Part shown: one piece after another, positions 1 through 64,000 of the stretch
Layout of the letters: each line of letters opens with the position of its first letter
Position numbering within the stretch: position 1 is the stretch's first letter
Source: Pseudoflavitalea sp. G-6-1-2
GTDB taxonomy: Bacteria; Bacteroidota; Bacteroidia; Chitinophagales; Chitinophagaceae
Assembly: GCF_012927185.1 (NCBI RefSeq)
Contig: NZ_JABBGB010000001.1
Location: 1,116,001 to 1,180,000 of the forward strand
DNA: 64,000 bases
Direction: 5' to 3'
Notes under the pieces: model-generated
What the model was told of the DNA's origin: nothing
Database searches by the model: none
The model's input: the letters and a program-made list of their open reading frames with translations, nothing else
Program-made: the position numbers and the translations under genes

Positions 1-133
1 CATTGACAATTATCAGTTCTTTTTCGATATTGTTCAGCATCTGAACTTCCGCGATCCGGTCTAAGATAAGGTGAATGGTGGGGCCTTCATTGTATGCTGG
101 AATTACAATTGAAAGTTTTTTGAATGAATTCAT
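1..133 (-). CDS. Family 2 glycosyltransferase, N-terminal fragment
   Basis: Only the first 44 codons lie in the window; the gene runs off the left edge on the minus strand, starting at the ATG at 133-131. After a short start the protein reads LSIVIPAYNEGPTIHLIL, the classic first beta strand and nucleotide-binding loop of GT-A fold family 2 glycosyltransferases (dolichyl-phosphate mannose synthase-like proteins start this way). The family transfers a sugar from a nucleotide donor, commonly to a lipid carrier or a surface glycan at the inner membrane. The catalytic DXD and any membrane segments would be outside the window, so the acceptor cannot be inferred. Family assignment is good; the specific role is unknown. 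Confidence 0.8.
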   Translation of the reverse strand, partial: MNSFKKLSIVIPAYNEGPTIHLILDRIAEVQMLNNIEKELIIVN

Positions 134-385
134 TTAGGCTGATGTTGTTGGTTTTGAGAGTAAAGTACAAGTATGCTGACGAATCTGTCGTCTATGGTTA
201 TCGGTAGTCTATCGGAAAGGGATATCAGAAACATAGTTCCTGCGTGGCATATTGAAGATGGTGACGGGAGTTCAGAGGAATTGAATAGAGCCAGGGGTAT
301 CAATTGGGCCATAAAAATAGTAAAGATTTTCTTATATCATAATTCTCTATCTTTATTGACGTCTAAACGCTAAATCGACTAAATC

Positions 386-1024
386 ATGAAAAAATTGGTT
401 TTATCCGCTGCATTGCTTGCAGCATCAGGCCTTGTACTGACTGCATTCAAGAAATCAGCTCCGGAAACTTCAGTAGCCCCCACTCCGGCTTATGCTACCA
501 AATGGGTGCTGGATAAATCGCATTCAAATATCCGCTTTACTGTTACCCATATGGTGGTATCCGAAGTGGAAGGATCTTTCAAAACATTCGATGGAACATT
601 CGACGCCTCAAAACCCGATTTCTCCGATGCGAAGATCGGCTTCACCATCGATGTGAACTCCATCAACACCGATAACGAAGGAAGAGACAAACACCTGAAG
701 GGAGACGATTTCTTCAATGCTGCGCAATTCCCGCAAATCAAATTTGAAAGCACTGCCTTCAAACCCGTGGGCGGCAACAAATACAAACTGGAAGGGAATC
801 TTACTGTTCGTGATATTACCAAACCCGTTGTATTCGACGTAACCTATGGCGGAACCGCTGCCAGCAGCCGTGGAGCCAAAGCAGGTTTCAAAGCCAAAAC
901 CACGATCGACCGTTTTGCATTCGGCCTCAAATGGAACCGTATGACAGAAGCCGGCGGCCTCGCAGTAGGCAAAGACGTGGAAGTAACCGTGAACATCGAA
1001 CTGAACGAAGCCAAACAACAATAA
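386..1024 (+). CDS. YceI-family periplasmic lipocalin-like protein
   Basis: 212 aa. A signal peptide is evident (MKKLVLSAALLAASGLVLTA, then a polar region). The mature part has the YceI pattern: WVLDKSHSNIRFTVTHMVV followed by EVEGSFKTFDG, then DKHLKGDDFF and FPQIKFES, and alternating strands to the end. YceI proteins form an extended lipocalin-like beta barrel that binds polyprenoid or other long amphipathic lipids in the periplasm; the ligand here is unknown. The gene stands alone, with a rho-independent terminator directly downstream. Upstream, TATCTTTA near 343-350 is one base off the Bacteroidota -7 consensus and may be its promoter. The family call is strong, the function generic. Confidence 0.88.
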   Translation: MKKLVLSAALLAASGLVLTAFKKSAPETSVAPTPAYATKWVLDKSHSNIRFTVTHMVVSEVEGSFKTFDGTFDASKPDFSDAKIGFTIDVNSINTDNEGRDKHLKGDDFFNAAQFPQIKFESTAFKPVGGNKYKLEGNLTVRDITKPVVFDVTYGGTAASSRGAKAGFKAKTTIDRFAFGLKWNRMTEAGGLAVGKDVEVTVNIELNEAKQQ

Positions 1025-1044
1025 GTAAGGCATTCGCCAAAATA

Positions 1045-1084
1045 AAAAAAGGGAGGGCGCATTCACCTGCATCCTCCCTTTTTT
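1045..1084 (+). terminator. Rho-independent terminator of the YceI gene
   Basis: GGGAGG (1051-1056) pairs with CCTCCC (1073-1078). The stem is extended by six A residues before and six T residues after it, so it can act on both strands. It follows the YceI stop by 20 bases and separates that gene from the next unit. Confidence 0.7.
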
Positions 1085-1161
1085 ATGCGGTATCTTCGCA
1101 AGCGGTTAACAAACGAGCCATTTATTTTTTAATATATTAGAGCCAGTTTCACTTCGATACC

Positions 1162-2580
1162 ATGAAAAAATTGTTGATTCATTCACTGTTCACCCTTATC
1201 GCCACAACTGCGCTTGCGCAGCAGGGTTACAATATTCAGCTCACCCTCAAGCCTTATAAGAACCAGCAGGTTTACCTGGGATATTATTACGGAAAATTGA
1301 AAGCCATTTCCGATTCCGTTACCCTCGACGCCAACAGCAACGGCATTTTCAAAGGCAATACCAAACTACCCGGAGGCATTTATTTTATCGTATCTCCTTC
1401 CAAACAGATATTATTCGAATTGCTGCTCGATAAAGAACAGCAGTTCGCCATCGAAGCCGATTCTGCCAATCTCCCTGCCAGCGTGGTTTTCAAAGGATCG
1501 AAAGACAATACGCTTTTTCAGAACTACACCCGCTTCGCCAACACAACAGGCCAGGCCATCGGAGCCGCCAATGCAGCAGTAGCTAACCCCAGCACCAAAA
1601 AAGAAGCAGAAGCTCAGCTGAAGAAGCTCGGAGAATCCATGCAGCACTACCGCGACAGCATTGTGGAGAAACAACCTGAATCACTGCTCGCTGCATTGCT
1701 GCAGGCCATGAAAGAACCCACTATTCCGCCCGCAGCCAAACATCCCGGCGGAAAATACGATTCTAATTTTGCCTACCGGTATTTCAAAGATCATTACTGG
1801 GATGGCGTTGAGTTCAACGACGACCGGTTGGTACGCACTCCCTTCTTTGAAAGCAAACTCGAAAAATATTTCAACAACCTCGTTCCGCCACAACCCGATT
1901 CTATCTGGAACGAAGTGGATTACATGCTCCTCTATTCCCGCTCCGGAAAAGAGATGTACAAGTTTCTGATGGTGCATTTTGTTCAGCAATACGTAAATCC
2001 GAAATACATGGGGCAGGATGCGGTGTTCGTTAAGATCTTCGAGAAATACATCAGCACCGGCGAAGCAGAATTCTTCACCAAAGAATACAAAGACTTCATC
2101 ACCAAACGCGCCTACAGCCTCATGGCCAATCAGATCGGACAGCAGGGCGCGAATATGAAACTGGTTGATACAGCAGGCAAGGCCGCCAACCTCTACGATG
2201 TAAAAGCCGAAATGATAGTGCTCTGCTTCTGGGACCCTACCTGCAGCCATTGTAAAGAAGTTGTTCCCAAAGTAGATTCCATCTTCCAGGCCAAATGGAA
2301 AGCACAGGGCGTGAAAGTGTACGGTGTAATGGTAGATGGTGGAAAAGAAAACTGGACGAAGTACATACGCGACAACAATCTCAAAGACTGGCTGCACGTT
2401 TATCAACTGCCGGCACAGCTGGAAGCAGAACAGAAAGCAGGTCAGGCCAACTATCGTCAACTGTACGATGTGTATCAGACCCCCATGCTTTATCTGCTCG
2501 ACAAAGACAAGCGCATTATCGCCAAAAAGCTGGACTATCTCCAGCTGAACGAGATCATCGATTTAAAACTCAAGAAATAA
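1162..2580 (+). CDS. TlpA-like thioredoxin-fold protein with N-terminal DUF4369-type domain
   Basis: 472 aa. A signal peptide (about 1-20, ending ALA-QQG) points to the periplasm or cell envelope. Residues about 21-120 resemble the beta-rich DUF4369 domain common in front of Bacteroidota TlpA proteins, followed by a helical middle region. The C-terminal third is a thioredoxin fold with the active-site motif CSHC at residues 361-364 in the context FWDPTCSHCKEVVP and a cis-Pro in YQTPML. Such proteins reduce or isomerise disulfides of exported proteins. The gene is 15 bases upstream of a parvulin-type isomerase, so the pair probably forms an envelope protein-folding operon. The exact substrate cannot be read from sequence. 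Confidence 0.85.
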   Translation: MKKLLIHSLFTLIATTALAQQGYNIQLTLKPYKNQQVYLGYYYGKLKAISDSVTLDANSNGIFKGNTKLPGGIYFIVSPSKQILFELLLDKEQQFAIEADSANLPASVVFKGSKDNTLFQNYTRFANTTGQAIGAANAAVANPSTKKEAEAQLKKLGESMQHYRDSIVEKQPESLLAALLQAMKEPTIPPAAKHPGGKYDSNFAYRYFKDHYWDGVEFNDDRLVRTPFFESKLEKYFNNLVPPQPDSIWNEVDYMLLYSRSGKEMYKFLMVHFVQQYVNPKYMGQDAVFVKIFEKYISTGEAEFFTKEYKDFITKRAYSLMANQIGQQGANMKLVDTAGKAANLYDVKAEMIVLCFWDPTCSHCKEVVPKVDSIFQAKWKAQGVKVYGVMVDGGKENWTKYIRDNNLKDWLHVYQLPAQLEAEQKAGQANYRQLYDVYQTPMLYLLDKDKRIIAKKLDYLQLNEIIDLKLKK

Positions 2581-2595
2581 ATTCCAACTGATCAA

Positions 2596-4542
2596 ATGAA
2601 ACCTTCACCGAAAGTTTGGGCAACAGCAGCCCTGCTCGCAGCCTGCACATCTTCCGGCATATCGCAGACCATCTTTACCTACGGCACAAAGCCGGTAAGC
2701 AAGGGAGAGTTTCTGAAGGCTTACAATAAGAACAATGCTGCGGATAAGCCCACAGACAAATCTTATCGCGACTACCTCGATCTCTATACGCGTTTCAAAA
2801 TAAAAGTGCAGGCCGCTTACGACCTGAAGCTCGATACGCTTCCGGAGCAACGGGCCGAACTCACCGGCTTTCGCAGTCAGGTAGTGGACAACTACATGAA
2901 CGACGATGCCAGTGTAAATCAGCTGGTGTCAGAAGCTGCAGCCCGCTCGCGTAAAGACATTCATGTAGCGCATATTTTTCTGCCGCTTTCACAAACAGCC
3001 CTGCCGTCGGAAATTGCTTCAACAGAAGTGAAGCTCCGCGCCATTCAGGCAAGATTGCAGAAGGGGGATGATTTTTCTCAGCTGGCCCTGGAGCTTTCCA
3101 GCGACCCTTCGGTATTGGTGAACAAAGGGGATATCGGATACATCACGGCATTTGTATTGCCATACGATATGGAAACAGCCGTCTACAATACTGCTCCCGG
3201 AAAAGTATCTGCACCGGTTCGGTCAGCTATCGGGTATCATCTTTTCAAAAATATTGGCACAAGGCCTGCCATTGGTAAAGTGAGTGTGGCGCAGATACTC
3301 GTAGGCTTTCCGCAGGATGCCACCGATGAGCAAAAGGCAGCTGACAGAAAACTCGCAGACTCTGTATACCGCGCATTGAAAAACGGAGCCGACTTCAAAG
3401 AGATGGTATCGAAATTCAGTACAGACAATACCACTTATCAGGCCGGAGGCGAGATCATGGAATTCGGTGTAGGCCGCTACTCGCCTGCATTTGAGCAGGC
3501 TGCATTTGCGCTGAAGGAAGATGGTGAACTGAGTGAGCCAATAGAAACAGAATACGGCATTCACATTCTGAAGCGTTTGAAACGCAATCCGGTTCCCGCA
3601 GATGCAACAGACAAAACATATTTAGAAACATTGCGTCAGCAGGTTTTGCAAAGTGATCGCATGTCGTTTGCCAAAACCATTTTCTACAACAGGATCAAAA
3701 AAGATATTCAGTACAAAAAAGCTGCTTATCCCGAACAATCGGTGCTGGCCATTGCAGACAGTCTGCTGCAACATAAAAACACTCCCGGACTGAAACCTGT
3801 AAGCGATAAAACAACGCTCTTTACTTTCGGAGCAAAAGCTTATCGCGTGAGCGACTGGACGCAATACCTGCACTCGATGATGCGCCTCGAAAACATGCGC
3901 CATCTTCCTGCACAGCAGCTGTTCGATAACTTCCTTGAACGTTCTGCCTTCGATTACTACAGAGACAATCTCGAAAAATACAATCCGGAATTTGCCTATC
4001 AGCTGCATGAATTCAAAGAAGGCAATCTGCTTTTTGAAGTGATGCAAAGAAAAATCTGGGGCGTTGCAAATGAAGACTCTGCTGCACTCAAACGCTATTA
4101 CGAAGCCAACAAAAACAAATACTGGTGGGAAGCCAGCGCTGATGCAGTGATTTTTACTGCGGCAAATGAAGCAGCGGCAGAAACTCTCAGAAGCAAGCTG
4201 GAGGCCAATCCTGTGCAATGGAAATCACTGGCAGACAACAGTGCCGGTACGGTGCAGGCAGACTCCGGAAGATTTGAACTCGGACAGATCCCTGTATTTG
4301 AACGCACCAATTTTACAGACGGATTAATAACAGCGAAGGTGAAAAATGAGAACGATAATACAGTAAGCTTCACTTACATCATAAAAGTATATCGCGATAG
4401 AAATCCACGAAACTTCAATGATGCCAGAGGATTTGTTGTGAACGACTATCAGACACTACTCGAAAATAACTGGATCAAAGAACTGCAGAAAAAGTATCCC
4501 GTAAAAGTGAACAATGAAGTTGTGAAAACACTTTCGAAATAA
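2596..4542 (+). CDS. Periplasmic peptidyl-prolyl cis-trans isomerase with two parvulin domains
   Basis: 648 aa with a signal peptide (about 1-23). Two consecutive PpiC/parvulin domains are visible: one around residues 115-215 (DIHVAHIFLPL, LSSDPSVLVNKGDIGYI, GYHLFKN) and one around 225-330 (KVSVAQILVGF, KFSTDNTTYQAGGEIMEFGVG, EYGIHILKRL). The remainder is helical and SurA/PpiD-like. Parvulins isomerise Xaa-Pro bonds and chaperone outer-membrane proteins. It follows the CSHC thioredoxin-like gene by 15 bases and is closed by a strong terminator, supporting a two-gene folding operon. Confidence in the family is high; whether it is the general SurA equivalent is inference. Confidence 0.9.
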   Translation: MKPSPKVWATAALLAACTSSGISQTIFTYGTKPVSKGEFLKAYNKNNAADKPTDKSYRDYLDLYTRFKIKVQAAYDLKLDTLPEQRAELTGFRSQVVDNYMNDDASVNQLVSEAAARSRKDIHVAHIFLPLSQTALPSEIASTEVKLRAIQARLQKGDDFSQLALELSSDPSVLVNKGDIGYITAFVLPYDMETAVYNTAPGKVSAPVRSAIGYHLFKNIGTRPAIGKVSVAQILVGFPQDATDEQKAADRKLADSVYRALKNGADFKEMVSKFSTDNTTYQAGGEIMEFGVGRYSPAFEQAAFALKEDGELSEPIETEYGIHILKRLKRNPVPADATDKTYLETLRQQVLQSDRMSFAKTIFYNRIKKDIQYKKAAYPEQSVLAIADSLLQHKNTPGLKPVSDKTTLFTFGAKAYRVSDWTQYLHSMMRLENMRHLPAQQLFDNFLERSAFDYYRDNLEKYNPEFAYQLHEFKEGNLLFEVMQRKIWGVANEDSAALKRYYEANKNKYWWEASADAVIFTAANEAAAETLRSKLEANPVQWKSLADNSAGTVQADSGRFELGQIPVFERTNFTDGLITAKVKNENDNTVSFTYIIKVYRDRNPRNFNDARGFVVNDYQTLLENNWIKELQKKYPVKVNNEVVKTLSK

Positions 4543-4562
4543 ATTCAGTTAGATCGATCAAT

Positions 4563-4597
4563 AAAAAACTGCACTCAAAACGGGGTGCAGTTTTTTT
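4563..4597 (+). terminator. Rho-independent terminator after the parvulin gene
   Basis: ACTGCAC pairs with GTGCAGT around a 10-base loop, flanked by an A run before (4563-4568) and a T run after (4591-4597). It begins 20 bases after the stop codon. Confidence 0.85.
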
Positions 4598-4867
4598 ATT
4601 GACATATGTATGCAACTGCAAGTTGATTTTCATTATCACTTCATTTTATGAGTGCAGATTTGTTCCAGAAGAATGTTAAAGTTTGGTTGGCAGAAGTGAT
4701 GAATTCTTGTTGAAATTCAACCCCGATGCGGGTTGTGCTTGCTTCATCGGGGCCATTTGTGGCAGTTTGTGTACAGATTTTAATCTCTTTTTTAGATTTT
4801 GATTAAGTTAAAGCATCGCAGTTGGCACAGTTTTGTTTAGAATAAATCCGTAATCAAAAAATAGCGT
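4598..4867. other. Intergenic region with an 8-bp inverted repeat, no gene
   Basis: No convincing coding frame is present. CCCCGATG (4721-4728) pairs with CATCGGGG (4745-4752) across a 16-base loop, immediately preceded by the small palindrome TTGAAATTCAA. CAGTTTTG at about 4828-4835 is one base off the TAnnTTTG -7 element and could start the transcript of the downstream barrel gene, placing the hairpin upstream of the promoter. Function unknown. Confidence 0.35.
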
Positions 4868-5557
4868 ATGAAACGATTGTTCATTATTGTAGCTGCCTGT
4901 TCGTTAAGTGCAGCAGCTATGGCACAACAGAAGAGCAGAGTATTTGTAAAGGGAGGTTTAAACATCGCAAATGTTACAAAAAACAGCAACGGAGATTTGA
5001 ATGATGCCAATTCTCTCGCTAGTTTTCATGCAGGTGTAATGGCTGATCTTCCTATTGGCGATTACTTCGCAATTCAACCAGCATTATTATTTACTGGTAA
5101 AGGATCGAAAATTCAGAGTGGTAATACTTCAGACAACAACTATTACAAAGCCACTACCAATCCTATGTACATTGAGTTACCAGTGAATGCGGTTTTCAAA
5201 ATTCCGCTTGAATCCAAATCCAGCTTCTTTGTAGGTGGTGGTCCATACATCGCAATGGGCGTTGCCGGTAACAGAAAAATAGAAGGAAAGATTGCGGGTG
5301 TATCATTCAGCCGTAAGGATAAGATTGAATTCAGCAACGACGATCCTACAACATTCAACAAAGAAGAAGGCGCCGGCCTTGGCATCATGCGTCGCTTCGA
5401 TGCAGGTCTCAATGCAACTGCTGGTCTGATGCTCGACAGATTTCTTGTTCAGGTGAATTACGGATTCGGACTTACCAAACTTCAGTCAGGAGCCGATAAC
5501 GACGATAACAAGAACAAACACAGAGTACTTAGCCTTTCTGTAGGTATTGGCTTATAG
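4868..5557 (+). CDS. PorT-like outer-membrane beta-barrel protein
   Basis: 229 aa. Signal peptide MKRLFIIVAACSLSAAAMAQ, then a barrel with the PorT/OMP_b-brl_2 signature: KGGLNIANVT at the mature start, LASFHAGVMADLP, FAIQPALLFTGKG, ELPVNAVFKIPL, and a C-terminal strand ending LSLSVGIGL. Small eight-stranded barrels of this type are abundant in Bacteroidota outer membranes and mostly uncharacterised; one relative, PorT, is needed for type IX secretion in Porphyromonas, but the similarity here is to the fold rather than clearly to PorT itself. It is monocistronic with a terminator downstream. Confidence 0.83.
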   Translation: MKRLFIIVAACSLSAAAMAQQKSRVFVKGGLNIANVTKNSNGDLNDANSLASFHAGVMADLPIGDYFAIQPALLFTGKGSKIQSGNTSDNNYYKATTNPMYIELPVNAVFKIPLESKSSFFVGGGPYIAMGVAGNRKIEGKIAGVSFSRKDKIEFSNDDPTTFNKEEGAGLGIMRRFDAGLNATAGLMLDRFLVQVNYGFGLTKLQSGADNDDNKNKHRVLSLSVGIGL

Positions 5558-5592
5558 TACAAGTCCTGCGAAAAAAAGAAATGCTCAAAAAC

Positions 5593-5627
5593 AAAGCGCA
5601 TCTGCAGTGAATGGCAGATGCGCTTTT
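5593..5627. terminator. Bidirectional terminator between the barrel gene and metF
   Basis: AAAGCGCATCTGC (5593-5605) is the reverse complement of the start of GCAGATGCGCTTTT (5614-5627), with an 8-base loop and A/T runs on both sides. It lies between two convergent genes and can serve both. Confidence 0.85.
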
Positions 5628-5649
5628 ATATTTTGGTGTAAGCAGATTG

Positions 5650-6603
5650 TTACAGGATCTGCTTTACGCAATTGTAAATCACTTTCGGCTTGCCGAGTGT
5701 GTAGTAGTGCAAAACGGGAACCCCGGCGGCTTTCAGCTCTTTCGACTGTTGAAGCATCCATTCGGTTCCTACCTGCTCCACTTCCACGTCGGATTTGCAT
5801 TTGCTGATCTCGTTGCTGAATTCGGTAGGAATATCAACATTGAATGTGCGCGGAATTACAGTAAGCTGTTTCTTGGTGGTGATAGGCTTCAGTCCCGGAA
5901 TGATGGGGATAGTGATGCCGGCATCGCGGCAGCTCTTCACAAAATCGAAATATTTCTGATTGTCGAAGAACATCTGTGTAACAACATATTCAGCGCCTGA
6001 ATCTACTTTGGCTTTGAGGTAAGCCATATCGGTCTGAAGATTGGGTGCTTCGAAATGTTTTTCAGGATAGCCAGCCACACCGATACAGAAATTAGTACGG
6101 AAACCATCACGGATATCTTCTTCGAGATAAATGCCGTTATTGAGGTGCATCACCTGTTTCAGCAGATCGAGTGCATAGCGGTTGCCGCCTGTTTCCGGTT
6201 CGAATACGGTTTCGTTTTTAGCAGCATCTCCACGAAGCACCAGCACATTGTCTACCCCAATGAAATTGAGATCGATCAGTGCATCTTCTGTTTCGCGTTT
6301 ATTGAAGCCTCCGCAGATCAGGTGAGGAACTGCATCGACCTTGTAGTGATTCATGATAGCAGCACAGATACCTACGGTACCCGGACGCTTACGAACTTCC
6401 ACTTTGTCGAAAGTGCCATCGGCCTTCTTTTTGAACACATGCTCACTGCGATGGTAGGTAACATTGATGTAGGCGGGCTTGAATTCCATCAACGGATCCA
6501 GATGATCATAGATCGAATTGATGGTCTTGCCTTTCAGAGGAGGTAAGATCTCGAAAGATATGAGCGTATCCTTCGCCTGGTTAATATGGTCTATTACTTT
6601 CAT
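5650..6603 (-). CDS. metF: 5,10-methylenetetrahydrofolate reductase
   Basis: 317 aa, the usual MetF length, starting at the ATG at 6603 (MKVIDHINQAKDTLISFEILPP). The TIM-barrel hallmarks are present: FEILPPLKG at the N-terminus, YINVTYHRSE, VPHLICGGFNKRE, DNVLVLRGDA, FCIGVAGYPEKH, YVVTQMFFDNQKYFDF and IPIIPGLKPI. MetF reduces methylene-THF to methyl-THF with FAD and NAD(P)H, supplying methyl groups for methionine synthesis in the cytoplasm. The frame stays open upstream of 6603, but that extension is antisense to lptB and sits upstream of a near-perfect promoter, so the start chosen here is well supported. It is transcribed divergently from lptB. Confidence 0.95.
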   Translation of the reverse strand: MKVIDHINQAKDTLISFEILPPLKGKTINSIYDHLDPLMEFKPAYINVTYHRSEHVFKKKADGTFDKVEVRKRPGTVGICAAIMNHYKVDAVPHLICGGFNKRETEDALIDLNFIGVDNVLVLRGDAAKNETVFEPETGGNRYALDLLKQVMHLNNGIYLEEDIRDGFRTNFCIGVAGYPEKHFEAPNLQTDMAYLKAKVDSGAEYVVTQMFFDNQKYFDFVKSCRDAGITIPIIPGLKPITTKKQLTVIPRTFNVDIPTEFSNEISKCKSDVEVEQVGTEWMLQQSKELKAAGVPVLHYYTLGKPKVIYNCVKQIL

Positions 6604-6621
6604 GAGTGGTGAATTGGCTTG

Positions 6622-6652
6622 CAAACATATGTAAGGAAATTCGGATAGCAAA
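6622..6652 (-). promoter_or_regulatory. Predicted metF promoter, Bacteroidota consensus
   Basis: On the minus strand TTTG (6652-6649) is followed after 19 bases by TATGTTTG (6629-6622), an exact match to TTTG-N19-TAnnTTTG. The predicted transcription start is about 12 bases before the metF ATG, giving a very short leader. Confidence 0.6.
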
Positions 6653-6698
6653 CTGCTGTTAAATTCCGGGATTATAAAGGTAATATCAACAGGATTGG

Positions 6699-6706
6699 TA
6701 TTTTTG
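6699..6706 (+). promoter_or_regulatory. Possible lptB -7 element
   Basis: TATTTTTG matches TAnnTTTG exactly, but no TTTG lies at the expected distance upstream. If it is used, transcription would start near 6712, downstream of the GTG at 6706, and translation would have to begin at TTG 6724. Confidence 0.35.
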
Positions 6707-7509
6707 TGCAAATACTGAAACACTTGATCAGCGAAATCCACACCAGAGAGCTTGTAAAAACGTACCGGAACCGTACCGTAGTGAACCGTGCATCTGTACA
6801 GGTGAACCAGGGCGAGATTGTAGGGCTGCTTGGGCCCAACGGAGCAGGAAAAACCACCACTTTCTACATGGTAGTGGGTTTGATCAAGCCCGATGAAGGC
6901 CAGGTATTCCTCGATAATGAAGATATTACCAAGCTGCCCATGTACAAAAGAGCGCAGTTGGGGATCGGTTATCTCCCGCAGGAAGCCTCTGTATTCCGCA
7001 AGCTCAGTGTGGAAGACAATATCAAGTCGGTGCTCGAAATGACCCGCCTCACCAAAGCAGAGCAGAAAGTAAAGCTCGAAGCCCTGCTCGATGAGTTTCG
7101 CCTCCACCACGTTCGCAAGAACAATGGAGATTCCCTCTCCGGTGGCGAAAGAAGAAGAACGGAGATCGCCAGAGCCCTGGCCGTGGATCCCAAATTTATT
7201 CTCCTCGATGAGCCCTTCGCCGGTGTAGACCCAATTGCCGTGGAAGACATTCAGGGGGTAGTGGCCCGTCTGAAATATAAAAATATCGGCATCCTCATCA
7301 CCGATCACAATGTAAACGAAACCCTCAGTATCTGCGACCGTGCTTACCTGCTGATCGATGGTAAGATCTTCAAACATGGCACAGCCGAAGAACTGGCCGA
7401 AGACGAACAGGTTCGCAGGCTCTATCTCGGCAGAAACTTTGAACTGAAACGCAAAGACTATCTGCACGAAGAAGCGCTCAGATCTGTGGTTGGCCGCAAC
7501 GAGGAATAG
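6706..7509 (+). CDS. lptB: LPS export ABC transporter ATP-binding protein LptB
   Basis: 267 aa from a GTG start. It carries Walker A GPNGAGKT (43-50), a Q-loop in YLPQEAS, signature LSGGERRR (144-151), Walker B FILLDEP (164-170), and the LptB-type DPIAVEDIQ and [12 protein letters not shown] sequences. LptB powers extraction of lipopolysaccharide from the inner membrane with LptF/LptG, which are not nearby, as is common in Bacteroidota. About 20 extra residues follow the core at the C-terminus. The start is uncertain: homologous sequence only begins around [16 protein letters not shown], and TTG at 6724 is an alternative that fits the -7-like element at 6699-6706 better than the GTG. Confidence 0.92.
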
Positions 7510-7545
7510 TGATTCTTTCCATGCAATTGCTGTAAATTCTTTATT

Positions 7546-9069
7546 TTGCCGGTGGTGAAATTATTGTCTCCTGCTATATCATCATTGGCCCGTATGAGAC
7601 TGTGGCGTATCGATGGATGGAAAACCCATCCGCAGGATGCTCAGCGCGAAGTGCTGCAAGACCTCGTTACTGCTGCACAATACACCGAGTTCGGCAAGAA
7701 GTACAATTTCTCCACGTTATTCAACATCCGGGCTTTCAAGCAAACGGTTCCCATTCATGAGTATGAGGATATGAAACCTTATATCCAGCGCATCATGGAA
7801 GGAGAGCAGAACCTGCTCTGGAACACACCTATCACCTGGTTTGCGAAAAGCAGTGGCACTACGTCGGACAAAAGCAAATTCATTCCGGTTAGTGAAGAAA
7901 GTCTCGAAGACTGCCATTACAAAGCAGCCAAGGATGTACTCACCATGTACTATCATTTCAATCCCGAATCGGACCTGCTGACAGGCAAAGGACTGGTATT
8001 GGGAGGAAGCCATACCATCAATCCACTCAATCAGGAAGCGCAATACGGAGACCTGAGCGCTGTGTTGTTGCAGAATTCTCCTTTCTGGGGCAACTGGCTG
8101 CGCACACCCGATCTCAGCATTGCCCTGATGGATGAATGGGAGAGCAAGATCGAGCTGCTTGCACAAAGCACCATCCGCGAGAATGTAACTTCCATTTCCG
8201 GCGTTCCTACCTGGACGCTCGTGTTGTTGCGTCGCATTCTGGAACTCACCGGAAAGAAATCCATCGCCGAAGTATGGCCCAATCTTGAACTCTACATGCA
8301 TGGAGGCGTTTCGTTCACGCCCTATCGCGAGCAGTTCAATAAACTGATAGGCAAGCCCATCAACTACCTCGAAATGTACAATGCCAGCGAAGGATTCTTT
8401 GCTGCGCAGGATATTCCGGGCGAAGAAGGCATGCTGCTGTTTGTAGACCATGGCATCTTCATGGAGTTTATGCCGGTGGAAGAATATGGCAAGCCCAATC
8501 CACATACCATCGGCCTGAGCGAAGTGCAGTTGGGTAAGAACTATGCACTCGTGATCAGCACCAATGGCGGGCTCTGGCGATACCTGCTGGGCGATACCAT
8601 TCAATTCACTTCACTCGAACCATACCGCATCAAAGTAAGCGGAAGGCTGAAACATTTCATGAATGCATTCGGCGAAGAAGTAATAGTAGACAATACCGAT
8701 AAGGCCATCGTAGCCGCATCAGCAGCCACCGGCGCCATCGTGAACGATTACACTGCAGCGCCTGTATATTTCAGCGAAGGCAGCAATGGCGCACATGAGT
8801 GGCTGATAGAATTTGAAAAAGAACCAGCCGACTTCGCGGCGTTTGTGCGTGAGCTCGATGCCGCACTCAAAACGCTCAACAGCGATTACGAAGCCAAACG
8901 CCACAAAGACATTGCCCTTCGCATGCCCATAGTGCATTCACTGCAGAAAGGCGTTTTCAACGAATGGCTGAAAAGCCGCGGCAAGCTGGGAGGGCAACAC
9001 AAAGTACCCCGCCTGAGCAACGAGCGCAAACACCTCGAAGACATCAAAGAAATGGCGGGCATCGCCTGA
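7546..9069 (+). CDS. GH3 auxin-responsive-promoter family acyl-adenylating enzyme
   Basis: About 507 aa from a TTG at 7546; GTG at 7552 or 7555 are equally possible starts. GH3-family features are FAKSSGTTSDKSKFIPV (the nucleotide-binding SSGTT loop, about residues 105-120), SGVPTWTLVLL, EMYNASEGFFA, and TNGGLWRYLLGDTI near the hinge. In plants these enzymes adenylate a carboxylic acid and conjugate it to an amino acid; bacterial members are widespread in Bacteroidota but their substrate is not known. The gene follows lptB by 36 bases on the same strand. Family confidence is high; no substrate should be inferred. Confidence 0.88.
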   Translation: MPVVKLLSPAISSLARMRLWRIDGWKTHPQDAQREVLQDLVTAAQYTEFGKKYNFSTLFNIRAFKQTVPIHEYEDMKPYIQRIMEGEQNLLWNTPITWFAKSSGTTSDKSKFIPVSEESLEDCHYKAAKDVLTMYYHFNPESDLLTGKGLVLGGSHTINPLNQEAQYGDLSAVLLQNSPFWGNWLRTPDLSIALMDEWESKIELLAQSTIRENVTSISGVPTWTLVLLRRILELTGKKSIAEVWPNLELYMHGGVSFTPYREQFNKLIGKPINYLEMYNASEGFFAAQDIPGEEGMLLFVDHGIFMEFMPVEEYGKPNPHTIGLSEVQLGKNYALVISTNGGLWRYLLGDTIQFTSLEPYRIKVSGRLKHFMNAFGEEVIVDNTDKAIVAASAATGAIVNDYTAAPVYFSEGSNGAHEWLIEFEKEPADFAAFVRELDAALKTLNSDYEAKRHKDIALRMPIVHSLQKGVFNEWLKSRGKLGGQHKVPRLSNERKHLEDIKEMAGIA

Positions 9070-9242
9070 TCATCCTACTGCATTAACTTCTCCCGGATCA
9101 CCGATAAGAACCAACCTCCGGCAAAATCGCCGAAAACTGCATCGGCGCTTAGCCTTTGGCCGAAAGCACACAATAATTAATTCTGGCCCGTATTGCATAA
9201 ATTCATTTTATTTGTGCTCGTTTTATAAAAATTCAACCAACC

Positions 9243-9998
9243 ATGAAATTACTCGACAACAAGGTTGCCATTGTAACCGGAGCGGCCCGCGGAATCGGTG
9301 AAGCGATTGCTGTAAAACTGGCCGAGCATGGAGCGCATATCGCTTTCACTTACGTGAGCGACAGCAGTGCAGACAAGGCAGCTGCCCTGGAACAAAAACT
9401 GGTATCACTGGGCGTAAAAGCCAAAGCCTATAAAAGCAATGCTGCAGATTTTGCTGCCAGCGAAACTTTTGTAAACGATGTACTGAAAGAGTTCGGCAAT
9501 ATCGACGTTTGCGTAAACAATGCAGGCATCTCCAAAGACAATCTGCTGCTTCGCATGAGTCAGGAGCAATGGGATGATGTAATGAACGTGAACCTGAAGA
9601 GTGTGTTCAACATGACCAAACAGGTGATCCGCCCGATGATGAAAGCCAAAAAAGGAAGCATCATCAACATGAGCTCAATAATCGGTATCCGCGGAAACGC
9701 AGGCCAGAGCAGCTATGCAGCGAGCAAGGCAGGCATCATCGGATTTACCAAATCCATCGCGCATGAGCTCGGCAGCAGAAATATCCGCTGTAATGCTATC
9801 GCTCCCGGTTTCATCGAAACCGATATGACGCACTATCTGCAGGATGGTGACGCCAGCAAAACCTTCCTCGAAAAAATTCCTTTAGGACGTTTCGGACAGG
9901 GAGAAGAAATCGCCAACACTACGCTGTTCCTCGCTTCTGATATGAGCAGCTACGTTACCGGTCAGGTGCTGAGTGTTTGTGGTGGATTGAACATCTAA
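9243..9998 (+). CDS. fabG: 3-oxoacyl-ACP reductase, short-chain dehydrogenase
   Basis: 251 aa, the normal FabG size. The NADP-binding motif TGAARGIG is at residues 12-19, NNAG at 92-95, the catalytic Ser in NMSSIIG (about 144), and Tyr158/Lys162 in SYAASKAG. ETDMT and the C-terminal ASDMSSYVTGQVLSVCGG are FabG-like. The enzyme reduces 3-oxoacyl-ACP in fatty-acid elongation in the cytoplasm. It is monocistronic with its own terminator; other fab genes are absent, so a different short-chain reductase substrate is possible, though the sequence is close to the FabG consensus throughout. Confidence 0.88.
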   Translation: MKLLDNKVAIVTGAARGIGEAIAVKLAEHGAHIAFTYVSDSSADKAAALEQKLVSLGVKAKAYKSNAADFAASETFVNDVLKEFGNIDVCVNNAGISKDNLLLRMSQEQWDDVMNVNLKSVFNMTKQVIRPMMKAKKGSIINMSSIIGIRGNAGQSSYAASKAGIIGFTKSIAHELGSRNIRCNAIAPGFIETDMTHYLQDGDASKTFLEKIPLGRFGQGEEIANTTLFLASDMSSYVTGQVLSVCGGLNI

Positions 9999-10031
9999 GA
10001 TTTTTCCGGCATGCCGGATGAAAATATGAAG

Positions 10032-10058
10032 AGGTCGTTTCGCAAGAGACGACCTTTT
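10032..10058 (+). terminator. Terminator of fabG with GCAA tetraloop
   Basis: AGGTCGTTTC (10032-10041) pairs with GAGACGACCT (10046-10055), one G-U pair, closing a GCAA loop, followed by a T run. Confidence 0.8.
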
Positions 10059-10090
10059 ACTTTGCGTACATTCTATTGCGATGAGACATA

Positions 10091-10118
10091 AAAAAAGCCC
10101 GGCAGAGACTTCTGCCGG
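10091..10118 (-). terminator. Terminator for the minus-strand paaZ-crotonase unit
   Basis: CCGGCAGA (10099-10106) and TCTGCCGG (10111-10118) form an 8-bp stem. On the minus strand the hairpin is followed by GC and a run of at least six T, so it terminates leftward transcription about 90 bases after the crotonase stop. Confidence 0.75.
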
Positions 10119-10207
10119 ACCTCTGTAGCTCTGATGATGCTGCTACAAGCGATGGTTACGCATTTTCATCTACGTATCATCACCCAAAATAGTTGTGTAA
10201 ACATCCA

Positions 10208-10981
10208 TTATTTTTTTGCCTTGAACTGCTGAATGGCATTTCTTGTAAAGCTGCTCAACACCAGTTCTCCGCTGATCTTTGCACGATCGATGAGTAAAGT
10301 ATCCCAGTTCTCGGTCCCTTTCCACAATACTTTCTTCAGCTCAGACATTGCCTGAGGGCTGGAGTGCGAAAGCGTATTCGCAAGGCGGGCAATGGACTCG
10401 TCCATGTCTGTATGCGAAGCGTGCACTTCTGCAAACAGTCCTTTTCTCCTTGCCCAGTCTGCATTGCGCCACATGGTGGCATCGATGGCCAGATGTCCGA
10501 ATGCAGCCGTTCCTACCTTTCTTTCAACTGCAGGGCCTACCACAAATGGTCCGATACCAACAGCCAGCTCACTGAGTTTCACATCAGCGCCTTCCACAGC
10601 AATGGCATAGTCTGCAGCAGCTGCAATGCCTACACCGCCACCCACACATTTGCCGTGGATACGTGCGATGATGAACTGCGGACATTTTCTCATGGCATTG
10701 ATCACATGCGCAAAGCCACTGAAGAATTCCAGTCCCTGCTCTTTGGTTTGTATCGATACCAGTTCGTCGAAAGATGCACCGGCGCAGAAGGCTTTCTCTC
10801 CTCCGGAGCGGATCACAATCACTTTGGTATCCGGCTCATTGCCTGCGCCATGGATGGTATGTGCCAGCTCCTCGAGCAGTTTACCGGGAAGTGAATTGCT
10901 CTGGGGATGAAAGAATTCGATGGTGGTAATTCCATTATGCGTTTCGGCCTTTACGTGCCCCTGTTGAATTTCCTTGATCAT
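10208..10981 (-). CDS. Enoyl-CoA hydratase/isomerase family protein next to paaZ
   Basis: 257 aa crotonase-fold protein: GGEKAFCAGASFDEL (60-74), IIARIHGKCVGGGVGIAAAAD (104-124) and the oxyanion-hole glycines are present. By position, the two glutamates used by hydratase-type crotonases are not seen: the first site reads GGGVGIA where GGGCELA is usual, and the second lies in VGIGPFVVGPAVERKVG. It starts 18 bases after the paaZ stop and is surely co-transcribed with it, so a role in phenylacetate or related acyl-CoA metabolism is likely. It may correspond to a PaaF-like hydratase, but with altered active-site residues an isomerase, thioesterase or other reaction is equally possible. No gene symbol is assigned. 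Confidence 0.8.
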   Translation of the reverse strand: MIKEIQQGHVKAETHNGITTIEFFHPQSNSLPGKLLEELAHTIHGAGNEPDTKVIVIRSGGEKAFCAGASFDELVSIQTKEQGLEFFSGFAHVINAMRKCPQFIIARIHGKCVGGGVGIAAAADYAIAVEGADVKLSELAVGIGPFVVGPAVERKVGTAAFGHLAIDATMWRNADWARRKGLFAEVHASHTDMDESIARLANTLSHSSPQAMSELKKVLWKGTENWDTLLIDRAKISGELVLSSFTRNAIQQFKAKK

Positions 10982-10999
10982 AGTGTAATGTTTTATGAA

Positions 11000-13048
11000 T
11001 TAGCCCTGATCTTTTTTTCTTACCATAGTGAGAATGGTGGCAACGGCAACGGGTTCGCCCAGTTGATCCGTTACATCTACCTGCCACTTCACAATGCCTT
11101 TGGCAATATCATCTTCTCCTTTCTTTTCCTGCTCCGCTTTTTCTTTACAGGTGAGCTGCACAGCGATGGTAGCTCCTGCATACACGGGTTTCAGAAAACG
11201 ACACTCTTCGAGACCGTAATTCAGCATAACCGGACCTTTCTTCGCATCCACAAACAAACCTGCAGCGGCGCTCAGAATGAAGTAGCCATGTGCAACGGGT
11301 TTTTCAAAGATGGTGCCATCGAGAGAAGTGTGATCGGTATGAGCATAAAAGTGATCCCAGCTTACGTTCGCGAAGTTCACGATGTCTGCTTCGGTAACAG
11401 TGCGCTTATGCGTATGCAGGGTATCGCCGATCTGCAGTTCTTCAAAATATTTTCTGAAAGGATGCTTCTCATCTTCATGAGTGGCAGCGCCGGTCTGATA
11501 TACATTGGTGATAGCTGTGATGGCTGAAGGTGATCCCTGGATGGCAGTGCGCTGCATGTAGTGCTTCACACCTCTTACGCCGCCCATCTCTTCTCCGCCT
11601 CCGGCGCGGCCGGGGCCGCCATGCACCAGCATCGGCAGTGGTGAACCATGACCAGTACTTTCTTTGGCATCTTCGCGGTTCAGCACCAGAATGCGGCCGT
11701 GATGAGACGCTGCTCCTAATACAAAATCGCGGGCGATTTTGTTGTCTGCCGTTACCACCGAACAAACCAGTGAGCCCTTGCCTTTCTTGGCAAGCACAGT
11801 GGCTTCGTCGAGTGTTTTGTATGGCATGATGGTGCTTACAGGTCCGAATGCTTCTACCTCATGTACTTCTTTTGAATCGAAAGGTTTTTCGTTGAGCAGC
11901 AACAGCGGACTCATGAATGCGCCCTTCTTTGCATCGGCATCGATCACTTCCACACTGTCGAGTGATCCGTAAACGATGGAAGATGATGCCAGCAGTTTCT
12001 GTACCTGCGCCATCACTTCTTCGCGCTGGCCCTGCCCTGCGAGTGAACCCATGCGCACTTTTTCGTTCTCAGGATTTCCGATGGTGGTTTGGCTGAGGGC
12101 TTTGCCTACTGCTTTCCACACATCTTCCATTTTATTTTCAGGAACAAAAATGCGGCGGATGGCTGTACATTTTTGTCCGGCTTTGCTGGTCATTTCTTTT
12201 CTTACTTCTTTCACAAAGATGTCCCACTCCGGCATGTCGGGAGTTACATCTTCACCGAGCACGATGCAGTTGAGCGAATCCGCCTCCATGGTGAAAGGCA
12301 CATTCTCTGCGAGTATGCGTGGATGTGATTTAAGCATTTTTCCGGTAGTGGCAGAGCCCGTGAAAGTAACCACATCCTGCTCGGTTACATGATCGAGCAG
12401 ATCGCCGGCAGAGCCTACCAGCAGTTGCAATGCCCCATCGGGAAGAATGCCCGAAGCAATGATCTTTTTCACTACCGCTTCTGTGAGATAAGATGTTACA
12501 GTTGCCGGTTTCACAATCGCGGGAACTCCGGCGAGGAGGTTCACGGCCACTTTTTCCAGCATGCCCCACACGGGGAAATTGAATGCGTTGATATGAATAG
12601 CCACACCTTCTTTGGGAACCAGAATATGGTGCCCCATAAAGCTGCCGGTTTTGCTGAGTGAAATGGGATCTCCGTCTACTGCGAAAGTTTCGTTAGGGAA
12701 CTTCCTGCGGAGTGATGCATAGGAAAACAGGTTGCCGATACCGCCTTCGATGTCTACCCAGCTATCAGCCTTGGTAGCGCCTGATTTATAACTGAGGCTG
12801 TACAGTTCGGGAAGATGTTCGCGAAGCATGAGCGCCAGCGCTTTGAGCATCAACCCTCTCTCATGAAAAGTCATTTTTCTGAGAGCCGGATTCCCCTTGG
12901 TTCTTCCGTATTCGAGTACTGATGCGAAATCCAGCCCTTTGGTAGAAGTGGAACCGATGGCGGCCCCTGTTACTGCATTGTATAAAGTCTGCCCTTCTCC
13001 ATCACCGGCAATCCATTTACCGGTAACATAATTTTCTAATTTGATCAT
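11000..13048 (-). CDS. paaZ: PaaZ: oxepin-CoA hydrolase / 3-oxo-5,6-dehydrosuberyl-CoA semialdehyde dehydrogenase
   Basis: 682 aa, the full length of PaaZ, starting at ATG 13048 (MIKLENYVTGKW). Residues 1 to about 520 are an aldehyde dehydrogenase: FNFPVWGMLEKVA, the cofactor motif FTGSATTGK (229-237), catalytic Glu256 in FTMEADSLN and Cys294 in GQKCTAIRR. The C-terminal part is an R-specific MaoC-type hydratase with ANVSWDHFYAHTDH, where the Asp and the His five residues later match the catalytic pair of E. coli PaaZ. The protein opens the oxepin-CoA ring and oxidises the resulting aldehyde in aerobic phenylacetate degradation. Its partner genes lie about 25 kb away, and the CTAAC-N4-GTTAG operator found there was not seen upstream of this gene. 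Confidence 0.95.
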   Translation of the reverse strand: MIKLENYVTGKWIAGDGEGQTLYNAVTGAAIGSTSTKGLDFASVLEYGRTKGNPALRKMTFHERGLMLKALALMLREHLPELYSLSYKSGATKADSWVDIEGGIGNLFSYASLRRKFPNETFAVDGDPISLSKTGSFMGHHILVPKEGVAIHINAFNFPVWGMLEKVAVNLLAGVPAIVKPATVTSYLTEAVVKKIIASGILPDGALQLLVGSAGDLLDHVTEQDVVTFTGSATTGKMLKSHPRILAENVPFTMEADSLNCIVLGEDVTPDMPEWDIFVKEVRKEMTSKAGQKCTAIRRIFVPENKMEDVWKAVGKALSQTTIGNPENEKVRMGSLAGQGQREEVMAQVQKLLASSSIVYGSLDSVEVIDADAKKGAFMSPLLLLNEKPFDSKEVHEVEAFGPVSTIMPYKTLDEATVLAKKGKGSLVCSVVTADNKIARDFVLGAASHHGRILVLNREDAKESTGHGSPLPMLVHGGPGRAGGGEEMGGVRGVKHYMQRTAIQGSPSAITAITNVYQTGAATHEDEKHPFRKYFEELQIGDTLHTHKRTVTEADIVNFANVSWDHFYAHTDHTSLDGTIFEKPVAHGYFILSAAAGLFVDAKKGPVMLNYGLEECRFLKPVYAGATIAVQLTCKEKAEQEKKGEDDIAKGIVKWQVDVTDQLGEPVAVATILTMVRKKDQG

Positions 13049-13123
13049 ATGGCATGTTATTATTACGAAAATACTGTAAAGCAATAAATCTGGCCTGTTT
13101 TATCATTTTTATTAACATCAATG

Positions 13124-13131
13124 TATTTTTG
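13124..13131 (+). promoter_or_regulatory. Possible -7 element for the 13181 lipoprotein gene
   Basis: TATTTTTG matches TAnnTTTG exactly, 50 bases before the start codon. No clear -33 TTTG was found at the usual spacing. Confidence 0.35.
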
Positions 13132-13180
13132 TTGGCAGCATCGGTTGATGAATGTAACCGCTGTGTAAAAAACACAAAGT

Positions 13181-13642
13181 ATGATGAAAATAGTTGCTTC
13201 GCTGGCGGTGATCAGCATGATGGTAATTTCCTGTGGCAATGCAGAAGAAAAAAGTGAAAGAAAGAACGGGTTTACACATGATCTGAAAACAAAGGCCGAT
13301 TCTTTGTATTACGATGTAATGCAGGGACATGATATTGGCATGGCTAAAACCGGAGCAATTACGAAAGCTATCACTAAAGCACAAACGAAACTGGATAGCC
13401 TTCAGAAACTCGCTTCTTCCAAAATCGACAAAGCCTATCAGGAGCAGGTAACTTCTCTGAAAGAAATGCTCGTTAACGCACAGAAAGGCATGAATACCTG
13501 GATGGAAGAGTTCAATGCTGATTCTGCCGTAGGCGCAGGCGCCAGCATCGACTATCTCGAAAGCCAGAAAGCAAAGGTGACGATTGTAAAGGATGATATT
13601 CTAAAGAGTCTTGAAAAAGCAGATTCTCTGCTGAAAAAATAA
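13181..13642 (+). CDS. Small helical lipoprotein of unknown function
   Basis: 153 aa (ATG ATG start). A lipoprotein signal peptide is clear, with the lipobox VISC placing the lipidated Cys at about residue 18. The rest is highly charged and almost entirely helical with heptad-like spacing (KADSLYYDVMQGHD, AITKAQTKLDSLQKLA, VKDDILKSLEKADSLLKK), suggesting a coiled coil anchored in the membrane. Similar short Bacteroidota proteins are often named viral A-type inclusion protein, an uninformative label. The SUKH-like gene starts 24 bases downstream and may be co-transcribed. Function unknown. Confidence 0.75.
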   Translation: MMKIVASLAVISMMVISCGNAEEKSERKNGFTHDLKTKADSLYYDVMQGHDIGMAKTGAITKAITKAQTKLDSLQKLASSKIDKAYQEQVTSLKEMLVNAQKGMNTWMEEFNADSAVGAGASIDYLESQKAKVTIVKDDILKSLEKADSLLKK

Positions 13643-13666
13643 GCTGCACCACCAAACCTTACAGGC

Positions 13667-14266
13667 ATGGGCGATGATCTTAGAACCGTAGTGCGGAAAT
13701 TGCTGGGCCGTCCATTGAGAGATTCCGATGGCATTCCGGTACAGGAAATCGAAAAGACAGAATACATACTGAACGCTTCCATGCCCGATGCACTGAAAGA
13801 ATGGTTTGGTTCGATCGGGAATGTTTCTTTATTCATGTCGGGCTTTCAGCGAATGTACACTCCCGCCACTCTCATTTTGCAGGATGGTAAGCTGATATTC
13901 ATGGAAGAGAATCAGGGCGTGTGTTACTGGGCAGTGGATATGCAGCAGCGTACACGTGTATATCAATCTGTAAGTCTCATCGATCCTGAATGGTACGACG
14001 AAGGGATCAGTCTTTCCGACTTTCTCGTGCTTATGTTGTATTATCAGTATGTTCAGGGCAATCCGATACAAAATGTTATTGCTGCTGATGATGAGGAAGA
14101 GAGAGAAGAACTCATCAACAATCTGGAGCGTAATTTCGAAAAAGTAGCTGATCACAATGGACTGGCCATCTATTCGGATACGAAGAAGCTTTGCTGGTTC
14201 TTTTATGAAGAGAGCATTACCGATTTCACGGAGATAAATGAAACGGCCATCATCCCGTTTTTGTAG
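13667..14266 (+). CDS. SMI1/KNR4 (SUKH) superfamily protein
   Basis: 199 aa, no signal peptide, acidic. The N-terminal half follows the SUKH pattern: VQEIEKTEYILNASMPDALK with a helix then the MPDALKEWF segment, IGNVSLFMSG, and LIFMEENQGVCYWAVD, the conserved glutamate-aromatic core of the fold. Known bacterial SUKH proteins often act as immunity proteins against polymorphic toxins, while others are housekeeping adaptors. No toxin gene is adjacent; the neighbours are a small lipoprotein and a DinB-like protein, so this is an orphan. A strong terminator follows. The fold assignment is moderately confident and the role unknown. Confidence 0.7.
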   Translation: MGDDLRTVVRKLLGRPLRDSDGIPVQEIEKTEYILNASMPDALKEWFGSIGNVSLFMSGFQRMYTPATLILQDGKLIFMEENQGVCYWAVDMQQRTRVYQSVSLIDPEWYDEGISLSDFLVLMLYYQYVQGNPIQNVIAADDEEEREELINNLERNFEKVADHNGLAIYSDTKKLCWFFYEESITDFTEINETAIIPFL

Positions 14267-14322
14267 CGGCACAGATGAGAAGGCCGATCGAACAATATCA
14301 AATCAGAAATAACTCTGCATGA

Positions 14323-14361
14323 AAAGAGCCTCCGGATGTTTATTCCGGAGGCTCTTTGTTT
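14323..14361. terminator. Bidirectional terminator between SUKH and DinB-like genes
   Basis: AAAGAGCCTCCGGA (14323-14336) and TCCGGAGGCTCTTT (14344-14357) form a perfect 14-bp stem around a 7-base loop with A/T tails on both sides, between convergent genes. Confidence 0.85.
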
Positions 14362-14382
14362 TTACATCATTTTATATTTTGC

Positions 14383-14853
14383 TTATGCCGCCAGCAACCC
14401 AAACTGTCTCAGATGGTGTTGGGTGTGTTTGTACAGCAATTGCAGTTGCTCATCAAAATTCAGGTTCCCGAAAATGGGGTTTACAATTCTGAGACCCGGC
14501 GTTGCTGCATACACTTCAAAGAAATGATCGAGTTCTTTCTGCAATGCCTCGATGGCCAGTTGCATGGTGTTGTGTTCCGTGGGAACAGGTTCTTCGGGCA
14601 GCAATGGGTTGATGGTATTCTCTCTGAATGGTTTATCGGTCATTAGCCAGGCATGCGCTTTTTCGAGCCGGGACTTATCTGCAGGAAGTGAAGGCAGTTG
14701 TTTACGTCCGTTTGCCACCTGCACCATCATGGCAAGATGTTCTACCATTTGCTGGCCATCCATCTTTCCCCATTGGCCTTTTGCATCCGGTGCCAGGTGC
14801 TTCAGGTGGAAAATGAGATCATTCTTCAGAAAATTCACTTGCTGCTGGTTCAT
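14383..14853 (-). CDS. DinB-like / DUF1569 family protein
   Basis: 156 aa four-helix-bundle type protein. The DinB/DUF1569 pattern is visible: DGQQMVEHLAMMVQ near residue 35, NPLLPEEPVPTEHN in the middle and HTQHHLRQFGLL at the C-terminus, which supplies the histidines that bind a metal ion in this superfamily. DinB-like proteins include thiol-dependent metalloenzymes, but most have no known reaction. It sits between convergent and divergent single genes with no operon partner. Family moderately certain, function unknown. Confidence 0.72.
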   Translation of the reverse strand: MNQQQVNFLKNDLIFHLKHLAPDAKGQWGKMDGQQMVEHLAMMVQVANGRKQLPSLPADKSRLEKAHAWLMTDKPFRENTINPLLPEEPVPTEHNTMQLAIEALQKELDHFFEVYAATPGLRIVNPIFGNLNFDEQLQLLYKHTQHHLRQFGLLAA

Positions 14854-14955
14854 ATCTTGATTTTAAGAATGGGCATAATAGCACAATTTACGTAAAAATA
14901 TGTGTCAGCATGTCAGAAACCGGCTTTGGTGCAGGGTTTGTGCCTGTTCATCATT

Positions 14956-15945
14956 ATGGAAAATGATTATCCTTTACAATTGGTTCAGCATGCTGACCAT
15001 CAATTGCTGGATGCTTATTCCGGCACCATCACGCAGGTAGTGCACAATGTGGCAGATGCCGTAGTGCATATCGAAGTGATCAAATCAGTTGCAGATCCCA
15101 GAACCCGCCAGCAGCGCGATGCGCCGGGCAGCGGCTCAGGTTTTATCATCTCTTCGGATGGATTTGTTGTTACGAATAATCACGTTATTGAACAGGCGAA
15201 AGTTATCAGGGTTTCACTCGCCGATGGCAGAAAGGTAGTGGCCGAACTGAAGGGCGCCGATCCTTCCACAGATATTGCTGTATTAAAGATCTATGAAAAT
15301 AATCTGAAGGCGCTGGCTTTCGCGGATTCGTCGAAGTTGCAACCCGGACAAATTGCCGTTGCTATCGGTAATCCGCTTGGGCTGCAACACACTGTTACAG
15401 CAGGTGTGGTAAGTGCATTGGGAAGAAGTTTGCGCGCTTCGAATGGACGGCTCATCGATGATGTGATTCAGACAGATGCTTCGCTCAATCCCGGTAACTC
15501 CGGCGGACCGCTGGTGAATTCATCGGGTCAGGTAATTGGCGTGAACACCGCCATGATTCCCACCGCTCATGGTATTTGCTTTGCCGTAAGTTCCAACCTT
15601 GCGGCTTATGTGGCGGGCAGGCTGATCATGAACGGCCGTGTGAAGCGCGCTTATCTCGGCATTGCCGGACAGCTGGTGAATCTTACAGAACGCATGATTG
15701 CAGCCAACAAATTGCAGAAAGCTACTGGTGTGTACATCTTTGAGATCGAGGCCGATAGTCCGGCACATAACCGGCAATTGCAAACCGGCGATATTATCGT
15801 GAGCCTTCGGGAAAGATCGGTAGGATCCGTAGATGATATGCACAAGCTGCTGTCTGAAGAGTTCATCGGGCAACGCATTTCCATCGAGGTATTGCGAAAT
15901 GGAAGAAAAGTGAATGTGGAAGTGATTCCCGGAGAAATGAAATAA
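14956..15945 (+). CDS. Deg/HtrA-type S1C serine protease with one PDZ domain
   Basis: 329 aa from ATG 14956 (MENDYPLQLVQH). The trypsin-like domain has the catalytic triad His76 (TNNHVIEQ), Asp106 (STDIAVLK) and Ser182 (LNPGNSGGPL); one PDZ domain covers about 235-325 (AYLGIAGQLVNL, VYIFEIEADSPAHNRQLQTGDIIVSL). These proteases degrade or sense misfolded proteins, usually in the periplasm. No signal peptide or membrane anchor is visible from this start; an upstream in-frame start at 14902 adds 18 residues that do not look like a good signal either. It may therefore be cytoplasmic, which is unusual for the family. Confidence 0.9.
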   Translation: MENDYPLQLVQHADHQLLDAYSGTITQVVHNVADAVVHIEVIKSVADPRTRQQRDAPGSGSGFIISSDGFVVTNNHVIEQAKVIRVSLADGRKVVAELKGADPSTDIAVLKIYENNLKALAFADSSKLQPGQIAVAIGNPLGLQHTVTAGVVSALGRSLRASNGRLIDDVIQTDASLNPGNSGGPLVNSSGQVIGVNTAMIPTAHGICFAVSSNLAAYVAGRLIMNGRVKRAYLGIAGQLVNLTERMIAANKLQKATGVYIFEIEADSPAHNRQLQTGDIIVSLRERSVGSVDDMHKLLSEEFIGQRISIEVLRNGRKVNVEVIPGEMK

Positions 15946-15962
15946 GCATTCCTGAAAAACAA

Positions 15963-15990
15963 AACGCCTGTCTCAGCAGAGACAGGCGTT
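15963..15990. terminator. Bidirectional terminator between protease genes
   Basis: AACGCCTGTCTC (15963-15974) and GAGACAGGCGTT (15979-15990) form a perfect 12-bp stem closing an AGCA loop, between two convergent genes. Confidence 0.8.
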
Positions 15991-16011
15991 CGTTCTTTAT
16001 TCAGTGATAGA

Positions 16012-18051
16012 TCATCTGATCACCAGTTTCTTCAGATAACTTTTGTTGTCGTGTAAAATGCGCAGCATGTACATGCCGGGAGCAAGTTGCGGCACTTCGA
16101 TGGTTTTGTTGAAGTGACCAACAAAGCCGGGATAGCTCGCTTCGTATGCTTTCTGTCCGATGCTGTTGAGAACACTGATATGCAGATCTGCTTTCTTCGT
16201 TACCGTGAATTCAGTTACGAATTTTCCTTTGCTTGGGTTTGGCGATACAGTGAGTGCAATATTGGTGGCATCTACATTCTGAATGCCGGTTACTACTGAA
16301 GCCACACCGCTGACGATAAGTGAGAATGCCTGCGAACCGCGGGCCAGTGAGGTTTTGTGCGATACGGTGATCACATAGGTTTTGCCTGCTACCGGATTGG
16401 GTATTTCAATTTTCTCTACGTTATCTACGATATTGTCTCCTTTGGTGGCTGCCGCTGATGGGTTTGTTCTATCGAGTTTCCAGGGATAGTACATAGTTCC
16501 GTCGGAGGCAAGGCTTACACGGAGATCGAGATCGTGTACGAGTTTCGGAGTAGGATCATTGAGCGTGCCGTTGGGGGTTACGCTTCCTTTGGGATCGGTC
16601 CAGCAGATTGTTGCGGTGAGCGGCTCGCCGTCCCGCGCAGTAACACCAATCGTATAGGTGGTGCCGTTATTGAGCACTTTTTCCTGAATGATTTGCTTTT
16701 TCGCCGATTCGAAATCATCTGTGATGGTAGTGGCTGCTTTGGCGATATTGGCCAGTCCCCAGCCAAACTGGTAATCAGGGCCGGCAGCCGGGCCTGCTTC
16801 GTCGGCGGTATGAATGATCAATCCTCTCAGCGTAGCCGATCGCATGAATGCACCACCATGCTTTTGCGCATAGTATTCCTGCAACAGTGCGAGAGAACCA
16901 GAAATATTGGGAGTGGACATCGATGTTCCGTTCAACGATGCATATAGAGTATTCCCCGCATTTGAAGTTGATAACAGGCCAACACCATCAGCCACAATAT
17001 CTGGTTTGATGCGTCCATCATCTGTTGGCCCCCAGCTGCTGAATGGTGCAATGGTAACACTTGAAGCACCTGTGTAACCCGCTGTAAGCGGATACACTGC
17101 ACCTACGGTGAGTATGTTCTTTGCTGTACCGTAGGTAGTGATGATGTCATAGCCGTCGTTGCTGCTGATCCCCGCAGGGCGATTACCAGCATCGGCCATC
17201 ACGCCGCTGCTGTTGTATCGCCAGTATGGCTGGCCTACTGCGGGTCCTTTAAGCGATCGGTTATTGCCGGATGATTTTACAATGAGATAATAAGGAGCAT
17301 TGTATGCGATCGAATCCCAGACCTGAGTGTCGGATGAATAGAATCCGAAACGGGGGTCTTCATTGCGGTTGTACGGTCCCCAGAATTCCCACCGGTTACC
17401 TTCATTCTGATTGACGAACCATCCTCCGATTTCCCCATAGGAGTGATTTGATATCAGCAGGTTCGGCGCTTCGCTCATCATTTCGGAGATATGATCGTCG
17501 AAGTCGTGTGTGATCAGTTTGGGTAATCCATAGGCCATACCTCTGGCAAGTGGATTACCTGCTCCGCTGCCCATCATCGTGCCGGCCACATGGGTTGAAT
17601 GGAGAATTACCGATGCGAGATCTTTGTTGGTGATCCTTCCGGTAAGATCCTGGTGAGTGGTTAGCACATTGCCACCATCCCAAAGCGCAACTTTGTTGAG
17701 CATAGAGCTGGAGCTGCCGCTAAGACTCAGTCCAAGACTTCCTCCAGAATATAATTTATTGGTGCTGATAGTGGCCGCAGCATCGCTGTTATTATCTGTA
17801 ATGAGATAAACCGGATTGCCGTAAGCATCTGTTCCCTGCAATATGGCGATACCGCCATTTTTGTCCTGAATAGACAGTGCCCAGCGCTTCTCCACCGCCA
17901 GTGTTTTCAGCTTTTCATAAGCTACCCGTTGCTTTACGGCATGCAATTCGCCCGCCGAACGGAGGATGGCCGATTCTGTCCGGATCTGTGAAAAAGCATG
18001 TATGCCCGAAAATGCTGCAATGGCTAAAAGTGTAAATTTGGTCGGGAGCAT
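16012..18051 (-). CDS. Secreted subtilisin-like (S8) protease with type IX sorting domain
   Basis: 679 aa. A signal peptide (about 1-21) and propeptide-like region precede an S8 domain with Asp125 (VALWDGGNV), His154 (HSTHVAGTMMG), oxyanion Asn263 (KSSGNN) and Ser377 (NGTSMSTPNISG). A beta domain follows (about 460-590). The last ~75 residues are a type A type IX secretion C-terminal domain: VSPNPSKGKFVTEF, LHISVLNSIGQ, LAPGMYMLRI, ending KKLVIR. The protein should therefore be exported across the outer membrane and anchored or released as an extracellular protease. It is transcribed alone, toward the bidirectional terminator shared with the Deg protease gene. Confidence 0.92.
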   Translation of the reverse strand: MLPTKFTLLAIAAFSGIHAFSQIRTESAILRSAGELHAVKQRVAYEKLKTLAVEKRWALSIQDKNGGIAILQGTDAYGNPVYLITDNNSDAAATISTNKLYSGGSLGLSLSGSSSSMLNKVALWDGGNVLTTHQDLTGRITNKDLASVILHSTHVAGTMMGSGAGNPLARGMAYGLPKLITHDFDDHISEMMSEAPNLLISNHSYGEIGGWFVNQNEGNRWEFWGPYNRNEDPRFGFYSSDTQVWDSIAYNAPYYLIVKSSGNNRSLKGPAVGQPYWRYNSSGVMADAGNRPAGISSNDGYDIITTYGTAKNILTVGAVYPLTAGYTGASSVTIAPFSSWGPTDDGRIKPDIVADGVGLLSTSNAGNTLYASLNGTSMSTPNISGSLALLQEYYAQKHGGAFMRSATLRGLIIHTADEAGPAAGPDYQFGWGLANIAKAATTITDDFESAKKQIIQEKVLNNGTTYTIGVTARDGEPLTATICWTDPKGSVTPNGTLNDPTPKLVHDLDLRVSLASDGTMYYPWKLDRTNPSAAATKGDNIVDNVEKIEIPNPVAGKTYVITVSHKTSLARGSQAFSLIVSGVASVVTGIQNVDATNIALTVSPNPSKGKFVTEFTVTKKADLHISVLNSIGQKAYEASYPGFVGHFNKTIEVPQLAPGMYMLRILHDNKSYLKKLVIR

Positions 18052-18137
18052 GTATAGTTTTTAATATTTACTGAAAAAGCAATAATTTGGTCGGCTGCTA
18101 AGATGTGCCGCTAAATTTAATATTTATTCTCAAGGCT

Positions 18138-18602
18138 ATGATGGTAAAAAAAATGGTGCTTTCGTTAACATTGCTTGCAATGGTAATTGTACTCGGATCT
18201 TTTGCTCCTTTTGTCTGTAAAAACGGAGGGATCAAAGGCAAAATATACCTGGTTGCAGGAAATCAGATGCCGAATATCGGTCAGCCGCTTCCCGGAAAAA
18301 CACCTCTGCAAACTACCCTGTACATTTATGAACTCACCAATGTTAATCAGGTTACAAGAGCCGATGTGTATTCTTCTTTCTATAAATCGATCAATACCAA
18401 ATTGGTAAAAAAAATCCAGTCGGGCAAGAACGGAGCTTTCAAGGTTAAACTTCCTCCCGGACAATATTCCTTATTCGTGAAAAAAGACAGTCTCTTTTAT
18501 GCCAATATTTTCGATGGCAAAAACAATATCAATCCCGTTACAGTAGAAAAAGGCAAATATGCCGATGTTGAAGTGCGGGCAGATTATGATGCCGTTTATT
18601 GA
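18138..18602 (+). CDS. Exported protein with carboxypeptidase-regulatory-like fold, unknown function
   Basis: 154 aa from the tandem ATGs at 18138; an in-frame ATG at 18105 would only lengthen the n-region. A signal peptide (MMVKKMVLSLTLLAMVIVLG) is followed by GGIKGKIYLVAGNQMP, a long loop, then NGAFKVKLPPGQYSLFVKKDS and EVRADYDAVY. The G-K-L-P-P-G-x-Y-S-L pattern is typical of carboxypeptidase-regulatory-like or transthyretin-like beta-sandwich domains. No partner is obvious; a DUF4421 gene follows 81 bases later. Fold suggestion moderate, function unknown. Confidence 0.65.
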   Translation: MMVKKMVLSLTLLAMVIVLGSFAPFVCKNGGIKGKIYLVAGNQMPNIGQPLPGKTPLQTTLYIYELTNVNQVTRADVYSSFYKSINTKLVKKIQSGKNGAFKVKLPPGQYSLFVKKDSLFYANIFDGKNNINPVTVEKGKYADVEVRADYDAVY

Positions 18603-18683
18603 TCCCCGTTTTTTGCAGGTATGTCAATTGCATGGCAATAGTACCGGAAATCAATTGTAAATCCGAAAAGTGAACCCATTGCT

Positions 18684-19715
18684 ATGCGGCATAAGCGTTT
18701 TATGAAAAAGAACTGGCTGATGATTGTTATGCTGGCAGGCTGTTGCCATGCTTCAGCGCAACAATCAAAAGATCATGATACAGATTACTACGAGAGCTAT
18801 CCCGATCTTGTAACTGCAAGAACTTACTTCTCTCAGAAATTCACTAATCTGATCATCAAAGGAAGTCGCCGGGAAGAAGACCTGAAGTATCGTCCCAATA
18901 CCACTCTCAACTACGGCATTGGCGGCACTTACGGATGGTTCACGCTCAATCTCGCATATGGATTCAGCTTTCTCAACAGAGGCAATTCGAGTAAGGGAAA
19001 AACCCGTTACCTCGATCTTCAAAGCCATGTGTATACGCGGAAGATGAGCATCGATCTCTTCGGGCAGTTCTACAAAGGCTTCTATCTCGACCCACAGGGA
19101 ACAGCAACCGATAAAGACAAATACTACAAGCGACCCGATATCAAAGTGCGACATATGGGCGCCGCCGTCTATTACATCGTAGACTGGGACAGGCTTTCCA
19201 TGCGCGCAGCCATGCTTCAAACAGAGTGGCAGAAAAAATCTGCAGGCAGCCTGCTGGTTGGCGGTGAAGTGTATTATGGATACAGCAAGGGAGACAGTGC
19301 GCTGCTTCCGGGCCTTCTCGATAATTATTATTCGCAGGATGGGGTTACAAAGATTCGGTACTTCGATATCGGGCCAGGCATCGGTTATGCCTATACGTAT
19401 GTTCACAAAGAACATTTCTTTGCCATGGGTGGCATCACGGGAAGTCTGCCCATCAACTTCATGAAAGAAATAAGGGATAGCAAAAGCGACAGAAAAACCA
19501 CCATCAGTCCTGACCTTATGTTGAGAATTGGAGTAGGATACAGCAATGAGAACTTCAATATCAGTGCCACATTCGTGAATAATATGTTCACCACCAAAGG
19601 CAATAGTGGCAAGTATCAGGTGAATACAGGCAATATGAGACTGAACGCCGCGTGGAGATTCGACCCTGGCCCCAGTGCAAAACGAACCTTGAAATTTTTC
19701 AGATCAAAAGTATAA
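18684..19715 (+). CDS. DUF4421 outer-membrane protein
   Basis: 343 aa (ATG 18702 is an alternative start, MKKNWLMIVMLAGCCHASAQ). After the signal peptide the sequence matches DUF4421: YYESYPDLVTARTYFSQKF, then amphipathic strands (YRPNTTLNYGIGGTYGWFTLNLAYGF, LDLQSHVYTRKMSIDLFGQFYKGFYL) and a final strand MRLNAAWRF. These proteins are predicted outer-membrane beta barrels restricted largely to Bacteroidota, with no known transport substrate. A bidirectional terminator separates it from adk on the opposite strand. Family assignment good. Confidence 0.82.
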   Translation: MRHKRFMKKNWLMIVMLAGCCHASAQQSKDHDTDYYESYPDLVTARTYFSQKFTNLIIKGSRREEDLKYRPNTTLNYGIGGTYGWFTLNLAYGFSFLNRGNSSKGKTRYLDLQSHVYTRKMSIDLFGQFYKGFYLDPQGTATDKDKYYKRPDIKVRHMGAAVYYIVDWDRLSMRAAMLQTEWQKKSAGSLLVGGEVYYGYSKGDSALLPGLLDNYYSQDGVTKIRYFDIGPGIGYAYTYVHKEHFFAMGGITGSLPINFMKEIRDSKSDRKTTISPDLMLRIGVGYSNENFNISATFVNNMFTTKGNSGKYQVNTGNMRLNAAWRFDPGPSAKRTLKFFRSKV

Positions 19716-19762
19716 CCTAAGAAGAAGCTGGTAGGGTGGGCTGAGTGCCATCCTGAAAAGAA

Positions 19763-19795
19763 AAACGGTATGCTGCTGGTGGCAACATACCGTTT
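19763..19795. terminator. Bidirectional terminator between DUF4421 gene and adk
   Basis: AAACGGTATG (19763-19772) and CATACCGTTT (19786-19795) form a 10-bp stem; T-rich sequence follows on the minus strand side. Confidence 0.75.
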
Positions 19796-19806
19796 AAGCA
19801 AAAGAT

Positions 19807-20388
19807 TTATACTGATTGTTTGGCTTCGATCTCTCTTACAAGTGAACGGAAGATATCGTCGATGCTTCCTTCTCCTTTCACGTGTTTTACTTTTCCAGAC
19901 TGTTCGTAGTGGCCTGCAACGGGAGCTGTTTTGTTCTGATACTCTACAAAGCGGGCGCGGATTACGTTTTCGTCTTTGTCGTCGGGTCTTCCTGAAGACT
20001 GACCGCGAAGCAGCATGCGCTTCACCAGTTCTTCTTCATTTACTTCCAGTGCCAGCACTATGGAGATCTCTTCACCCACTTCGGAAAGCAGGTTGTCGAG
20101 TGCTTCTGCCTGTGCAACTGTGCGGGGAAATCCGTCGAACAGAAAGCCTTTGGCCTGAGGATTAGCCTTCAGCGCAGAACCGATCATGCCAACTACCACT
20201 GCATCGGGTACCAGCTGACCGTTATCCATCAGCTTTTTAGCTTCCAGACCAAGCGCGGTCTGATTGGCGATCTCTTCACGGAGCAGATTGCCCGTAGAGA
20301 GATGGATTAATCCGTACTGAGCGACCAGTTTATCTGACTGAGTTCCTTTTCCGCTGCCGGGAGGTCCGAATAAGATCAAATTGAACAT
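19807..20388 (-). CDS. adk: Adenylate kinase
   Basis: 193 aa from ATG 20388 (MFNLILFGPPGSGKGTQ). P-loop GPPGSGKGT is at residues 8-16, the AMP-binding region reads HLSTGNLLREEI, FLFDGFPRTVAQAEAL covers the NMP/core region, and RGQSSGRPDDKDENVIRARF the short LID. This is the short, zinc-free LID form typical of Bacteroidota. It interconverts ATP and AMP with two ADP in the cytoplasm. The in-frame region upstream of 20388 is non-coding and contains TATATTTG (20418-20411), an exact -7 element. Confidence 0.95.
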   Translation of the reverse strand: MFNLILFGPPGSGKGTQSDKLVAQYGLIHLSTGNLLREEIANQTALGLEAKKLMDNGQLVPDAVVVGMIGSALKANPQAKGFLFDGFPRTVAQAEALDNLLSEVGEEISIVLALEVNEEELVKRMLLRGQSSGRPDDKDENVIRARFVEYQNKTAPVAGHYEQSGKVKHVKGEGSIDDIFRSLVREIEAKQSV

Positions 20389-20410
20389 GATACTACACTT
20401 GGTGAGGGGA

Positions 20411-20418
20411 CAAATATA
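20411..20418 (-). promoter_or_regulatory. Probable adk -7 element
   Basis: TATATTTG on the minus strand matches TAnnTTTG exactly, 22 bases before the adk ATG. A -33 TTTG was not found at the expected spacing. Confidence 0.45.
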
Positions 20419-20536
20419 CTGAAGCATCGTTAGAAATCTTTTAACATTCGGGAGTTTCTGACTAAAAAGCAACAGGTAATTCGGCTAACATCTGTTAATT
20501 TTCAATCGGCATGCATCGCACCGAACTTGCTGTACG

Positions 20537-20544
20537 TACATTTG
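20537..20544 (+). promoter_or_regulatory. Probable msrB -7 element
   Basis: TACATTTG matches TAnnTTTG exactly, ending 15 bases before the msrB ATG, so the mRNA leader would be only about 10 bases. Confidence 0.45.
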
Positions 20545-20559
20545 TTATAAATAGGTATT

Positions 20560-21153
20560 ATGAAGCGAAACCTGCACAGGGCGCTGATTCTGCCCCTCAT
20601 ATTATTGATGACCACTGCACTGCAGCAGTGCAGCTATTCGCAAACCTCTCCTTCCAATCAGAAAAAAATCAATATGGATAGCAGCAAAAAAAACAATCCG
20701 TCCTATTCCCGTACTGATACCGGAAAGGTGAATCTCAGTGAAGAAGAATGGAAAAAGATCCTGCCCGCCGATGTGTACCAGATAGCGCGCCAGAAAGGAA
20801 CGGAGCGTCCGTGGACCAGCAAGTACGAGAACTCCAAAGAGATCGGCACGTACTACTGTGCCGTATGCGGAAACCCGCTTTTCAAGAGCGATACCAAATT
20901 CGAAAGCGGATGTGGCTGGCCCAGCTTTTACGAGCCGGTAACCAAGGGCAGCATCATCTACCAGCCCGATCATTCCCATGGAATGGACAGAACCGAAGTG
21001 CAATGCGGTCGCTGCAAAAGCCACCTGGGGCACGTTTTCGATGATGGTCCCCCCCCAACAGGCCTTCGTTACTGCATCAATGGCGTAGTACTCGACTTCG
21101 AAAAAGCACAGGCGGCAGAGAAGAAATATAAGGAGGATAAGGAAGGGCAGTAG
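20560..21153 (+). CDS. msrB: Exported peptide-methionine (R)-S-oxide reductase MsrB
   Basis: 197 aa. An N-terminal signal sequence (about 1-24, ending LQQCSYSQ) precedes a low-complexity linker and a complete MsrB domain (about 55-185). The zinc site is CAVC (100-103) and CGRC (149-152), the recycling Cys is Cys118 in SGCGWPSF, and the catalytic Cys is Cys172 in RYCING. MsrB reduces methionine-R-sulfoxide in proteins; the signal sequence places this one in the envelope. Cys24 could be a lipidation site, but the preceding residues (LQQ) are a poor lipobox. A run of eight C residues at 21049-21056 lies inside the gene without breaking the frame. The rlmD gene starts 16 bases downstream. Confidence 0.93.
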   Translation: MKRNLHRALILPLILLMTTALQQCSYSQTSPSNQKKINMDSSKKNNPSYSRTDTGKVNLSEEEWKKILPADVYQIARQKGTERPWTSKYENSKEIGTYYCAVCGNPLFKSDTKFESGCGWPSFYEPVTKGSIIYQPDHSHGMDRTEVQCGRCKSHLGHVFDDGPPPTGLRYCINGVVLDFEKAQAAEKKYKEDKEGQ

Positions 21154-21157
21154 ATGC

Positions 21158-21165
21158 TATCTTTG
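21158..21165 (+). promoter_or_regulatory. Possible rlmD -7 element with leaderless start
   Basis: TATCTTTG matches TAnnTTTG exactly and ends only 4 bases before the rlmD ATG at 21170. If used, transcription would start at or next to the A of the start codon. No -33 TTTG is visible, so readthrough from msrB is an alternative. Confidence 0.35.
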
Positions 21166-21169
21166 CAGC

Positions 21170-22573
21170 ATGAGAAAGAAGAATCAGGTTTTGCAAAGTA
21201 TTGTGGTTGAGGACTATGCAGCGGAAGGAAAGGCAATCGCCCGGCTGGAAGGCAAAGTAGTTTTCATTGAAGGCGCCGTACCCGGAGATGTGGTAGACGT
21301 GCGCCTTTCCAAAAATAAAAAGGAATGGGCCGAAGGAAAAGCGGTGCATTTTCATGAATTCTCCAAAGACCGGGTGGAACCTTTTTGCTCCCACTTCGGC
21401 GTATGCGGAGGCTGCAAATGGCAGATGCTTCCCTACGAAAAACAGGCCGCTTACAAACAGCACGAAGTGGCACAGAACCTGAAACGGATCGGCAAAATCC
21501 CTCTCCCCGAAATGGAGCCCATCCTCGGATGCGAGCAAACCCGCCGCTACCGTAACAAACTCGAATTCACTTTCAGCAACAAACGATACCTGCTCCCCGA
21601 AGAAATTGAGGCTGCGGACGAACTGCCACAGGAAAATGCCCTCGGCTTCCATGTTCCCCGCCTCTTCGATAAGATCATCGATATCCAAACCTGCCACCTG
21701 ATGGAAGAACCGGCCAATGCCGTGAAAAACACCATCCGCGATTTTGCGAAGCAGGAAGGATACACATTCTACGATATCAGGCAACATCAGGGATGGCTTC
21801 GTACCCTCATCATCAGAGTGGCCACTACCGGCGAAGTGATGGTGAACGTATGCTTCGGGTATGAGGATGCCAAAGAACGCAAGAAGTTATTCGATCACCT
21901 GTTGCAGCACGTGCCTGCCATCACTACGCTGTTGTATACCATCAATCCCAAAAAGAACGATACCATCTACGATCTGGAACCCAAAGTGTACACCGGAAAC
22001 GGCTACATTACGGAAAAGCTCGAATCCCTCAGCTTCAAGATCGGGCCGAAATCTTTCTTTCAGACCAATACCAGCCAGGGCGAAAGATTATATCAGGTAA
22101 CCCGCGAATTTGCCGAACTAACCGGCAAAGAAACTGTTTATGACCTGTATTGCGGAACGGGCAGCATTGGATTGTTCGTAAGCGGGCAGGCCAAAAAGAT
22201 CATTGGTGTAGAAGTGATCAAAGAAGCGATTGATGATGCACGTGAGAATGCGCGCCTCAACAATATCCACCACTCCGAGTTCTTCGCGGGCGACGTTATC
22301 GATGTGTGCGACGATGCTTTCTTTGCCCACCACGGCAAGCCCGATGTAATCATCACCGACCCTCCCCGTGCAGGCATGCACGAAAAGCTGGTGCAGAAGA
22401 TTCTCGATATGGAAGCGCCGCTGGTTGTGTATGTGAGCTGTAACCCTGCCACACAGGCCCGCGACCTGAGCCGCCTCGGAGAAAAATACGAGGTTACCAG
22501 AATCAAACCCGTGGATATGTTCCCGCAAACACATCATATCGAAAATGTGGTGCAGCTGAAACTGAAGAAATAA
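21170..22573 (+). CDS. rlmD: 23S rRNA (uracil-5-)-methyltransferase, RlmD/TrmA family
   Basis: 467 aa. An N-terminal TRAM-like domain is followed by iron-sulfur cysteines Cys73, Cys79 and Cys82 (CSHFGVCGGCKW) with a fourth in DIQTCHLMEEPA. The SAM-binding motif is VYDLYCGTGSIGLF, the DPPRAGMHEK motif is present and the catalytic Cys lies in YVSCNPATQARDL. The family methylates uracil C5 in 23S rRNA (U1939 in E. coli) or tRNA; an Fe-S-bearing single copy of this type is usually called RlmD, but RlmCD or TrmA-like specificity cannot be excluded. It follows msrB by 16 bases on the same strand. Confidence 0.88.
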   Translation: MRKKNQVLQSIVVEDYAAEGKAIARLEGKVVFIEGAVPGDVVDVRLSKNKKEWAEGKAVHFHEFSKDRVEPFCSHFGVCGGCKWQMLPYEKQAAYKQHEVAQNLKRIGKIPLPEMEPILGCEQTRRYRNKLEFTFSNKRYLLPEEIEAADELPQENALGFHVPRLFDKIIDIQTCHLMEEPANAVKNTIRDFAKQEGYTFYDIRQHQGWLRTLIIRVATTGEVMVNVCFGYEDAKERKKLFDHLLQHVPAITTLLYTINPKKNDTIYDLEPKVYTGNGYITEKLESLSFKIGPKSFFQTNTSQGERLYQVTREFAELTGKETVYDLYCGTGSIGLFVSGQAKKIIGVEVIKEAIDDARENARLNNIHHSEFFAGDVIDVCDDAFFAHHGKPDVIITDPPRAGMHEKLVQKILDMEAPLVVYVSCNPATQARDLSRLGEKYEVTRIKPVDMFPQTHHIENVVQLKLKK

Positions 22574-22660
22574 TCATCATTCAGGCAAGAAATTTCACTG
22601 GAGGTTAGCCCATTCGGGTAAACATGCCGATATTAGAGAAATAAAAAAGGAATCAGGAAT

Positions 22661-23362
22661 ATGGGAAATGTGCGATTTGGCGGTGGCTTTCCATCTGTAC
22701 CGCCGGTAATCAAGAATCTGATCATTATCAACGCACTGATGTGGCTGGCAGAGCTTACATTCAAAGATGTATTGGTAACGCCGCTGGCATTGCATTACCA
22801 GGGGTCACCGGAGTTCGGCATCTGGCAGCTGATTTCCTATATGTTCCTGCACGATACCAGAAATATCTTTCACCTGCTTTTCAATATGCTTATGCTCTGG
22901 ATGTTCGGAGCACAGCTCGAACAGCGGTGGGGAGCCAAAAGATTTCTCCTTTTTTACATTGTCTGTGGTATCGGTGCCGGACTGATTCAGTTGCTGGCCA
23001 ACCAGGTTGAACTGAACATCGTGCTCAGCAAATTCAACAGCGGCGCCATGGAGTTCAATGAATTCCGGTACCGCGCAGCCATGATTCAGTTGATTCAGGT
23101 GCTCGGCGCATCGGGAGCCATCATGGGTGTAATGGCCGGTTTCACCTATCTTAATCCCAATCAGGAACTTTTTCTCTTTCTCATACCTTTTCCTATCAAA
23201 ATGAAATATGCCATGGTGGGCTATGTGCTGATCGATCTTTTCGGCGGCATTAATCCTGGCTATGGCGGAGGGGTGGCGCATTTTGCGCACCTTGGAGGTG
23301 CTCTCTTCGGATTTATTCTGGTGATAATTATGAACCGGAATAACCGCCGCACATTTTATTAA
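22661..23362 (+). CDS. Rhomboid family intramembrane serine protease (first of two)
   Basis: 233 aa with six predicted membrane segments. Rhomboid hallmarks: YMFLHDTRNIFHLLFNMLMLWMFG with the HxxxN pattern in helix 2, the catalytic Ser in GASGAIMGVMAGF (about residue 148) and the catalytic His in VAHFAHLGGALFGF near the C-terminus. Rhomboids cleave transmembrane helices within the inner membrane. A second rhomboid gene starts 102 bases downstream on the same strand, an unusual tandem. Substrates are unknown. Confidence 0.92.
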   Translation: MGNVRFGGGFPSVPPVIKNLIIINALMWLAELTFKDVLVTPLALHYQGSPEFGIWQLISYMFLHDTRNIFHLLFNMLMLWMFGAQLEQRWGAKRFLLFYIVCGIGAGLIQLLANQVELNIVLSKFNSGAMEFNEFRYRAAMIQLIQVLGASGAIMGVMAGFTYLNPNQELFLFLIPFPIKMKYAMVGYVLIDLFGGINPGYGGGVAHFAHLGGALFGFILVIIMNRNNRRTFY

Positions 23363-23464
23363 ATGCGGAAACTTTAGCGAATATCAACTGTTAATTACAA
23401 ATAGCCGGCAGCCCCTGCTTTGGTTCTGCATGGTGTTTTGTAAATTCACCCAAAAATTTACTCC

Positions 23465-24391
23465 GTGCTGCGGGAAAACCGTTATAAGAAAAAGACCCTT
23501 CTTGGGCAGGAAGGAAACTCCCTGCTGATGCTGCTGGCGGTGCTCGCCATTCTGTTCTGTATTTTCAAGTTTTTGTTTCTGGTGTACAAAATGTCCGACT
23601 GGGCGGAAGTGGAGTATTACGACCATATCCTCAACTGGTTCAGACTTCCTGCCAACATCGAAACATTTCTGCACAGACCATGGACCCTAATCACCTATAT
23701 GTTCGTTCACGACGATGTACTGGGGCTCATCGGAAACGTGCTCTGGCTCTGGGCCTTCGGATTTATTCTGCAAGACCTCACCGGAAACGGAAAACTGGTT
23801 CCACTCTACATTTATGGAGGATTGGTTGGAGCAGCCATCTTTATCATAACGGCCAACCTGATGCCGGCACTGGCACCGGTGAAAAATCAGTTCTTTTTTG
23901 AAGGCGCCTCCGCTTCGCTGATGGCCATCGCTATCGGTACCACGGTGATGGCTCCCGGCTATCGCATCTTCCCCATGATCAATGGAGGCATTCCGCTCTG
24001 GGTGCTCACCATCATTTATGTGGCGCTCGCTTTCAGCCGTGGCATCAATATTCAAAGCACTCCCATTCTGCTGGCACATCTCGGAGCCGCAGGCATCGGA
24101 TACCTGTTTATTCAGCAACTGAAACGCGGAAGCGACTGGTCTGAATGGATGAACGAAGCATGGGACTGGGCTACCAACCTCTTCAATCCCGACAGAAGGA
24201 ACTGGAAAAAAACTGCCAAAGACGATCTCTACTATAATTCAAAAGGAACCCAACCCTTCAAAAAGATCCCTAACATTACACAGAAGCGTATCGACGAAAT
24301 ACTCGATAAGATCAATCAGCAGGGATACAGGTACCTCACGGAAGAAGAAAAAGAAATACTGAAAAGGGCTGCAGAAGATGAAGATTTGTAA
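23465..24391 (+). CDS. Rhomboid family intramembrane serine protease (second of two), long C-terminal tail
   Basis: 308 aa from a GTG start. A cytoplasmic N-terminus is followed by membrane segments; ITYMFVHDDVLGLIGNVLWLW gives the HxxxxxN-like motif, EGASASLMAIAIG the catalytic Ser and LLAHLGAAGIGYLF the catalytic His. After the last helix comes a ~90-residue soluble tail with tryptophans (SDWSEWMNEAWDWATNLFNP), then KRIDEILDKINQQGYRYLTEEEKEIL, a short helical region typical of DUF6576-like tails on Bacteroidota rhomboids. The EEP-family gene begins 9 bases after its stop, so they are probably co-transcribed. Active-site residues look intact. Confidence 0.9.
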   Translation: MLRENRYKKKTLLGQEGNSLLMLLAVLAILFCIFKFLFLVYKMSDWAEVEYYDHILNWFRLPANIETFLHRPWTLITYMFVHDDVLGLIGNVLWLWAFGFILQDLTGNGKLVPLYIYGGLVGAAIFIITANLMPALAPVKNQFFFEGASASLMAIAIGTTVMAPGYRIFPMINGGIPLWVLTIIYVALAFSRGINIQSTPILLAHLGAAGIGYLFIQQLKRGSDWSEWMNEAWDWATNLFNPDRRNWKKTAKDDLYYNSKGTQPFKKIPNITQKRIDEILDKINQQGYRYLTEEEKEILKRAAEDEDL

Positions 24392-24400
24392 ATTTAAGCA

Positions 24401-25531
24401 ATGGCCATCCGAACCTTCACGAGGCGTTTCTTTATCATTGCCAATATAGTTACTGTAGCTATATTTCTGATGGCGAGTGCCAATGCGTTTCTCCATCCGG
24501 ATAAATGGTGGTTCTTCGCAATCCTTGGCCTCGCATTTCCTTTTTTACTGGTGCTTACATTGCTTTTTCTGGTTGGATGGCTCATCGTCCGATCCCGCTG
24601 GACCTTGCTTTCGTTTGTTGCGCTTCTGCTCGGATTTACCAATATCCGGGCACTGATTGGGTTTCATTTCAATGCAGATTTTGCAGAGAAAAAGAAAGAA
24701 ACCTCCCTGCGCATACTCACCTGGAATGTAAAGTGGTTCGACGAACAGACAAAAGACAAGAACGCCAAACGCCCCGGTTACCGACCCCAGATGCTCGATT
24801 TTATTCAAAAAGAAAATGCAGACGTGCTCTGCTTTCAGGAATACTACGAACCGGGTCCCAACGGGGTTTACAGCAATATGAAAGATATCAGAAATATGGG
24901 GTATCCATATTTTTACCGCTCTATCGATTACGGAAAAAAAGGAGGCCATACAGAAATGGGATCTGCCATCTTTTCAAAATACCCGATCGTCGATTCCGGA
25001 AGAATCGTTTATAATGGCCCTGTTCAACTCAGAGGGGCCGAAAGCCTTATCTGGTGCGATATCGATGTAAATGGAGAAACTACCCGCATCTATACTACCC
25101 ACCTGCAGAGTGTGCTGCTGCAGAAAAAAGATTATCGGGATCTGGCCATTATCCGCAATGCCGAAGACAGTATTGTGGAGGCCTCCAAATCGATTATCCG
25201 CAAACTGAAGCAGGGTTATTCTCTGCGTGGCGATCAGGTGGATGTTGTACGCGAACAGCTGGATAAATGTCCACACCCCGAAGTGATCTGTGGCGACTTC
25301 AACGATGTACCTAACTCCTACACTTATTTCCGCATCCGTGGCGACCGCCGGGACGCCTTTGTAGAAAAGGGCGAAGGCTTCGGAAGAACCTTCTCCAATC
25401 TCTCGCCAACACTGCGCATCGATTATATCATGGCCGACAAAAAATTTGACGTAGAACAATACAAACGCAGACTGTTACCGTATTCGGATCACTACCCCGT
25501 AATTGCGGATCTCCGGCTGAAGAACCGCTGA
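24401..25531 (+). CDS. Membrane-anchored endonuclease/exonuclease/phosphatase family protein
   Basis: 376 aa. Three hydrophobic segments fill about residues 10-95, then an EEP catalytic domain: ILTWNVKWFDEQ, VLCFQEYYEP (metal-binding Glu), IYTTHLQS (catalytic His), VICGDFNDVPNSYTY, LRIDYIMADKKF and the final SDHYPVIADL (Asp-His). All catalytic positions appear intact. EEP enzymes cleave phosphodiester bonds in nucleic acids, phospholipids or inositol phosphates; the membrane-anchored Bacteroidota type has no assigned substrate. It is 9 bases downstream of the second rhomboid gene. Confidence 0.88.
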   Translation: MAIRTFTRRFFIIANIVTVAIFLMASANAFLHPDKWWFFAILGLAFPFLLVLTLLFLVGWLIVRSRWTLLSFVALLLGFTNIRALIGFHFNADFAEKKKETSLRILTWNVKWFDEQTKDKNAKRPGYRPQMLDFIQKENADVLCFQEYYEPGPNGVYSNMKDIRNMGYPYFYRSIDYGKKGGHTEMGSAIFSKYPIVDSGRIVYNGPVQLRGAESLIWCDIDVNGETTRIYTTHLQSVLLQKKDYRDLAIIRNAEDSIVEASKSIIRKLKQGYSLRGDQVDVVREQLDKCPHPEVICGDFNDVPNSYTYFRIRGDRRDAFVEKGEGFGRTFSNLSPTLRIDYIMADKKFDVEQYKRRLLPYSDHYPVIADLRLKNR

Positions 25532-25540
25532 TAAAATCAG

Positions 25541-25548
25541 TATATTTG
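25541..25548 (+). promoter_or_regulatory. Probable cysS -7 element
   Basis: TATATTTG matches TAnnTTTG exactly, 54 bases before the cysS ATG. A -33 match at standard spacing was not found. Confidence 0.4.
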
Positions 25549-25602
25549 CCCGGAAACATACCTGTTATTGAACCTCTGCAGATATTGTATCAATAATTTT
25601 TT

Positions 25603-27099
25603 ATGAGTGAGTTGAAAGTCCTTAATTCTTACACGAGGCAGAAAGAAGTTTTTACACCCATCACACCCGGGCATGTGGGCATGTATGTGTGCGGACCAAC
25701 CGTTAGTGGCGAAAGCCATCTGGGGCATGCGCGTCCGTTTATCACCTTCGATGTGATTTACCGTTACCTGCTCCATCTCGGATACAAAGTGCGTTATGTG
25801 CGCAACATTACCGATGCCGGTCACTTTGAAGAAGAAGGAAGGGCTGCGGAAGACAAAATCTCCAGCAAGGCTGTACTCGAAAAACTCGAACCGATGGAGC
25901 TGGTGCAGAAATACACCAATCTCTTCCATTGGGCCATGCTCCAGTTCAATAATCTTGAGCCGAGCATCGAGCCTACAGCAACAGGTCATATTGTTGAACA
26001 GATTGAAATGATCAAAGCCATCATCGAAGCAGGTTATGCCTACGAAGTGAATGGCTCAGTATATTTCGACATTAAGAAATACTCCGAAAACTATCCTTAC
26101 GGAAAGCTCAGCGGAAGAGTGCTCGACGAGCAACTCGAAACTTCCCGTGAACTCGAAGGTCAGGATGAGAAAAGAAATAAAGCAGACTTCGCTTTATGGA
26201 AAGCGGCGCCACCGGAGCATATCATGCGATGGGTTAGCCCCTGGGGCGAAGGTTTCCCCGGATGGCATATCGAGTGCTCTGCCATGGCAACAAAATATCT
26301 CGGCGGTCAATTCGATATTCATGGCGGCGGTATGGACCTCCAGTTTCCGCACCACGAAAGTGAAATTGCTCAAAGCACCATCTGCAATAAAGAAACGCCT
26401 GCCCGTTACTGGCTTCACAATAACATGATTACGGTGAACGGCAAAAAAATGGGCAAGAGCTACAACAACCAGATCAAGCTCACCGAAATGTTTGCCGGCA
26501 CGCATCCTTTGCTGGAACAGGCTTACGGCCCAATGACCATTCGTTTCTTTATTCTTCAAACGCATTACCGCAGCACGCTCGACTTTGGTAACGAGGCACT
26601 GCAGGCAGCAGAAAAAGGATTCAAGCGACTCTGGGAAGCCTACGAGAATCTGCAGAAGCTCGATGTTCCTGAGCAGGACAGCAATGCTGCCGACGAAGCG
26701 CTCAACAGCAAAGTGAATGATCTGCTCTCCGGCATGGATGAATTCATGAGCGACGATTTCAACACCGCAAAAGTGCTGGCGAATCTCTTTGAACTCGTGC
26801 CTGTGATCAACTCTATCAAAGACAAACATATTGCTGTATCAGCCCTGAGCAATGCAACGCTGAACAGACTGAAAAAATACTTCAAAGAATACATCGAGAA
26901 TATCCTTGGACTTCGCAGCGAAAATGCAGGAGACAATGGCAGGCTCGATGGGGTACTCGATCTGCTGATCGATATCCGCAAAGATGCCCGCACCAAAAAA
27001 GACTATGCAACATCTGACAAAATCAGAAATCAGTTGCAGGAGCTGGGGATTCTGTTGAAGGATGAGAAAGACGGAAGTGTCGGTTATTCGTTTCAGTAA
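25603..27099 (+). CDS. cysS: Cysteinyl-tRNA synthetase
   Basis: 498 aa, full length. The class I HIGH motif appears as HLGH in SGESHLGHARPF, preceded by the zinc ligand Cys in MYVCGPTV; further zinc ligands lie in WHIECSAMA and FPHHESEIAQ. The KMSKS loop reads KKMGKSYNN, with Gly at the central Ser position. The C-terminal DALR helical domain is present (FNTAKVLANLFELV). It charges tRNA-Cys in the cytoplasm. It appears to be transcribed alone from a nearby promoter. Confidence 0.96.
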   Translation: MSELKVLNSYTRQKEVFTPITPGHVGMYVCGPTVSGESHLGHARPFITFDVIYRYLLHLGYKVRYVRNITDAGHFEEEGRAAEDKISSKAVLEKLEPMELVQKYTNLFHWAMLQFNNLEPSIEPTATGHIVEQIEMIKAIIEAGYAYEVNGSVYFDIKKYSENYPYGKLSGRVLDEQLETSRELEGQDEKRNKADFALWKAAPPEHIMRWVSPWGEGFPGWHIECSAMATKYLGGQFDIHGGGMDLQFPHHESEIAQSTICNKETPARYWLHNNMITVNGKKMGKSYNNQIKLTEMFAGTHPLLEQAYGPMTIRFFILQTHYRSTLDFGNEALQAAEKGFKRLWEAYENLQKLDVPEQDSNAADEALNSKVNDLLSGMDEFMSDDFNTAKVLANLFELVPVINSIKDKHIAVSALSNATLNRLKKYFKEYIENILGLRSENAGDNGRLDGVLDLLIDIRKDARTKKDYATSDKIRNQLQELGILLKDEKDGSVGYSFQ

Positions 27100-27142
27100 G
27101 TACCAAGAGCCCGCCCTGTACGCTTACTTAAACCTTAACTGA

Positions 27143-28123
27143 ATGACCATTCATAAAGTGTTTGTGCTATGCAGCATACTGTTTACTTCTGTATGCCTGA
27201 TCTCCTGTTCAAAAAAATCAGGGAAAGAAACTACACCTGCGCCTGAACCAGATATCGTGTTATCTCAGGGGTGGGACACTATCAGTGTATCCCCAACTTA
27301 CATTTATGACCTTCATTTCGGAGATCCGATGGTTGGCTATTTATTGGGTGGTCCTATACAAAAGACAACCGATGGTGGTAAAACCTGGAAGCCTACCAAA
27401 TCGCAACCCGAATTTTCCGGTCCCAATTGTTTCTTCCTGAATGCCAATACTGGCTGGGTTTCTTCCAGAAACTTCATCTATAAAACTACCGATGGGGGCG
27501 ATTCCTGGGAAAAAATACTACTTCTTATTGAAGGAGCCGTTGCAGGAGCTCCAACCAGGATTCAATTTTTGGATGAGCATATTGGTTATTGTATCACCGA
27601 ATCGGGATTAATCAAAACAAATGACGGAGGATATACATGGTCGTGGGCATTCAAGAATGTAACAGGGCCCCGTGTTGGAACCGGACTTTACATCTTAGAC
27701 CCACTCACAGGGTGGGCTGCCGGAAATGGAGGCATTAACAGAGTAGTCGACGGAGTTGATGCAGGTAAAACCACTATCGACGATGTTGCCGTGCATGCCA
27801 TTCAGTTCTTCAATGCAAACAGTGGTCTGGCACTTGGCTTTTCCGGAAAACTATTCAAAACAGATGATGGCGGAAAAACCTGGAACCTGAGCATGACTCT
27901 AGACCTTAAAAACGCCATCGATCTTCACTTTTTTGATAAAGAGAACGGATACGTCAGTGGAAGTAATGGAGTCGTAAAAATTTCAGGAGAGCAAGCGGAA
28001 AAGGTAGTTCAGGTGAAAAATGATGCTGCACATATTGGCGAACTACACTTTATCAGCAATAAAAAAGGATTTGTTGGTGATATGAGATACAGGCGGTTGT
28101 TCCGTTACAATGCTCCCAACTGA
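27143..28123 (+). CDS. YCF48/BNR-repeat lipoprotein (first of two)
   Basis: 326 aa. Lipoprotein signal peptide with lipobox LISC (Cys at about 22). The body is built from beta-propeller repeats of the YCF48/sialidase BNR type: TTDGGKTWK, TTDGGDSWEK, TNDGGYTWSW and TDDGGKTWN, each preceded by a GY/GW segment such as TGWAAGNGG. These propellers are structural scaffolds; the photosystem-assembly label of Ycf48 does not transfer here. A paralogue lies at 28866-29891 with mnmD between them on the opposite strand. The stop codon abuts the mnmD stop with no bases between (TGATCA). Function unknown, probably periplasm-facing. Confidence 0.83.
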   Translation: MTIHKVFVLCSILFTSVCLISCSKKSGKETTPAPEPDIVLSQGWDTISVSPTYIYDLHFGDPMVGYLLGGPIQKTTDGGKTWKPTKSQPEFSGPNCFFLNANTGWVSSRNFIYKTTDGGDSWEKILLLIEGAVAGAPTRIQFLDEHIGYCITESGLIKTNDGGYTWSWAFKNVTGPRVGTGLYILDPLTGWAAGNGGINRVVDGVDAGKTTIDDVAVHAIQFFNANSGLALGFSGKLFKTDDGGKTWNLSMTLDLKNAIDLHFFDKENGYVSGSNGVVKISGEQAEKVVQVKNDAAHIGELHFISNKKGFVGDMRYRRLFRYNAPN

Positions 28124-28804
28124 TCAACCCAATTTCGACGCCCTCACCATTTCTCTCTTTCCCGGAGGACCCGGAATTTTTTCAATGCTGAAACCTGCTG
28201 CCATCATTGCCCTTCTTACATCGCCTTTAGAGCAGTAAGTTGTCAAAATCCCGCCGGGAACCAGCATTTTATGCAACGTGTTGAAAATCTCCGTTGTCCA
28301 TAATTCGGGCTGGGCCGATGGAGCAAAGGCGTCATAATAAATCAGGTCAACCGGCCCCAACCCGTTGTATTGTTGTAACGTAGTTCTTTGTTTAGTGAAG
28401 CTGAAACCGGGAGTGATTTGCTGCGCACTGTTCCAGTTGCAGGTATGAAGCTGCAGAAAATATGGCTGCAGTTCGGGAGCCTGCATCTGATCGCAATAGT
28501 TCAGCTGAGTGTAGATATCAGCTTCCAGCGGAAAGGCTTCGAGTGTTTCATAGCTGATGCCAATGCCGGCCTGCTGGCTTTCGTGCAGGGTCAGCAATGC
28601 GTTCAGCCCGGTTCCGAACCCCATTTCGAGTATACGCAGGTGCTTATATGTGTGATCTTTTTCCATCATATAATGCAATCCTGCACCAATGAATACATGC
28701 ATCGATTCCTGTATCGCTCCGTGTTTGGAATGATAGGTTACTCCTGATGAGGGAATTGCGATCGTAACTGATCCGTCGGCGGTGGGTATGATCTCAGGCT
28801 TCAT
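28124..28804 (-). CDS. mnmD: tRNA mnm5s2U34 methyltransferase MnmD-like (DUF752)
   Basis: 226 aa. The N-terminus TADGSVTIAIPSSGVTYHSKHGAIQES is characteristic of the DUF752/MnmD family (methyltransferase half of E. coli MnmC); the SAM motif is ILEMGFGTGLNALLTL and the catalytic region reads VDLIYYDAFAPSAQPELWT, followed by YCSKGDVRRAMMAAGF. The enzyme completes the mnm5 modification of wobble uridine 34 in tRNA. The oxidase half of MnmC is absent, as usual in stand-alone MnmD. Its stop codon directly abuts that of the convergent YCF48-like gene, with no room for a terminator between them. Confidence 0.9.
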   Translation of the reverse strand: MKPEIIPTADGSVTIAIPSSGVTYHSKHGAIQESMHVFIGAGLHYMMEKDHTYKHLRILEMGFGTGLNALLTLHESQQAGIGISYETLEAFPLEADIYTQLNYCDQMQAPELQPYFLQLHTCNWNSAQQITPGFSFTKQRTTLQQYNGLGPVDLIYYDAFAPSAQPELWTTEIFNTLHKMLVPGGILTTYCSKGDVRRAMMAAGFSIEKIPGPPGKREMVRASKLG

Positions 28805-28865
28805 TCAACCCGTAAAACTAGGAAGCTATGCATCAATGCCAAAAAAATAATAACTTCAATCTCTA

Positions 28866-29891
28866 ATGCGCACACGTATGAACATAAGTCTGAAATTTCT
28901 GGTTCCGGCAATTGTAACCGCAATCAGTGCCGCCGGATGTGTAAGAGGCGATAATCCTATCGTCAGGCGCGAAGATCCCAGAAACTCCAATGGTGTGAAA
29001 CCTATTTATGGTGAAGGATGGAAGGCACAGGAAAATGTAGGAGTCGATTATTGGGACGTGTTCTTTCCCACCGATAAACTGGGCTTCCTCGCAGGAATGG
29101 GCTCCAATACCAGAGGGATTTCCCGATCCGAAGACGGAGGCCTTACATGGAGCAAAGCTACCACCAGTGGGGCTTCTGGCTATTACAATCTATACTTCTT
29201 AAATGAAGATAACGGATGGGCTGTAGGTGATAGTATGATCTCCTACACTACCGATAAAGGCAAAACCTGGAAGGATATGGAAAGTATCCCCCTCACCAGC
29301 GGCGGAAAGAAACCCGTCACTGCTGATGTATATTTCCCGAATAAAGATACCGGCTATGCCGTTACTGCCATTGGAATGCTGCAAAGCTTCGATGGTGGAA
29401 AAAACTGGTCTAAGATTGCTGCCTCTCCCACCAATGTAACTGCCGCGGCATATTACAATACTAAAGATGGAATTATAGGTACTACTACGGGCATCAGAAT
29501 TACTGACGACAGCTCTAAAACCTACAAGAACGGAACGGGATCAACCAGTCGAATCATAACAATACAACTTCTGGGAGCCAACGAAGCAGTTTGCATCGAC
29601 CAGGCCGGCATTTTGTGGGCTTCTACCGACAAAGGCCTTACCTGGACAAAAAAGCTTACGTTCAGCGACGATTATTTCGATATCGCTTTCTCAAGCCTTA
29701 ACGAAGGATATGTAATGACGAGAAACAAAGTGTGGAAAATATCCAACGGAGCTGTTGCTGGCACCCTTCCTGTTTTGTATTATCCTCTGTTCACCGACGC
29801 CCAACTGATGGAATGCCACTTCCTCCCAGACCTGAGCAAAGGGTGGGTGATTTATCAGGATAATATACTGTTCCGCTACGTGAAACCATAA
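28866..29891 (+). CDS. YCF48/BNR-repeat lipoprotein (second of two)
   Basis: 341 aa (ATG 28878 is an alternative start). Lipobox SAAGC places the lipidated Cys at about 25. BNR-type propeller repeats recur: SEDGGLTWSKA, TTDKGKTWKD, SFDGGKNWSKI and STDKGLTWTKK, with NEDNGWAVGD and KDTGYAVTA between. It is a diverged paralogue of the lipoprotein at 27143, sharing length, architecture and the final NxxxFRY-type ending. The AlkA-like gene follows 5 bases after the stop, so the two are probably co-transcribed even though their functions seem unrelated. Role unknown. Confidence 0.83.
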   Translation: MRTRMNISLKFLVPAIVTAISAAGCVRGDNPIVRREDPRNSNGVKPIYGEGWKAQENVGVDYWDVFFPTDKLGFLAGMGSNTRGISRSEDGGLTWSKATTSGASGYYNLYFLNEDNGWAVGDSMISYTTDKGKTWKDMESIPLTSGGKKPVTADVYFPNKDTGYAVTAIGMLQSFDGGKNWSKIAASPTNVTAAAYYNTKDGIIGTTTGIRITDDSSKTYKNGTGSTSRIITIQLLGANEAVCIDQAGILWASTDKGLTWTKKLTFSDDYFDIAFSSLNEGYVMTRNKVWKISNGAVAGTLPVLYYPLFTDAQLMECHFLPDLSKGWVIYQDNILFRYVKP

Positions 29892-29896
29892 ACTGA

Positions 29897-30505
29897 ATGT
29901 CTTACACCATACATCTCAGTAAGGACAAGCGTTTCAAAAAGCTCATCGACGGCCGCGAACCATATGTGCTTACTATAAAAAAAGACATTTGCGTATACCT
30001 CTGCGCAAGCATCATGAGCCAGCAACTTTCAACCAAAGTTGCTGATGTGATCTATCGCCGCTTTCTCGATCTCTATGGAGGCAAAATTCCAAAGCCACAA
30101 CAGATAATCGATACCGAACACGAAACACTCAGAGGTATCGGCCTGTCGAATGCGAAAGCCAATTACGTGCGCAATGTGGCCAGCTTCGCCATTGAACAAG
30201 GCCTCGATCATAAGGTACTGGGCAAAATGAGCAATGAAGAGGTGATTCAATACCTCACCCAAATCAAGGGTGTTGGAAAATGGACGGTGGAAATGCTGCT
30301 GATGTTTGCCCTTGGCCGTGAAGATGTTTTCTCTCCCGATGATCTCGGCTTGCAGAATGCCATGATCCATATTTACAAACTGAACAGGGAAGATAAAAAG
30401 CAATTCCGCGAAAAACTGCTCTCCATCTCCTCCAAATGGAGTCCTTACCGAACTTATGCATGCCTGCATCTCTGGCATTGGAAAGACAATACTCCACTGA
30501 AATAA
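29897..30505 (+). CDS. DNA-3-methyladenine glycosylase II, AlkA-like HhH-GPD protein
   Basis: 202 aa, the compact form without the N-terminal AlkA domain. The HhH-GPD core is clear: CASIMSQQLSTKVADVIYRRF, LRGIGLSNAKANYVRNVA, then the hairpin ITQIKGVGKWTVEMLLMF-type motif (YLTQIKGVGKWTVEML) and the catalytic Asp in DVFSPDDLGLQ. It excises alkylated purines in base-excision repair. It starts 5 bases after the second YCF48-like gene. The compact size resembles archaeal and yeast Mag-type glycosylases; substrate range is not predictable. Confidence 0.9.
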   Translation: MSYTIHLSKDKRFKKLIDGREPYVLTIKKDICVYLCASIMSQQLSTKVADVIYRRFLDLYGGKIPKPQQIIDTEHETLRGIGLSNAKANYVRNVASFAIEQGLDHKVLGKMSNEEVIQYLTQIKGVGKWTVEMLLMFALGREDVFSPDDLGLQNAMIHIYKLNREDKKQFREKLLSISSKWSPYRTYACLHLWHWKDNTPLK

Positions 30506-30509
30506 AAAT

Positions 30510-30532
30510 CCCGGCCACTTTGCAGTACCGGG
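30510..30532 (-). terminator. Weak terminator hairpin before the RDD gene end
   Basis: CCCGG (30510-30514) pairs with CCGGG (30528-30532). On the minus strand it is followed by ATTTTTATT, so it may end RDD transcription. The stem is only 5 bp. Confidence 0.4.
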
Positions 30533-30558
30533 ACTATCGTAACAGTTCTGAAATATTT

Positions 30559-31044
30559 CTATGCTCTTCTCACAACCGCTGTGCGGGTGAAATCGTCGTG
30601 CCAGGGATACTGAATAAACAATGCGATCACAAACTCAAAAGGAATGAACCGGCAGATCGAACGGAAGAAAGCATCTTTCCACGTAATGCGCGCGCCATCT
30701 TCCCGAACAGCCATTGTGCCTGTTACATACTTGCCTACTGTTCTTCCATTGGTAGCGGCTTCCATGATGGTATAGTAAAGAATGTATATCGCAAATATGA
30801 TAGCATACAACCAGGCAACAGCAGTTCCGCTGGGTGCAGCGGGTCCCTCGTATTGGTTGTAAGTGTCTCTGATATAGGCTGCGTAATAAAAGATCATATA
30901 AACAATTGCAACCCCTCCCGATACAATTGATAACAATATCCAGTCGATGAGCAGGTTTACAAAACGAAGGCCTTTCGGTGCGTGTTCGTACTGTACTTCT
31001 TCATTGAGGTCGGCGAGGAGGTCGGGAGAATTATCGTGTTCCAT
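30559..31044 (-). CDS. RDD family membrane protein
   Basis: 161 aa from ATG 31044 (MEHDNSPDLLADLNEE). The RDD signature begins after an acidic N-terminus: HAPKGLRFVNLLIDWILLS with the conserved Arg and Asp, then two more membrane segments and TNGRTVGKYVTGTMAV, the second conserved block, plus FRSICRFIPFE. Three transmembrane helices are predicted. RDD proteins are poorly understood, with some reported to act in ion transport or as accessory subunits. The in-frame region upstream of 31044 is hydrophobic but looks non-coding. No operon partner is clear. Confidence 0.88.
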   Translation of the reverse strand: MEHDNSPDLLADLNEEVQYEHAPKGLRFVNLLIDWILLSIVSGGVAIVYMIFYYAAYIRDTYNQYEGPAAPSGTAVAWLYAIIFAIYILYYTIMEAATNGRTVGKYVTGTMAVREDGARITWKDAFFRSICRFIPFEFVIALFIQYPWHDDFTRTAVVRRA

Positions 31045-31108
31045 GGTGGTAGCGTTTGAGGCGGCAAAAAACAAAAAAAAATCTGAACGGCAAATTAAAT
31101 GAAATGAA

Positions 31109-31159
31109 GAACCCCGGATAGTTTGTATTCTCATTGAAAATACAAACTATCCGGGGTTC
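31109..31159. repeat. 21-bp perfect inverted repeat between RDD and S46 genes
   Basis: Positions 31109-31129 and 31139-31159 are exact reverse complements around a 9-base loop, giving a very stable hairpin on either strand. It lies just downstream of the minus-strand S46 peptidase stop (31181) and upstream of the RDD start (31044). No clean T tract follows on the minus strand (TTCATTTCATTT), so it may act as a transcription terminator, mRNA-stabilising end or both. Confidence 0.75.
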
Positions 31160-31180
31160 CTGTAAGTTGAGGTAGAACAA

Positions 31181-33343
31181 TTATTTCACCAGCTTCAACT
31201 CATTGATGAGGTTGGTAGCCCCACCCAGTTTGTCGATGCACCAGAGTACATATCTGATGTCTACACAGATGGTGCGATTGTACACCGGATCGAACTGGAT
31301 CTTATGGCTGAGCGCTTCGTAGTTGCCGTCGAATGCCAGACCGATAAGGTTTCCGTTTGCATCGATTACAGGCGAACCTGAGTTACCGCCTGTGATATCG
31401 TTGGTGGTAATGAAACCAATCACCAGATCTTTACGAACAGGATCAGCATACTGGCCATAATCTTTTTTCTTAGCCAGTTCCAGCAGTTTTGCAGGAAGAT
31501 CGAATTCGTAATCACCGGGTTTGTATTTTTCGAGAATGCCTTTCATGGTAGTGATGTAATCGTACTTCACCGCATCGGCAGGTGCATAGCTTTTTACATT
31601 ACCGAAGCTTACGCGCATGGTGAAGGTTGCATCGGGGTACATCTTCTTCGCTTTCACCGGATCCATTTCGAGCACGCCTTTCAGATACAGTCTTCCGAGT
31701 TCTGCGTTCTTTGAATTGAATTGCTGCGCAAGCGGAAGATATTTTCCCTGCCAGTTCTTTACGAATGCGCTGGCTGTTGCATAGGCAGGATCGGCCTGCA
31801 ATACAGAGCCATCGGGGTTTTTAGTGAAGGCATCCCATTTGGCATCGTTCAGGATCATGGTATTGCTGAACACAGATGCTGCGTATTTTTTCCAGGTTGC
31901 ATCATCATCCAAACTACCGTAGTTGCCTTTTACACTTTCGAAGAAGCCGATAGGGTGCTGGCTCTTGTCGATATCGTTGTAGAACAGTTGCAATACAGTT
32001 CCTACGATCTTCTGATCGGAAACTGTGTTCTCGCTTTTCAGCAGTTCCGCTCTTGCTTCTTTTGCTGCTTCCACTGCTTTGGCAATATCTGCAGAGCTTC
32101 CTTTTTTAACGATGGCATTTTCTACCTGTTGCAGTGATGCTGCAAAACCAAGCAACGGAGATCCGAATACACCTTCGTTGAGGTAGATCTGGTGTTTGCT
32201 GTATGGGCGCCATGCATCGTACACTTTACCCCAGTCGCTGAAAATATTTGCGAACTCAGGTTTGCCATTGGCCCATTGCTGAAACTTCGCTTCTGCAGCT
32301 TGCTTCTGACCGAGCACATTGTACTTGATCAGTTGTTTGGATTCTCCGTCGAAGAACTTCCAGTAGTTGGCGATAGAAGCATAATCACTGGCGAGTTTAA
32401 GACGGGTTGCCGGATCTTTCTTCATTTCTTCCAGCATATATTTCAGGCGCATATCGCGCAGGTTCACCACTGTTGGATTGGCGATATCGATCTTCTGCTT
32501 TACTCCGTATGATGATTCATAACGGTTGGTACTGCCGGGGTATCCGTAGATCATGGAGTAGTCGCCATCTTTGATTCCTTTAATTGAAACCGGCAGGAAG
32601 TGTTTGGGTTTCAGCGGAACGTTGTTGGGAGAATAATCTGCATTAGCGCCGTCTTTGCCGCTGTATACGCGGAATACAGAGAAGTCGCCGGTGTGGCGTG
32701 GCCACTCCCAGTTATCGGTATCTCCACCGAATTTGCCGATGCTCTCTGGTGGTGCACCAACAAGGCGGATATCGTTGAATCGCTGATACACGAACATCAG
32801 AAACTGATTGCCCTTGAACATTGGGCTGATCTTTCCGATGATATTTTTAGAAACATCCGAGTAACGTGCATTGATCTCTGCAATGATGGCATTTTGTTTG
32901 GAAAGACGCTCAGTTCCTGTAAGTCCTTTCAAGGCTTCTTCCACTTCTTTTGTTACATCATCGATCTTGATAAGGAAATCTGCATACAGGCCGGGAGACG
33001 GGATCTCCTGTTGTTTGGTCTTGGCCCAGAATCCTTCTTTGAGATAGTTCGCTGCTACTGTGCTGGCCGATGCGATGGCATCATATCCGCAGTGGTGGTT
33101 AGTGAAGATAAGTCCTTCATTGCTCACGATCTCACCTGTACAGAAACCTCCGAAAATAATGATGGCATCTTTGATCGAAGCCTTATTCACAGAATACAAT
33201 TGCTCTTTGGTGAGCTTCAGTCCACGCTTCACCATGTCGTTATACACTTGCTGACCCAACAGCATCGGCAGCCACATGCCTTCGTCGGCCATGCTGCGGA
33301 ATAACGACATACACAATACAATCGTTACCAGAAATTTTTTCAT
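31181..33343 (-). CDS. S46 family dipeptidyl-peptidase, DPP7-like
   Basis: 720 aa from ATG 33343. Signal peptide (about 1-19), then the S46 N-terminus DEGMWLP. The catalytic residues are His84 (FTNHHCGYDAI), an Asp near 225 in TDNWEWPRHTGDF, and Ser655 (GGNSGSPVID). Residue 673, which in Porphyromonas distinguishes DPP7 (Gly) from the Asp/Glu-specific DPP11 (Arg), is Gly in AFDGNYEA, favouring DPP7-type specificity for hydrophobic P1 residues. These enzymes remove dipeptides from oligopeptides in the periplasm, supporting amino-acid nutrition. Monocistronic, with a 21-bp inverted repeat after the gene. Confidence 0.93.
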   Translation of the reverse strand: MKKFLVTIVLCMSLFRSMADEGMWLPMLLGQQVYNDMVKRGLKLTKEQLYSVNKASIKDAIIIFGGFCTGEIVSNEGLIFTNHHCGYDAIASASTVAANYLKEGFWAKTKQQEIPSPGLYADFLIKIDDVTKEVEEALKGLTGTERLSKQNAIIAEINARYSDVSKNIIGKISPMFKGNQFLMFVYQRFNDIRLVGAPPESIGKFGGDTDNWEWPRHTGDFSVFRVYSGKDGANADYSPNNVPLKPKHFLPVSIKGIKDGDYSMIYGYPGSTNRYESSYGVKQKIDIANPTVVNLRDMRLKYMLEEMKKDPATRLKLASDYASIANYWKFFDGESKQLIKYNVLGQKQAAEAKFQQWANGKPEFANIFSDWGKVYDAWRPYSKHQIYLNEGVFGSPLLGFAASLQQVENAIVKKGSSADIAKAVEAAKEARAELLKSENTVSDQKIVGTVLQLFYNDIDKSQHPIGFFESVKGNYGSLDDDATWKKYAASVFSNTMILNDAKWDAFTKNPDGSVLQADPAYATASAFVKNWQGKYLPLAQQFNSKNAELGRLYLKGVLEMDPVKAKKMYPDATFTMRVSFGNVKSYAPADAVKYDYITTMKGILEKYKPGDYEFDLPAKLLELAKKKDYGQYADPVRKDLVIGFITTNDITGGNSGSPVIDANGNLIGLAFDGNYEALSHKIQFDPVYNRTICVDIRYVLWCIDKLGGATNLINELKLVK

Positions 33344-33484
33344 AAAAGAATCAATTTTAAAGAGCAAACGTACTTAGAAATTTGTAAACCGCTGCTTAAA
33401 GACCGATTAATGCTGTGTTTCAGCCGTTCGATAACGGCAATATGTTGCTGAATGGGAAGGGTTGACCGGGTCGATGTTACGCAT

Positions 33485-33513
33485 ATAAAAAAGTCCAGCT
33501 GTATGGCCGGACT
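33485..33513 (-). terminator. Terminator of the patatin-like gene
   Basis: On the minus strand AGTCCGGC pairs with GCTGGACT (one mismatch) around a 6-base loop, followed by a run of six T. It starts 28 bases after the stop codon. Confidence 0.7.
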
Positions 33514-33540
33514 ATGTGTATTGAATATGATAACGTTCCT

Positions 33541-35964
33541 TTAGTTTGGAGAACCGGTCAGTTCTTTGATCAGTCTGTTGAGGCTTGGCTGATTACCCAA
33601 TCGCTGATCCATACGTTGCAAGGTGTTATTGGAAATGAACCAGTTCATGGAGTATGGTGTTTCTTTCACTTTGTTGCCTTTCTTTCTGGCTTCGTTCTTC
33701 TCTTCGGTTTCTTTGTACAGGTGGATGGGATAATATCGGGTGCCCGCAAATACGCCATCATCACTTACATCTTTCAGAAAATTCTCCAGTCGTTTATCAT
33801 TAACGGTGGTCTGCATGTCGTAAGCGCCCATGATGGTGAGCATCGGACTTTGCAGGTCGTTCTTCAATGGGGCGATGGTGTTGAGTGCCGCCACTCCAAC
33901 AGGGCTATTGGTGATATGAAGAATGGTGAGATCGAGTTTGCCTACGCGCTTTTTCAGCACACTGTCTTTGCTGGATGCAGCAGACAGCAATATGGCGCGG
34001 ATCATTTCCTGCACAACACCTGCTCCGGAATTGTCGAAATAACCACCATCGACAAAGTAATGGATCAGCATGCTGTCGTTTTGATTTACACGGTTGCGCG
34101 ATGGGATCACCTGATCTATTCTTCCTGCCGGACTGATGTAAGGAAATCTCGCACCGAGAATGGAAGCCGTGCTGAGTCGCATGTCCAGCGTATCGTTCAG
34201 CACATCGAGTACATCCACCCGATCGTTGAAGTATTGTCTGCTGAGTTTTATGTTGGTAACTACGCCAGGGTTTCCATCCTGCATACGGGTTGTATTGATA
34301 CAGAGAACCGGCAAAGGATTTACGGTATCGCCGATGCTGAGCATTTCGGACATGGGCCTTGCCATGGCTGGTTTCAATGAGTCGGGAATGGTAGCAGATC
34401 CTTCTTCCAAAGTCTGTTCCAGCGCACCTGCGCGATCGGGCAATGTATTGTTATTGAGATGAAAAATGTACTTGAAGTAATCGGGCCCCAGCATATGCGA
34501 GAGGGTGAACGTCAAAAAATCTTTCTTCAGAAAATCTCTTGCAGAGTTGAGATAGGATACTGGTTGTGCGCTGTTCAGTTTTTTTTCTTCGTGCAGCAGA
34601 GAGAAGAAGGTAGCAACGCCTACTCCTCCGCCGGAGGTTCCGGATAAACAGAAAAGATGTTTCGAAAATTGAGAAGGCAATCCGCGTGTGGTGTCTTCGA
34701 GTTTGCCGAGTACGGAGGCCGTCCAGTAACCGGAGCGCGATGCTCCTCCATTGGCGAGAACGAAATACACGGGGTAGTTTCCTTTGGCACTGTCGATTGC
34801 GGCGCCTTTGCTGCGAATCCAGTTGTTGAAGTAAGTAACAACATCCTGCCGTTTGTGAAAGATGCCGCGGCTGGTATTGCTTTCAAATTTTTTTGTTCTT
34901 ACCCAATGCGTTTCTCTGCTGCCAATGAGAAAGGCGATGATCACAAGCAGGATATGAAAATTCACGTTGGCTTTTACACTCAGTGCGGCGATCATGTTTC
35001 CGAAACCGCCGAGTACTGCGAAGGCCAGTAGCACAAAGGGAAACGGACCAATCTGTCTCGCTGCAGGCAAACTGTAAATGGCAGTGAGATAGATTATCAA
35101 TCCAAGGAGACAGATGATGTTGAACCAATTGAAGTATCCCATTTCCTTTCGGGGGATGTGCAGCCAGTCCATCACCTTGTAGGTCATTCTGGCCGGCCAG
35201 GAATCTTTGGGAGGATTGTTGTTTGGTTTTACCGGATCGATCTTGCGGAGATTGATGTAGAAAAGATACACTGCATGCAACATCAGCAATGCCCAGAAAA
35301 GGAGCAGTATGCCACCTTCGGGCATCAGCGTTACTACCACACCTGCTGCAAGGAAGATGAATAATATCGCGTAGAATATTTTGCGTGCGAGTGACCGTTC
35401 TTTTTCGCAGAAGCCCTTCACCATTTTGTCGATACCCCATGAGATGGCAAGTCCCGGAAGAAAATAGTAAAGTGCATCTCCTGATGAGATGGGTTTAATA
35501 CCGAGTGCGGGCGATTGAAGTACGGCTACTTCAATGGCTAACAGTCCTGCATAACCGATCAGTTTGGGCCAGAGTTCCAGCCAGGTTGCCGGGAGTTCGA
35601 AATAAGTGATGTTGTCGGTTTTGCGGGAGGTTTCCACTCCGGGATGTTTGTCGAGCAGTTTCTGGAGATACTCAATCTGTTTGCGCGTTTTGAGATTGGC
35701 GATGATGCGGCTGCTGAACCAGCTTACGTAGATCCAGAAGCCGATAGCGATGAGGAAGTATGCTTTTGCGCGATGGTTCTCCGTGAATGCTACAATGAGA
35801 TCCTGCCCCTGGCTGAGCATCCAGAAACACCAGATGGCCAGCAGTATAAACAATATGGAAGGAAAGAAAAGCCACAGAGATTTCAGTAACTGCGATAAGA
35901 ATACCAGCAATCTCAGTCCGAGGTATTGCAGTCCACCGATAATGCGTCGGATTTTATCAGTCAT
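33541..35964 (-). CDS. Patatin-like phospholipase with multi-pass membrane N-terminus
   Basis: 807 aa. Residues 1-350 contain about eight hydrophobic segments, an unusual front end for a patatin. The catalytic domain follows: NGGASRSGYW (405-414) forms the oxyanion-loop region, the nucleophile elbow GTSGG gives Ser444, and the dyad Asp lies in YFVDGGYFDNSG near residue 645. Patatin domains hydrolyse acyl esters of phospholipids or related lipids. The topology suggests the catalytic domain hangs from the inner membrane, probably on the cytoplasmic side. The soluble region ends with FISNNTLQRMDQRL. Transcribed alone, between its own terminator and that of obgE. Confidence 0.85.
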   Translation of the reverse strand: MTDKIRRIIGGLQYLGLRLLVFLSQLLKSLWLFFPSILFILLAIWCFWMLSQGQDLIVAFTENHRAKAYFLIAIGFWIYVSWFSSRIIANLKTRKQIEYLQKLLDKHPGVETSRKTDNITYFELPATWLELWPKLIGYAGLLAIEVAVLQSPALGIKPISSGDALYYFLPGLAISWGIDKMVKGFCEKERSLARKIFYAILFIFLAAGVVVTLMPEGGILLLFWALLMLHAVYLFYINLRKIDPVKPNNNPPKDSWPARMTYKVMDWLHIPRKEMGYFNWFNIICLLGLIIYLTAIYSLPAARQIGPFPFVLLAFAVLGGFGNMIAALSVKANVNFHILLVIIAFLIGSRETHWVRTKKFESNTSRGIFHKRQDVVTYFNNWIRSKGAAIDSAKGNYPVYFVLANGGASRSGYWTASVLGKLEDTTRGLPSQFSKHLFCLSGTSGGGVGVATFFSLLHEEKKLNSAQPVSYLNSARDFLKKDFLTFTLSHMLGPDYFKYIFHLNNNTLPDRAGALEQTLEEGSATIPDSLKPAMARPMSEMLSIGDTVNPLPVLCINTTRMQDGNPGVVTNIKLSRQYFNDRVDVLDVLNDTLDMRLSTASILGARFPYISPAGRIDQVIPSRNRVNQNDSMLIHYFVDGGYFDNSGAGVVQEMIRAILLSAASSKDSVLKKRVGKLDLTILHITNSPVGVAALNTIAPLKNDLQSPMLTIMGAYDMQTTVNDKRLENFLKDVSDDGVFAGTRYYPIHLYKETEEKNEARKKGNKVKETPYSMNWFISNNTLQRMDQRLGNQPSLNRLIKELTGSPN

Positions 35965-35988
35965 GGAACGGGTTTAATGGTAAAAACG

Positions 35989-36015
35989 TCGCCCGTACTT
36001 TTTTGGTACGGGCGA
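35989..36015 (-). terminator. Terminator of obgE
   Basis: TCGCCCGTAC (35989-35998) and GTACGGGCGA (36006-36015) form a perfect 10-bp stem with a 7-base loop; the minus strand continues into a T run after a few bases. Confidence 0.75.
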
Positions 36016-36050
36016 TTATTCTACAAGATATAAAATCCGTTTGATTGATG

Positions 36051-37055
36051 CTAGTTATGATTCTCCTCGTTGAGCGCCCTCCAGAGCATGTCTTTCAGCT
36101 CGCTCAGTCCCATATTGGTTGCTGAAGAAATGAATACGTGAGGAATATTCTGTGGAAGCTCTTTGGAGATGGCTGCTTTCAGTTCATCGTCAAGGAGATC
36201 GCTTTTGCTCACTGCAATTACAAATTGCTTGTGCAGCAATTCGGGATTGTACTGTTCAAGTTCGTTCACCAGAATCTGAAATTCTTTCATGTGATCGTTG
36301 CTGTCTGCGGGCAATACGAAAAGCAATACGGGATTGCGTTCGATATGGCGCAGGAAGCGATGCCCCAATCCGCGTCCTTCGGCAGCGCCTTCGATGATGC
36401 CGGGGAGATCCGCTACGCAGAAACTCTGGCTATCACGATAAGCTACCATACCGAGTTGAGGTACGATGGTAGTGAAAGCATAATCAGCGATTTTGGGTTT
36501 GGCTGCAGTGATCACACTGAGCAGGGTTGATTTACCTGCATTGGGAAATCCTACCAGACCAACATCGGCGAGTACTTTCAATTCAAGCACTTTCCATGCT
36601 TCTTCACCGGGTTCACCGGGTTGTGAATGTTCAGGAGCCTGATTGGTGGCCGTTGCGAATTTAGCGTTACCTAGTCCGCCACGTCCGCCGCGGATCCAGA
36701 CGATCTCCTGACCATCTTCGAGGATCTCAGCTTCGAGCTCTTCGGTTTCTTCGTCACGGGCTACCGTTCCGAGGGGAACTTCAATAATGATGTCTTTTCC
36801 GCTGCGGCCTGTACAGTTGTTGCCGCTTCCGCTTTCCCCGTTTTCGGCGAGTACGTTTTTATAATAGCGAAGGTGGAGTAATGTCCAGAGGTTCTTATTT
36901 CCACGAAGGATGATATGGCCACCACGGCCGCCATCACCACCATCAGGACCGGCCATAGGATTGAACTTGGTACGCATGAAGTGTTTGCTTCCTGCGCCTC
37001 CGTGTCCCGAACGGCAGAATATCCTGATCTGATCTACAAAGTTTGACTTTTCCAT
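36051..37055 (-). CDS. obgE: GTPase ObgE/CgtA
   Basis: 334 aa. The glycine-rich Obg domain (about 1-158) is obvious: [35 protein letters not shown] and [13 protein letters not shown]. The G domain has G1 [12 protein letters not shown]3 [18 protein letters not shown] and G4 VSKSDLLD. No C-terminal OCT domain is present, as usual in Bacteroidota. Obg binds the 50S ribosomal subunit and links ribosome assembly to nutrient state. The gene is 119 bases downstream of paaY on the same strand with no terminator seen between. A TATCTTCG sequence at about 37072-37065 may be its own promoter. Confidence 0.95.
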
Positions 37056-37174
37056 TTGAGGCGCGAAGATACGATTATTCGGGGCTAAAGCCGCCTCACT
37101 CTGGCAGTTACGCCTTGTTAAACCCTGTTATGCGGGGCGCATATGGTTACCGGTATGTCGTTTGAAGGCAGGTT

Positions 37175-37771
37175 CTACCCTTTTTTGATCTCATTCCAGG
37201 TTTTGTACAGACTGTCCTGTGAAGGCCTGTCGGCGGGGATTTCGCGAAGCGGCTCAACTGCCTGCCAGCTCTCGTACATTTCGGCGGGTAATGCCTGATA
37301 GAGTTTGGTGCCGGTTGTTTTCCAGTTGATCATATCATCACTCACATCTTTGATCTTTTTGGCGGGGTTGCCCACAATGAGGCTTCGTGCGGGAAATTTC
37401 TCATTGGCTTTGATCATGCTGAGTGCACCTACGATGCATTCATCTCCCAGTTCTACATCATCCATTATCACACTGTTCATGCCGATGAGGCAATTGCGTC
37501 CGATGATGCCTCCGTGAATGATAGCACCATGACCAATATGCGCGCTCTCTTTCAACAACACCGTTACTCCCGGAAACATATGGATGGTGCAGTTTTCCTG
37601 CACATTGCAGCCGTCTTCGATAACGATACCGCCCCAGTCGCCGCGGATGGCCGCTCCAGGCCCCACGTAAACATTCTTTCCGATGATCACATTGCCCGTT
37701 ACTGCAGCCTGGGGATGAATGAAACTCGATTCGTGCACAACAGGAATAAAGCCTTTGAAAGAATAGATCAT
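37175..37771 (-). CDS. paaY: Phenylacetate degradation protein PaaY, hexapeptide-repeat thioesterase
   Basis: 198 aa left-handed beta-helix protein with many hexapeptide repeats (VIIGKNVYVGPGAAIRGDW, SAHIGHGAIIHGGIIGRNC) and gamma-carbonic-anhydrase-like metal histidines. The start MIYSFKGFIPVVHESSFIHPQA and position as last gene of the paa cluster identify PaaY, which in E. coli hydrolyses dead-end CoA esters formed from the ring-opened intermediate. It follows paaI by 12 bases. The family is close to YrdA/CaiE, so the context carries much of the assignment. Confidence 0.88.
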   Translation of the reverse strand: MIYSFKGFIPVVHESSFIHPQAAVTGNVIIGKNVYVGPGAAIRGDWGGIVIEDGCNVQENCTIHMFPGVTVLLKESAHIGHGAIIHGGIIGRNCLIGMNSVIMDDVELGDECIVGALSMIKANEKFPARSLIVGNPAKKIKDVSDDMINWKTTGTKLYQALPAEMYESWQAVEPLREIPADRPSQDSLYKTWNEIKKG

Positions 37772-37783
37772 AGAAGAATGAAT

Positions 37784-38221
37784 TTATTGCTGATCGTCTG
37801 ATTGAACCAATCGCTTGCCGGTTCTGAAGCAGGTGCCTTTGAACAGCCCCACCTGTTCACCTTTCTGATTGGTAATGGTGATGAGGTAAAGCCCCGTGCT
37901 GCGGCCGTTGTGGATCTCTTTGGCTTCAGCCGTGATCACATCGCCGGGATTGGATGCTTTGGTGAATGTGATGTTCGTATCGAGCGCAACCGATAAATTG
38001 TTCCTGTTGTTGCAGGCGAATGCTAGTGCACTGTCTGCAAGAGAGAACACCACACCGCCGTGAATGATGCCGAAGCCGTTCACCATTTCGGGGCGAAGCG
38101 TCATCTGTATTTTGCAGCTGCCTTCGTGCACTTCGAGAATGTTGATCCCCAGCCATTGGCTGTAGAGATCGGTTTCCATCATCTTGTCAACTACCTGCCT
38201 TGCGAGCGTATCGTTGTTCAT
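37784..38221 (-). CDS. paaI: Phenylacetate pathway thioesterase PaaI
   Basis: 145 aa from ATG 38221 (MNNDTLARQVVDKMM). The hot-dog fold signature is GFGIIHGGVVFSLADSALAFACN, with the catalytic Asp in the helix, and residues such as ITFTKASNPGDVITAEA are PaaI-like. The enzyme hydrolyses stalled hydroxyphenylacetyl-CoA esters, freeing CoA. It lies between paaG (16 bases upstream) and paaY (12 bases downstream). An upstream in-frame start exists but overlaps paaG. Confidence 0.92.
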   Translation of the reverse strand: MNNDTLARQVVDKMMETDLYSQWLGINILEVHEGSCKIQMTLRPEMVNGFGIIHGGVVFSLADSALAFACNNRNNLSVALDTNITFTKASNPGDVITAEAKEIHNGRSTGLYLITITNQKGEQVGLFKGTCFRTGKRLVQSDDQQ

Positions 38222-38237
38222 ATGGGTGACAGTTGAG

Positions 38238-39014
38238 TTATTTCCCTTTGAAAACTGCAGGGCGTTTTTCCACAAATGCGCTTACACCTTCCCGGTAGTC
38301 TTCGGTATCGCCTGCTTTTTGCTGCAACTTATCTTCGAGTTCCAGTTGCTGACGATAGTTATTGGAGAAAGATTGATTGAGCGCCTGTTTGGTCAATGCC
38401 AGCCCTTCGGTTGGCATTTGAGCCAGTGTGGTGGCCAGTTGAAGTGTGGCGGATCCGAAGCCTTCGTCAGGGATCACTTTGTAGATCATGCCCATGCGTT
38501 CTGCTTCGGTGGCATTCACTTTATCGCCGAGCATGGCGAGTGCAGATGCTTTCTGCCAGCCGATGAGGCGGGGAAGGAAGAATGTGCCACCACTGTCGGG
38601 GATCAGTCCGATTTTAGAGAAGGCCTGAATAAAAGAAGCAGATTGTGCTGCCACCACAATATCACAGCAAAGCGCAATGTTGGCGCCTGCTCCTGCTGCA
38701 ACGCCGTTCACGGCTGCGATCACAGGTTTGGGAAGCTGGCGGATGCGATCCACGATCGGATTGAAATGCTCGCTGAGGATCTGCTTCATGGAGAGTGCAG
38801 ATGAGCCAACGATCTCGGAAAGATCCTGCCCCGCACTGAAGCCTTTCCCTGCACCAGTGATGTACACGGCTCTGATGGAAACATCATCGGCACATTTGTC
38901 GAGTGCTTCCTGCAATGCCAGCGACATTTCGCGGTTGAAAGAATTGAGCTTGTCCGGTCTGTTGAGCGTGATAACGCCTACGCCTTCATGAATGCTGAAT
39001 AATATGGTCGACAT
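38238..39014 (-). CDS. paaG: Ring 1,2-epoxyphenylacetyl-CoA isomerase PaaG
   Basis: 258 aa crotonase. GKGFSAGQDLSEI (57-69) and AAVNGVAAGAGANIALCCD (100-118) form the oxyanion hole, and Asp140 in LIPDSGGTFFLPRLIG matches the single catalytic Asp of PaaG-type isomerases. The enzyme converts the ring epoxide made by PaaABCE to oxepin-CoA, the substrate of PaaZ. It lies 63 bases downstream of paaD in the cluster. In contrast to the crotonase beside paaZ, its active site looks canonical for the isomerase. Confidence 0.92.
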   Translation of the reverse strand: MSTILFSIHEGVGVITLNRPDKLNSFNREMSLALQEALDKCADDVSIRAVYITGAGKGFSAGQDLSEIVGSSALSMKQILSEHFNPIVDRIRQLPKPVIAAVNGVAAGAGANIALCCDIVVAAQSASFIQAFSKIGLIPDSGGTFFLPRLIGWQKASALAMLGDKVNATEAERMGMIYKVIPDEGFGSATLQLATTLAQMPTEGLALTKQALNQSFSNNYRQQLELEDKLQQKAGDTEDYREGVSAFVEKRPAVFKGK

Positions 39015-39077
39015 GCAATGATTTTATGGTATGATGCTAAAGGTAGCTGTTATTCGGATGATGCCGGAAGCCACTGA

Positions 39078-39581
39078 TCAATGACACTTGAAATAATCGA
39101 AGGGCTCATGGCAGTCGTTGCACTGGAACAGCGATTTGCAGGCAGTAGACCCGAACTCGCTGAGCCGGCGGGTGTTCCAGGAATTGCAGTGCGGGCATTG
39201 CACAGCTTCGTCGTCGGCAAAGAGTTTGGTGTTGCAGACCTGTTGCGTTGGATTGGGAGGAGCGATGCCATAGGCGCGGAGTTTTTCCTTGCCGGCTTCG
39301 GTCATCCAATCGGTGGTCCACGCAGGACTGAGCACCTGAGTGATGCTCACTTCTTTGAAACCATTCGACAGCAGCTGCATGCGGATGCTCATGCTGATCA
39401 CATCCATGGCCGGGCATCCGGAGTAAGTGGGTGTGATCACGATATGCGCATGATTGTTCTCCACTTTCACATCGCGCACGATACCCAGATCGAGTATCGA
39501 CAGTACAGGCACTTCAGGATCGGTTACTGCTTCCAGTAAGTCCCATACATGCGCGGTTGATATATCGGTAACACTTGCCAT
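39078..39581 (-). CDS. paaD: Phenylacetyl-CoA epoxidase maturation factor PaaD
   Basis: 167 aa. The N-terminal MIP18/DUF59 domain has LLEAVTDPEVPVLSILDLGIVRDV and TYSGCPAMDVI with its conserved Cys; the C-terminus has a zinc-ribbon of two CxxC pairs, CPHC and CNDC (about 130-163). The family assists assembly of the metal centres of the epoxidase complex. It follows paaC by 14 bases. It is called PaaJ in some nomenclatures. Confidence 0.92.
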   Translation of the reverse strand: MASVTDISTAHVWDLLEAVTDPEVPVLSILDLGIVRDVKVENNHAHIVITPTYSGCPAMDVISMSIRMQLLSNGFKEVSITQVLSPAWTTDWMTEAGKEKLRAYGIAPPNPTQQVCNTKLFADDEAVQCPHCNSWNTRRLSEFGSTACKSLFQCNDCHEPFDYFKCH

Positions 39582-39595
39582 GATTAGTATTTCAT

Positions 39596-40369
39596 CTACC
39601 AGCTTGCATCGGGATAAGCGCGCTGGAGAAATTGCATTTCGGCCAGAATAAAGCCGAGATATTCGGAATGTTTTCCTGTTTTGCCGCCGGTCTGCATCCA
39701 GCCGGATGGCGGAACAGCAAGCGTGGCTTCAGTAAAAATTTCTGTTACCTTTTCGAGCCAGGCAGATTTCAGAGATGCAGGATCAATGCCGAAACCCGCT
39801 TCCACAGCGTCTTTCTCGAAAGGCGCTGCTTCAAATACTTCGCCTGTGAAAGACCAGAGGTTTTCTACAGCGCTGGTCATTCGATCATGGCTTTCTTCGG
39901 TTCCATCACCCAAACGGATCACCCATTCGCTGCTCCAGCGAAGATGGTAGGTTACTTCTTTCAACGATTTCTCTGCAATGGCTGCGAGCGTAGCGTCGGA
40001 AGATTGTTTCATTTGCTGGTAAAGCAAAAACTGGTATGCGCTGAAGAAGAACTGACGGAGGATGGTATTGCCCCAATCGCCGTTAGGCAGTTCTGTGATC
40101 AGAATATTTTTGAAATCGTACACATCACGACGGAAAGCCAGCGAATCTTCCGACACAGGAGTGGCAGAAGGATTGGCCTCGTTGATGAGTGTTGCTGCAT
40201 ATTGATAGAAGCTTCTGGATTGTCCCAGAAGATCCAGTGAAATATTGGTCAATGCTATATCCTGCTCCAGGATAGGGCCGTGGCCGCACCATTCTGCATT
40301 GCGTTGCGCAAGAATAAGTGTGTTGTCTGCCAGGTAGAGGCTATAGTTGATAAGTGCTTGAGAGCTCAA
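39596..40369 (-). CDS. paaC: Phenylacetyl-CoA epoxidase structural subunit PaaC
   Basis: 257 aa, helical ferritin-like subunit. NYSLYLADNTLILAQRNAEWCGHGPILEQDIALTNI at the N-terminus, and YHLRWSSEWVIRLGDGTEESHDRM in the middle, match PaaC. It pairs with PaaA in the multicomponent oxygenase but lacks a functional di-iron site in characterised homologues. It lies between paaB (21 bases) and paaD (14 bases). Confidence 0.93.
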   Translation of the reverse strand: MSSQALINYSLYLADNTLILAQRNAEWCGHGPILEQDIALTNISLDLLGQSRSFYQYAATLINEANPSATPVSEDSLAFRRDVYDFKNILITELPNGDWGNTILRQFFFSAYQFLLYQQMKQSSDATLAAIAEKSLKEVTYHLRWSSEWVIRLGDGTEESHDRMTSAVENLWSFTGEVFEAAPFEKDAVEAGFGIDPASLKSAWLEKVTEIFTEATLAVPPSGWMQTGGKTGKHSEYLGFILAEMQFLQRAYPDASW

Positions 40370-40390
40370 TTGCGGGCGATTAAAAGTTGA

Positions 40391-40753
40391 TTACATATGT
40401 TTCACTTCATCCGGCAGATCGTAGAAAGTCGGATGGCGGTACACTTTGTCGTTCGCTGGTTCGTAGAATGCTTCTGCATCATCGGGATTGCTGGCGTGGA
40501 TGTATTTGCTTTCCACTACCCAGATGCTGATGCCTTCCATGCGGCGGGTGTAAACATCACGTGCATTTTCGATAGCCATTTTTGCATCGGTTGCATGAAG
40601 GCTGCCCACGTGTTTGTGATCGAGGCCTTGTTTGCTGCGGATAAAAACTTCCCAGAGTGGCCAGTTGGCGGTGCTTTCAGACTTTGCTGCGCTGCCTCCG
40701 CCTTTTTCTTCGGGGATGTCTCCGTAATAATATTTTGTGAGTCTGATATTCAT
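40391..40753 (-). CDS. paaB: Phenylacetyl-CoA epoxidase subunit PaaB
   Basis: 120 aa. WPLWEVFIRSKQGLDHKHVGSLHATDAKMA and ARDVYTRRMEGISIWVV are the standard PaaB blocks. The protein bridges PaaAC heterodimers in the epoxidase. Compared with proteobacterial PaaB it carries an N-terminal extension (about 1-30, YYYGDIPEEKGGGSAAKSES) of low complexity. Located 37 bases after paaA. Confidence 0.93.
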   Translation of the reverse strand: MNIRLTKYYYGDIPEEKGGGSAAKSESTANWPLWEVFIRSKQGLDHKHVGSLHATDAKMAIENARDVYTRRMEGISIWVVESKYIHASNPDDAEAFYEPANDKVYRHPTFYDLPDEVKHM

Positions 40754-40790
40754 TATTGCGAATTGAAACTGTTAGAATTTTGAAGAACTG

Positions 40791-41738
40791 CTACGCAACT
40801 TTCTGTGCTGCTCTTGCTTTTCTTTTTTCTGAATGCGCTTCTGCTGCTGCACGTACCCATGCTCCGTCTGCATGTGCCTTACGACGTGTTTCGAGGCGTT
40901 GTTTGTTGCAGGGGCCGTTTCCTTTCACCACATTCCAGAATTCGTTCCAGTCGATTTCTCCGAAGTCGTAGTTTTTGGTGGCTGGATTGAATTTGAGGTC
41001 TGCATCAGGGAGCGTCATGCCGAGGATCTTCACCTGCTCTGCAATCATGTTCACAAATTGCTGACGAAGTTCATCGTTGCTTTTGCGTTTGATCTTCCAG
41101 ATGGTGCTTTGCTCGGAGTGAGTGGATTCCCCGTCTTTAGGACCGAACATCATCAGCGATGGCCACCACCAGCGGTTGATGGCATCCTGACAAATAGCTT
41201 TCTGTTCGGGTGTTCCCTGAGAAAGTACCATGAGGATGTCGAAGCCCTGGCGTTGGTGAAAACTTTCTTCTTTGCAGATGCGGATATTGGCACGTGAATA
41301 CGGACCGTAACTCGTGCGGCATAACATCACCTGGTTCAGAATAGCGGCTCCGTCAACGAGCCAGCCGATGGCGCCGATATCGCCCCAGGTTAATGTGGGA
41401 TAGTTGAAGATGGAAGAATATTTTGCTTTGCCTGAATGAAGATCATCCAGTGTCTGCTCGCGGCTGGTGCCGAGTGTTTCGGTTGCAGCATAGAGATAGA
41501 GACCGTGACCTGCTTCGTCCTGAACCTTGGCAAGCAGAATGGCTTTGCGTTTCAGGCTCGGAGCACGGGTAATCCAGTTGCCTTCGGGCAGCATGCCGAT
41601 GATTTCGCTATGCGCGTGCTGGCTGATCTGACGTACCAGCGTTTTGCGATAGGCATCGGGCATCCAGTCCTTCGGTTCGATCTTAATCTCCTGGTCTATC
41701 TTCTGCTGGAAGATTTTCTCCAGTTCCTGAACAGACAT
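40791..41738 (-). CDS. paaA: Phenylacetyl-CoA epoxidase catalytic subunit PaaA
   Basis: 315 aa from ATG 41738 ([13 protein letters not shown]). The di-iron helices are visible: [33 protein letters not shown] (ExxH) and [14 protein letters not shown] (ExxH). The C-terminal [11 protein letters not shown] is typical. PaaA epoxidises the aromatic ring of phenylacetyl-CoA using O2. First gene of a leftward paaABCDGIY run; a palindromic operator and a consensus -7 box lie 24-65 bases upstream, so this is the promoter-proximal gene of a regulated unit. Confidence 0.95.
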
Positions 41739-41761
41739 AATTGTACAGTTTAAGTGAGGTT

Positions 41762-41803
41762 CAAAGATAACAAATTTCACCTTAAAAACTAACAATTGTT
41801 AGT
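41762..41803 (-). promoter_or_regulatory. paaA promoter with 16-bp palindromic operator
   Basis: ACTAACAATTGTTAGT (41788-41803) is a perfect 16-bp palindrome. On the minus strand the exact -7 element TATCTTTG (41769-41762) follows it after 18-19 bases, so the palindrome covers the -33 region. The same CTAAC-N4-GTTAG core recurs in front of tetR at 43697-43710, again beside a TATCTTTG box. This predicts repression of paaA by the TetR protein with release by a pathway CoA ester. Confidence 0.7.
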
Positions 41804-41970
41804 GGTGTTTTGCAGAAAACTGACATACGGAAAATTCAATATTCGCCGTTCCGGAACCAATTCAGTGCGAACACGCTGAGAGTGAATTTGCTTTGTTGAT
41901 CAGGCTGTGGACTATGATCCGTGGCCTGCTTATATTTTCAGTATGGGCAATCGTTTTGTTGGAGCCGGAT

Positions 41971-43053
41971 TTATCTGGCATCAAAGTCAACCACTACTTT
42001 TTCGGTGCGGGGATGGCTTTGGCAGGTGAGTACAAATCCTTTTTCGATCTCGTCTGGTTCGAGGGCATAGTTGGTATCCATGCTTACGGCGCCTTCGAGA
42101 ATCTTTGCGCGGCAGGTGGCGCATACACCGCCTTTGCAGGCATATGGAAGATCGGCTCCCTGTTTGAGCGCAGCATCCAGTATGGAATCGCCTCCGTAGG
42201 GGAGTTTGAAGTCGAAGGCAATGCCATCGAGCTTCACGGTTACATCACTTGATTTGCCTGCATGTTCGGCCTGCTCTTCTTCAGATTTTTTCTGTGCGGT
42301 TTTTTGTCCGGGCGTAGTGAACAGTTCAAAATGCAGTTTCTTGCTGTCGATGTTTTTCGATTCGAGCCAGTTCTTTACGTCGAAGATCATTTCTTCGGGA
42401 CCACAGATGAAGAAATCGTCTACGAGGTTGATGTCGATCAGCTTTGCAGCCAGCTGCTCGCATTTCTCTGCATTGATGCGTCCATAATTGATACTGGCAT
42501 CGGTTTTTTCTCTGCTAAGAATATGATGCACCACAAAACGATCCATGAACATATTCTTCAACGCTTCCAGTTGCTCTTTGAAGATGATGCTGCCACGGTT
42601 GCGGTTACCATACACGAGAGTGAAATGGCTCTTCGGCTCAATGGCCAGTGTGGTTTTGATGATGCTGAGGATGGGCGTGATGCCACTGCCTGCAGCGAAA
42701 GCCAGGTAATGCTTCTGGTTAACAGGATTGAGTTCTGTGTAGAACTTCCCTGTTGGTGGCAACACTTCAAATACATCTCCCTTTTTGATATTGGCATTGG
42801 CCCAGGAGGAGAATCTTCCATCGTCCATTTTTTTGATGGCGATGCGAAGCTCGTTCTCGCGGGGACTGCTGCAGATGGAATAAGAGCGGCGCAGTTCTTC
42901 GCCGTTGATCATTTGCTTGAGTGTAATGTTCTGCCCTTGAACAAAGCCGTAGGTTTCTTTGAGAGATTCGGGGATCTCAAAAACCACGGAGATGCATTCA
43001 GGGGTTTCTTTTCGCACGTCTGCAACCGTGAGGGAGTGAAAATGTGTAGCCAC
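41971..43053 (-). CDS. paaE: Phenylacetyl-CoA epoxidase reductase PaaE
   Basis: 360 aa. An FAD domain (RRSYSICSSP, about 55-64), an NAD(P)H domain (FAAGSGITPILSIIKTT; FICGPEEMI) and a C-terminal plant-type 2Fe-2S ferredoxin (ACKGGVCATCRAKILEG with the CX4CX2C pattern, and the fourth Cys in LTCQSHP). It feeds electrons from NADPH to the PaaABC oxygenase. It starts 21 bases after the TetR gene stop, so it is the second gene of a tetR-paaE unit rather than part of the paaA transcript; 232 bases separate it from paaA. Confidence 0.93.
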   Translation of the reverse strand: MATHFHSLTVADVRKETPECISVVFEIPESLKETYGFVQGQNITLKQMINGEELRRSYSICSSPRENELRIAIKKMDDGRFSSWANANIKKGDVFEVLPPTGKFYTELNPVNQKHYLAFAAGSGITPILSIIKTTLAIEPKSHFTLVYGNRNRGSIIFKEQLEALKNMFMDRFVVHHILSREKTDASINYGRINAEKCEQLAAKLIDINLVDDFFICGPEEMIFDVKNWLESKNIDSKKLHFELFTTPGQKTAQKKSEEEQAEHAGKSSDVTVKLDGIAFDFKLPYGGDSILDAALKQGADLPYACKGGVCATCRAKILEGAVSMDTNYALEPDEIEKGFVLTCQSHPRTEKVVVDFDAR

Positions 43054-43074
43054 GAATGATATTTCTTTTTTTAG

Positions 43075-43665
43075 TTATTTCTGTAATCCTCCTACCAGTA
43101 TCTCTACCATGTTCTCTTCCAGCAATTCTCCTTCGATTTTCTTTTTGCTTCTGTGCCAGCTCTCGATACCGCTTACTGCATGGAGCATGATCAATACTGC
43201 TGTGGAGGGATCGATTTTTTTGATCTCGCCTTTCTGTACGCCGTCTTCAATGATCTTTCCGATGCGCTGACGGTAAGCTCTGCGCTGGCCCTGCATGTTG
43301 GACAGATATGGATCGGTGAGGTGTTTCCATTCGCGATCGCTCACATACACTTCTTCGTAGCTGTCTACCATTTGTTTGATATGGAAACGAAGAATGGCTT
43401 CTACTTTTTCGATCTCTGTTTTCTTGCTTTGTTCCACCTCTTCGATATGGGTCATGAATTTGGTGGCAACGCGGAAGCAGATCTCCTGCAGAATTTCAGC
43501 TTTTGAGCTAATGTGGTTGTACAGGCTGGCAGCTTCCACCCCCACATGCTCTGCGAGATCGCGCATGGATGTTGCGCTGTATCCTTTCTCGCGGAAGAGG
43601 ATGGCTGCTTTGGAAATAATCACGTCTTTACGTGTACTGGTGCGGTTACTTTTGATTTTTGCCAT
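43075..43665 (-). CDS. TetR-family regulator of the phenylacetate genes
   Basis: 196 aa from ATG 43665 (MAKIKSNRTSTRKDV). The N-terminal TetR helix-turn-helix is clear: ISKAAILFREKGYSATSMRDLAEHVGVEAASLYNHISSKAEIL. The C-terminal ligand domain is of the type found in regulators of acyl-CoA pathways. Position at the head of the paa cluster and a CTAAC-N4-GTTAG site before both its own gene and paaA suggest an autoregulated PaaR-like repressor responding to phenylacetyl-CoA or a later intermediate. The function is inferred from context; the name PaaR is used for TetR regulators of this pathway in other bacteria. Confidence 0.85.
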   Translation of the reverse strand: MAKIKSNRTSTRKDVIISKAAILFREKGYSATSMRDLAEHVGVEAASLYNHISSKAEILQEICFRVATKFMTHIEEVEQSKKTEIEKVEAILRFHIKQMVDSYEEVYVSDREWKHLTDPYLSNMQGQRRAYRQRIGKIIEDGVQKGEIKKIDPSTAVLIMLHAVSGIESWHRSKKKIEGELLEENMVEILVGGLQK

Positions 43666-43679
43666 GAGTAATAGAAGGT

Positions 43680-43710
43680 CAAAGATAAATAAAAAACTAA
43701 CGTGTGTTAG
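43680..43710 (-). promoter_or_regulatory. tetR-paaE promoter with operator
   Basis: CTAACGTGTGTTAG (43697-43710) has the CTAAC-N4-GTTAG form of the paaA operator. The exact -7 box TATCTTTG occupies 43687-43680 on the minus strand, 9 bases from the operator compared with 19 at paaA: one helical turn different, so both operators face the same side of the DNA relative to the -7 box. Confidence 0.65.
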
Positions 43711-43831
43711 GTATTTTTCCATAGGAAGTTACAAAAAGATTCAAAAAATGCACTAACAAGCCTTAACAAAAATCTGCCGGGGTGCAGTACCTGTGCTGAG
43801 AATCAGGTTTTAGCCGCTGCGAAAAATCCTG

Positions 43832-43839
43832 TAGGTTTG
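43832..43839 (+). promoter_or_regulatory. Possible -7 element for the PfkB kinase gene
   Basis: TAGGTTTG matches TAnnTTTG exactly, 49 bases before the ATG at 43889. TTTT at about 43808-43811 sits near the -33 position. Confidence 0.4.
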
Positions 43840-43888
43840 CACGATTTTTTCCACTGAAATACCAATTCTTTAATAGTAAAAACAGATT

Positions 43889-44812
43889 ATGTCTTTAGTT
43901 GTAGTAGGTACCATGGCATTTGATGCTATCGAAACTCCTTTTGGAAAGGTGAATCAGATTGTAGGCGGATCAGCAACTTACGTTGCGTATGCTGCCAGCA
44001 ATTTTGTAAAACCCATTCAGCAGGTATCCATTGTGGGTTACGACTTCCCCAAAGAAGAAATGGAAGAGCTGACCAAAAGAGGTGTTCAGCTGGATGGCGT
44101 GGAAATCGTTGCAGATAAGAAATCTTTCTTCTGGAGCGGCCGCTATCATATGGACATGAATAGTCGTGATACACTGGTAACCGACCTGAACGTGTTGCTC
44201 GATTTCAATCCGGAGCTTCCTCAGGCGTATCGCGATGCTGAGTTCGTAATGCTCGGCAACCTGCACCCTGCAATTCAGAAAAAAGTGATCGAGCAGATGA
44301 GCGTTCGCCCCAAGCTGATTGCAATGGACACGATGAACTTCTGGATGGAGTCTGCCATGCCTGAGCTCGAAGAAGTGCTGAAGATGGTAGACGTGCTGAT
44401 GATCAACGACAGCGAAGCAAGACAGCTCAGTGGCCAGTTCTCACTGGTGAAAGCTGCAAAAGCTATCATGGAAATGGGACCGAAGTTCCTGGTGATCAAG
44501 AAAGGTGAGCATGGTGCATTGCTTTTCCATCAGGACAATGTATTCTTTGCTCCTGCACTTCCGCTGGAAGATGTATTCGATCCAACAGGTGCCGGTGATA
44601 CATTTGCCGGTGGTTTCATGGGTCATATCGCCCGTACCAAAGACATTTCTTTCGAGAACATGAAAACCGGTATCATCGTAGGTTCTGCACTGGCATCTTT
44701 CTGCGTGGAGAAATTCGGTCCGGATCGTTTGAGAGAGATCAGCCAGCAGGATATCCATACCAGAATTGAGCAATTTGTGAATCTGGTGAATTTCGATATC
44801 GAGTTAGTGTAA
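43889..44812 (+). CDS. PfkB/ribokinase-family sugar or nucleoside kinase
   Basis: 307 aa. The N-terminus IVGGSATYVAYAASNFVKP is the substrate-binding part of the ribokinase fold; the C-terminal signature DPTGAGDTFAGGFMGH carries the anion-hole glycines and catalytic Asp, and KKGEHGALLF precedes it. Members phosphorylate sugars, nucleosides or related small molecules with ATP. The variant with MAFDAIETPFGKVNQIVGGSATY is typical of a conserved Bacteroidota group annotated only as PfkB family carbohydrate kinase. It stands alone between the paa cluster and a lamin-tail gene. Substrate unknown. Confidence 0.88.
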   Translation: MSLVVVGTMAFDAIETPFGKVNQIVGGSATYVAYAASNFVKPIQQVSIVGYDFPKEEMEELTKRGVQLDGVEIVADKKSFFWSGRYHMDMNSRDTLVTDLNVLLDFNPELPQAYRDAEFVMLGNLHPAIQKKVIEQMSVRPKLIAMDTMNFWMESAMPELEEVLKMVDVLMINDSEARQLSGQFSLVKAAKAIMEMGPKFLVIKKGEHGALLFHQDNVFFAPALPLEDVFDPTGAGDTFAGGFMGHIARTKDISFENMKTGIIVGSALASFCVEKFGPDRLREISQQDIHTRIEQFVNLVNFDIELV

Positions 44813-44959
44813 CATAGTTTTCTTTCCGTTGCTGCAAATCAGGTGAAAACGAAAGTGACCACTTGCTTTGCAGCTTTCGGAGGGAAATAGATTCCGTCCG
44901 CATTACCATCACCGGTTAAGAACAGGTACAGCCCTTCTGAAAAATTGATTCCCCCCTTT

Positions 44960-46774
44960 TCAGTTTTTTCTTCTTGTAAGCACCACTCCCTGTTTCCATT
45001 TTCCCGTTGCTCCGTTCGAATTGAACCAGCTTGCCAGAATAATGTAGATCCCCGAAGGCAGTGCCAGCTTTGATTCGCTGAGGCCGTCCCAGCTGAAACT
45101 TCCTGAAATTCCGGTCAACGCATTTGCTGCAAGCATTCTGATGGGGTTTCCATCGAGGTCAAAAACCTGAACAGTGCAAACAACTCCTGTTGTGTTCATA
45201 TTGTATTGGATATGCAACACATCATCGATGCCATCGAGATCTGGGGAGAAAGATTTTGATGAAAGACTGAACTGTGCCTGAATTGACCCAAGTGATCTGT
45301 ATTGAGAGTTGATGTATCCCGGTGTGCCACCCCCTGCGGTAGTTGCAGCCGACATGAAATTGTTTTTAGTGCCGGGTTGCAATGGATCGATGCGTTCCAG
45401 CGAAATGCCTTCCGCTGATTGCAGCAACGAAAAATGCCAGCCAATATCATAATTTATTTCATCGATTATTTTTCCTTGTGAATTACTCAACACCAGCGAA
45501 CCATTTTCATTTGGAAGAGATGGCAGTGAATTAACTGCAAGAACTGCGCTGCGATCTTTCAATACATATTTGCTGCCCAGCCATTCTGGTATGGAACAGA
45601 TGGCGAGGTAGTCGCCAGGAAACAGCAAAAAAGGAAAGTGGGTTGCAGGTTTTGAATTGATTAAAACCTGCGCACTGTTTCTGTTGCTGAAGTAAAGTTT
45701 GCTGAGGTCGATGATCTTTTTGCTGGTGTTGAACAATTCTACATAATCATCTCCTTCGGGTGGAGGATCTGCCAGCAATTCATTGATAACGATATCTCCG
45801 GCAGCCGCGGAAGAAGCTCTGCCTGCTTTTGCGTTGTTGAGCATGCCAACAGTATTCCCTATGCAATCTTTCAGTTCTTTTACGATGAGTTTGTAAACAG
45901 TTTGCTCCTGCATAGCTGCGGGTAATCTGATCTGCACTTCATTGAAAAGTGGCGGAACTGCATTGCAGAATGCTGGTGCCTGCTGCATGCCATCCAGCCT
46001 GAAACCCACTGGTGATGCAGCACTGGCGCTGTCAACGGGTTCGTCGAAAACAGCCATGAGGTGCAGGCTATCTGTAGCATAGGTTCGAAGAAGTGCAGGT
46101 GGAAGCTCGTCCTTTGCCGTTGCGTTAACGCTGTTGATGCGGCCCGGAGTGCCTCCTGCTTCGTCATTGCTGGCCGTCCAGTTACTTTGCCCGGCGCAGT
46201 ATTGAAATGGACTGATCATTTCAAGGCTCCACCCTCCCGATGATTTGATGGTGTTTCTGTACCAGCTCGAATGCCAGCTGATTGCATGGATGATATTTCC
46301 TTGCGGCGAGATCAGTTGCACAATGCCACTTTCGTTTCCGAATGAAGGCCAATTGGAGAGCCCGATTGTTTTTCCATACCGCTGCAAATAGGGCGCTGCT
46401 GTATTGGAGCAGCAGATAAGAAAGCTGTCGGGTTTAAGGATAGTAGACTTTGAGAAATTCGCAGATCCGTTTTCATCAGCGAGTTTGCAGCCGATGAGGT
46501 CCAGCGCTTTTCCTGAAATGTTTTTCAATTCGATGTACTCGTATTCCGGAAGGCCCTTTGGTGGCGAAGGATCAGCCATAATCTCGGTAATGATGAGCTG
46601 ATAGCGGCTGATAGCATTTACGGCAATATTTGCGGATGCCGGTATGGAGAAAAGCATCGCCATCATTATTCCTGTTAAGAAATGAATAACGCGCTTATGC
46701 GCTTTCGGGTAACGCCCATCATCTTTATACCAATGGCTGCTGGTATTTTCCAGAGAAGGTTTTCTTTCTTTCAT
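44960..46774 (-). CDS. Exported lamin-tail-domain protein with gliding-motility-type C-terminus
   Basis: 604 aa. A long N-terminal region leads into a hydrophobic segment (LTGIMMAMLFSIPASANI), probably a signal peptide with an extended n-region. Two lamin-tail domains follow: IITEIMADPSPPKGLPEYEYIELKN (about 60-195) and IVINELLADPPPEGDDYVELFNTS (about 330-480), separated by a beta-sandwich with PPALLRTYATDSLHLMAVFDEPVD. The C-terminus SFSPDLDGIDDVLHIQ, then VFDLDGNPI, WDGLSES, PSGIYIILA, is a type B (gliding-motility-associated) type IX secretion signal. It is presumably a cell-surface or secreted structural protein. A later start at about residue 37 is possible. Confidence 0.82.
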   Translation of the reverse strand: MKERKPSLENTSSHWYKDDGRYPKAHKRVIHFLTGIMMAMLFSIPASANIAVNAISRYQLIITEIMADPSPPKGLPEYEYIELKNISGKALDLIGCKLADENGSANFSKSTILKPDSFLICCSNTAAPYLQRYGKTIGLSNWPSFGNESGIVQLISPQGNIIHAISWHSSWYRNTIKSSGGWSLEMISPFQYCAGQSNWTASNDEAGGTPGRINSVNATAKDELPPALLRTYATDSLHLMAVFDEPVDSASAASPVGFRLDGMQQAPAFCNAVPPLFNEVQIRLPAAMQEQTVYKLIVKELKDCIGNTVGMLNNAKAGRASSAAAGDIVINELLADPPPEGDDYVELFNTSKKIIDLSKLYFSNRNSAQVLINSKPATHFPFLLFPGDYLAICSIPEWLGSKYVLKDRSAVLAVNSLPSLPNENGSLVLSNSQGKIIDEINYDIGWHFSLLQSAEGISLERIDPLQPGTKNNFMSAATTAGGGTPGYINSQYRSLGSIQAQFSLSSKSFSPDLDGIDDVLHIQYNMNTTGVVCTVQVFDLDGNPIRMLAANALTGISGSFSWDGLSESKLALPSGIYIILASWFNSNGATGKWKQGVVLTRRKN

Positions 46775-47021
46775 AAGGTCGGATTGACACTTTATAGGTT
46801 ACGTGTATTGATCAACGTTAACCTATAATCGAAATAATAAACGAAATAAATCCTTCTTCGGTTTCGAAAGTTATTTAGGAAAATATTGCCTCTTACCCGG
46901 CGGACTTTATCTGTTGACTTTCAGTATTGTTTTATGAGCAGCCATCCTGAAACAGGCTGTTTTGCTGGATTAACTCAGATTGGCCGGCTAACAACTGTTC
47001 TTGTCATCCTCAAAAAAAAAT
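46775..47021. other. Intergenic region between the lamin-tail gene and the asd promoter
   Basis: No supported gene. The only open frame here (from 46886) is a chance extension of the leader peptide frame and has no domain. The region is AT-rich and presumably carries the promoter of the divergent lamin-tail gene, though no exact TAnnTTTG box was found on that strand. Confidence 0.4.
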
Positions 47022-47052
47022 TTTGGCACACAGATATTGCGTACTATTTTTG
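47022..47052 (+). promoter_or_regulatory. Predicted promoter of the asd leader, Bacteroidota consensus
   Basis: TTTG (47022-47025), 19-base spacer, TATTTTTG (47045-47052): an exact match to TTTG-N19-TAnnTTTG. The predicted start is about 47058-47060, leaving a leader of roughly 175 bases before the asd ATG. Confidence 0.7.
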
Positions 47053-47059
47053 GTACCAG

Positions 47060-47122
47060 ATGTCAAAAATGATGAAACATACAAAGCGTACGAAGAAGCG
47101 TCCCACAAACGGGAAGGTTTAG
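47060..47122 (+). CDS. Predicted asd leader peptide, Lys/Thr/Met-rich
   Basis: A 20-codon frame ending in TAG; ATG codons at 47060, 47069 and 47072 allow 20, 17 or 16 residues. The longest form is MSKMMKHTKRTKKRPTNGKV: 6 Lys, 3 Thr and 3 Met out of 20, all end products of the aspartate pathway whose second enzyme is encoded by asd downstream. It begins at or just after the predicted transcription start and ends 35 bases before the terminator stem. It is proposed as a cis-acting ribosome-stalling peptide, not a functional protein. The evidence is composition and architecture only. Confidence 0.6.
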   Translation: MSKMMKHTKRTKKRPTNGKV

Positions 47123-47184
47123 GATAGTTTTGTATGTCAAACATAAAATATCAAAAGGCCTTCCCACACGGGGAGGCTTTTTTT
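47101..47184 (+). promoter_or_regulatory. Attenuator: antiterminator and terminator stems upstream of asd
   Basis: Four segments are visible. Segment 1 TCCC (47101-47104) can pair with segment 2 GGGA (47111-47114) inside the leader frame. Segment 2 GGGAAGG (47111-47117) is exactly complementary to segment 3 CCTTCCC (47159-47165). Segment 3 as GCCTTCCC (47158-47165) pairs with segment 4 GGGGAGGC (47170-47177) around an ACAC loop, followed by seven T (47178-47184): a rho-independent terminator. Pairing 2:3 excludes 3:4. The terminator lies 49 bases before the asd start, within its 5' leader, so termination there would prevent asd expression. Confidence 0.65.
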
Positions 47185-47232
47185 ATTAAACTAATTTTTA
47201 ATACTGATCACTTAAAACAATCACTTATAACA

Positions 47233-48240
47233 ATGAAAGTTGCAGTTGTAGGCGCCACTGGTCTGGTAGGCACCAAAATGTTACAGATCCTCTCAGAAAG
47301 GAATTTTCCCGTTACTGAACTCCTTCCAGTTGCTTCAGAAAGATCAATCGGTAAAGAAGTATTCTATAAGGGTAAGGGATACAAGGTGGTTAGCATGACG
47401 GACGCTATCGCTGCAAAACCTGATGTAGCCTTGTTTTCAGCGGGTGGCAGCACTTCACTGGAATGGGCTCCCAAATTTGCTGAAGCAGGTATCACTGTTA
47501 TCGACAATTCATCTGCATGGCGTATGGATCCTTCCAAAAAACTGGTGGTTCCTGAAATCAATGCAGATGCACTGGGAAAAGATGATAAGATCATCGCAAA
47601 CCCCAACTGTTCTACCATTCAGATGGTGGTGGCACTCAATCCGCTGCACAAAAAATATCAGGTGAAACGTGTGGTGGTATCAACTTACCAGAGTGTTACA
47701 GGTACCGGCAAAAAAGCGGTTGACCAGCTGATGGGTGAGCGCGATAAAGCCGTGAAAGGCAGCAATGGCGAATATCCCATGGCGTACAAATATCCAATCG
47801 ACCTGAACGTGATTCCTCAGATCGATGTGTTTCTCGACAATGGTTATACCAAAGAAGAGATGAAGATGGTACTCGAAACCAAGAAGATCATGCGCGATGA
47901 AACCATCCGTGTTACTTCTACTACGGTTCGTATACCTGTAATGGGCGGCCACAGCGAAAGCGTGAACGTGGAGTTCGAAAGCGACTTCGATCTCAACGAA
48001 GTGAAAGCGTTGCTGAAAGCTGCTCCTGGTGTGGTATTGGTGGATGATCCTGCAGCACAGGAATATCCAATGCCTAAAGATGCGCATGAGCGCGATGAGG
48101 TGTTTGTAGGAAGATTGCGCAGGGATGAAACCCAGCCCAATACCCTCAATATGTGGATCGTGAGCGATAACCTGCGTAAAGGCGCTGCTACCAATGCGGT
48201 TCAGATTGCTGAGTATCTGGTGAGCAAACAACTGTTGTAA
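47233..48240 (+). CDS. asd: Aspartate-semialdehyde dehydrogenase
   Basis: 335 aa from ATG 47233 (MKVAVVGATGLVG). The NADP-binding GATGLVG is at residues 7-13; the catalytic Cys lies in NPNCSTIQMV, the substrate-binding Gln and Arg regions in YQSVTGTGKKAVDQL and TTVRIPVMGGHSESVN (catalytic His). The enzyme makes aspartate semialdehyde, the branch point to lysine/diaminopimelate, threonine, methionine and isoleucine. The frame is open upstream to 47134, but that part spans a terminator hairpin and is not coding. Expression is probably controlled by the attenuator-like leader. Monocistronic with its own terminator. Confidence 0.95.
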   Translation: MKVAVVGATGLVGTKMLQILSERNFPVTELLPVASERSIGKEVFYKGKGYKVVSMTDAIAAKPDVALFSAGGSTSLEWAPKFAEAGITVIDNSSAWRMDPSKKLVVPEINADALGKDDKIIANPNCSTIQMVVALNPLHKKYQVKRVVVSTYQSVTGTGKKAVDQLMGERDKAVKGSNGEYPMAYKYPIDLNVIPQIDVFLDNGYTKEEMKMVLETKKIMRDETIRVTSTTVRIPVMGGHSESVNVEFESDFDLNEVKALLKAAPGVVLVDDPAAQEYPMPKDAHERDEVFVGRLRRDETQPNTLNMWIVSDNLRKGAATNAVQIAEYLVSKQLL

Positions 48241-48281
48241 TGTAACTGGAGCTATGCTCCGATGTTATATGGTTATTTCGG

Positions 48282-48310
48282 AAAAAGCCTGCACACTGTG
48301 CAGGCTTTTT
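48282..48310 (+). terminator. Terminator of asd
   Basis: AAAAAGCCTGCAC (48282-48294) and GTGCAGGCTTTTT (48298-48310) form a perfect 13-bp stem with a 3-base loop, ending in a T run. Confidence 0.85.
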
Positions 48311-48402
48311 GTATTTTGTTGCAGGATAATATTTCTAAAGTGCTGTTAACCATCTGATCAAAGCCGTAGGAGGTGGGGCTTTTATGTATTGATGTATTTT
48401 CT

Positions 48403-48410
48403 TAATTTTG
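48403..48410 (+). promoter_or_regulatory. -7 element of the frameshifted kinase-like gene
   Basis: TAATTTTG matches TAnnTTTG exactly, with TTTA at about 48381-48384 in the -33 position. It ends 6 bases before the ATG at 48417. Confidence 0.4.
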
Positions 48411-48416
48411 ATCAAA

Positions 48417-49066
48417 ATGATCTCAGATGAAATCCGAAAAAAGTTACAAAATGTCGTTGGAGGAACTATCCTTGAAGGGCAAGCAGATCATTGCACTACA
48501 ATCAGAAATCTCCTTTGCGAAAGCTTTGGAGCAAATCCTACTGTTAAAAAAGAATTCCAAAATCGCTCAATTCTCAAAGAAGAGCAGGCAGGATTCTTAA
48601 AAACATATGCAGAAAATAATGGACTATGGCTGCCTTCCTTACCAGAAGGCAGTTTGTATTTAACAAGAGGCGGTGAATCTGAAATTTATCTCGCTCCCGA
48701 TCACAGGCATGTGATAAAAGTTAACGACGCTGTTTATTACGCTACCTGGGCTGGTATTTCAATAGCCTGGTAACTCACAATCTACTTTTTCCATACACCT
48801 CTTATACATTGCTTGGCTTCGTTACTGGAGGTGAAGGCATGCTTTGTGCTGTGCTTGAACAACAGTTTATTGAAGGCGGACAAGCAGATCTGGAAGACAT
48901 TAAAGATCTGCTTGTATTCAACGGCTTCCAGAATACCAGAAGGCAGGACTACTACAACAATGAATTTGGGTTATTACTCGAAGATATGCATGACGAAAAT
49001 GTAATTGCCAAAGATGGCATTCTCTTCTTCATTGATACTGTCTTCTATGTTATGGAAAGATCATGA
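48417..49066 (+). pseudogene. Frameshifted polyvalent-protein-type kinase-fold gene
   Basis: Two frames together make one protein of about 216 codons. The first (ATG 48417 to a TAA at 48771) ends SEIYLAPDHRHVIKVNDAVYYATW; the sequence then continues in the next frame as FNSLVTHNLLFPYTSYTLLGF and runs to 49066. Between TGG (ends 48749) and TTC (48758) there are 8 bases where 9 are needed, so a single-base deletion explains the break. The C-terminal half contains LLLEDMHDENVIAKDGILFFIDTVFY, a kinase-like HxxN and a following D, resembling the Kinase-PolyVal family found in polyvalent proteins of mobile elements. The promoter is intact, suggesting recent loss or a sequencing error. Confidence 0.75.
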
Positions 49067-49075
49067 GAAGCGTTC

Positions 49076-49750
49076 TCAATGATCTTCCAGCGCCCTGTTC
49101 AGAAACTTAATCAACGGCATCATCGTCTCAAACGCTTCTGCAGCCTTCTTCAGAAAATCTTTCGACGTTACTTCCGCATCGGTAAAAGTTTTCTGCACCA
49201 GCCAGCTCTTCAGCTTCAGTTCTTCTGCAGCCGGATTATCTTTCTCAAATCCTGCGGGTACTTTCACTAAGCTCATGCCTTCTCCACGATCGAGATCTCC
49301 GAACTGCGATTTGAATTTCTTGCCTTTGATGATCTTGCTGAATTCATCGTAACAGTAATCGATCTCCTGCCTTACATGCTTCAGGTTGTCGCCTGAAGGC
49401 ATCCAGAGGCCCCCTGCGATCATTGTTTTGCCATCGGGTTCGATGTGTACGTAATAGCCTGCGAGCTCGGCTTTTTTGCCTCCTTTGCCGAAGCCTGCGG
49501 CCTGATGCGATTTGTAGGGTGTTTTATCTTTTGAGAAACGGATATCGCGGTTGATGCGGTACATCGATGCTTTGCCGGTATTGTTGCTGATCTCAGGATC
49601 TTTCTTACCATGTTTGTCAATCAACGCCTGCAGAAACTGCTCGATGTCTGCACGTGCTGCATCGTACTGCGCGCGGTGTTCGTCGAACCATTGCTTGTGA
49701 TTGTTCTTCCGCAACTGACGGAAGAAGGTGAGGGTAGATGCTTGTATCAT
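49076..49750 (-). CDS. DUF2461 family protein
   Basis: 224 aa. DUF2461 features throughout: TLTFFRQLRKNNHKQWFDEHR at the start, YRINRDIRFSKDKTPYKSHQAAGF in the middle, YYVHIEPDGKTMIAGGLWMPSGDNL, and KLKSWLVQKTFTD near the end. The family is cytoplasmic, widespread in Bacteroidota and without a known function. It begins right after a hairpin region shared with the NUMOD4 gene upstream and converges on the frameshifted gene, whose stop is 9 bases away. Confidence 0.88.
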   Translation of the reverse strand: MIQASTLTFFRQLRKNNHKQWFDEHRAQYDAARADIEQFLQALIDKHGKKDPEISNNTGKASMYRINRDIRFSKDKTPYKSHQAAGFGKGGKKAELAGYYVHIEPDGKTMIAGGLWMPSGDNLKHVRQEIDYCYDEFSKIIKGKKFKSQFGDLDRGEGMSLVKVPAGFEKDNPAAEELKLKSWLVQKTFTDAEVTSKDFLKKAAEAFETMMPLIKFLNRALEDH

Positions 49751-49767
49751 AGACTACAAATGTAAAA

Positions 49768-49829
49768 CCCGCTCACGAGCGGGCATAAAAAAAGTGGTGT
49801 AAAAAGAGCGCCGTCTCAATTTACACCAC
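49768..49829 (-). terminator. Terminator region of the NUMOD4/HTH gene
   Basis: Two hairpins lie in tandem. GTGGTGTAAA (49794-49803) pairs with TTTACACCAC (49820-49829), and CCCGCT (49768-49773) pairs with AGCGGG (49778-49783), followed on the minus strand by TTTT. Together they probably end leftward transcription after 49851. Confidence 0.6.
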
Positions 49830-49850
49830 CAGAATGCAGTAGGACCAAGG

Positions 49851-50417
49851 TTAATTCTTAATTCGTCCCCAGTTCTCACCGCTCTTGATGCGATACATTG
49901 TCATTTCACTGACACCGTATTTCTCTGCGAGCTTTTTGATGGTGAGCTTCCGGTTCTTGTCTGTAAGGGTTTTTTTGATAGCCTTTACCTGAACTGCGTT
50001 CAGTTTAAGGCCTTCAGTGCGGTTTGCCTGTACTTTTTTGTAGGCAATTTTTGCAGGGCTGTTTTGCTGATGTTCGATCATTTGTTCGAGCGTAGCCCAT
50101 TTGAGATTCTTCACATTGTTGTCGAGCTTGTTGTGATTGGAGTGAATCACATACTTGTGCTTGAGTGAAGGTTTCTTTAAGAACAGACGGGCAATTTCAC
50201 GGTGAATGTACAAGGTACCGTTGTTACCCGGACGATGGAGGTTAAGTGTTCTGTAACCTGTTGTCAAGGATCCTTGCAACAACTTACCGTCTTCAACCAC
50301 ATCGTCTGTATAGCTGGCTATGCGGCCGTGAGATGACAGCGCATACTTTTTACGGAGGTGTTTCCAGCCTGGAAACTGTAGTGGTTTCCACACCTCGTTT
50401 GGAAGTTTTTTTATCAT
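49851..50417 (-). CDS. NUMOD4/HNH homing-endonuclease-like protein with C-terminal HTH
   Basis: 188 aa, very basic. NUMOD4-like start (EVWKPLQFPGWKHLRKKYALSSHGRIAS), then an HNH-type core with HREIARLFL and YVIHSNHNKLDNNVKNLKWAT, and a C-terminal helix-turn-helix (KLTIKKLAEKYGVSEMTMYRIKSG). This architecture is that of free-standing homing endonucleases, but the fixed combination in Bacteroidota and lack of an intron here suggest a domesticated DNA-binding protein. The first histidine of a canonical HNH (usually VNHIDGN) is kept in VIHSNHN, so nuclease activity remains possible. It is separate from ligA upstream. Confidence 0.75.
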   Translation of the reverse strand: MIKKLPNEVWKPLQFPGWKHLRKKYALSSHGRIASYTDDVVEDGKLLQGSLTTGYRTLNLHRPGNNGTLYIHREIARLFLKKPSLKHKYVIHSNHNKLDNNVKNLKWATLEQMIEHQQNSPAKIAYKKVQANRTEGLKLNAVQVKAIKKTLTDKNRKLTIKKLAEKYGVSEMTMYRIKSGENWGRIKN

Positions 50418-50486
50418 CGCCTTTTCCTTTTGGCTAAAGTTACAAAAAAAGCCGCGCGAATATCAAAAAACAATAATAAGAATGGA

Positions 50487-52583
50487 TCAGCGGTTAACCA
50501 TTTGCAGGAACTCCGATTCTGTGATGATCTTCACCGTTGGGATCTTTTTGGCCTTTTCCAGCTTGGATCCTGCGTCTTCCCCTACTATCAGATAATTCAG
50601 CTTGGAGCTAACGGAGCCTACGATCTTTCCACCGTTAGTTTCAATCAACTCCTCTGCCTCACTGCGTTTCAGCGTAGGGAGCGTTCCGGTGAGCAAAAAC
50701 GTTTGTCCTACGAGGTTGCCTTCGCTGCCAATTTCTTTCTGCTCGTTTTTCAGCTGAAGCCCAAGAGATTCCAGCTTTTTCAGCATTTCCAGGCTGTCCC
50801 AATTGTGGAAAAAACTATAGACGCTTCCCGCTACTTTCGGACCGATATCTTCCAGTTGCTGCAATTCTTCGAGCGAAAAATTCTGCAGGTCGGGAAGATA
50901 TTTAACCGCATGCGCCAATGTTTTTGCAGTGGTCTCTCCAACATAACGGATACCCAGTGCGAAGATCAGCCGGTGAAGCGGTTGCGATTTCGATGCCTCG
51001 ATGGCGGTTTGCAGATTGGTAATACTTTTCTCGCCAAATCCTTCGCGGGCGCGGATTTGATCGAATGGCAATTCGTAGATGCCGGGCAGGTCTTTGAGAA
51101 ATTTCAGTTCGAAGAACTTGCGGATATTGGCATCCCCCAATCCTCGTATATCCATGGCATCCTTGCTGGTGAAGTGAATGATGCGCTCCACCACTTGTGC
51201 CTCACAGTTAATATTGTTACAACGCCATACAGCTTCGCCTTCAGGCTTGTCGAGCGGATGCCCGCATACAGGGCATTCTGTTGGGAAGACAATCTCTGTT
51301 TCTCCTCCTGTTCTGAGTTCTGCAAGTGGTTTAACTATGTATGGGATCACATCTCCGGCGCGCTCTACCAAAACCATATCGCCGATTTTGAGATCTTTTT
51401 CGCGGATCACATCTTCATTGAAAAGTGAGATGGAACTAACGGTAACGCCCCCTATGGAAACCGGGTCGATCTTGGCCACTGGAGTAACCGAACCTGTTCT
51501 TCCCACCTGATATTCAACACTGCGCAATTTGCTGGTACCCTGACGGGCCTTGAACTTGAAGGCTATCGCCCATCGTGGGTGATGGGTGGTCATACCCAAC
51601 TGATCCTGCATATCGATGCTGTCTACTTTTATCACCATACCATCGATCTCATAAGGCAGATCGTCGCGATGTGCTTCAAAATCATTGCAGTATTGAATGA
51701 TGGCTTCGATGCCATTGAATTTCTTCGCTTCTTTCATCGGACTGCGGAAACCCAGATCCCAGAGCATCTGCAGACTGCCGCTATGGCTCTGCAATGCTTC
51801 CGGCAGTGTGTGCTTCGGCGTGAGCGTGAAATAACTAACATGGTAGAGAAAGGCTTCGAGGTTGCGCTTGCCCACTTCCTTAGGATCTTTGATTCGAAGC
51901 GTACCCGCAGCAGCATTGCGCGGATTGGCCAGCGGCGGCAGGTTCTGCTCTGCCAGCTGCTCGTTGTATTTTTTGAAATTGGTTTTGTTGATCAGCACTT
52001 CACCCCTGATCTCTATCTGCTGAATGCCGTAGTCCGAAAACTTTGCGGAGAGCGGCACAGAGCGGATCTGTTTGATATTTGTAGTGATATCGTCCCCTGT
52101 AACGCCATTGCCACGGGTAGCCCCGCGCGAAAGCAGGTCGTTTTCATAGATCAGTGAAATGCTGGCCCCGTCGAACTTTGGCTCTATGCAGTAAACGATA
52201 TTGTCTGTCTTCGCCAGTTCGCGCACACGGCGGTCCCAGTCGCGCAGATCATCTTCGTTGTAAGAGTTATCGAGCGACAACATCGGCACCAGGTGCGGAG
52301 CGGGCGGAAAGTCTTTCGTTAATCCCTTGCTCACACGCTGCGTAGGCGAATCGGGCGTTACCAGATCAGGATGCTCCTGCTCTATCTTCTCCACTGTTTT
52401 GAACAGCTTGTCGTACTCCTGATCCGCAATCAGCGGATCGTTGAGAATATAATAGCGGTGCTCGTGAAAGCGGAGCACTTCGCGGAGATCGTTCAGGTTT
52501 TTTTGATCGGGATGTTTCTCATCCTGCTTCAGCAGACTGATGCTCAGTTGCTGCAATTTTTTGGTTTGGTCTGGAGAATACAT
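50487..52583 (-). CDS. ligA: NAD-dependent DNA ligase
   Basis: 698 aa, full length. Ia domain, then the adenylation site Lys136 in EPKFDGAS (KxDG), and the oligonucleotide-binding domain. The zinc finger reads CPVCGHPLDKPEGEAVWRC with CNNINC, the helix-hairpin-helix region includes GFGEKSITNL and IGPKVAGS, and the C-terminal BRCT domain begins near GQTFLLTGTLPTLKR. LigA seals nicks in replication and repair using NAD. It is transcribed leftward as a single gene. Confidence 0.97.
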   Translation of the reverse strand: MYSPDQTKKLQQLSISLLKQDEKHPDQKNLNDLREVLRFHEHRYYILNDPLIADQEYDKLFKTVEKIEQEHPDLVTPDSPTQRVSKGLTKDFPPAPHLVPMLSLDNSYNEDDLRDWDRRVRELAKTDNIVYCIEPKFDGASISLIYENDLLSRGATRGNGVTGDDITTNIKQIRSVPLSAKFSDYGIQQIEIRGEVLINKTNFKKYNEQLAEQNLPPLANPRNAAAGTLRIKDPKEVGKRNLEAFLYHVSYFTLTPKHTLPEALQSHSGSLQMLWDLGFRSPMKEAKKFNGIEAIIQYCNDFEAHRDDLPYEIDGMVIKVDSIDMQDQLGMTTHHPRWAIAFKFKARQGTSKLRSVEYQVGRTGSVTPVAKIDPVSIGGVTVSSISLFNEDVIREKDLKIGDMVLVERAGDVIPYIVKPLAELRTGGETEIVFPTECPVCGHPLDKPEGEAVWRCNNINCEAQVVERIIHFTSKDAMDIRGLGDANIRKFFELKFLKDLPGIYELPFDQIRAREGFGEKSITNLQTAIEASKSQPLHRLIFALGIRYVGETTAKTLAHAVKYLPDLQNFSLEELQQLEDIGPKVAGSVYSFFHNWDSLEMLKKLESLGLQLKNEQKEIGSEGNLVGQTFLLTGTLPTLKRSEAEELIETNGGKIVGSVSSKLNYLIVGEDAGSKLEKAKKIPTVKIITESEFLQMVNR

Positions 52584-52832
52584 AGTAATTATAAGGTAAA
52601 CAAAATTAGGTCAATGTGTGGTACGGAAGCAAATCATACTCCTTAAAAATGATTATATTAGACATCCTTCCGATAGCATACAAACCTTAACAGCATTGGT
52701 TCTGGCCTGATTCAGGGCGTTTAAGTTTTTTTGGCGGATTCAGAAATTCGACTATATTGTGTACAATTTACACATCCTGTTAATGTGTAAACGGTACGCA
52801 TTTTCAAAAATTAATCAAAAGAACGATTGTTT
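52584..52832. promoter_or_regulatory. Upstream region of the sus locus with TGTGTA half-sites
   Basis: No gene. TTTACACAT (52767-52775) and ATGTGTAAA (52783-52791) form a perfect 9-bp inverted repeat with a 7-base spacer. Another TGTGTA (52758-52763) lies 5 bases before TACACA (52769-52774), so three half-sites with alternating orientation occur within 34 bases, about 42-75 bases before the susC ATG. This is likely an operator; no exact -7 box was found between it and the gene. Confidence 0.55.
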
Positions 52833-55800
52833 ATGCCACACAAACTGCTTGTGGGGATATTTGCTCTCCTTTTAGCGCTACCCCTCACTTCTCTGGCGCA
52901 AAACAAAACCATTACCGGTAAGGTCACCAATGAAAAAGACGGAACACCGCTTCCGGGTATTTCGGTTACACCTAAGGGTGGATCGGGTGGAACTTCCACC
53001 TCCGGTGAAGGAACCTTTTCCATTACCATTCCTGCTTCTACCGAAGTGCTCGTATTCAGTGGCGTTGGCTTTGACAGCCGCGACGTGAATATCGCCGGGC
53101 AATCGGTACTGAATGTAACACTCAAAGCAACTACCATCAACCTCAACGAAGTGGTGGTGATTGGTTATGGCACTCAACGCCGCAGAGAGGTTACCGGAGC
53201 CATTTCAAAAGTTTCAGGCGACAAGATCACAGCGCTGCCTACACCCAGCTTTGAAGCTTCGCTTCAGGGAAGGGCCCCCGGTGTGCAGGTGATCCAGGGC
53301 AGCGGCCTCGCCGGCAGCGGCTCGGTTGTTCGTATCCGTGGTGTAGGAAGCATCAGCGCAGGCGGCGACCCGCTTTATGTGGTGGATGGCGTTCCCATCG
53401 TTTCTGATCCTTTCCTTCGCAAGAACGATGGAGGACAGAACCAGAACCCGCTGGCCACCATCAACCCCAACGATATCGAATCCATAGAAGTATTGAAAGA
53501 CGCCGGTTCTGCCGGGATCTACGGAAGCCGCGGTGCCAACGGTGTTATTCTCATCACCACCAAAAAAGGCAAAAGCGGCAAGCCCCGTTTCAATTACAAT
53601 AATCGTTTCGGCTTCAGCACATGGGCCGTGCGTCAGAAATTTCTCGATGGTCCGGAATGGTTGCAGATGCGTCAGGAAGCATGGGAGAACGACGGCCATA
53701 CCGGTAAAGCTCCACTGCCCGGCGGACTCACCTGGGATCAGGCTACAAAGAACAATACCGACTGGTGGGATCTGCTCACCCGAACAGGTTTCATCAACGA
53801 TCATAATCTCAGCATGACTGCCGGCAACAACTGGCTCAAAAGCTATGTGGCTGCCAGTTACGGAAAAGATGAAAGTTATATCAAAGGAAATGCCTTCGAG
53901 CGATTAAGCCTCAGAGGCAATTTTGATTTTCAGGTGCTGAAGAATCTGAAAATAATGCTGAACACTGCATGGAACAGAGGAAATAACCTGCGCGTTCCTG
54001 CTGCATGGGCAGGTGGTATCGGAGATGCGATGCAGAATGCATTGCCCATCTATCCGGTGTACAACGCCGATGGCACTTACTTCAAAAACGGAATGACCAA
54101 TCCGGTATTCCGCCGCGAAGAAAGCAAATGGCGCAATACGGAAAACAAATACATTGGTCAGTTTGCAGTAGAATATCAACCCATCAAAGATCTTACACTC
54201 AGAGCTACAGCGAATATCGATTATACCACTTCATTCGACGATCGCTTCGAATCTGCACTGCACAACGATTACACCGATGGAAGACCCGGCATTGCCAAAA
54301 GATATTATTTCAATGCCAGCAACATGCAGGGCAACTTCACTGCCACTTACAACTGGAACCCGAATGAGAACAGCAGGTTCAGTTTCATGGGCGGTACCGA
54401 AGCGCAGGAGTACAAAAGAAAAGCATACAACAGCGACATCTTCGCATATACAGACAAGCCTTTCTGGAAAAATAAATCGCTCTACAAACACGTAAGGGAT
54501 TCTCTCGAAGCCAGCGGAGCCAGAACCCTCGGTGAAGTAGATGCCTGGACCTTCGTTTCTTTCTTCGGGCGTATCAACTATACTTTGAAGAACCGTTATG
54601 TGCTGCAGGTGTTGGGGCGTGCTGATGGGTCTTCCAAATTCGGTCCCAACAACAAATATGGTTTCTTCCCTGCGGCGTCAGCTGCGTGGATCATCACAGA
54701 AGAAGATTTTGCGAAAAATATCAACTGGCTGCGATTCCTCAAACTCCGTGCGAGTTATGGCGTTGTGGGTAATGCAGATATACCTTCAGGTGCCTACTAC
54801 TCTAAACTTAGCCCGGGAGATTTGTTCAATGGTAATCCAACACTGTATCCCGACAATATCGGTAACCCCGATCTCAAATGGGAAACCATGCGCAACGTAG
54901 ATGTAGCCCTGGAATTCTCCATCCTCAATAACCGCATCTCAGGTGAAGTTGCCTACTATCGCAAAACAACGATTGATCAATTGCTCAATACAGGTATCAT
55001 GTACAACACCGGTTTCAAAGATGCATGGCGTAACCTCGATGGCGGAAAGATCCAGAATGAAGGCATTGAATTCAGCATCACTGCAAAAGTGGTAGACCAA
55101 AAAGATTTCAGCTGGACGGTTGGCGGAAACATCAGCCGGAACTCCAATAAAGTAATCAGTATTGGTCAACTCACAGCCGATGCTGTGGGTGGAGGAAGCA
55201 ACGATACGCGGATCATCCCAGGATATCCCGTAGGAACAAACTATCTCGTTCGCTATGTTGGCGTAGATCCGAGTGATGGCCTTCCAATCTGGCTCGACGT
55301 AAACGGAAAAACCACCAAGACTTTTTCACTCGATCATCGCGTACCTGTAGGATCTGTGATTCCCGATTATGTTGGTGGCTTCAACTCCAACTGGAGCTAC
55401 AAAGGATTTGATCTCGGTGCCCTCTTCACTTTCGCTATCGGCGGAAATATCTACGACGGTGCTGCCAAACGTCAGGCTGGTGTGATCACCGACTGGGTGA
55501 TCCGTGAAGACCTCAAAGACCGCTGGCGCAAACCCGGCGACGAAGCCAAATACCCAAGGCTTACCATGAACACATCTACTTATGCCGGGTTATCGAGCGA
55601 ATGGCAATATAACTCTACAATGTTCCTGTACAGCGCCAGTTTCCTGCGTTTGCGTGAACTCACGTTGAACTATAACTTCCCCTCCACGATGTTCAAAAAC
55701 TCACGCATTCGAGGTATCAAAGCATTTGTTACCGGAATGAACCTGCTCACTTTCTCCAAATTCCCCGGAGGCGATCCTGAGATTGCGCGTGACTTCGATA

Positions 55801-55892
55801 ATCCGCAGGATAGAAATATGAGTCCGAACGTCACCTATCTCACACCGCCTCAGCAGAAATCAGTGTCATTTGGAGTAAACGTGAATTTCTAA
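52833..55892 (+). CDS. SusC/RagA-family TonB-linked outer-membrane transporter
   Basis: 1019 aa from ATG 52833 (MPHKLLVGIFALLLALPL, signal peptide). A carboxypeptidase-regulatory-like domain (about 25-100, ITGKVTNEKDGTPLPGISV) is followed by the TonB box region, a plug (VIGYGTQRRREVTGAISKV, ESIEVLKDAGSAGIYGSRGANGVILITTKKGK) and a 22-stranded barrel ending FGVNVNF. SusC proteins import oligosaccharides or other polymers bound by their SusD partner. It heads a five-gene operon; the downstream SusE/SusF-like gene and amylase remnant favour an alpha-glucan substrate. At 1019 aa it is a typical size. Confidence 0.94.
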   Translation: MPHKLLVGIFALLLALPLTSLAQNKTITGKVTNEKDGTPLPGISVTPKGGSGGTSTSGEGTFSITIPASTEVLVFSGVGFDSRDVNIAGQSVLNVTLKATTINLNEVVVIGYGTQRRREVTGAISKVSGDKITALPTPSFEASLQGRAPGVQVIQGSGLAGSGSVVRIRGVGSISAGGDPLYVVDGVPIVSDPFLRKNDGGQNQNPLATINPNDIESIEVLKDAGSAGIYGSRGANGVILITTKKGKSGKPRFNYNNRFGFSTWAVRQKFLDGPEWLQMRQEAWENDGHTGKAPLPGGLTWDQATKNNTDWWDLLTRTGFINDHNLSMTAGNNWLKSYVAASYGKDESYIKGNAFERLSLRGNFDFQVLKNLKIMLNTAWNRGNNLRVPAAWAGGIGDAMQNALPIYPVYNADGTYFKNGMTNPVFRREESKWRNTENKYIGQFAVEYQPIKDLTLRATANIDYTTSFDDRFESALHNDYTDGRPGIAKRYYFNASNMQGNFTATYNWNPNENSRFSFMGGTEAQEYKRKAYNSDIFAYTDKPFWKNKSLYKHVRDSLEASGARTLGEVDAWTFVSFFGRINYTLKNRYVLQVLGRADGSSKFGPNNKYGFFPAASAAWIITEEDFAKNINWLRFLKLRASYGVVGNADIPSGAYYSKLSPGDLFNGNPTLYPDNIGNPDLKWETMRNVDVALEFSILNNRISGEVAYYRKTTIDQLLNTGIMYNTGFKDAWRNLDGGKIQNEGIEFSITAKVVDQKDFSWTVGGNISRNSNKVISIGQLTADAVGGGSNDTRIIPGYPVGTNYLVRYVGVDPSDGLPIWLDVNGKTTKTFSLDHRVPVGSVIPDYVGGFNSNWSYKGFDLGALFTFAIGGNIYDGAAKRQAGVITDWVIREDLKDRWRKPGDEAKYPRLTMNTSTYAGLSSEWQYNSTMFLYSASFLRLRELTLNYNFPSTMFKNSRIRGIKAFVTGMNLLTFSKFPGGDPEIARDFDNPQDRNMSPNVTYLTPPQQKSVSFGVNVNF

Positions 55893-55910
55893 TCATTAAG
55901 AATTGCAGTT

Positions 55911-57293
55911 ATGAAACATATCAGAATATACCTCTTCATATTGATCGCTGCCACCAGCCTGGCTGCCTGTTCAAAATTTCTGGAACGTCCACCCAAAGGC
56001 AAACTGGAAGAAAGCGAAGCGCTTAAAACAGAAGAGAATGTATTGGCTGTTCTAAACGGAACATACAACACGCTGGCAGGCGGAACAATCTATGGTGGCC
56101 GCGTTCAGATCATCAGCGAACTGATGGCCGATAACCTCGATGGTCAGCTGCTCTCAGAAGATTTCGGAGAGATCTATCGCCGTAAAACATCCATCTTCGG
56201 AGACTACAAAGGAGACTACTACAAAGAAGCCTATCTCATCGTTTACAAGGCAAACAAAGTGTTGCAGTATCTGGTGAATGTAGGAGCCGATAAAAAAGAC
56301 AGAGTAGAAGGAGAAGCGAAATTTCTCAGAGCAGTAGCCATGTTCGAAGTGGTGCGTTTCTTTGCTCAACCTTACGGCAATACAACTGATAACAGTCATC
56401 TGGGAATACCTATTCGTCTCGTTCCCGACATCAAACCAAACGACAGATCAACTGTGAAAGAAGTGTATGCGCAAATTCTTTCCGATCTCGGAGATGCAGC
56501 ACGCCTGCTTCCTGCCAGCAATGGCGAATACGCTTCAAAATACGCAGCATTGGCTTTCCTGGCCAAAGTGCATTTTCAAATGAATGATTTTGCAAAAGCG
56601 TACGACTATGCGAATGAAGTACTGGTACAGGCAGAGTCTGCTGGTTCAACTTTCAGCTTCGACCCTACCATCGATACCCGCTGGTCTTTGGGACAAAGCA
56701 AAGAAGGCATTCTCCTCATCAAAAACAGAACCGGGAATTTTGAACCAGGTAAAGATCTGCGCGACAGATTCCGTTCAGATGTAAGGTTACCGATTCTTTA
56801 CTTCAATAATCAAACCTACTCGCAGTTCCTTCGCCCGAACGACAAACGCAAAGCCTGGCTCAACAATACCAAATATGCCGACAAGATCGTGCTCACCAAA
56901 TACAACCACGATCAATTCGATCTGCCCATCGTTCACGTAACGGAGATCAAGCTGATCCGTGCAGAAGCAGCAGCAGAACTGAACGATGCACAGAAACTGA
57001 CGGTGGGTCTGAAAGACATCAACGATATTCTGCAGCGGGCCGGCCTCGATAAACTGCTCAGTGGCACCAGTGCAGCACTCATCATCAGTGCAGCCCGCAG
57101 AGAAAGAGAAGAAGAAATGATCGGAGAAGGCAACCGCATCAACGAGATCAAACGCATCGGTGTAAGAAACAATCAGAACATCGATCGCCGCGGTTCCCCA
57201 TTCAATTGCAATGGCTTTATTCTTCAGTTCCCCAACAACGAAAAAGCCGGTAATGCCAATTTTGTAATGAATGCCGAAGGCGGCTGCTTATAA
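55911..57293 (+). CDS. SusD/RagB-family outer-membrane lipoprotein
   Basis: 460 aa. Lipoprotein signal LAACSKFL (lipid Cys at about 20). SusD features: the N-terminal LERPPKGKLEESEALKTEENVLAVLNGTYN, TPR-like helices (KFLRAVAMFEVVRFFAQPYGN, YAALAFLAKVHFQMNDFAKAYDYA), and a C-terminal AARREREEEMIGEGNRINEIKR. It is on the short side for the family but complete. It acts as the substrate-binding lid on the SusC barrel. It lies 18 bases after susC. Confidence 0.93.
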   Translation: MKHIRIYLFILIAATSLAACSKFLERPPKGKLEESEALKTEENVLAVLNGTYNTLAGGTIYGGRVQIISELMADNLDGQLLSEDFGEIYRRKTSIFGDYKGDYYKEAYLIVYKANKVLQYLVNVGADKKDRVEGEAKFLRAVAMFEVVRFFAQPYGNTTDNSHLGIPIRLVPDIKPNDRSTVKEVYAQILSDLGDAARLLPASNGEYASKYAALAFLAKVHFQMNDFAKAYDYANEVLVQAESAGSTFSFDPTIDTRWSLGQSKEGILLIKNRTGNFEPGKDLRDRFRSDVRLPILYFNNQTYSQFLRPNDKRKAWLNNTKYADKIVLTKYNHDQFDLPIVHVTEIKLIRAEAAAELNDAQKLTVGLKDINDILQRAGLDKLLSGTSAALIISAARREREEEMIGEGNRINEIKRIGVRNNQNIDRRGSPFNCNGFILQFPNNEKAGNANFVMNAEGGCL

Positions 57294-57316
57294 CCCACGA
57301 TGTAAAATTGCAAAAT

Positions 57317-57808
57317 ATGAGAACGAATCTTCTGATACTGATTGCACTGATAATAACCTTCGCAGGCTGCAAGCCTGAGACCTTGCCCGATATCGGCGAT
57401 CCGCTGAACAAGATCCAATTAACTGAAGGCAACTGGCAACTGGAAAGAGTGGTGCAAAGCGATGTGAATGCCGTTAAATACAACTTCCCGTACAAAGAGC
57501 TGGATGTAACGTCTGTAGCGCCTTTTAGCGAATTCAAGCTGAGCCTTAAGCTGAACGATGGCAAGCCCGGCACATTCACCACCAATGCAGGCGCTTCGCC
57601 AAAGATCATCAAACTAACGGATGGCAAATGGGAAGTGGATGATTTGAATAGTCCGCTTTCTTTCAACCTCATCAAAAACACGGATACGGTAAAAATGCAG
57701 TTCGGTTCCTACAACACACTATCCCAGGGAAAACTGCAGCTCAGTCTCATAAAAAGTCTGGGAGCAAAGAACCTGATCCGCTACGATTACTATTTCAAAA
57801 AGATCTAA
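57317..57808 (+). CDS. Lipoprotein of the sus operon, DUF5004-like
   Basis: 163 aa from ATG 57317 (MRTNLLILIALIITFAGC, lipid Cys at about 18). The remainder is a small beta domain: LTEGNWQLERVVQSDVN, APFSEFKLSLKLNDGKPG, LTDGKWEVDDLNSPLSFNLI, resembling the lipocalin-like DUF5004 family found beside SusCD pairs. The likely role is as a surface accessory, possibly ligand binding. It starts 23 bases after susD and ends 10 bases before the next gene. Confidence 0.72.
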   Translation: MRTNLLILIALIITFAGCKPETLPDIGDPLNKIQLTEGNWQLERVVQSDVNAVKYNFPYKELDVTSVAPFSEFKLSLKLNDGKPGTFTTNAGASPKIIKLTDGKWEVDDLNSPLSFNLIKNTDTVKMQFGSYNTLSQGKLQLSLIKSLGAKNLIRYDYYFKKI

Positions 57809-57818
57809 ACGAATTGCA

Positions 57819-58598
57819 ATGAGAAAAATATTCATCCTGATGGTTTCGATGCTTGGCGCCACATGGCTGCAGGCACAAACCATTACATTCAATCCGGAAG
57901 CTTTCACAGCGGAAGATGAGGTGATCGTAACCGTTGATGCCACCGGCACTCCGATGGCCGGAAAACCGGAAGCCTATATCTGGATCTGGGCAAACAAAGA
58001 CGCTGCGGGTGGACAGATTGACGGCCTTACAAACGGCTCCGATTTCAAGAACTCCAAAGCCGAAGCTAAAATGACCAACAAGGGAGGTAATATCTGGGAA
58101 TATAAATTCACGGGTACAGTGATGTTTGGCGTGGACCCAGGCAGACTGGTGCATCTGCAGCTGCTGATCAAAACCAAAGATGGCGGAGCGCAGACGCCGG
58201 ATTCGAAAAAATTCAACTTCGATCCGATTGTTTTCGTGCCTTCTCCTTTCCGCGTTTTTCCTGATAAAGTGGGCGAAGATGATGTTGTTACTGTCAACTT
58301 CCATCAGGCACTCGCACCTACCACTGCCGAACAACGCATGACGCCTCAAACCGTTACTGTGAAACTATTCGATAAGGATAATGTGCAGATCGGTGATGTA
58401 AAAACATGGAATGTGAAATCTGATGGTAATGGCGCGTTCTCTTATTCCTTCATTCCATCTATCACATGGACCATTCCTGCAGGAAAGAAAGCCGGCAAAT
58501 TCTCCTATCGTTTCGATGGTATCGGAAAAGATGTAACCGGCAACACTGTAACCGTAACAGGAACCACCACCGAAAAAACAATTGATGCTTTGAAATAA
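57819..58598 (+). CDS. Exported beta-sandwich protein of the sus operon
   Basis: 259 aa with a Sec signal peptide (MRKIFILMVSMLGATWLQAQ) and no lipobox. The sequence looks like two immunoglobulin or carbohydrate-binding type beta-sandwiches: ITFNPEAFTAEDEVIVTVDATG with EAYIWIWANKDAAGG, and VFPDKVGEDDVVTVNFHQALAP with GKFSYRFDGIGKDVTG. Aromatic residues (YIWIWAN) could contact sugar. Similar proteins occur in Chitinophagaceae sus loci, possibly DUF4961-type; I am not certain of the family. Part of the five-gene operon. Confidence 0.65.
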   Translation: MRKIFILMVSMLGATWLQAQTITFNPEAFTAEDEVIVTVDATGTPMAGKPEAYIWIWANKDAAGGQIDGLTNGSDFKNSKAEAKMTNKGGNIWEYKFTGTVMFGVDPGRLVHLQLLIKTKDGGAQTPDSKKFNFDPIVFVPSPFRVFPDKVGEDDVVTVNFHQALAPTTAEQRMTPQTVTVKLFDKDNVQIGDVKTWNVKSDGNGAFSYSFIPSITWTIPAGKKAGKFSYRFDGIGKDVTGNTVTVTGTTTEKTIDALK

Positions 58599-58624
58599 AG
58601 CTGAAAACCTCAACACTGAATGTT

Positions 58625-60421
58625 ATGAGATCAATCACAATAGCCTGCCGTTTGATGGTGTTCAGCTTGCTGCTGGCCGCCTGTCAGAAAGCAGATTTCG
58701 ATAAAACTCCCACAGGAGAAGGCATCGACGACGGATCATTCCGCATCAAGTCTCCGGTTTCTTTATCAACCATTGCACTGAACTCCGCCATCCCAACGCA
58801 AAATGTGGTATTCAGCTGGAGCTCTGCCAAACCGGGCGTAAACAAACCACTTACCTACAAATGGATCGCTGTACCGAAAGATGGCAATATCAACGAATTC
58901 AAATTCGAGCTGCCGGCAGACAATGATGGCAAGGATACCAAACTCACTATCACGCAGGAAAAACTCGATCAGTTTCTGGCCTCCAAAGGAGTTACAGAAA
59001 AAGGCACAATAGAACTGAAATGGAGCGTACAGGCATCTAACGGAGAAACACAAGTGATTTCGGAGGATGTGGCGATACTTACCCTGAAATGTTTTCAGGA
59101 TGGCGCTACGCCCTTCATGCTTTACGGCCCGGAACCAATCATCGATCCGCAGGCAATCGACTTCTTGTCCGCTACAGGAAAATTCAATTTCAGGTGGCAG
59201 AAGTCTGTTCCGAAAACAGGTGGACCCGCAGTGAAATACCGCGTGCTCTTTGCGCTTGAAGCAAACGACTTCTCCAAACCGCTTTTCACCATCGAATCTG
59301 ATAACAACGGAAACGATTCTGGGCTCGTGCTCACTTACAAGCGACTGAACGATTCGCTCAATAAAGCAGGTGAAACCGACCTCACCAAAGACGACAGGCT
59401 GAAATGGACGGTACAAGCCACTTCCGGCAACTGGAACCAGCAGTCGGACAATATCAACGCACTGAACCTGGTACGTGAAGTGAAATTCTACATTTACGGA
59501 AGCATCAACGGAAACAATATCAATGATCCTGTTCGCATCATTCCCGATCTCAATCCATCACGTGTTACCAAAGTTTTCTACTCTTACATGCTCTTCAATA
59601 AGAACGCCACATTCAAGTTCCTTGGATTGCCTGGAGATGCAGGCACAGCCTATGGAGTAACAGGCGGAAGCAATGGTGAATACACTACTGCTATCGGGCA
59701 GGGTTCCAATATTACCATCGCAGATTCGGGCGTGTACCGCATCACTATCGATCTGCGTGTGAATAAGATCTATGTGCAGAAGAAAGCGCCGGGAACAGTG
59801 GGTTCATTTCAGGGATGGAATACTGCCAGTCCTAATCCGGGTACTTACATTTCGCGCAATAAATTCTCGTCGGTAATTCCATCAGGCACCGGCATAATTT
59901 TCAAATTTCATGATGGTGGCGGGGCAAACGACTGGAACGATAGTGAGCCAAATCTGGTTAGATACTGGGGTAAGGATAAGAAGCAGGAAGATGTGTTGAG
60001 TAATGCAGGAGATGCCGGAAATTTGTCTGTGCCTGATAATAAACTTACGCGCGTACTGTGGGATGCAAGTGATTATCGCAAACTGAAATACAAAACCTTC
60101 GATGCAGCCATGTATCTCATCGGAAGTGCAACTCCGGGAGGATGGAGCAATGGAAGTGATCTGCTTCCTGCGCTTACCTATCAGAGCAACGGAAAATGGA
60201 AAGCAAATGTGACCTTGATACCCGGCGAATTCAAATTCCTTCTGGTGAAGAATACCTGGGATTACAATTATGGCGGAACTGCGCCGGATGCAAGCGGAAA
60301 CCTGCTTTCAGGTGGAGGCGTTAAACCGGATGGATCGAATATCATCATTTCCACCGGAGGTACTTACACTGTTGAAATCGACGAAATCAGCAGCACATAC
60401 AAAGTAACGCTGGTGCCATAA
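58625..60421 (+). CDS. SusE/SusF-like outer-membrane carbohydrate-binding lipoprotein
   Basis: 598 aa. Lipoprotein signal ending LLAACQKADF. Two SusE-type Ig domains (about 35-150 and 165-290) repeat the pattern KLTITQEKLDQFLASKG...IELKWSVQASNGE and LVLTYKRLNDSLNKAGE...LKWTVQATSGN. Three further beta domains at the C-terminus end with AMYLIGSATPGGWS, GKWKANVTLIPGEFKFLL and TYTVEIDEISSTYKVTLVP, the starch-binding SusE/SusF pattern. It should bind alpha-glucan at the cell surface next to the SusCD transporter. Last gene of the operon, followed by a terminator. Confidence 0.85.
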   Translation: MRSITIACRLMVFSLLLAACQKADFDKTPTGEGIDDGSFRIKSPVSLSTIALNSAIPTQNVVFSWSSAKPGVNKPLTYKWIAVPKDGNINEFKFELPADNDGKDTKLTITQEKLDQFLASKGVTEKGTIELKWSVQASNGETQVISEDVAILTLKCFQDGATPFMLYGPEPIIDPQAIDFLSATGKFNFRWQKSVPKTGGPAVKYRVLFALEANDFSKPLFTIESDNNGNDSGLVLTYKRLNDSLNKAGETDLTKDDRLKWTVQATSGNWNQQSDNINALNLVREVKFYIYGSINGNNINDPVRIIPDLNPSRVTKVFYSYMLFNKNATFKFLGLPGDAGTAYGVTGGSNGEYTTAIGQGSNITIADSGVYRITIDLRVNKIYVQKKAPGTVGSFQGWNTASPNPGTYISRNKFSSVIPSGTGIIFKFHDGGGANDWNDSEPNLVRYWGKDKKQEDVLSNAGDAGNLSVPDNKLTRVLWDASDYRKLKYKTFDAAMYLIGSATPGGWSNGSDLLPALTYQSNGKWKANVTLIPGEFKFLLVKNTWDYNYGGTAPDASGNLLSGGGVKPDGSNIIISTGGTYTVEIDEISSTYKVTLVP

Positions 60422-60440
60422 ACTAAATTTTTTTCTATGC

Positions 60441-60484
60441 AACAGGGGTGTATCTGTAACGGGGGTACACTTCCTGTTTTCTTC
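60441..60484 (+). terminator. Terminator of the sus operon
   Basis: AACAGG (60441-60446) and GTGTA (60448-60452) pair with TACAC (60466-60470) and CCTGTT (60473-60478) in one stem with a small internal bulge, followed by TTTTCTTC. Confidence 0.65.
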
Positions 60485-60489
60485 AGACA

Positions 60490-60860
60490 CAGTAAGAATC
60501 ACAGGCCGGTATTCAAGTGTATGGTCATAAGAGGATGAGCCAGTTTCGACGTTACACAATCAAGGCAAATTGCAATTTTTGCAACCGGATGATGGTACGA
60601 AAATTCAGGAATGCAGGCATTAATTGTTTCCGGAAGCGCACAAAGTGTTAACTTGCAGCCGGGCAAGTACCGGGTGTACATCAACCGGAATATTGCCTCT
60701 AATCCTACCCCCGTTCCGGAGATCTCTACTATTAATCACGCATTATGTTTGGCTGTGTATCCTAATCCTGTGAGCAGTGTGGCTATGATCAGTTTCAGCT
60801 GCCGTCAGGTGCTGCCGTGAATTTGCGGCCAGCGGCACACATCGTACACTTCCCGGCAAT
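60490..60860 (+). pseudogene. Decayed C-terminus of a secreted GH13 alpha-amylase with type IX sorting domain
   Basis: Coding remnants are spread over several frames with stops. IQVYGHKR (near 60510-60535) resembles the strand before the amylase C-terminal domain; then, in another frame, ASFDVTQSRQIAIFATG, a stop, WYENSGMQALIVSG and SAQSVNLQPGKYRVYINRNI (to about 60690), the final beta domain typical of Bacteroidota alpha-amylases. A type IX sorting start follows (LAVYPNPVSSVAMISF to about 60798), and after a one-base slip FQLPSGAAVNLR continues in the next frame. No catalytic domain is left. The position directly behind the sus operon matches where a starch locus keeps its amylase. Confidence 0.65.
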
Positions 60861-61010
60861 ACAGGTAAAAATGGGGAATGCTTCCGAAAGGATGTGTTTT
60901 TTACAGCTGATCATAAAGTGAAAAAAGATCTTCCGTCCGGTTATGACGGAGTGATTATGTTTATTTTGACAATGTGAAAATTGTAAAACAACAATCATAA
61001 TTCTGAAATA

Positions 61011-61739
61011 ATGGGAACCGCTTTGCAGAAAACGATTCAGCAATTAAGATCCGAGAACAGGGAATATTTTCAGATAGCTATTTCCGTAGACTGTGTGATC
61101 TTTGGATTCGACAATAACGAGTTGAAAGTGCTGTTGATCAAATCTGATCTCGAAGAGTTCAAAGATCAGTGGTCGTTACTGGGTGATCTGGTGCGCCCCG
61201 ACGAGAATCTCGACAATGCCTCCTACCGCGTATTGAAAGACCGTACCGGGCTCGACGACGTTTATCTCGAACAGGTGTATACTTTCGGAGATGTGAAGCG
61301 TCACCCTGCCGGACGCGTAATTACCACTGCTTATTATTCTCTCATCAATATCAAAGATCACCAGCTGAAGCTGGCGCATAACGAACTGCACTGGCATCCC
61401 GTGCAGGAGATCACCACACTGGCTTTCGACCACCAGCAGATCTTAGATACCTGCCTGAAGCAATTGCAGAGCCGCATCGACGAACACCCGATTGTGTTCA
61501 ACCTGCTGCCGGAGAAGTTTTCGCTTCGTGAGCTGCAATCGCTCTATGAAGCTATTCACGGTGTGAAGATGGACCGCAGGAATTTCCGCAAGAAGTTCTT
61601 CCTCATGGGATGGCTCGAAGATGTGAATGAGCTGGAGCAGGATGTACCGCATCGTCCGGGTAAGCTCTATCGTTTCGATCCTACCAAATCATCTGCGAAG
61701 AAGCGTAGCGGAAAGGAAAGCGCAGTAGAACAGGAATAG
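61011..61739 (+). CDS. Nudix-fold transcriptional regulator (NrtR/AraR-like)
   Basis: 242 aa. The N-terminal Nudix fold (about 20-160) includes VDCVIFGFDNNELKVLLIKSD and a degenerate Nudix box at about 60-85: the expected REUxEExGU reads RVLKDRTGL, losing the catalytic glutamates. The C-terminal winged helix (about 165-225) has FNLLPEKFSLRELQSLYEAIHG and MDRRNFRKKFFLMGWLE, the NrtR-type DNA-binding domain. Such proteins sense a sugar or nucleotide ligand and regulate adjacent catabolic genes. It lies directly downstream of the sus locus, suggesting control of that operon; the TGTGTA sites before susC are candidate targets. Confidence 0.85.
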   Translation: MGTALQKTIQQLRSENREYFQIAISVDCVIFGFDNNELKVLLIKSDLEEFKDQWSLLGDLVRPDENLDNASYRVLKDRTGLDDVYLEQVYTFGDVKRHPAGRVITTAYYSLINIKDHQLKLAHNELHWHPVQEITTLAFDHQQILDTCLKQLQSRIDEHPIVFNLLPEKFSLRELQSLYEAIHGVKMDRRNFRKKFFLMGWLEDVNELEQDVPHRPGKLYRFDPTKSSAKKRSGKESAVEQE

Positions 61740-61757
61740 TTTTATTTTGATATATAA

Positions 61758-61794
61758 ATGCTGGAGAAGCAGTCACAGACTGCTTCTCCAGCAT
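61758..61794. terminator. Bidirectional terminator after the Nudix regulator
   Basis: Positions 61758-61774 and 61778-61794 form a perfect 17-bp stem closed by an ACA loop, between convergent genes. Confidence 0.85.
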
Positions 61795-61818
61795 TTGCGT
61801 TTAGTGAAGCAATTGAAA

Positions 61819-62421
61819 TTATTGAACGTCTTTCTGATTGTCGATCACAAACTGAATGATTTCTTCGAGAGGTGTATCTATTCTCGATAATGCATCGGTG
61901 ATATCATCTCTGCTTACCTGTGCGGCAAAGGAAGCGGTTTTGAGTTTCTTCATCACGCTTTTCACATCCATGCCATCGTACCGCGCGGGGCGGATCAGGG
62001 CACTGGCGTGGATGAAGCCTGAAAGTTCATCGAACACGTAGATCATCTTATCCATCGTATTTTCCGGTTCTACTCCGAAGTACTTTGGTCCATGTGAAGC
62101 GATGCAATGGATCACTTCGGGATCGATGTTTCTCCGCTCAAGTTCTTCGATGATTACACGGCAGTGATCGTTGGGGTATTTCTCCCAGTCCGCATCGTGC
62201 AGCAGTCCGGCCTGGTACCATTTGCGGGCTGTTGGTTCGTCTGCACCTGTGCGTTGGATGGCCCAGGCTTTCATTACGGCAGCTACTTGTTTCATGTGCA
62301 GTTGCAGGCGATCGTTGGGAACCCATTCCTGCAATAGTTGAAGGGCGTCTTCGTCAGACAATAAGTTGCCGGCATTGGCCGGATCTCCGAAAACTGATCT
62401 GTTCAATTGTAGATTAGCCAT
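61819..62421 (-). CDS. HD-domain phosphohydrolase-like protein
   Basis: 200 aa. HD-superfamily residues are visible: RLQLHMKQVAAVMKAWA (first His), AGLLHDADWEKYPNDHC (the HD pair) and later CIASHGPKYFG with a His. A C-terminal helical part (SGFIHASALIRPAR, DITDALSRIDTPLEEIIQFV) follows the core. Such proteins are usually metal-dependent phosphohydrolases of nucleotides; many of this length in Bacteroidota are annotated only as HD domain proteins. No operon partner is seen; the ribosomal genes on the other side are divergent. Confidence 0.8.
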   Translation of the reverse strand: MANLQLNRSVFGDPANAGNLLSDEDALQLLQEWVPNDRLQLHMKQVAAVMKAWAIQRTGADEPTARKWYQAGLLHDADWEKYPNDHCRVIIEELERRNIDPEVIHCIASHGPKYFGVEPENTMDKMIYVFDELSGFIHASALIRPARYDGMDVKSVMKKLKTASFAAQVSRDDITDALSRIDTPLEEIIQFVIDNQKDVQ

Positions 62422-62853
62422 GAAAGAAAATTAAGGAATTTGAATGAAGATGAGAACAGGCTCATAACGCGGGGGGAGAATAAAAGTTTATCCTGCGTTC
62501 ACTCTTGTGCATTCAGCGACCAGGCCGCAGGGGATTGTACTGACGGGGCCTTGAAATGTGTTGCGCAACAGAAAGATGATATTCAGATGCCCCATCCTCC
62601 TTACCCATGTCGCCCGGAGATACAACTCTGCCCGGCACATTTCCCGACCCGGAGGTACAATCCCCTGCGGCTGGAAAAATAAACCCCTTTACCTGGGCAT
62701 TGAATACCGGTGAAACTGCCTTCCGAAACCCAATCCCGGCTGATTTTCATCCTCCAAATCCCTGTATTTTCGCAGTCTTCAAAAAACTTGTCAAAAATTT
62801 TATTGAAAATCAGTCACTTGTAAAAGTGCCCTTCGAAATAAACCCTCCATTTC
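62422..62853. other. Intergenic region containing a 150-bp palindromic element, no gene
   Basis: Open frames here overlap the inverted repeat and have no recognisable domain. The palindrome is listed separately. The stretch from about 62690 to 62853 shows nothing further apart from AT-rich sequence before the rplM promoter. Confidence 0.45.
62522..62673. repeat. 150-bp imperfect inverted-repeat element upstream of rplM
   Basis: GCCGCAGGGGATTGTAC (62524-62540) is exactly matched in reverse complement at 62655-62671. The symmetry continues inward with GGG-C and GAAATGTG (62553-62560) facing CACATTTC (62636-62643). Arms of about 40-50 bases enclose a centre of about 75 bases. The shape suggests a non-autonomous palindromic repeat element (MITE- or REP-like), but no terminal target duplication could be identified and copy number is unknown. 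Confidence 0.6.
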
Positions 62854-62885
62854 TTGTTTGTTCGAAGGTGAAATCGGTACCTTTG
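62854..62885 (+). promoter_or_regulatory. Predicted rplM-rpsI promoter
   Basis: TACCTTTG (62878-62885) matches TAnnTTTG exactly. TTTG lies at 62857-62860 (17-base spacer) and TTG at 62854-62856 (21-base spacer). The predicted leader to the rplM ATG is about 70 bases. Confidence 0.6.
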
Positions 62886-62959
62886 CGACCCTGTTTCCAT
62901 TTTCCCCAGGTTGGTGGAGGAAAGAGACAGGACAGTTTTCACTCAAAACATTTTAAAAA

Positions 62960-63403
62960 ATGAGCAAACTTCATTTCACTACAAAACATGCGAATGCGGC
63001 TACCGTACAACGCAACTGGTTTGTTGTTGACGGTACCAATCAAACCGTGGGACGCGTGTGTGCTAAAATTGCCTCTGTTCTTCGTGGGAAGAACAAGGTA
63101 TATTATACGCCACATGTTGATACCGGTGATTATGTGATCGTAATCAATGCAGACAAGGTAAAATTCACTGGAAACAAAATCGACGACAAGGAATACCTGA
63201 CTTTCTCCGGTTATCCTGGTGGCCAGAAAGCAGAAACTGCAAGAGAACTGCTGAAACGCCGTCCTGAGCAGGTTGTAGAGCGCGCTGTAAGAGGCATGCT
63301 TCCTAAGAACCGCCTTGGTCGCAAAATGATCAAGAAATTATTTGTGTATGCCGGCGCTGAGCATCAGCATGGAGCACAACAACCCAAAGAATTGAAATTT
63401 TAA
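62960..63403 (+). CDS. rplM: 50S ribosomal protein L13
   Basis: 147 aa. L13 signature throughout: NWFVVDGTNQTVGRVCAKIA, YYTPHVDTGDYVIVINADKV, and RAVRGMLPKNRLGRKMIKKLFVYAGAEHQHGAQQP near the C-terminus. It binds 23S rRNA early in large-subunit assembly. First gene of the rplM-rpsI-rpsB cluster with its own consensus promoter about 75 bases upstream. A 21-bp palindrome separates it from rpsI. Confidence 0.97.
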   Translation: MSKLHFTTKHANAATVQRNWFVVDGTNQTVGRVCAKIASVLRGKNKVYYTPHVDTGDYVIVINADKVKFTGNKIDDKEYLTFSGYPGGQKAETARELLKRRPEQVVERAVRGMLPKNRLGRKMIKKLFVYAGAEHQHGAQQPKELKF

Positions 63404-63417
63404 GTAACGGATTGGAT

Positions 63418-63438
63418 AATTTGAAATCATTTCAAATT
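63418..63438. repeat. 21-bp palindrome between rplM and rpsI
   Basis: AATTTGAAAT (63418-63427), one central C, ATTTCAAATT (63429-63438). It is AT-rich and lies in the 64-base intergenic gap; a short-loop hairpin in the mRNA or a protein site is possible. Confidence 0.45.
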
Positions 63439-63467
63439 TCATCTTTTCAAATCGTCAAATTGAATTC

Positions 63468-63857
63468 ATGGAAAAGCAAAAAAATGCATTAGGACGTCGT
63501 AAAGAAGCTGTGACCAGAGTATTCCTGTCGAAAGGAACTGGTAAGATCACAGTGAACGACAGAGACTATAAAGAATATTTCGCACTCGCTTACCTGCAAA
63601 ATCAGGTTGAGCTTCCTTTGAAAGCTGTTCAGGCTACCGATAAATATGATGTGAAGATCAATGCTGCCGGTGGTGGTATGAAAGGTCAGGCTGAAGCTGC
63701 AAAGCTCGGTATCGGCCGTGCGCTGCTGGAACTGAACGCTGAATTCCGTCCTGCTCTGAAAGCAGCTGGTGTTCTGAAACGCGATCCCCGTTCTGTTGAG
63801 CGTAAGAAATTCGGTCATAAGAAAGCACGTCGCAGCTACCAGTTCAGCAAACGTTAA
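63468..63857 (+). CDS. rpsI: 30S ribosomal protein S9
   Basis: 129 aa. Typical S9: LGRRKEAVTRVFLSKGTGKITVNDRDYKEYF, then INAAGGGMKGQAEAAKLGIGRALLE, and the basic C-terminus DPRSVERKKFGHKKARRSYQFSKR, which reaches the P-site tRNA in the ribosome. It follows rplM by 64 bases, the classical L13-S9 pairing. Confidence 0.97.
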   Translation: MEKQKNALGRRKEAVTRVFLSKGTGKITVNDRDYKEYFALAYLQNQVELPLKAVQATDKYDVKINAAGGGMKGQAEAAKLGIGRALLELNAEFRPALKAAGVLKRDPRSVERKKFGHKKARRSYQFSKR

Positions 63858-63931
63858 CAGTGGCCTAAACAACATTTTTCAAATCAATTGGTTAAAGGCC
63901 ACAGGCTGATAGCCAGAAAGTCAAATAAAAA

Positions 63932-64000
63932 ATGGAAAATAACACTTCATTACAGCAGCAATTACTTGATGCAGGTGTACACTTCGGTCACTTGCGTAAG
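63932..64000 (+). CDS. rpsB: 30S ribosomal protein S2, N-terminal fragment
   Basis: 23 codons from ATG 63932 to the window edge. After a short N-terminal stretch the sequence reads LLDAGVHFGHLRK, the universal start of S2 (usually LLEAGVHFGHQ). The gene continues beyond the window. It follows rpsI by 74 bases, giving the order rplM-rpsI-rpsB common in Bacteroidota. Confidence 0.9.
   Translation, partial: MENNTSLQQQLLDAGVHFGHLRK

Follow-up and report, generated by a model that had tools for sequence, protein, structure and literature searches.

In Escherichia coli, the thrL leader combines a codon-rich peptide with alternative antiterminator and terminator structures upstream of an aspartate-family gene, the codons being those for threonine and isoleucine and the gene thrA. 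Lysine genes are controlled by the L-box riboswitch (RF00168) and by repressors. The L-box acts on lysine-pathway genes via premature termination, just as an attenuator does, but binds lysine directly and involves no peptide. A leader with the general features of thrL that is instead rich in lysine codons and precedes asd is present in the window, i.e. the whole 64,000-nucleotide stretch of DNA from Pseudoflavitalea sp. G-6-1-2 (Chitinophagaceae) that was analysed here. It does not reach the gathering score of Thr_leader (RF00506; 19.1 bits versus 55) or of Bacteroid-trp (RF01692; 23.7 bits versus 49), which according to its Rfam description is likewise a peptide leader RNA of Bacteroidota but is concerned with tryptophan. 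The His leader peptides known from proteobacteria and from bacilli also feature a regulatory codon run followed by competing hairpins, but differ from the window leader in amino acid and sequence family. An attenuation survey published in 2010 by Lopatovskaya and others may list Bacteroidota leaders. The initial annotation knew of no earlier description of such a leader on asd in this phylum, and a lysine-reading leader peptide was likewise found neither in searches of open full-text papers nor in Rfam. The survey is cited in PMC4833913. The authors of PMC2965389, which reports the His leader peptide case in bacilli, state that they knew of no leader-peptide systems demonstrated outside Proteobacteria and Actinobacteria. 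The mechanism is an old and classical one; what appears to be new is the amino acid, along with the RNA family and the set of genes.

All features of the leader are located on the plus strand. A candidate promoter, TTTG-N19-TATTTTTG, occupies positions 47022-47052 (TTTG 47022-47025, TATTTTTG 47045-47052), and we take it to belong to the -33/-7 promoter type of Bacteroidota. Seven bases past the -7 box starts a frame of 20 codons (47060-47122) for the predicted leader peptide MSKMMKHTKRTKKRPTNGKV, with six Lys, three Thr and three Met among its 20 residues. The core codons AAA CAT ACA AAG CGT ACG AAG AAG (K H T K R T K K; 47075-47098) are the proposed stall sites; the last two of them (47093-47098) are not part of any helix found and lie 12 bases away from segment 2. 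Segment 1, TCCC (47101-47104), pairs with 47111-47114 in the computed leader fold. Segment 2, GGGAAGG (47111-47117), constitutes the 5' arm of the antiterminator and is exactly complementary to segment 3, CCTTCCC (47159-47165), the partner of which is either segment 2 or segment 4. The latter, GGGGAGGC (47170-47177), is followed by seven T (47178-47184) and forms with them the 3' arm of an intrinsic terminator (47170-47184). The stop codon TAG starts at 47120 and is separated from segment 2 by two bases. Promoter, frame composition, segments and stop codon had all been pointed out in the initial annotation and were recovered on re-reading; what had been overlooked, apart from a second copy upstream of dapA (see below), is a perfect helix of 9 bp, A:A'. 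Its 5' arm (A, 47077-47085) is embedded in the Lys/Thr codons and its 3' arm (A', 47129-47137) follows the stop codon, both arms being recognized by complementarity and covariation. A:A' crosses the antiterminator 2:3, and short of a pseudoknot only one of them can form at a time. The folding energy of the window leader lies 6.3 sd below that of 200 dinucleotide shuffles.

The gene downstream, asd (47233-48240, plus strand), encodes an aspartate-semialdehyde dehydrogenase of 335 aa that scores above the cut-offs of both NF011456 (458 bits) and TIGR01296 (441 bits). A start at 47134, given in the mechanical ORF list, was rejected because Asd relatives align from 47233. The in-frame ATG at 47134 would furnish Asd with 33 extra residues read through the terminator (47134-47232) and is likely to be a trap for gene callers.

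Conservation, covariation, the constraint on Lys codons and the presence of sister copies on lysine genes lead us to consider it very likely that the element works by ribosome-mediated transcription attenuation and reads the supply of lysyl-tRNA; the same lines of evidence bear out the attenuator of usual geometry originally proposed for asd. Transcription would start just 5' of 47060 and a ribosome would enter the 20-codon frame. When lysine is plentiful, the ribosome would reach the stop codon and mask segment 2, and the 3:4 terminator would form. When lysine is short, it would stall at the AAA/AAG codons between 47075 and 47098 and thereby melt or mask A and segment 1, leaving segment 2 free to join segment 3 while segment 4 has yet to be synthesized, and asd would be transcribed. 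Judged by the length of a ribosome footprint, which underlies these estimates of coverage, a ribosome whose A site is occupied by AAG 47096 would mask segment 1 and hardly segment 2. Among the leaders compared, the stop codon is located either just 3' or just 5' of segment 2, and both positions appear near enough for a terminating ribosome to mask this segment. Without a stall, A:A' and 1:2 probably retain segment 2. In silico, antiterminator and intrinsic terminator are mutually exclusive, and the terminator is the structure that remains when a ribosome is placed at the stop codon of the window leader. At equilibrium the window leader favours the terminator even with segment 2 free, and switching must therefore be under kinetic control, like that of known attenuators. 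In the ribosome-free window leader that still lacks segment 4, the minimum free energy structure contains 2:3 rather than A:A', so that the outcome for an untranslated leader is uncertain.

Asd was detected in 114 of the 117 Chitinophagaceae genomes sampled, and 110 upstream regions were studied; G046, which is a fragment, and G111, G011 and G005, the weakest three of the full-length matches, were left aside. A first rule requiring segment-2-like, segment-3-like and T-run motifs identified a leader in 73 of the 110. Seven badly aligned ones were dropped, and the other 66 yielded the MAFFT alignment A1 and the covariance model R1. With R1, a sense-strand leader is found upstream of asd in 75 of the 110 regions, and the remaining 35 lack a sense-strand match. 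Each of the 75 asd leaders carries a short frame that has both a start and a stop codon and includes three or more Lys codons, and a start-to-stop frame is present in all 86 leaders, asd and non-asd, when frames are picked for most Lys. The promoter motif recurs as well: TANNTTYG occurs within about 50 bases 5' of the frame in 71/75 asd leaders (mean of 4.9 in single-base shuffled sequences), and the full TTKG-N17-23-TANNTTYG in 59/75 versus 0.2 in such shuffles. The comparison of relatives' asd upstream regions suggested in the initial annotation thus yields a Lys-rich frame in the majority of them, together with compensatory changes in 2:3 and 3:4.

The family appears to set the limits of this distribution. 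Among the matches listed, the best 80 named Asd loci include 24 with a sense-strand R1 match, some of the 80 records probably being duplicates of genomes in the family sample; Niastella yeongjuensis, Limnovirga soli, Sediminibacterium roseum, a Filimonas and two Flavihumibacter belong to these 24. Mucilaginibacter, Pedobacter, Dyadobacter, Hymenobacter, Spirosoma and flavobacterial loci among the best 80 listed gave no leader match; for L236, L239 and L259 of the 80, less than 240 bases upstream make this a weak test. Asd was detected in 99 genomes outside the Chitinophagaceae, and none of the 21 loci studied from other families of the same order has the leader before asd. When 395 genomes of the phylum were searched, all eleven with a match better than 1e-5 belonged to the Chitinophagaceae, and eight further ones had matches at 6e-5 to 7e-4. 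R1 E-values are rough, six of the nine matches outside the family at E<=1e-3 being chance-like; L170, L171, L173, L175, L176 and L177, all outside the family, were judged to be chance terminators.

The pairings proposed for the leader are supported by several structure tests. For the 2:3 duplex, the mean over 86 leaders is -17.4 kcal/mol versus -10.2 kcal/mol with shuffled segment 2, and for 72 of them no more than 10 of 200 shuffles pair as well. Selection of the 66 training leaders relied on motifs resembling segment 2, segment 3 and the T-run, and their 2:3 and 3:4 pairings are therefore partly selected. The eleven non-asd leaders, ten of which pass the same comparison, form the fairer test of 2:3, albeit found via R1, the sequence of which itself resembles these motifs. 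Variants of the duplex comprise GGAAGG:CCTTCC, GAGAAG:CTTCTC, GGAAAGG:CCTTTCC and GGTAGGC:GCTTACC, pairs like the last one being present in lysA, aspartokinase and aminotransferase leaders. When folding is restricted to the sequence delimited by segments 2 and 3, 2:3 (at least five pairs) is part of the minimum free energy structure of 85/86 leaders. The helix A:A' averages -9.35 versus -5.65 upon shuffling and is individually clear (equalled by no more than 5 of 100 shuffles) in just 48 of the 86 leaders. In alignment A3, a set of 31 rows including His and Thr leaders that was fitted to the structure under test and leans towards it, both-side changes occur in 8/9 pairs of A:A' (81% of cells paired) and in 9/9 pairs of terminator 3:4 (98.9% paired); the whole structure is 90% paired versus 37-59% when slid, and A:A' and 3:4 jointly beat every one of 500 shuffles as well as the six slid controls. 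When RNAalifold was applied to the plain MAFFT alignment A1, in which A' is displaced between rows, the terminator alone was recovered.

The window leader matches one other site in its own genome, C3:326491-326637, which is 70% identical and combines a similar promoter, the frame MQNIQKHTKQVKTISIQREG ending in a stop codon and a terminator; it is followed by dapA (TIGR00674, above cut-off). Genome-wide, R1 gave 89 matches at E<=1e-3 in the 117 Chitinophagaceae genomes, 75 of them directly 5' of asd on the same strand. The other 14 precede dapA (seven), lysA (two), aspartokinase (one) and, with His-rich peptides, hisG (two) or are due to chance (two). Of the 23 matches outside the training set, 19 stand before lysine-pathway genes. 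The dapA assignment is above cut-off in six of seven loci and relies in the seventh on a start of 110 residues; for lysA, L155 is above cut-off and L153 covers only the start of the gene, while the aspartokinase at L151 (421 residues) exceeds the TIGR00657 cut-off. Three further genomes have the leader before an aminotransferase-aspartokinase pair (L159, R1 E-value 0.003; L294 and L298, found with the broader model R2). The aminotransferase is aspartate aminotransferase-like and stays under the cut-off of every model listed. The start of the same-strand gene that follows matches aspartokinases in L294 and L298; in L159 its start of 114 residues has no match at a strict threshold and was assigned to aspartokinase by eye. 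Where gene identities had been read by eye, those loci that were re-tested with whole or partial proteins agreed. R2 provided at least 22 new matches with E-values down to 2.0e-4, 20 of which were inspected (G078:C395, at a contig end, and G046:C521 were left out). At E<=0.1, R2 has no match at two aspartokinase loci, the bifunctional locus and lysA of the window's own genome. The R1 matches L154, L156, L157, L158 and L163 were judged to be chance terminators. At L305 (211-327), a Lys-rich leader with the frame MNSVIVLKIKKNKLFRKGRPV and a stop codon is located 5' of an acetyltransferase-like gene, and the following kilobase is devoid of a lysine gene.

All seven genomes with a dapA leader also contain the asd leader, while it is absent from all seven with a Lys-rich leader on another gene (p 0.0002, ignoring relatedness); the latter have more divergent Asd proteins, and one of them, G079, offers only 268 bases upstream. 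Tentatively, one may picture a family of lysine-reading attenuators, the target of which has moved between genera, being asd with or without dapA in some and lysA, aspartokinase or the aminotransferase-aspartokinase pair in others, with Thr added in the asd version alone, such that two end products would be integrated at the branch point.

According to the initial annotation, charged tRNAs for Lys, Thr and Met together set asd expression. Lys is indeed the constant element in every gene context. Of the 1285 residues that follow the start codons of the 75 asd peptides, 326 are Lys (25.4%); the two alternative frames contain 7% and 9%, and base composition would predict 13%. Lys accounts for 23.5% in the seven dapA leaders and for 24.6% in the group of four that precede lysA, aspartokinase or aminotransferase genes. 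Within the core, codons 4, 7 and 8 specify Lys in 69, 68 and 60 of the 75 asd leaders, respectively, and both AAA and AAG occur at each of the conserved positions. As codons 7 and 8 are outside the helices found, pairing does not account for their conservation. Methionine, which is not conserved, was rejected as a signal; not counting the start codon, asd peptides contain a mean of 0.79 Met and dapA peptides one of 0.43. Threonine falls in between: it is found at core codon 3 in 58 and at core codon 6 in 39 of the 75 asd leaders, where all four codons are used (ACC 13, ACG 11, ACA 9, ACT 6), but at codon 6 in none of the seven dapA leaders, which were read by eye (Fisher p 0.013, a value that ignores relatedness of the rows and is thus optimistic). 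It is therefore conceivable, if rather doubtful, that the asd leader is a dual sensor of threonine and lysine at the branch point shared by the aspartate-family pathways. Codon 3, however, pairs within helix A and may be kept for pairing; leaders of dapA and lysA have no reason to read threonine and nevertheless keep Lys and some Thr; the gene for the bifunctional aspartokinase in the window's own genome carries a separate Thr/Ile-rich frame; and Met is not conserved. With Lys codons in all gene contexts, Met unconserved and Thr variable, lysine is the likely signal as judged from the sequences, and threonine at most an addition at asd. If this is true, lysine joins the amino acids read by attenuators, and Chitinophagaceae, without a detectable lysine riboswitch, may sense it in this way at the first shared steps of the pathway. 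The covariance model R1 can be used for further searching.

A functional small basic protein encoded by the short frame, with the hairpin simply being the terminator of this small gene, would fit the good conservation of KHTKRTKK among asd leaders and the promoter motif that the frame has of its own. We consider it quite improbable, since leader peptides before dapA, lysA, aspartokinase and aminotransferase differ in sequence yet keep Lys, hisG leaders of the same architecture encode His runs, the 2:3 pairing exhibits both-side changes and the stop codon may lie on either side of segment 2. About as improbable is a metabolite riboswitch, a T-box or a constitutive terminator in which the Lys-rich frame is incidental to an A-rich leader. 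The frames do contain 45% A, but Lys is about twice as frequent as expected from base composition and about three times as frequent as in the other frames. None of the Rfam 15 families attains its gathering score in the window (best: Phe_leader, 28.3 bits, cut-off 55), and the same holds true for 12 leader loci except for an unrelated tRNA. The lysine riboswitch RF00168 was found in none of the 117 Chitinophagaceae genomes, the window's own included, under stricter filters, while the control search was positive in four of 14 named genomes, namely E. coli, B. subtilis, T. maritima and L. lactis. That the hairpin, an intrinsic terminator by anatomy, serves the upstream gene is very improbable in view of the long upstream frame (44960-46774) lying on the strand opposite to the leader, the leader's own promoter motif and the conserved pairing of segment 3 to segment 2.

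The lysine-reading attenuator that we favour for asd is accompanied by other attenuator-like leaders. His-rich peptides are encoded directly 5' of hisG in at least 21 Chitinophagaceae genomes, among them that of the window, where L161 (228-342; C3:909127-909241) has the same architecture with the stop-terminated, His-rich frame MLQNTHIHHHHTYREVGQ before hisG. Assignment of hisG was by model in L150, L161 (the start of which is just under the cut-off), L292 and L310 and by eye in the others. Also in the window's own genome (L311), a GTG-started frame, STATTTTITITTTR plus stop codon, contains a Thr/Ile run and extends from about 170 to 90 bases 5' of the start, at C3:100273, of an aspartokinase gene, the product of which is a bifunctional aspartokinase/homoserine dehydrogenase (NF006959, above cut-off). 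Read by eye and without a match to R2, this frame is apparently a Thr/Ile leader. A Trp-rich frame, MINTQNIWWWNSLKR with its stop codon, and a terminator precede a trpE-like gene at L181, a locus with no match in the Rfam gathering scan. Lys-, His-, Thr/Ile- and Trp-rich leaders make ribosome-mediated attenuation look common, and perhaps widespread, in the phylum. In two other families of the class, short Thr/Ile-rich frames and terminators are located 5' of bifunctional-type aspartokinase genes (L172 and L174, each at 1501-1616). At L310, a gene of 135 codons is inserted between the His-rich leader and hisG.
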